Shown piece by piece: positions 1 to 9,000 of a stretch of 9,000 nucleotides of DNA. Within the stretch, counting starts at the first letter, position 1, and the number at the start of each line of letters is the position of its first letter. The stretch lies in the NCBI GenBank assembly GCA_021813195.1, contig JAKALI010000132.1, positions 1-9,000 on the forward strand, written 5' to 3'. Under the pieces are notes generated by a model. The model did not search any database. It was not told where the DNA came from and saw nothing but the letters and a program-made list of their open reading frames with translations. The position numbers and the translations under genes are program-made. Source of the DNA: Pseudomonadota bacterium. Lineage in GTDB: Bacteria > Pseudomonadota > Alphaproteobacteria > Rhizobiales > Hyphomicrobiaceae.

Positions 1-99
1 GCCCAGGATGGTGACGACGAACGCGGCATACTTCAAGAACGTGATCAGCCGGTCGAGCTCGCTGCCGGACGACTTGGCAGACATGGTTTGCTCGGACAT
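1..99 (-). CDS. N-terminal fragment of a small membrane-type protein (partial, runs off left edge)
   Basis: Reading the minus strand from an ATG at 99-97 gives 33 uninterrupted codons up to the window edge. The protein begins MSEQTMSAKSSGSELDRL and continues into a hydrophobic stretch (ITFLKYAAFVVTILG) at residues 19-33 that looks like the start of a membrane helix. A strong AGGAGG lies 8 bases upstream of the ATG, which favours this start over the second Met at residue 6. The gene lies downstream of the glutamine-synthetase-family gene on the same strand, but a 247-base gap separates them, so it may have its own promoter. Too little is visible to assign a family. The most that can be said is a short cytoplasmic N-terminus followed by a probable membrane anchor. 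Confidence 0.7.
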   Translation of the reverse strand, partial: MSEQTMSAKSSGSELDRLITFLKYAAFVVTILG

Positions 100-107
100 C
101 TGGAAAC

Positions 108-113
108 CCTCCT
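108..113 (-). promoter_or_regulatory. Strong Shine-Dalgarno site of the left-edge gene
   Basis: The plus strand reads CCTCCT, which is AGGAGG on the minus strand. It sits 8 bases before the ATG at 99-97. Near-perfect complementarity to the 16S anti-SD and ideal spacing fix the start of the truncated gene at 99 and argue that it is genuinely translated. Confidence 0.75.
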
Positions 114-262
114 GGATGCTGAGAATGGCGCGGGTCATATGGGATGCTCCGGTGACGCGGATATGGCGGAACATGTCCCACAGGACGCCTGAACCGCCCT
201 TGAGCGGACGGTTCATCCGCCGTTCACCGACTGGGGCTGAGCGGCGGGTGCGGTCGCACGAG

Positions 263-290
263 AGCATAGTGCATCGTAAACTTCTCACAA
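263..290 (-). promoter_or_regulatory. Possible sigma-70-like promoter for the left-edge gene; only feature seen in the 100-346 gap
   Basis: On the minus strand a TTGTGA element (290-285) is followed after 16 bases by TATGCT (268-263). Each matches the consensus hexamers at four of six positions. It lies in a locally AT-richer patch of an otherwise GC-rich gap (100-346) and would give a leader of about 155 bases for the gene starting at 99. Matches this loose occur by chance, so this is only a candidate. I see no convincing terminator for the upstream glutamine-synthetase-family gene in the gap. Confidence 0.25.
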
Positions 291-346
291 GGGCGCCAAA
301 CGGGATGCTGGATGCCGGGTCGCCGGGTCGGCGCAAGGGATACCAA

Positions 347-1687
347 CTACCCAGCCTCGAGATACCGTTGACGCTCCTCGGCGCTGACGGCCGGGCGGAG
401 CGCGGCATCCTCGGCTTCGCAGATGGCTGCGAAATGATCGACGAACGTGGACCCAAACAACTCTCGGGCCTTCGCGCTCGCGCGGAATCGTCGCGTAGCC
501 TCGAGGAGATCACGCGGCAGGCGCGATGCTCCGGGCGGGATCTCGTTCGGGCCGCCGCTTGTGATTGGTTCGGTGTCGAGGGTGAGGTTGCGCTCGATAC
601 CGTCGAGGCCGGCGGCGAGCACCAGGGCGAGCGTTAAATGCGGATTGCAGTCGCTACCGGGCAAGCGAAGTTCGAGCCGCGTGCGCTCGGGCGTTTCGGC
701 GGCGACGCGGACCGCGGCGGCGTAGTTGTAGGGTGCCCAACTCATCGTCTTGGGTGCCCAGCTGCCGGGAGCGAACCGGCGGTAGGCATTGACGGTATGG
801 GCCAGCATGACGAAGGCTTCGGGCGTCGTGGCGATGAGACCGGCCAGGAATGACTTCGCGGTCGGCGATAAACCCTGCGCATCGGCGGGATCGGCAAACA
901 GGTTGCGACCTGCGGCGTCTTCCAGTGACACACAAACGTGGCCGCCGATGGAGGCGAAGCCCTGTCCCGTGTGGGCCATGAAGGACGCAGTCAAATGGCG
1001 CTGGCGGCAGAACGCCTTCGTGAACATGCGGAAAAAGGCGGCGTCATCGGCTGCGCGCAGGGCCGGATTAGCACGCAGTGTCGCTTCAAAGCACCCCGGC
1101 CCCAATTCGACGCACAGCGAGTAGAGATCCACATCGCCGGCCCTAAGAACTGCCTCGAGGTCGTTCAAGAAGGGTGCGCAGGTGGCCGCGGTCTGGCCCG
1201 ACCAGCAGCGATTATCGGCAGCAAAAAGGGCGAGATTGGAGAAATTTTTTACGCGCAGGCTGTCGGCGGTCTCATTCAACACGATGAACTCGAATTCGAA
1301 GGCGGCTTTGGCCGCGACGCCGCGGGTGCTCAGCGCTGCAATCGTGTGGCGGAGAACCTGGCGCGGCATGATGCTGGTCTGCGGGCCCGAGAAGTCGGCG
1401 ACGACGGCTGCGGCGGAGGGCTCAAACGGATAGCGGCGCACGGATGCGGGATCGATCGCGATGGGTCCGCTGCGGTAGGGGCCGGCCATGAGAATGTTGT
1501 CTGATGCATCCCACTTGGGCAGCACATTACCGAACACCGCGCTGTCGCATGTTGCCAGAAAATCCGGGCGGCTCAAACGGCGCTCACGAAATAGGCTGGC
1601 GTAATCGAATAGGCCGACGTGGACCACCTCGGCGCCGATGCGGTCGAGAGCATATTCCAAGTCTTCGCGCACCGAATTCCCTGGCAT
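347..1687 (-). CDS. Glutamine synthetase family protein (PuuA/GlnT-like ATP-dependent amide ligase)
   Basis: A protein of 446 residues, the usual length for the family. Members ligate ammonia or an amine to the gamma-carboxyl of glutamate using ATP. The N-terminal beta-grasp region is about 10-105 and the catalytic domain about 110-440. Visible catalytic-domain motifs are FEFEF (metal ligands E131, E133), ELGPGCFE (E194, E201), GGHVCVSL (H250), NAYRRFAPGSWAP (R304), AVRV (R327) and LELRLPGSDCNPHLTLA (E339, R341). There is no GlnA-type adenylylation site, so the substrate may be a polyamine, another amine or an unusual acceptor rather than ammonia. Two positions deviate: the canonical NR arginine is Tyr322 and the flap glutamate is Trp310. 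The ATG at 1687 is chosen because GGGGAG lies a few bases upstream. The frame stays open to 1843, but that extension is Arg-rich and unlike the family. The gene is transcribed away from the TIR gene. Confidence 0.92.
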   Translation of the reverse strand: MPGNSVREDLEYALDRIGAEVVHVGLFDYASLFRERRLSRPDFLATCDSAVFGNVLPKWDASDNILMAGPYRSGPIAIDPASVRRYPFEPSAAAVVADFSGPQTSIMPRQVLRHTIAALSTRGVAAKAAFEFEFIVLNETADSLRVKNFSNLALFAADNRCWSGQTAATCAPFLNDLEAVLRAGDVDLYSLCVELGPGCFEATLRANPALRAADDAAFFRMFTKAFCRQRHLTASFMAHTGQGFASIGGHVCVSLEDAAGRNLFADPADAQGLSPTAKSFLAGLIATTPEAFVMLAHTVNAYRRFAPGSWAPKTMSWAPYNYAAAVRVAAETPERTRLELRLPGSDCNPHLTLALVLAAGLDGIERNLTLDTEPITSGGPNEIPPGASRLPRDLLEATRRFRASAKARELFGSTFVDHFAAICEAEDAALRPAVSAEERQRYLEAG

Positions 1688-1833
1688 CTTCGATCTCCCC
1701 TGACGTCGTGCCCACAGCCGTTCCAGCGGGTGTAGTCGAGGACGGCGGACGACGAAAGTCGTGTCCTCGAACCGGTCGCCTCGAAGGCCGGGCGAGGTTG
1801 AGCGGCGCGCCCGCCGCGCGGCGACGTCCGTCG

Positions 1834-1890
1834 TTGACCGCATGCCGGATTAGCCCTACCGTTGGCGCACTGCATTTTTTGTTTTTTATG
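1834..1890 (+). promoter_or_regulatory. Candidate promoter region of the TIR-WD40 gene, with T-rich tract
   Basis: This lies in the 219-base divergent gap (1688-1906) between the glutamine-synthetase-family gene and the TIR gene. Two overlapping candidates can be read on the plus strand. One is TTGACC (1834-1839), 17 bases, then TACCGT (1857-1862). The other is TTGGCG (1862-1867), 16 bases, then TTTTAT (1884-1889). The second uses a conspicuous tract of two T6 runs separated by one G (1875-1887), the only AT-rich patch in this gap. It would give a leader of only about ten bases. No operator dyad was recognised. The T tract could instead act as a bendable or promoter-opening element. Confidence 0.3.
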
Positions 1891-1906
1891 GGCGGGGTGG
1901 GAGCCC

Positions 1907-4900
1907 ATGTTCAGCGTTTCGCCATCTCGCGGGTCGACCACTGAGCCGTCGCCCGCGCCCGCCGCCGAAGACCGCCTCGGGGTCTTTATCTCTTATTCCC
2001 GCCGCGATTGCCTCGACTTCGCGCCACAGCTCGCCAAGGCCCTCGAGCTACTCGGCCATCGCGCCATTCTCGACCTGCAGGGCATCTCCGGGGCGGAAGC
2101 ATGGCAGCCGCGCCTGCGCGAGATGATCTTGGAAGCCGATACGGTGGTGTTCGTCATGTCGCCCGAGAGCGCGCGATCGGAGATATGCGCCTGGGAGGTG
2201 GAGGAGGCCTACAAGCTCGGCAAGCGCATCATCCCGCTGATCGCCCTGCCGCTCGGCGAGCAAAAGCCGCCCGAACGCCTGCGCCAGCTCCACTACATTC
2301 ATTTCTACAGCGAGCCCACGGTTCCCGGGTCTGGTTTCGGGCAGGGACTCGCGAAACTCGATGCGGCCCTGAAAGCGGACCTGGGCTGGCTGCGCCAGCA
2401 TCGCGACGTGCTGCTGCGCGCGGAAGCCTGGGAGGCAAAGGGCCGCGACCCCGATCGCCTGTTGCGCGGCAGCGCGCTCCTGGAGGCGGAGCGCTGGGCG
2501 GCCTCCCGTCCCATCACCGCCCCCGACCTGACGGACCTGCAGCGCGGCTATCTCGCCGCCTCGCGCGCGGGGGAAGACGCAGACGCCGCCGCACGCGAGC
2601 GCGAAGTCGCCGAACGTGAACGGCTCGCCCGCGAAGCCATTGCCGCGGCCGAGCGCGCGGAGGCCGCGGCGAAGAAGGCCGAGGAGGCGCAGAAGGCCCG
2701 CGAGATCGCGCAGGTTGCGGCGATCGAAGCAGCCCGAAGGGCTGCACGCTGGTCACAGGCCCTGCTAGCCGTGTCAGCGCTGGTGTTCGTTTTGATAGCA
2801 GGTTTATATATCGTATATTTGCAAGGAAATCTTGAACAGGACCTGAAGATCAAAGCGCAGAGGGCAGAGTCCGGCTTGTTGTCGAGCTATGCCTCGACAT
2901 TGACCGACGCCCGCGGCATGGGACCCGCCGGTTTAGCGACTCTTCTCGCTTTGGAAGCTCTGCCGGACAAGCAGGAAGGCATCGAACGCGCCTATGTGCC
3001 ACTCGCTCAGGCTCAGCTCCGACGCAACTTCCGCCTATTGCGGGAACATGCGGTGCTTCGAGGGCACGTCAACGTAGTCAAATTTGGCCGCTTAAATCTA
3101 CAAGGAACCCTGGCATTGACCTATTCGGACGATCGGACGGCACGACTTTGGCGTGTCTCTGACGGTCAGGAGATAGCCCGGCTTGATATTGGGAGTAACA
3201 GCGTCGAGAGCGCCGCATTCAGTCCCGACGGGACGACGCTGACGGTCGGTCAGGGAAATGGATCGGTGCGCATTTTTGATGCGGCAACAGGGAAATTGCG
3301 GGCGCACTTCAAGAAGCACTGGGGTGGCGTCATCCACGTCAGTTACGACGCCTCAGGCCAGCGCCTTGCAACGGCGTCTGTCGACAATACGGCGCGGATC
3401 TGGGACGTCCAAACTGGCAATCTTCTCAACACGCTCTCTGGCCACTTCCATTACGTTACGCGAGCGGTATTCAATGCTTCCGGCGAAAGCGTTGCGACGG
3501 CATCTTTCGATGGGACAATCCGTGTCTGGCGCCTGGCCAATGGAGCCGAGGTTCTGCGGCTGACGGGACACGAGCAACCCGTTATCGATGTTGCGTTTCA
3601 ATCTGGTGGTGAAACACTAGCGTCAGCGTCGAGAGACGGCACGGTCCGTGTTTGGAACTTGGAAAACGGACGCGAGGTTCGACGCTTCGGCGCGCTCCGC
3701 TTTGTTCTGCAGTATGTCTCGGGTAACGTCTCAGAGCCGATCCTGAGTGTTGACGGACGCTTTGCGCTGACAGCAGATTCTGGTGAGAAAGCCGAAATCT
3801 GGGATATTGACTCCCAGCGTCGTGTGTCGCACCTGGATTGGAGTGCTTGGGGCATCGGGCAGCCAATATTCAGTCCAGATGGCGCCTATGTTTTGGCACT
3901 TCTGCGGGAAGCTTCAGTAGGTGTTTGGGACGCTCGTTCCGGAGACTTTTTTGAACAGCTCGACGGACATCGCGGACGAATTGCGAGCGTGGCGACCAGT
4001 AAGTCGGGTTTAGACGTACTGACGACATCGTTCGATGGTTCGGCGCGACTGTGGCAGCTCAACGGAGAGTTTGAGCGGAAGCTCCGGCTGGAGCCTGAAA
4101 TTGAGCATGATGCCGCAAACCTGTCATGGGACGGTACGCTCGCCGTCACGGCTTCGCACGGGCGGGTGAAGCTTTGGGATACCGTCAACGGTTCCAAAGT
4201 AGCCGAGCTGCCAGTCATCCATGAGACGACCACGTCGCTGGCCGGCGATGAGGTGCCAAAATTACGAATTACGCATGTTGTCTTGAGCCGAAGCAAGGAT
4301 CGTTTGGTATTGGCGAAGTCCGATGGCACGGTCGAGCTTTGGGATGTCGCGTCGTCCCGCAAACTGAAAGAACTCCTTAAACTAGACGGCAATATCATCC
4401 AAGTGGCTTGGTCAGATGATGGCCGTAAGATCGGTGTTCTCGACTTCAACGGCGCTCCACGCGTCATCGAGACGGAGTCGGGCACGGAGGTGCAAGGCTT
4501 CCGGCATGGCGCGATGACTGAGAACGCGATCAACGCGTTCGCGTTTGATGGCTCGGGAGAGCACATCGTTACATCGGGGGAAGATTATACCGCGAGGGTC
4601 TGGCGAATTCAGTCGGGCGAGGAGCTATTTCGATTGCGCGGCCACACTGATGGTGTGCGCAGCGCCATGTTCAGTCCGGACGGCAGCACCATCGTCACAG
4701 CTTCGCGTGACGGCAGCGCTCGCATTTGGAGCATTAGCGACGGGCGTGAACTCCTCGTCTTGGACGGTGGAGCTACGCCAATGTGGCGTGCCGAGTTCAG
4801 CCACGACGGACGCTTGATCGTCACGAGTTCAGACGACGGCAACGTGAGATTGTGGGACGCCGCCAACGGTGAATTGCGTGATCTCATCAGCGCTGGCGCC

Positions 4901-6571
4901 GCAACCTCCCCCTCTGCGGCGAGGCTGCGATCGACCGACGACCAATTAGTAAGGATTTGGACAGGCGGCGAACTACGGGCGACGACAATTTTTAATGACC
5001 TTGAGGAATTGATTTCCACCGCAAAGAACCGCGTACAACGCTGCCTCGATCCCCGCGAGAGAGAATTCTATTTTCTGTCGGCAGCTTCGCCCCAGTGGTG
5101 TCAGCGGCGGAACTTGTGGCCGTACGATGTCGGCGCGCGAATTTACTCAGCCAATCTTGAGAATATGTATGGGCGGCCGCAAAAAGCCATGCGAGAGGCC
5201 GATGACATCATCGCTATGTTGTCCCAGCATAACGATATCGGATCCTGGCAACTTGGAGCAGCTTACCTTGCTCGCGGCGTCGCTCGCGAGCAGTTGAATG
5301 ACCGCGCCGGCGCGGATGCCGATTTCAAACAGGCACTGGATCTTGGCCACGATATTTCCAGGGTGTTTCTTGATAAGGCTTTCGGTCTTCTCAACGATGG
5401 TCGCAACGAAAAGGCCCTTGCTGCCTTCGCAACAGCTATATCTTGGGCAGCGCGTCGTGGTTCGCGGGAGGAATGGAAAGAGCTCGCTCATTTCGAACGC
5501 GGCAAAGCCCTTAATGGTCTGGGCAGAGAAAACGAGGCAGTTCGTGACTTCGAGCAGGTGGGGAGCAATCTTCGCGTCGAAGTCATCGGATACCATCTTT
5601 TGCAAGGTATGACGTTGGCCCAATCCCAGCCCGAGGTGGCATCAGCTGCTTTTGATCGGGCGTTGGAATGGTCGTCCGCGCAGGGAACTGATCCGGACTT
5701 GCGCGCTCGTGTGCTCATAGCGCGCGGCCTGACCCGCTTGGAAACTGGATCAAGCGTCGACGGCTTCGCTGACTTGGAATTAGCGGGTGAGACGGCCACA
5801 CCTATGGCATCGGCCTACCTTTTAGGACGAGCCAAACGCTTGGGTAGTTCAGACATCGAAGAATCTTTGCGATGGATCGAGCAGGCCTTGAACTGGGCCC
5901 GGCGCGAAGGCGGCTCAAAATTCGATGAGGCCGAGGCATTGATGGAGCGGGGTAGGCTTAGGGCTAGGCAAGGGAACCTTGCTCTAGCGTGGCAAGACTT
6001 TGAAGCTGTGAAGTCCTTAGGTGTGCCACATTCCCAATTCGACACGGCCAGGGCGGATTTGTTAGTGCGAATTGCTCTCGATGAGTTGGCACGCGGTAAA
6101 CTTGACACGGCCTTCGACAGCGTGGAAACAGCAATCCGCGCGGCACCTCATGACAGCGCAATGAAGGCTGTTCGCGGCCTGATCAATGCACGAAGAGGGT
6201 CATGTCACTGGGCAATCCGTGACCTCACGAGCTCTCTTCGATTGAGCAAATCGGATGTTGGCGTTCTTGTGCGCTATCAGCTCAGCGAGCAAACACTGCT
6301 GCTTGCGCGCGCTGAATGCCACGAGCGGCAAGGACATCCGCGTGCTGCTATCGCCGATTATCGTCGCGTAATTCGAAGCCTCGGTTCATCCCGAACCGAA
6401 GAGGCCACCGCCAAGTCGCGTCTCAAATCATTGGGAGCGGATGAGGGGCGTGAGCCGGTTGATTACGAATTTGACGAGATGGACGAAGATGTTCGCTATC
6501 TCGATGAAACAGAAGAAGACCAAACCGAAAGGGCTTCGGAAAATTTCGAGGTCGCCCCGACATCACCCTAG
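1907..6571 (+). CDS. TIR domain - coiled coil - transmembrane - WD40 (about 14 blades) - TPR-like receptor protein
   Basis: A protein of 1554 residues. Residues 22-135 form a TIR domain: GVFISYSRRD at the first strand, a W66-centred segment, VVFVMSP at the fourth strand, then SEICAW with the catalytic-position Glu97, then KRIIPLIALPL. Residues 160-220 are a linker typical of membrane WD40 proteins (AEAWEAKGRDPDRLLRG, YLAASR). Residues 222-281 are an Ala/Glu/Arg coiled coil and 285-305 one membrane helix preceded by Arg277, Arg278 and Arg281, suggesting a cytoplasmic N-terminus. Residues 384-993 hold WD40 blades, 1031-1073 a Cys/Trp motif block, about 1115-1490 TPR-like helix pairs, and 1515-1547 an acidic tail. 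TIR domains of this class often cleave NAD+ on sensing a trigger; a defence or cell-suicide role is inferred. The ATG at 1907 follows GGTGGGAG; a TTG at 1862 in frame would add 15 residues unlike a TIR N-terminus. The gene stands alone on its strand. Confidence 0.95.
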   Translation: MFSVSPSRGSTTEPSPAPAAEDRLGVFISYSRRDCLDFAPQLAKALELLGHRAILDLQGISGAEAWQPRLREMILEADTVVFVMSPESARSEICAWEVEEAYKLGKRIIPLIALPLGEQKPPERLRQLHYIHFYSEPTVPGSGFGQGLAKLDAALKADLGWLRQHRDVLLRAEAWEAKGRDPDRLLRGSALLEAERWAASRPITAPDLTDLQRGYLAASRAGEDADAAAREREVAERERLAREAIAAAERAEAAAKKAEEAQKAREIAQVAAIEAARRAARWSQALLAVSALVFVLIAGLYIVYLQGNLEQDLKIKAQRAESGLLSSYASTLTDARGMGPAGLATLLALEALPDKQEGIERAYVPLAQAQLRRNFRLLREHAVLRGHVNVVKFGRLNLQGTLALTYSDDRTARLWRVSDGQEIARLDIGSNSVESAAFSPDGTTLTVGQGNGSVRIFDAATGKLRAHFKKHWGGVIHVSYDASGQRLATASVDNTARIWDVQTGNLLNTLSGHFHYVTRAVFNASGESVATASFDGTIRVWRLANGAEVLRLTGHEQPVIDVAFQSGGETLASASRDGTVRVWNLENGREVRRFGALRFVLQYVSGNVSEPILSVDGRFALTADSGEKAEIWDIDSQRRVSHLDWSAWGIGQPIFSPDGAYVLALLREASVGVWDARSGDFFEQLDGHRGRIASVATSKSGLDVLTTSFDGSARLWQLNGEFERKLRLEPEIEHDAANLSWDGTLAVTASHGRVKLWDTVNGSKVAELPVIHETTTSLAGDEVPKLRITHVVLSRSKDRLVLAKSDGTVELWDVASSRKLKELLKLDGNIIQVAWSDDGRKIGVLDFNGAPRVIETESGTEVQGFRHGAMTENAINAFAFDGSGEHIVTSGEDYTARVWRIQSGEELFRLRGHTDGVRSAMFSPDGSTIVTASRDGSARIWSISDGRELLVLDGGATPMWRAEFSHDGRLIVTSSDDGNVRLWDAANGELRDLISAGAATSPSAARLRSTDDQLVRIWTGGELRATTIFNDLEELISTAKNRVQRCLDPREREFYFLSAASPQWCQRRNLWPYDVGARIYSANLENMYGRPQKAMREADDIIAMLSQHNDIGSWQLGAAYLARGVAREQLNDRAGADADFKQALDLGHDISRVFLDKAFGLLNDGRNEKALAAFATAISWAARRGSREEWKELAHFERGKALNGLGRENEAVRDFEQVGSNLRVEVIGYHLLQGMTLAQSQPEVASAAFDRALEWSSAQGTDPDLRARVLIARGLTRLETGSSVDGFADLELAGETATPMASAYLLGRAKRLGSSDIEESLRWIEQALNWARREGGSKFDEAEALMERGRLRARQGNLALAWQDFEAVKSLGVPHSQFDTARADLLVRIALDELARGKLDTAFDSVETAIRAAPHDSAMKAVRGLINARRGSCHWAIRDLTSSLRLSKSDVGVLVRYQLSEQTLLLARAECHERQGHPRAAIADYRRVIRSLGSSRTEEATAKSRLKSLGADEGREPVDYEFDEMDEDVRYLDETEEDQTERASENFEVAPTSP
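2759..2821 (+). other. Transmembrane segment of the TIR protein and site of an abrupt base-composition change
   Basis: Residues 285-305 (ALLAVSALVFVLIAGLYIVY and the next residue) form the only strongly hydrophobic helix in the protein. Composition switches within this segment. A hand count of 2641-2700 gives 48 G+C of 60 (80%), whereas 2821-2880 gives 31 of 60 (52%) and 4261-4320 gives 27 of 60 (45%). Codon third positions change the same way: codons 245-265 end in G or C in 20 of 21 cases, codons 299-317 in about half. The change falls near 2790-2800, inside the helix. Confidence 0.8.
3056..4885 (+). repeat. Array of about fourteen WD40 repeats (two seven-bladed propellers)
   Basis: Residues 384-993 divide into units of about 42 residues, each with the pattern SxDGxxxxTAxxDGxxRxWD followed by an xxGxxxxxL turn. 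Unit ends fall near residues 426, 468, 510, 552, 594, 643, 685, 726, 768, 823, 865, 910, 952 and 993. Blades 3-5 and 12-14 are closest to consensus (GH, then SPDG, then VRIWD/VRVW). Blades 2, 6, 9 and 11 are degenerate, and blade 10 carries an insertion of about 13 residues. A half-motif (DQLVRIWTGGEL, 1012-1023) follows. Fourteen blades fit two closed seven-bladed propellers, a platform for protein binding. There is no cysteine anywhere in this region. The DNA copies have diverged, so these are not recent tandem duplications. Confidence 0.88.
5249..6376 (+). repeat. TPR-like helical repeat array in the C-terminal third of the TIR protein
   Basis: Residues about 1115-1490 contain a run of helix pairs with TPR spacing and small/aromatic signature positions. 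Examples are AAYLARGVAREQLNDRAGA, AHFERGKALNGLGRENEAV, EAEALMERGRLRARQGNLA and LLLARAECHERQGHPRAA. Some seven or eight units can be made out; several lack the full consensus (SEL1- or TPR-like). Such superhelices bind peptides or partner proteins. The array is fused directly behind the propellers in the same reading frame, with no frameshift or stop. Unit borders are approximate because they were drawn by eye. Confidence 0.75.
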
Positions 6572-6660
6572 CCGCTAAACACTGCAGGCTTACGCGAGCC
6601 CTGTACGGCGGGGTGGCTTGCCTATTGGCAGAGTTGAGTTGTTGCATTGGTTGTCCCCGA

Positions 6661-7554
6661 TCATCCCGCCTTGTCGCGGGCGCGGATCTCGTTCCAGAGC
6701 GCGTCCATGTCGTCGAGCGCGGCCTCCTCGGGGCGCAATCCCTGCTCGGCCAGGCGCGCTTCGACGTAGGCAAAGCGGCGGCTGAATTTGGCGTTCGCGG
6801 CGCGCAACGCCGCCTCCGGATCGATCTTCAGGTGTCGCGCGACGTTGGCGAGGACGAACAGCGCGTCGCCCAATTCCTCCATGATGCGGGCGTGTGCGGC
6901 GTCGGTGATCGGTGCCTGCGGATTGACGCGCGGATCGGCCGGCACGGCGACCTCTTCCAACTCCGCGATCTCCTCTTTGAGCTTGTCGAAGACAGGCGAC
7001 AGGTTCGGCCAGTCGAAGCCGACGCGCGCGGCCTTGTCCTGGAGTTTGACGGCCCGCGTGAGGGCAGGCAGGGCGGCGGGTATGTCGGCCAGAAGTGAGG
7101 CGGGCGCGCCGTCGCCGGCTTTGCCTTTCGCGTTTTTTTCCTCGGCCTTGATGCGGGCCCAGAAGTCGGGCGCGGCGCCGGCCGCGCGCTCTTCGCGCGA
7201 ACCGAAGACATGCGGGTGGCGGCGCACCATCTTGCGCACGATCGCATCGGCCACGTCGGGAAAGGCGAAGGCGCCGGCCTCCTCGGCCATGCGCGCGTGA
7301 TAGACGACCTGGAGGAGCAAGTCGCCGAGTTCGTCTTTCAAGTCGGCCATGTCGCCGCGCGCGATGGCGTCCGCCACCTCGTAGGCCTCCTCGATGGTAT
7401 AGGGCGCGATGGTCGCGAAGGTCTGTTTGAGGTCCCACGGGCAGCCGGTTTCGGGCGTGCGCAGAGCGGCCATTACGGCGAGCAAGCGCTTGAGACCCTG
7501 AACGTGCTCGGGCGTAATTTCGGGAAGCTCGGGAAGGTCGGGGCCGTCGGACAT
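6661..7554 (-). CDS. mazG: MazG, nucleoside triphosphate pyrophosphohydrolase
   Basis: A protein of 297 residues that hydrolyses (d)NTPs to NMP and pyrophosphate in the cytosol, sanitising the nucleotide pool; in E. coli it also tempers (p)ppGpp signalling. The N-terminal MazG domain carries GCPWDLKQT (37-45), the metal-binding EEAYE (55-59) and DELGDLLLQ (74-82), then RRHPHVFG (111-118). The C-terminal domain repeats the pattern with KLKEEIAELEE (191-201) and EELGDALFVLANVARH (226-241), so both Mg2+-binding sets are intact. It is somewhat longer than the E. coli protein, owing to a low-complexity linker around 120-160. The ATG at 7554 precedes the family-like N-terminus; the frame continues upstream, but with unrelated Arg/Pro-rich sequence. 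The SD is weak (GAGC). It lies 47 bases downstream of the DUF2306-type gene on the same strand, probably in one transcript, and converges with the TIR gene across an 89-base gap. Confidence 0.96.
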   Translation of the reverse strand: MSDGPDLPELPEITPEHVQGLKRLLAVMAALRTPETGCPWDLKQTFATIAPYTIEEAYEVADAIARGDMADLKDELGDLLLQVVYHARMAEEAGAFAFPDVADAIVRKMVRRHPHVFGSREERAAGAAPDFWARIKAEEKNAKGKAGDGAPASLLADIPAALPALTRAVKLQDKAARVGFDWPNLSPVFDKLKEEIAELEEVAVPADPRVNPQAPITDAAHARIMEELGDALFVLANVARHLKIDPEAALRAANAKFSRRFAYVEARLAEQGLRPEEAALDDMDALWNEIRARDKAG

Positions 7555-7601
7555 GGGGGTGCTGCTCGGCTCGCGGCGGTGGATGGGACGCCGCGCGAGG
7601 C

Positions 7602-8291
7602 TTACGCGCTCGCCGGTTGCGCTGCAACCGTGCTCGCGCGTGCTCGCGGGGGTCGAAACGCCCAGGCTGTCAAGCGGCGCCGGTGCGCAATCACGAGGGT
7701 GAGGGGCACGATCCACGCAACCCAAGATGCGAGGGCGTACGTGACCTCAAATGGCCAGCCGAATGCGATCGCCGAACCCGTGATGAGGCGAAACCACACC
7801 GCACCCGTCGTCACGGCCGTCATGGCGAGCATGAGGTGGGCATGTCGCGCGCGCTCGCCGTTACGGATGGCGGCGATGGCGGCGGCGAACAGCCCGAGCC
7901 AGACCAGGCCTTGGACAAAGAACCCGGCACGGGCGGCCACCGAGGAGTGGCTGATTATGGCGACAGGAAACGCCGAAAGCCCTCCCAGCACCACGAAAGC
8001 GCCCAACAGCCATCCGATCCTGCGGTGTAGCCGGGGACGATGCCGCAAGCCGATCACGGCCGGCAGCAGCAGGAGGGCGAGTGCGGAGGCCACCATGTGC
8101 ACGCGGAAGACGGCCGGCAGACGCTGGTCCAAAACCCACATCTCGAAAGGAAGTGCGAGGATGCCGAACCCCGATGCCAGCGCGACGAGCGCAACGATTG
8201 CCGACAAACTGCACGCCAATGTCAGAGCGCCCCGTGCGAGCAGTGTGCGCGGCGCAAAGCCAGGTGCGGAGGGTGCGGCAAGCCTCGTCAT
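7602..8291 (-). CDS. DUF2306-type six-helix integral membrane protein
   Basis: A protein of 229 residues with six hydrophobic helices at about 22-46, 64-82, 91-114, 122-142, 152-175 and 183-203. Family-like marks are the Asp-Arg before helix 2 (VLDQRLPAVFRVHM), the Arg/His loop HRPRLHRRIGW (84-94), RARHAHLM before helix 5 and WFRL at its end, matching the DUF2306 predicted membrane proteins, whose function is unknown. The histidines 65, 89, 150 and 152 recur at membrane borders. The start is uncertain: Met at 8291 gives a short basic N-terminus before helix 1; Met at 8300, 8366 or 8390 are in frame but reach further into the gene on the other strand. None has a good SD, although GGTGGGG precedes 8366. 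It is the first gene of a likely pair with mazG. Confidence 0.83.
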   Translation of the reverse strand: MTRLAAPSAPGFAPRTLLARGALTLACSLSAIVALVALASGFGILALPFEMWVLDQRLPAVFRVHMVASALALLLLPAVIGLRHRPRLHRRIGWLLGAFVVLGGLSAFPVAIISHSSVAARAGFFVQGLVWLGLFAAAIAAIRNGERARHAHLMLAMTAVTTGAVWFRLITGSAIAFGWPFEVTYALASWVAWIVPLTLVIAHRRRLTAWAFRPPRARASTVAAQPASA

Positions 8292-8799
8292 GGGCGCCAT
8301 GATCGCGCTGCTGTGTGGCGCGACTGCGGCGCCCACGCTCGCCGGTGAACGCGACGCCGAGATCATCGCCCCACCCACACCGCCCAACATCACAGGCCGC
8401 TGGAGCGGTACGCCCTATGCGCTGCGCCATGATCCTGAGCGCTGCGGCACGGGAAGCTGCGAGGTCGTGCTCGATATCGTGCCATGCGGGACCGCCTGGT
8501 GCGGGATCGAAGTGAAAAAGGGTTCTGAGTGCGGCGGGCAGCCTTTGCAGCTGACGGCCCATGGTGAACCTCATCACTTCGGCGCGTTCAAAGGGCGGTG
8601 GTCACTCGCCGCCGGAACGCAGGAGTACGTTGTGGAAGCGAACTACCGCCCGCGCCAGAATGGCGAGCCGGAACGCTTATACTTCTTGGGCGACACGGGA
8701 CCGGAGCTGATGATCTTCCGCCGCTCCTTCCCGTTCCAGGCCACACTCGAACGGGTGGCGGAGGCGACGTGCAGGGCGACTGAGAAACCGCTGAGCTGA
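8290..8799 (+). CDS. Small exported protein of unknown function with six cysteines in the mature part
   Basis: A protein of 169 residues from the ATG at 8290. The N-terminus MGAMIALLCGATAAPTLAGE reads as a signal peptide, with likely cleavage after TLA (residue 18). The mature part has Cys52, 57, 66, 71, 81 and 161, an even number suited to three disulfides in the periplasm. It begins with ITGRWSGTPYALRHD and contains VPCGTAWCGIEV, CGGQPLQL and FKGRWSL. The GxW...CG..WCG pattern resembles small periplasmic beta-rich proteins of the DUF2147 kind, but I do not recognise the family. An in-frame GTG at 8245 would add a basic n-region (R, K) before the hydrophobic stretch and may be the true start. 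A GGAGGG at 8268-8273 is too far from 8290 to be a normal SD. The frame stays open far upstream (to 7210), but that part is antisense to mazG and the DUF2306 gene. Confidence 0.78.
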   Translation: MGAMIALLCGATAAPTLAGERDAEIIAPPTPPNITGRWSGTPYALRHDPERCGTGSCEVVLDIVPCGTAWCGIEVKKGSECGGQPLQLTAHGEPHHFGAFKGRWSLAAGTQEYVVEANYRPRQNGEPERLYFLGDTGPELMIFRRSFPFQATLERVAEATCRATEKPLS

Positions 8800-8888
8800 G
8801 CCGCCGTAACGTTGGTGCAAAAACGGGCCAAGCGGCGATCGTATCCACGCGACGTCAGATCCCGGTGAGCGGGCGCAGTTCAACTGCA

Positions 8889-8926
8889 ACAAAAGCAAGA
8901 AGGCCGCCCGTTGCCAGGCGACCTTC
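8889..8926 (-). terminator. Intrinsic terminator of the right-edge outer membrane protein gene
   Basis: On the minus strand the arm GAAGGTCGCC (8926-8917) pairs with GGCGGCCTTC (8908-8899) over ten base pairs, with one G-U wobble and an eight-base loop (8916-8909). The T-rich run TTGCTTTTGTTGC follows at once. The hairpin begins 23 bases after the stop codon of the minus-strand gene. An outer CAACTG/CAGTTG pair (8881-8886 and 8930-8935) could extend the dyad. No T tract follows in the plus direction, so it is mainly a minus-strand terminator, though it may also slow transcripts from the exported-protein gene. Confidence 0.85.
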
Positions 8927-8949
8927 CACCAGTTGGGAGTGCAATCGGC

Positions 8950-9000
8950 TTAGAAGTTGATCAGGCCGCCGACGCCAACGTAGTCGAAGTCTTCATAACC
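8950..9000 (-). CDS. C-terminal end of an outer-membrane beta-barrel protein (partial, runs off right edge)
   Basis: Minus-strand reading from the window edge gives GYEDFDYVGVGGLINF followed by TAA at 8952-8950. The alternating hydrophobic pattern of the last ten residues, ending in Phe, is the classic C-terminal beta-signal recognised by the BAM machinery for outer-membrane barrels. A strong intrinsic terminator follows directly. The exact family (porin, Omp25-like or other) cannot be judged from 16 residues. Other short proteins can end in Phe by chance, but the pattern together with the terminator makes a real gene end likely. Confidence 0.7.
   Translation of the reverse strand, partial: GYEDFDYVGVGGLINF

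Follow-up and report, generated by a model that had tools for sequence, protein, structure and literature searches.

The locus and its reading frame

The window (the whole stretch of 9 kb of DNA that was analysed) carries on its forward strand a frame of 1554 amino acids, which was confirmed as real. Two start codons are available, TTG at 1862 and ATG at 1907, the latter being more plausible since a GGGAG sequence lies just upstream. The features assigned to this gene and its neighbours were as follows.

347..1843, reverse strand: neighbouring gene outside the receptor, glutamine-synthetase-like (Pfam Gln-synt_C, 2.7e-72)
1907..6571, forward strand: whole gene, predicted TIR transmembrane receptor, 1554 aa (open frame; GGGAG upstream of ATG 1907)
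1982..2314, forward strand: TIR domain, residues 26-136 (Pfam TIR_2, 4.3e-19, above the cut-off; model; Foldseek)
2195..2197, forward strand: Glu97, catalytic position (aligned to the SARM1 Glu; conserved in the family)
2369..2572, forward strand: helical neck, residues 155-222 (conserved W/R/H pattern; resembles the nSTAND1 end in TIR-nSTAND1-WD40 cousins)
2573..2758, forward strand: long helix, putative coiled coil, residues 223-284 (lies within a continuous helix of the model)
2759..2815, forward strand: predicted transmembrane helix, residues 285-303 (mean hydropathy 2.75)
2816..3031, forward strand: far-side linker with an LLALEALPD motif (conserved in many alignment rows; matched in nSTAND1 cousins)
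3044..4063, forward strand: first WD40 propeller region, approximate boundary (Pfam, model, Foldseek)
4112..4891, forward strand: second WD40 propeller region, approximate boundary (Pfam, model, Foldseek)
5042..5101, forward strand: cysteine staple C1046 to C1065, cap behind the propellers (pattern and profile)
5129..6430, forward strand: TPR-type helical repeats (Pfam TPR_2, TPR_8 and TPR_12; helices in the model)
6203..6319, forward strand: second cysteine pair, C1433 and C1471 (both align with cysteines of the nearest relative, P0002)
6661..7725, reverse strand: neighbouring gene, MazG nucleotide pyrophosphohydrolase, housekeeping (NCBIfam NF007113, above the cut-off)

The order of domains is secure: the TIR is followed by a helical neck, a long helix, the single membrane helix, twin WD40 propellers of approximately 14 blades in total, and TPRs. 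An earlier note on this DNA had proposed that a single frame joins a TIR domain, a membrane helix, about 14 WD40 blades, and TPRs, and the frame, Pfam matches, hydropathy, and structure models agreed on this point. The GC content at third codon positions (GC3) of the gene was 0.635 versus 0.749-0.837 in its neighbours. Within the gene, the first 200 codons had a GC3 of 0.83 and later ones 0.53-0.68, so that the TIR end differs in composition from the sensor end; both contrasts are consistent with fusion or exchange.

TIR domain, neck, and membrane segment

A first AlphaFold model covered residues 19-400, in which pLDDT was mostly 94-97 for the TIR domain and mostly 94-98 across the TIR and neck blocks, the lowest value there being 82. 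Foldseek searches with this model returned the TIR domains of SPARTA, SARM1, and Toll-like receptors (TLRs), and profile comparison ranked SARM1 as the best solved relative (7e-8), followed by TLR15, TLR1, and TLR6. Glu97, the first Glu of the CAWEVEEA motif, aligned with the Glu of SARM1 KEIVTA in both single-sequence and profile comparisons. We take this SARM1 residue to be the catalytic one, which agrees with the title of an E642A SARM1 entry among the Foldseek matches. All 100 members of one alignment, the window protein included, had Glu at this position, and the Glu97 at the catalytic position that the earlier note had read from the letters is thus supported. Because the active site is conserved, the TIR domain of the window protein is likely to cleave NAD+. 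Cys94 (2186-2188), located three residues before Glu97, was a Cys in 95 of 100 family TIR domains and might serve as a redox control point.

Residues from approximately 210 to 298 formed a single long helix in the same model, less surely near the membrane, and this helix is probably a coiled coil running into the membrane. Segment 285-303 was the sole segment of the protein above our hydropathy limit of 1.6; the model was uncertain around it (pLDDT 39-72). By hydropathy, therefore, a single membrane helix between sensor and TIR, which we sought as a feature of the Toll-like class, is present. As the earlier note had stated, no NTPase was detected: residues 141-385 matched no P-loop family in Pfam even at an E-value of 10, and a Walker A motif was absent from the whole protein.

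Propellers, repeats, and the cysteine staple

The second structure model (residues 376-1554; mean pLDDT 74.8) contained 55 strands up to residue 995 by manual count, corresponding to approximately 14 blades, followed by paired helices. Foldseek matched it to solved WD40 propellers, including that of Apaf-1 (3sfz).

Cysteine was absent from the propellers of the window protein, and four cysteines lay behind them, two forming the staple and two aligning with P0002. The staple takes the form RCL-x16-WC or near it behind the propellers; it was detected by pattern in 29 of 47 WD40-type members, and its profile matched 15 of 397 genomes of the order. The 28 distinct staple-bearing frames, many of them truncated at the start, included TIR-helix-WD40 and TIR-nSTAND1-WD40 proteins (L098, L109, and L111), as well as nSTAND1-WD40 (L063 and L108), guanylate cyclase-nSTAND1-WD40 (L100), and caspase-WD40 (L107, start missing) proteins. 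Among these same frames, with many starts missing, we noticed none with a signal peptide only. In L100 (3453-7796; guanylate cyclase-nSTAND1-helix-WD40 with the same staple), the cyclase replaces the TIR domain. L063 (5842-10326; nSTAND1-helix-WD40 with staple) begins with 250 residues that had no Pfam match at 0.001; a DUF4062 label for this N-terminus was dropped since there was no such match.

A family with exchangeable far sides

A search with residues 1-385 of the window protein yielded 67 proteins including its own, and when a short sister's first 275 residues served as the query, 503 were found, 120 of them being listed. The closest named relative came from a Hyphomicrobium assembly, with 54% identity over the N-terminal part. 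The window protein is thus not an orphan, and judging from their domain matches its relatives carry exchangeable parts on the far side of the helix. All members share the TIR domain and most also share the neck and helix, with 41 of 223 examined having no segment over the limit. The far-side domains comprised WD40, Sel1, TPR, CHAT, trypsin, PDZ, M23, OmpA, FGE, subtilase, caspase, SH3_3, M15_3, and DUF1353.

Behind a clear helix we found Peptidase_M15_3 (L059, P0069, P0071, and P0072), M23 (P0037), OmpA (P0059, P0071, and P0072), SH3_3 (L018), PDZ (L008), FGE (L001 and L015), trypsin (P0047 and P0051), CHAT (P0039), and caspase (L042 and L058). M15 and OmpA were combined in P0071 and P0072, and the C-terminal end of P0070 was an Omp85-like tail. 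A selection of 72 among 187 members, which excluded WD40 and most caspase types, contained M15_3 in four and OmpA in two. A subtilase member (L009; hydropathy 1.58) and a further caspase member (L041; 1.26) were below the limit and were taken off the clear-helix list. We sorted far sides into 12 kinds and assigned these to 99 of the 100 members on a quickly built tree, along which the kind changed at least 22 times; these labels were coarse and partly assigned by eye, with WD40 as the default and some loci left out.

Membrane topology

To place the two ends of these proteins, a segment was defined by hydropathy over 1.6, and Lys and Arg residues were compared on either side of it. P0007, P0062, and four loci with other layouts were left out of these counts, as were, in the enlarged set, loci cut by a contig end. 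In the first set, 97 of 109 proteins had a segment, and the TIR side had more Lys/Arg in 83, fewer in one (P0061), and the same number in 13. In the enlarged set, from which a duplicate had been removed, 182 of 223 had a segment (higher in 161, lower in one, tied in 20); since the compared N-termini are homologous, these counts are not independent trials. When proteins were grouped by similarity of their far sides into 59 groups and each group was represented by one drawn protein, the averages were 53.4 higher, 0.0 lower, and 5.6 tied. The arrangement expected of a Toll-like class, with the sensor outside and TIR inside, thus had strong family counts, yet the window protein itself was tied at three Lys/Arg on each side, its net charge (+2 versus 0) being the sole measure that favours TIR inside.

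The periplasm is where murein peptidases, OmpA, and bacterial SH3 domains act. In every case examined for position, these domains lay behind the helix.

Of the 182 proteins, 99 had an even number of cysteines behind the helix, 29 an odd number, and 54 none, whereas in front of it the number was even in 58, odd in 122, and zero in two. Evenness is therefore not a general habit of these proteins, because the TIR side is mostly odd. Counted by group, there were 26.8 even versus 11.0 odd behind the helix (p 0.014) and 22.9 versus 36.0 in front, which is a modest effect, and the nearest relative, P0002, has an odd count of five. Cysteine density is no argument for topology: it was 0.47% on the far side and 0.87% on the TIR side in the first 58 proteins, and 0.74% and 0.53%, respectively, in the later 90.

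With a single helix and a positive TIR side, the propellers and TPRs would therefore lie beyond the membrane, and the sensor likely reads the periplasm. We regard this layout, with TIR inside and the propellers and TPRs outside in the periplasm, as probable. The receptor-like arrangement of domains and helix in the earlier note still stands; the periplasmic position of the far side, to which family charge and the envelope domains point, had not been seen there. WD40, TPR, CHAT, and caspase domains are generally regarded as cytosolic. Among the later 90 proteins, 30 had no clear segment, and 23 of these carried a caspase domain; proteins of the caspase branch may hence stay on one side of the membrane, which is the weak point of the layout.

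Relationship to TIR-nSTAND1-WD40 proteins

Close cousins of the window protein hold a STAND NTPase between the TIR domain and the neck. Three of these TIR-nSTAND1-WD40 proteins carry the staple, with a clear helix in L111 and L109 and none over the limit in L098. In L111, the neck profile matched residues 520-598 at 1.2e-6, overlapping the end of nSTAND1 at 551, and the helix-linker part matched at 3.6e-11. Because of this overlap, the neck of the window protein resembles the tail of an nSTAND1 unit. Weak neck matches were obtained in L098 (0.29), L063 (0.12), and L108 (0.027). On the simplest reading of these alignments, the ancestor of the window protein was probably a TIR-nSTAND1-WD40 protein that lost its NTPase.

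Distribution and genomic context

Three neighbours were scanned in the 9-kb window, the glutamine-synthetase-like gene, MazG, and a DUF2306 protein, and all three lie on the strand opposite to the receptor gene, so that no convincing same-strand partner was found there, as the earlier note had reported. Neither ThsA nor a short Argonaute domain occurred among them. The glutamine-synthetase-like protein matched four NCBIfam models and reached the cut-off of none.

The TIR module was found in 14 of 397 genomes of the order, the starting genome included, with up to five copies per genome, versus MazG in 364 of 397. The gene is hence patchy, and not the conserved single-copy core gene that the earlier note had set against its own proposal. 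Wider samples of the phylum and class gave matches in 5 of 397 and 3 of 376 genomes, the starting genome being counted in each. We compared 11 related MazG loci of 8.8-18 kb each, six of which kept the right-hand order of the window (the C-terminal part of the 7210-8799 frame, DUF2306, and MazG), and the TIR module and the glutamine-synthetase-like gene were absent from all 11 at 1e-8. From this comparison, the receptor gene looks like an accessory insertion, and the glutamine-synthetase-like gene perhaps belongs to the same inserted stretch.

A PADLOC search at 1e-10 of 119 of 145 neighbouring frames (16 of 19 loci, two partial), shadow frames included, matched 127 families, the best 25 of which were all DNA-methylase models matched by two proteins. 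The control, 119 of 144 frames (10 of 12 loci, three partial) from eight genomes of the same collection, matched six families. One scan of viral contigs gave 45 pattern matches and zero relatives. Plasmid searches returned 328 matching records, mostly via WD40 repeats and none covering 80% of the query; the best-ranked match was a Tolypothrix TIR protein with 52% cover. Defence or cell suicide, as proposed in the earlier note, is a candidate role.

Comparison with known systems

The window protein shares with animal TLRs a single membrane helix, a repeat-built sensor predicted outside, and a TIR domain predicted inside. In contrast to TLRs, the chain is reversed, with TIR at the N-terminus, and the catalytic Glu is kept; an LRR ectodomain N-terminal to the helix is absent, its place being taken by WD40 and TPR repeats C-terminal to the helix, and no MyD88-type partner was seen in the window. 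With SARM1, the protein shares a TIR domain with the aligned catalytic Glu and the union of effector and regulator in one chain; SARM1 has ARM and SAM domains, and neither propellers nor a membrane helix of this type. The TIR-nSTAND1-WD40 proteins share the TIR domain, far-side linker, WD40 repeats, and staple, together with the neck in L111 and more weakly in L098, and differ in the nSTAND1 NTPase. The STAND NTPase domain that marks STAND/Avs-type systems was likewise not found in the window protein. Twin propellers are shared with APAF-1 and TEP1-like STAND-WD40 proteins, which are NTPase machines without a membrane helix.

Thoeris ThsB/ThcB4 is a bacterial TIR similar to the N-terminal domain of the window protein, at 34.7 bits versus a curated cut-off of 220. 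The EACC1 system shares a membrane helix, exchangeable domains, and caspase parts, but consists of two genes, EACC1 and a caspase- or cyclase-led protein, as opposed to one chain. ThsB makes a diffusible signal (PMC11204291), TEP1 is an NADase with WD40 repeats (PMC13174449), and caspase homologs occur behind a helix, perhaps a signal peptide (PMC3501461). The passages of PMC7075850 consulted describe diverse architectures in bacterial TIR groups and TLRs as single-span receptors, and name no bacterial counterpart of TLRs. The nearest precedent found for outside sensing was PMC10907252, in which sensors located in the periplasm and in the cytosol are predicted for certain STAND and ternary systems. 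In the open-access literature, we found no paper describing a receptor of the TIR-helix-WD40 type whose sensor lies outside.

Proposed function and alternatives

Taking these data together, we lean slightly toward a single-pass inner-membrane receptor, in which a cytosolic NAD+-cleaving TIR domain is fired by a periplasmic propeller-TPR sensor of envelope damage or of an intruder. A periplasmic or peptidoglycan-linked ligand would cluster the receptors, and the coiled coil and neck would relay this clustering through the membrane helix. Brought together in this way, the TIR domains would form complete active sites and hydrolyse or cyclise NAD+, and the cell would stop growing or die. Since TIR-nSTAND1-WD40 receptors are the likely ancestors of the neck and helix, clustering would replace the ATP-driven step of these cousins.

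Such a protein might instead be a housekeeping or developmental envelope sensor that reports the state of the peptidoglycan or envelope through an ADP-ribose-type signal without killing. The peptidoglycan-linked far-side domains of sister proteins suit this alternative, as does a neighbourhood that is not clearly a defence island; we nevertheless consider it unlikely, as sparse occurrence, up to five copies in one genome, and low GC3 fit an exchanged accessory gene. It is more doubtful still that the membrane-crossing layout holds and the TIR domain serves as a platform on which other TIR or signalling proteins dock, leaving NAD+ uncleaved: animal TLR TIR domains work in this way, and they are among the nearest solved relatives, but the invariant Glu97 position, the closer profile match to the NADase SARM1, and the absence of a convincing same-strand partner in the window argue against it. 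Least credible is a sensor located in the cytosol at the membrane, on the same side as the TIR domain and with the hydrophobic segment merely anchoring or buried, an arrangement for which the earlier note leaves room, since one crossing helix cannot leave both ends on the same side, and the usual cytosolic location of WD40 and TPR domains, the 41 of 223 members with no clear segment, and the caspase and CHAT domains behind the segment in some members are opposed by the charge bias of 161 to one, the OmpA, M15, M23, and SH3 domains behind the helix, and the mostly even cysteine counts.

Returning to a periplasmic sensor that fires a cytosolic TIR domain, its extension to the whole family is more tentative, with chances that we put a little under even. 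These proteins would be bacterial Toll-like receptors with a cytosolic NAD+-cleaving TIR domain and a swappable ectodomain watching the cell wall and envelope from the periplasm, and would have evolved from TIR-nSTAND1 receptors whose NTPase was deleted. The ectodomains would range from twin WD40 propellers with a disulfide cap to TPR, Sel1, murein-peptidase, OmpA, SH3, and FGE-type domains. To our knowledge, known bacterial TIR defence proteins sense in the cytosol or await a diffusible signal. A TIR receptor with a periplasmic sensor would provide a bacterial counterpart of the Toll-like receptor layout. It would account for a response that precedes the arrival of phage DNA or damage in the cytosol, and would point to more than one origin of membrane TIR receptors. 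A further prediction of this layout is that WD40 propellers, stabilised by disulfides, occur outside the cytoplasm, which would be uncommon. The exchanged murein-peptidase, OmpA, and SH3 ectodomains offer a natural series of variants in which to look for the trigger.

Further far-side variants

Residues 388-493 of P0151, behind TIR and helix, gave a lysozyme-like far-side match (pesticin family) just below the cut-off. The C-terminal parts of P0081, P0098, and P0103 contain an unnamed two-cysteine far-side domain that was spotted by eye and that had no match in Pfam scans of P0081 and P0098. A Nodosilinea protein (L017, 9212-12835, the same gene as L069, 7604-11227) has three successive TIR-module matches ahead of one hydrophobic segment and WD40-like repeats.
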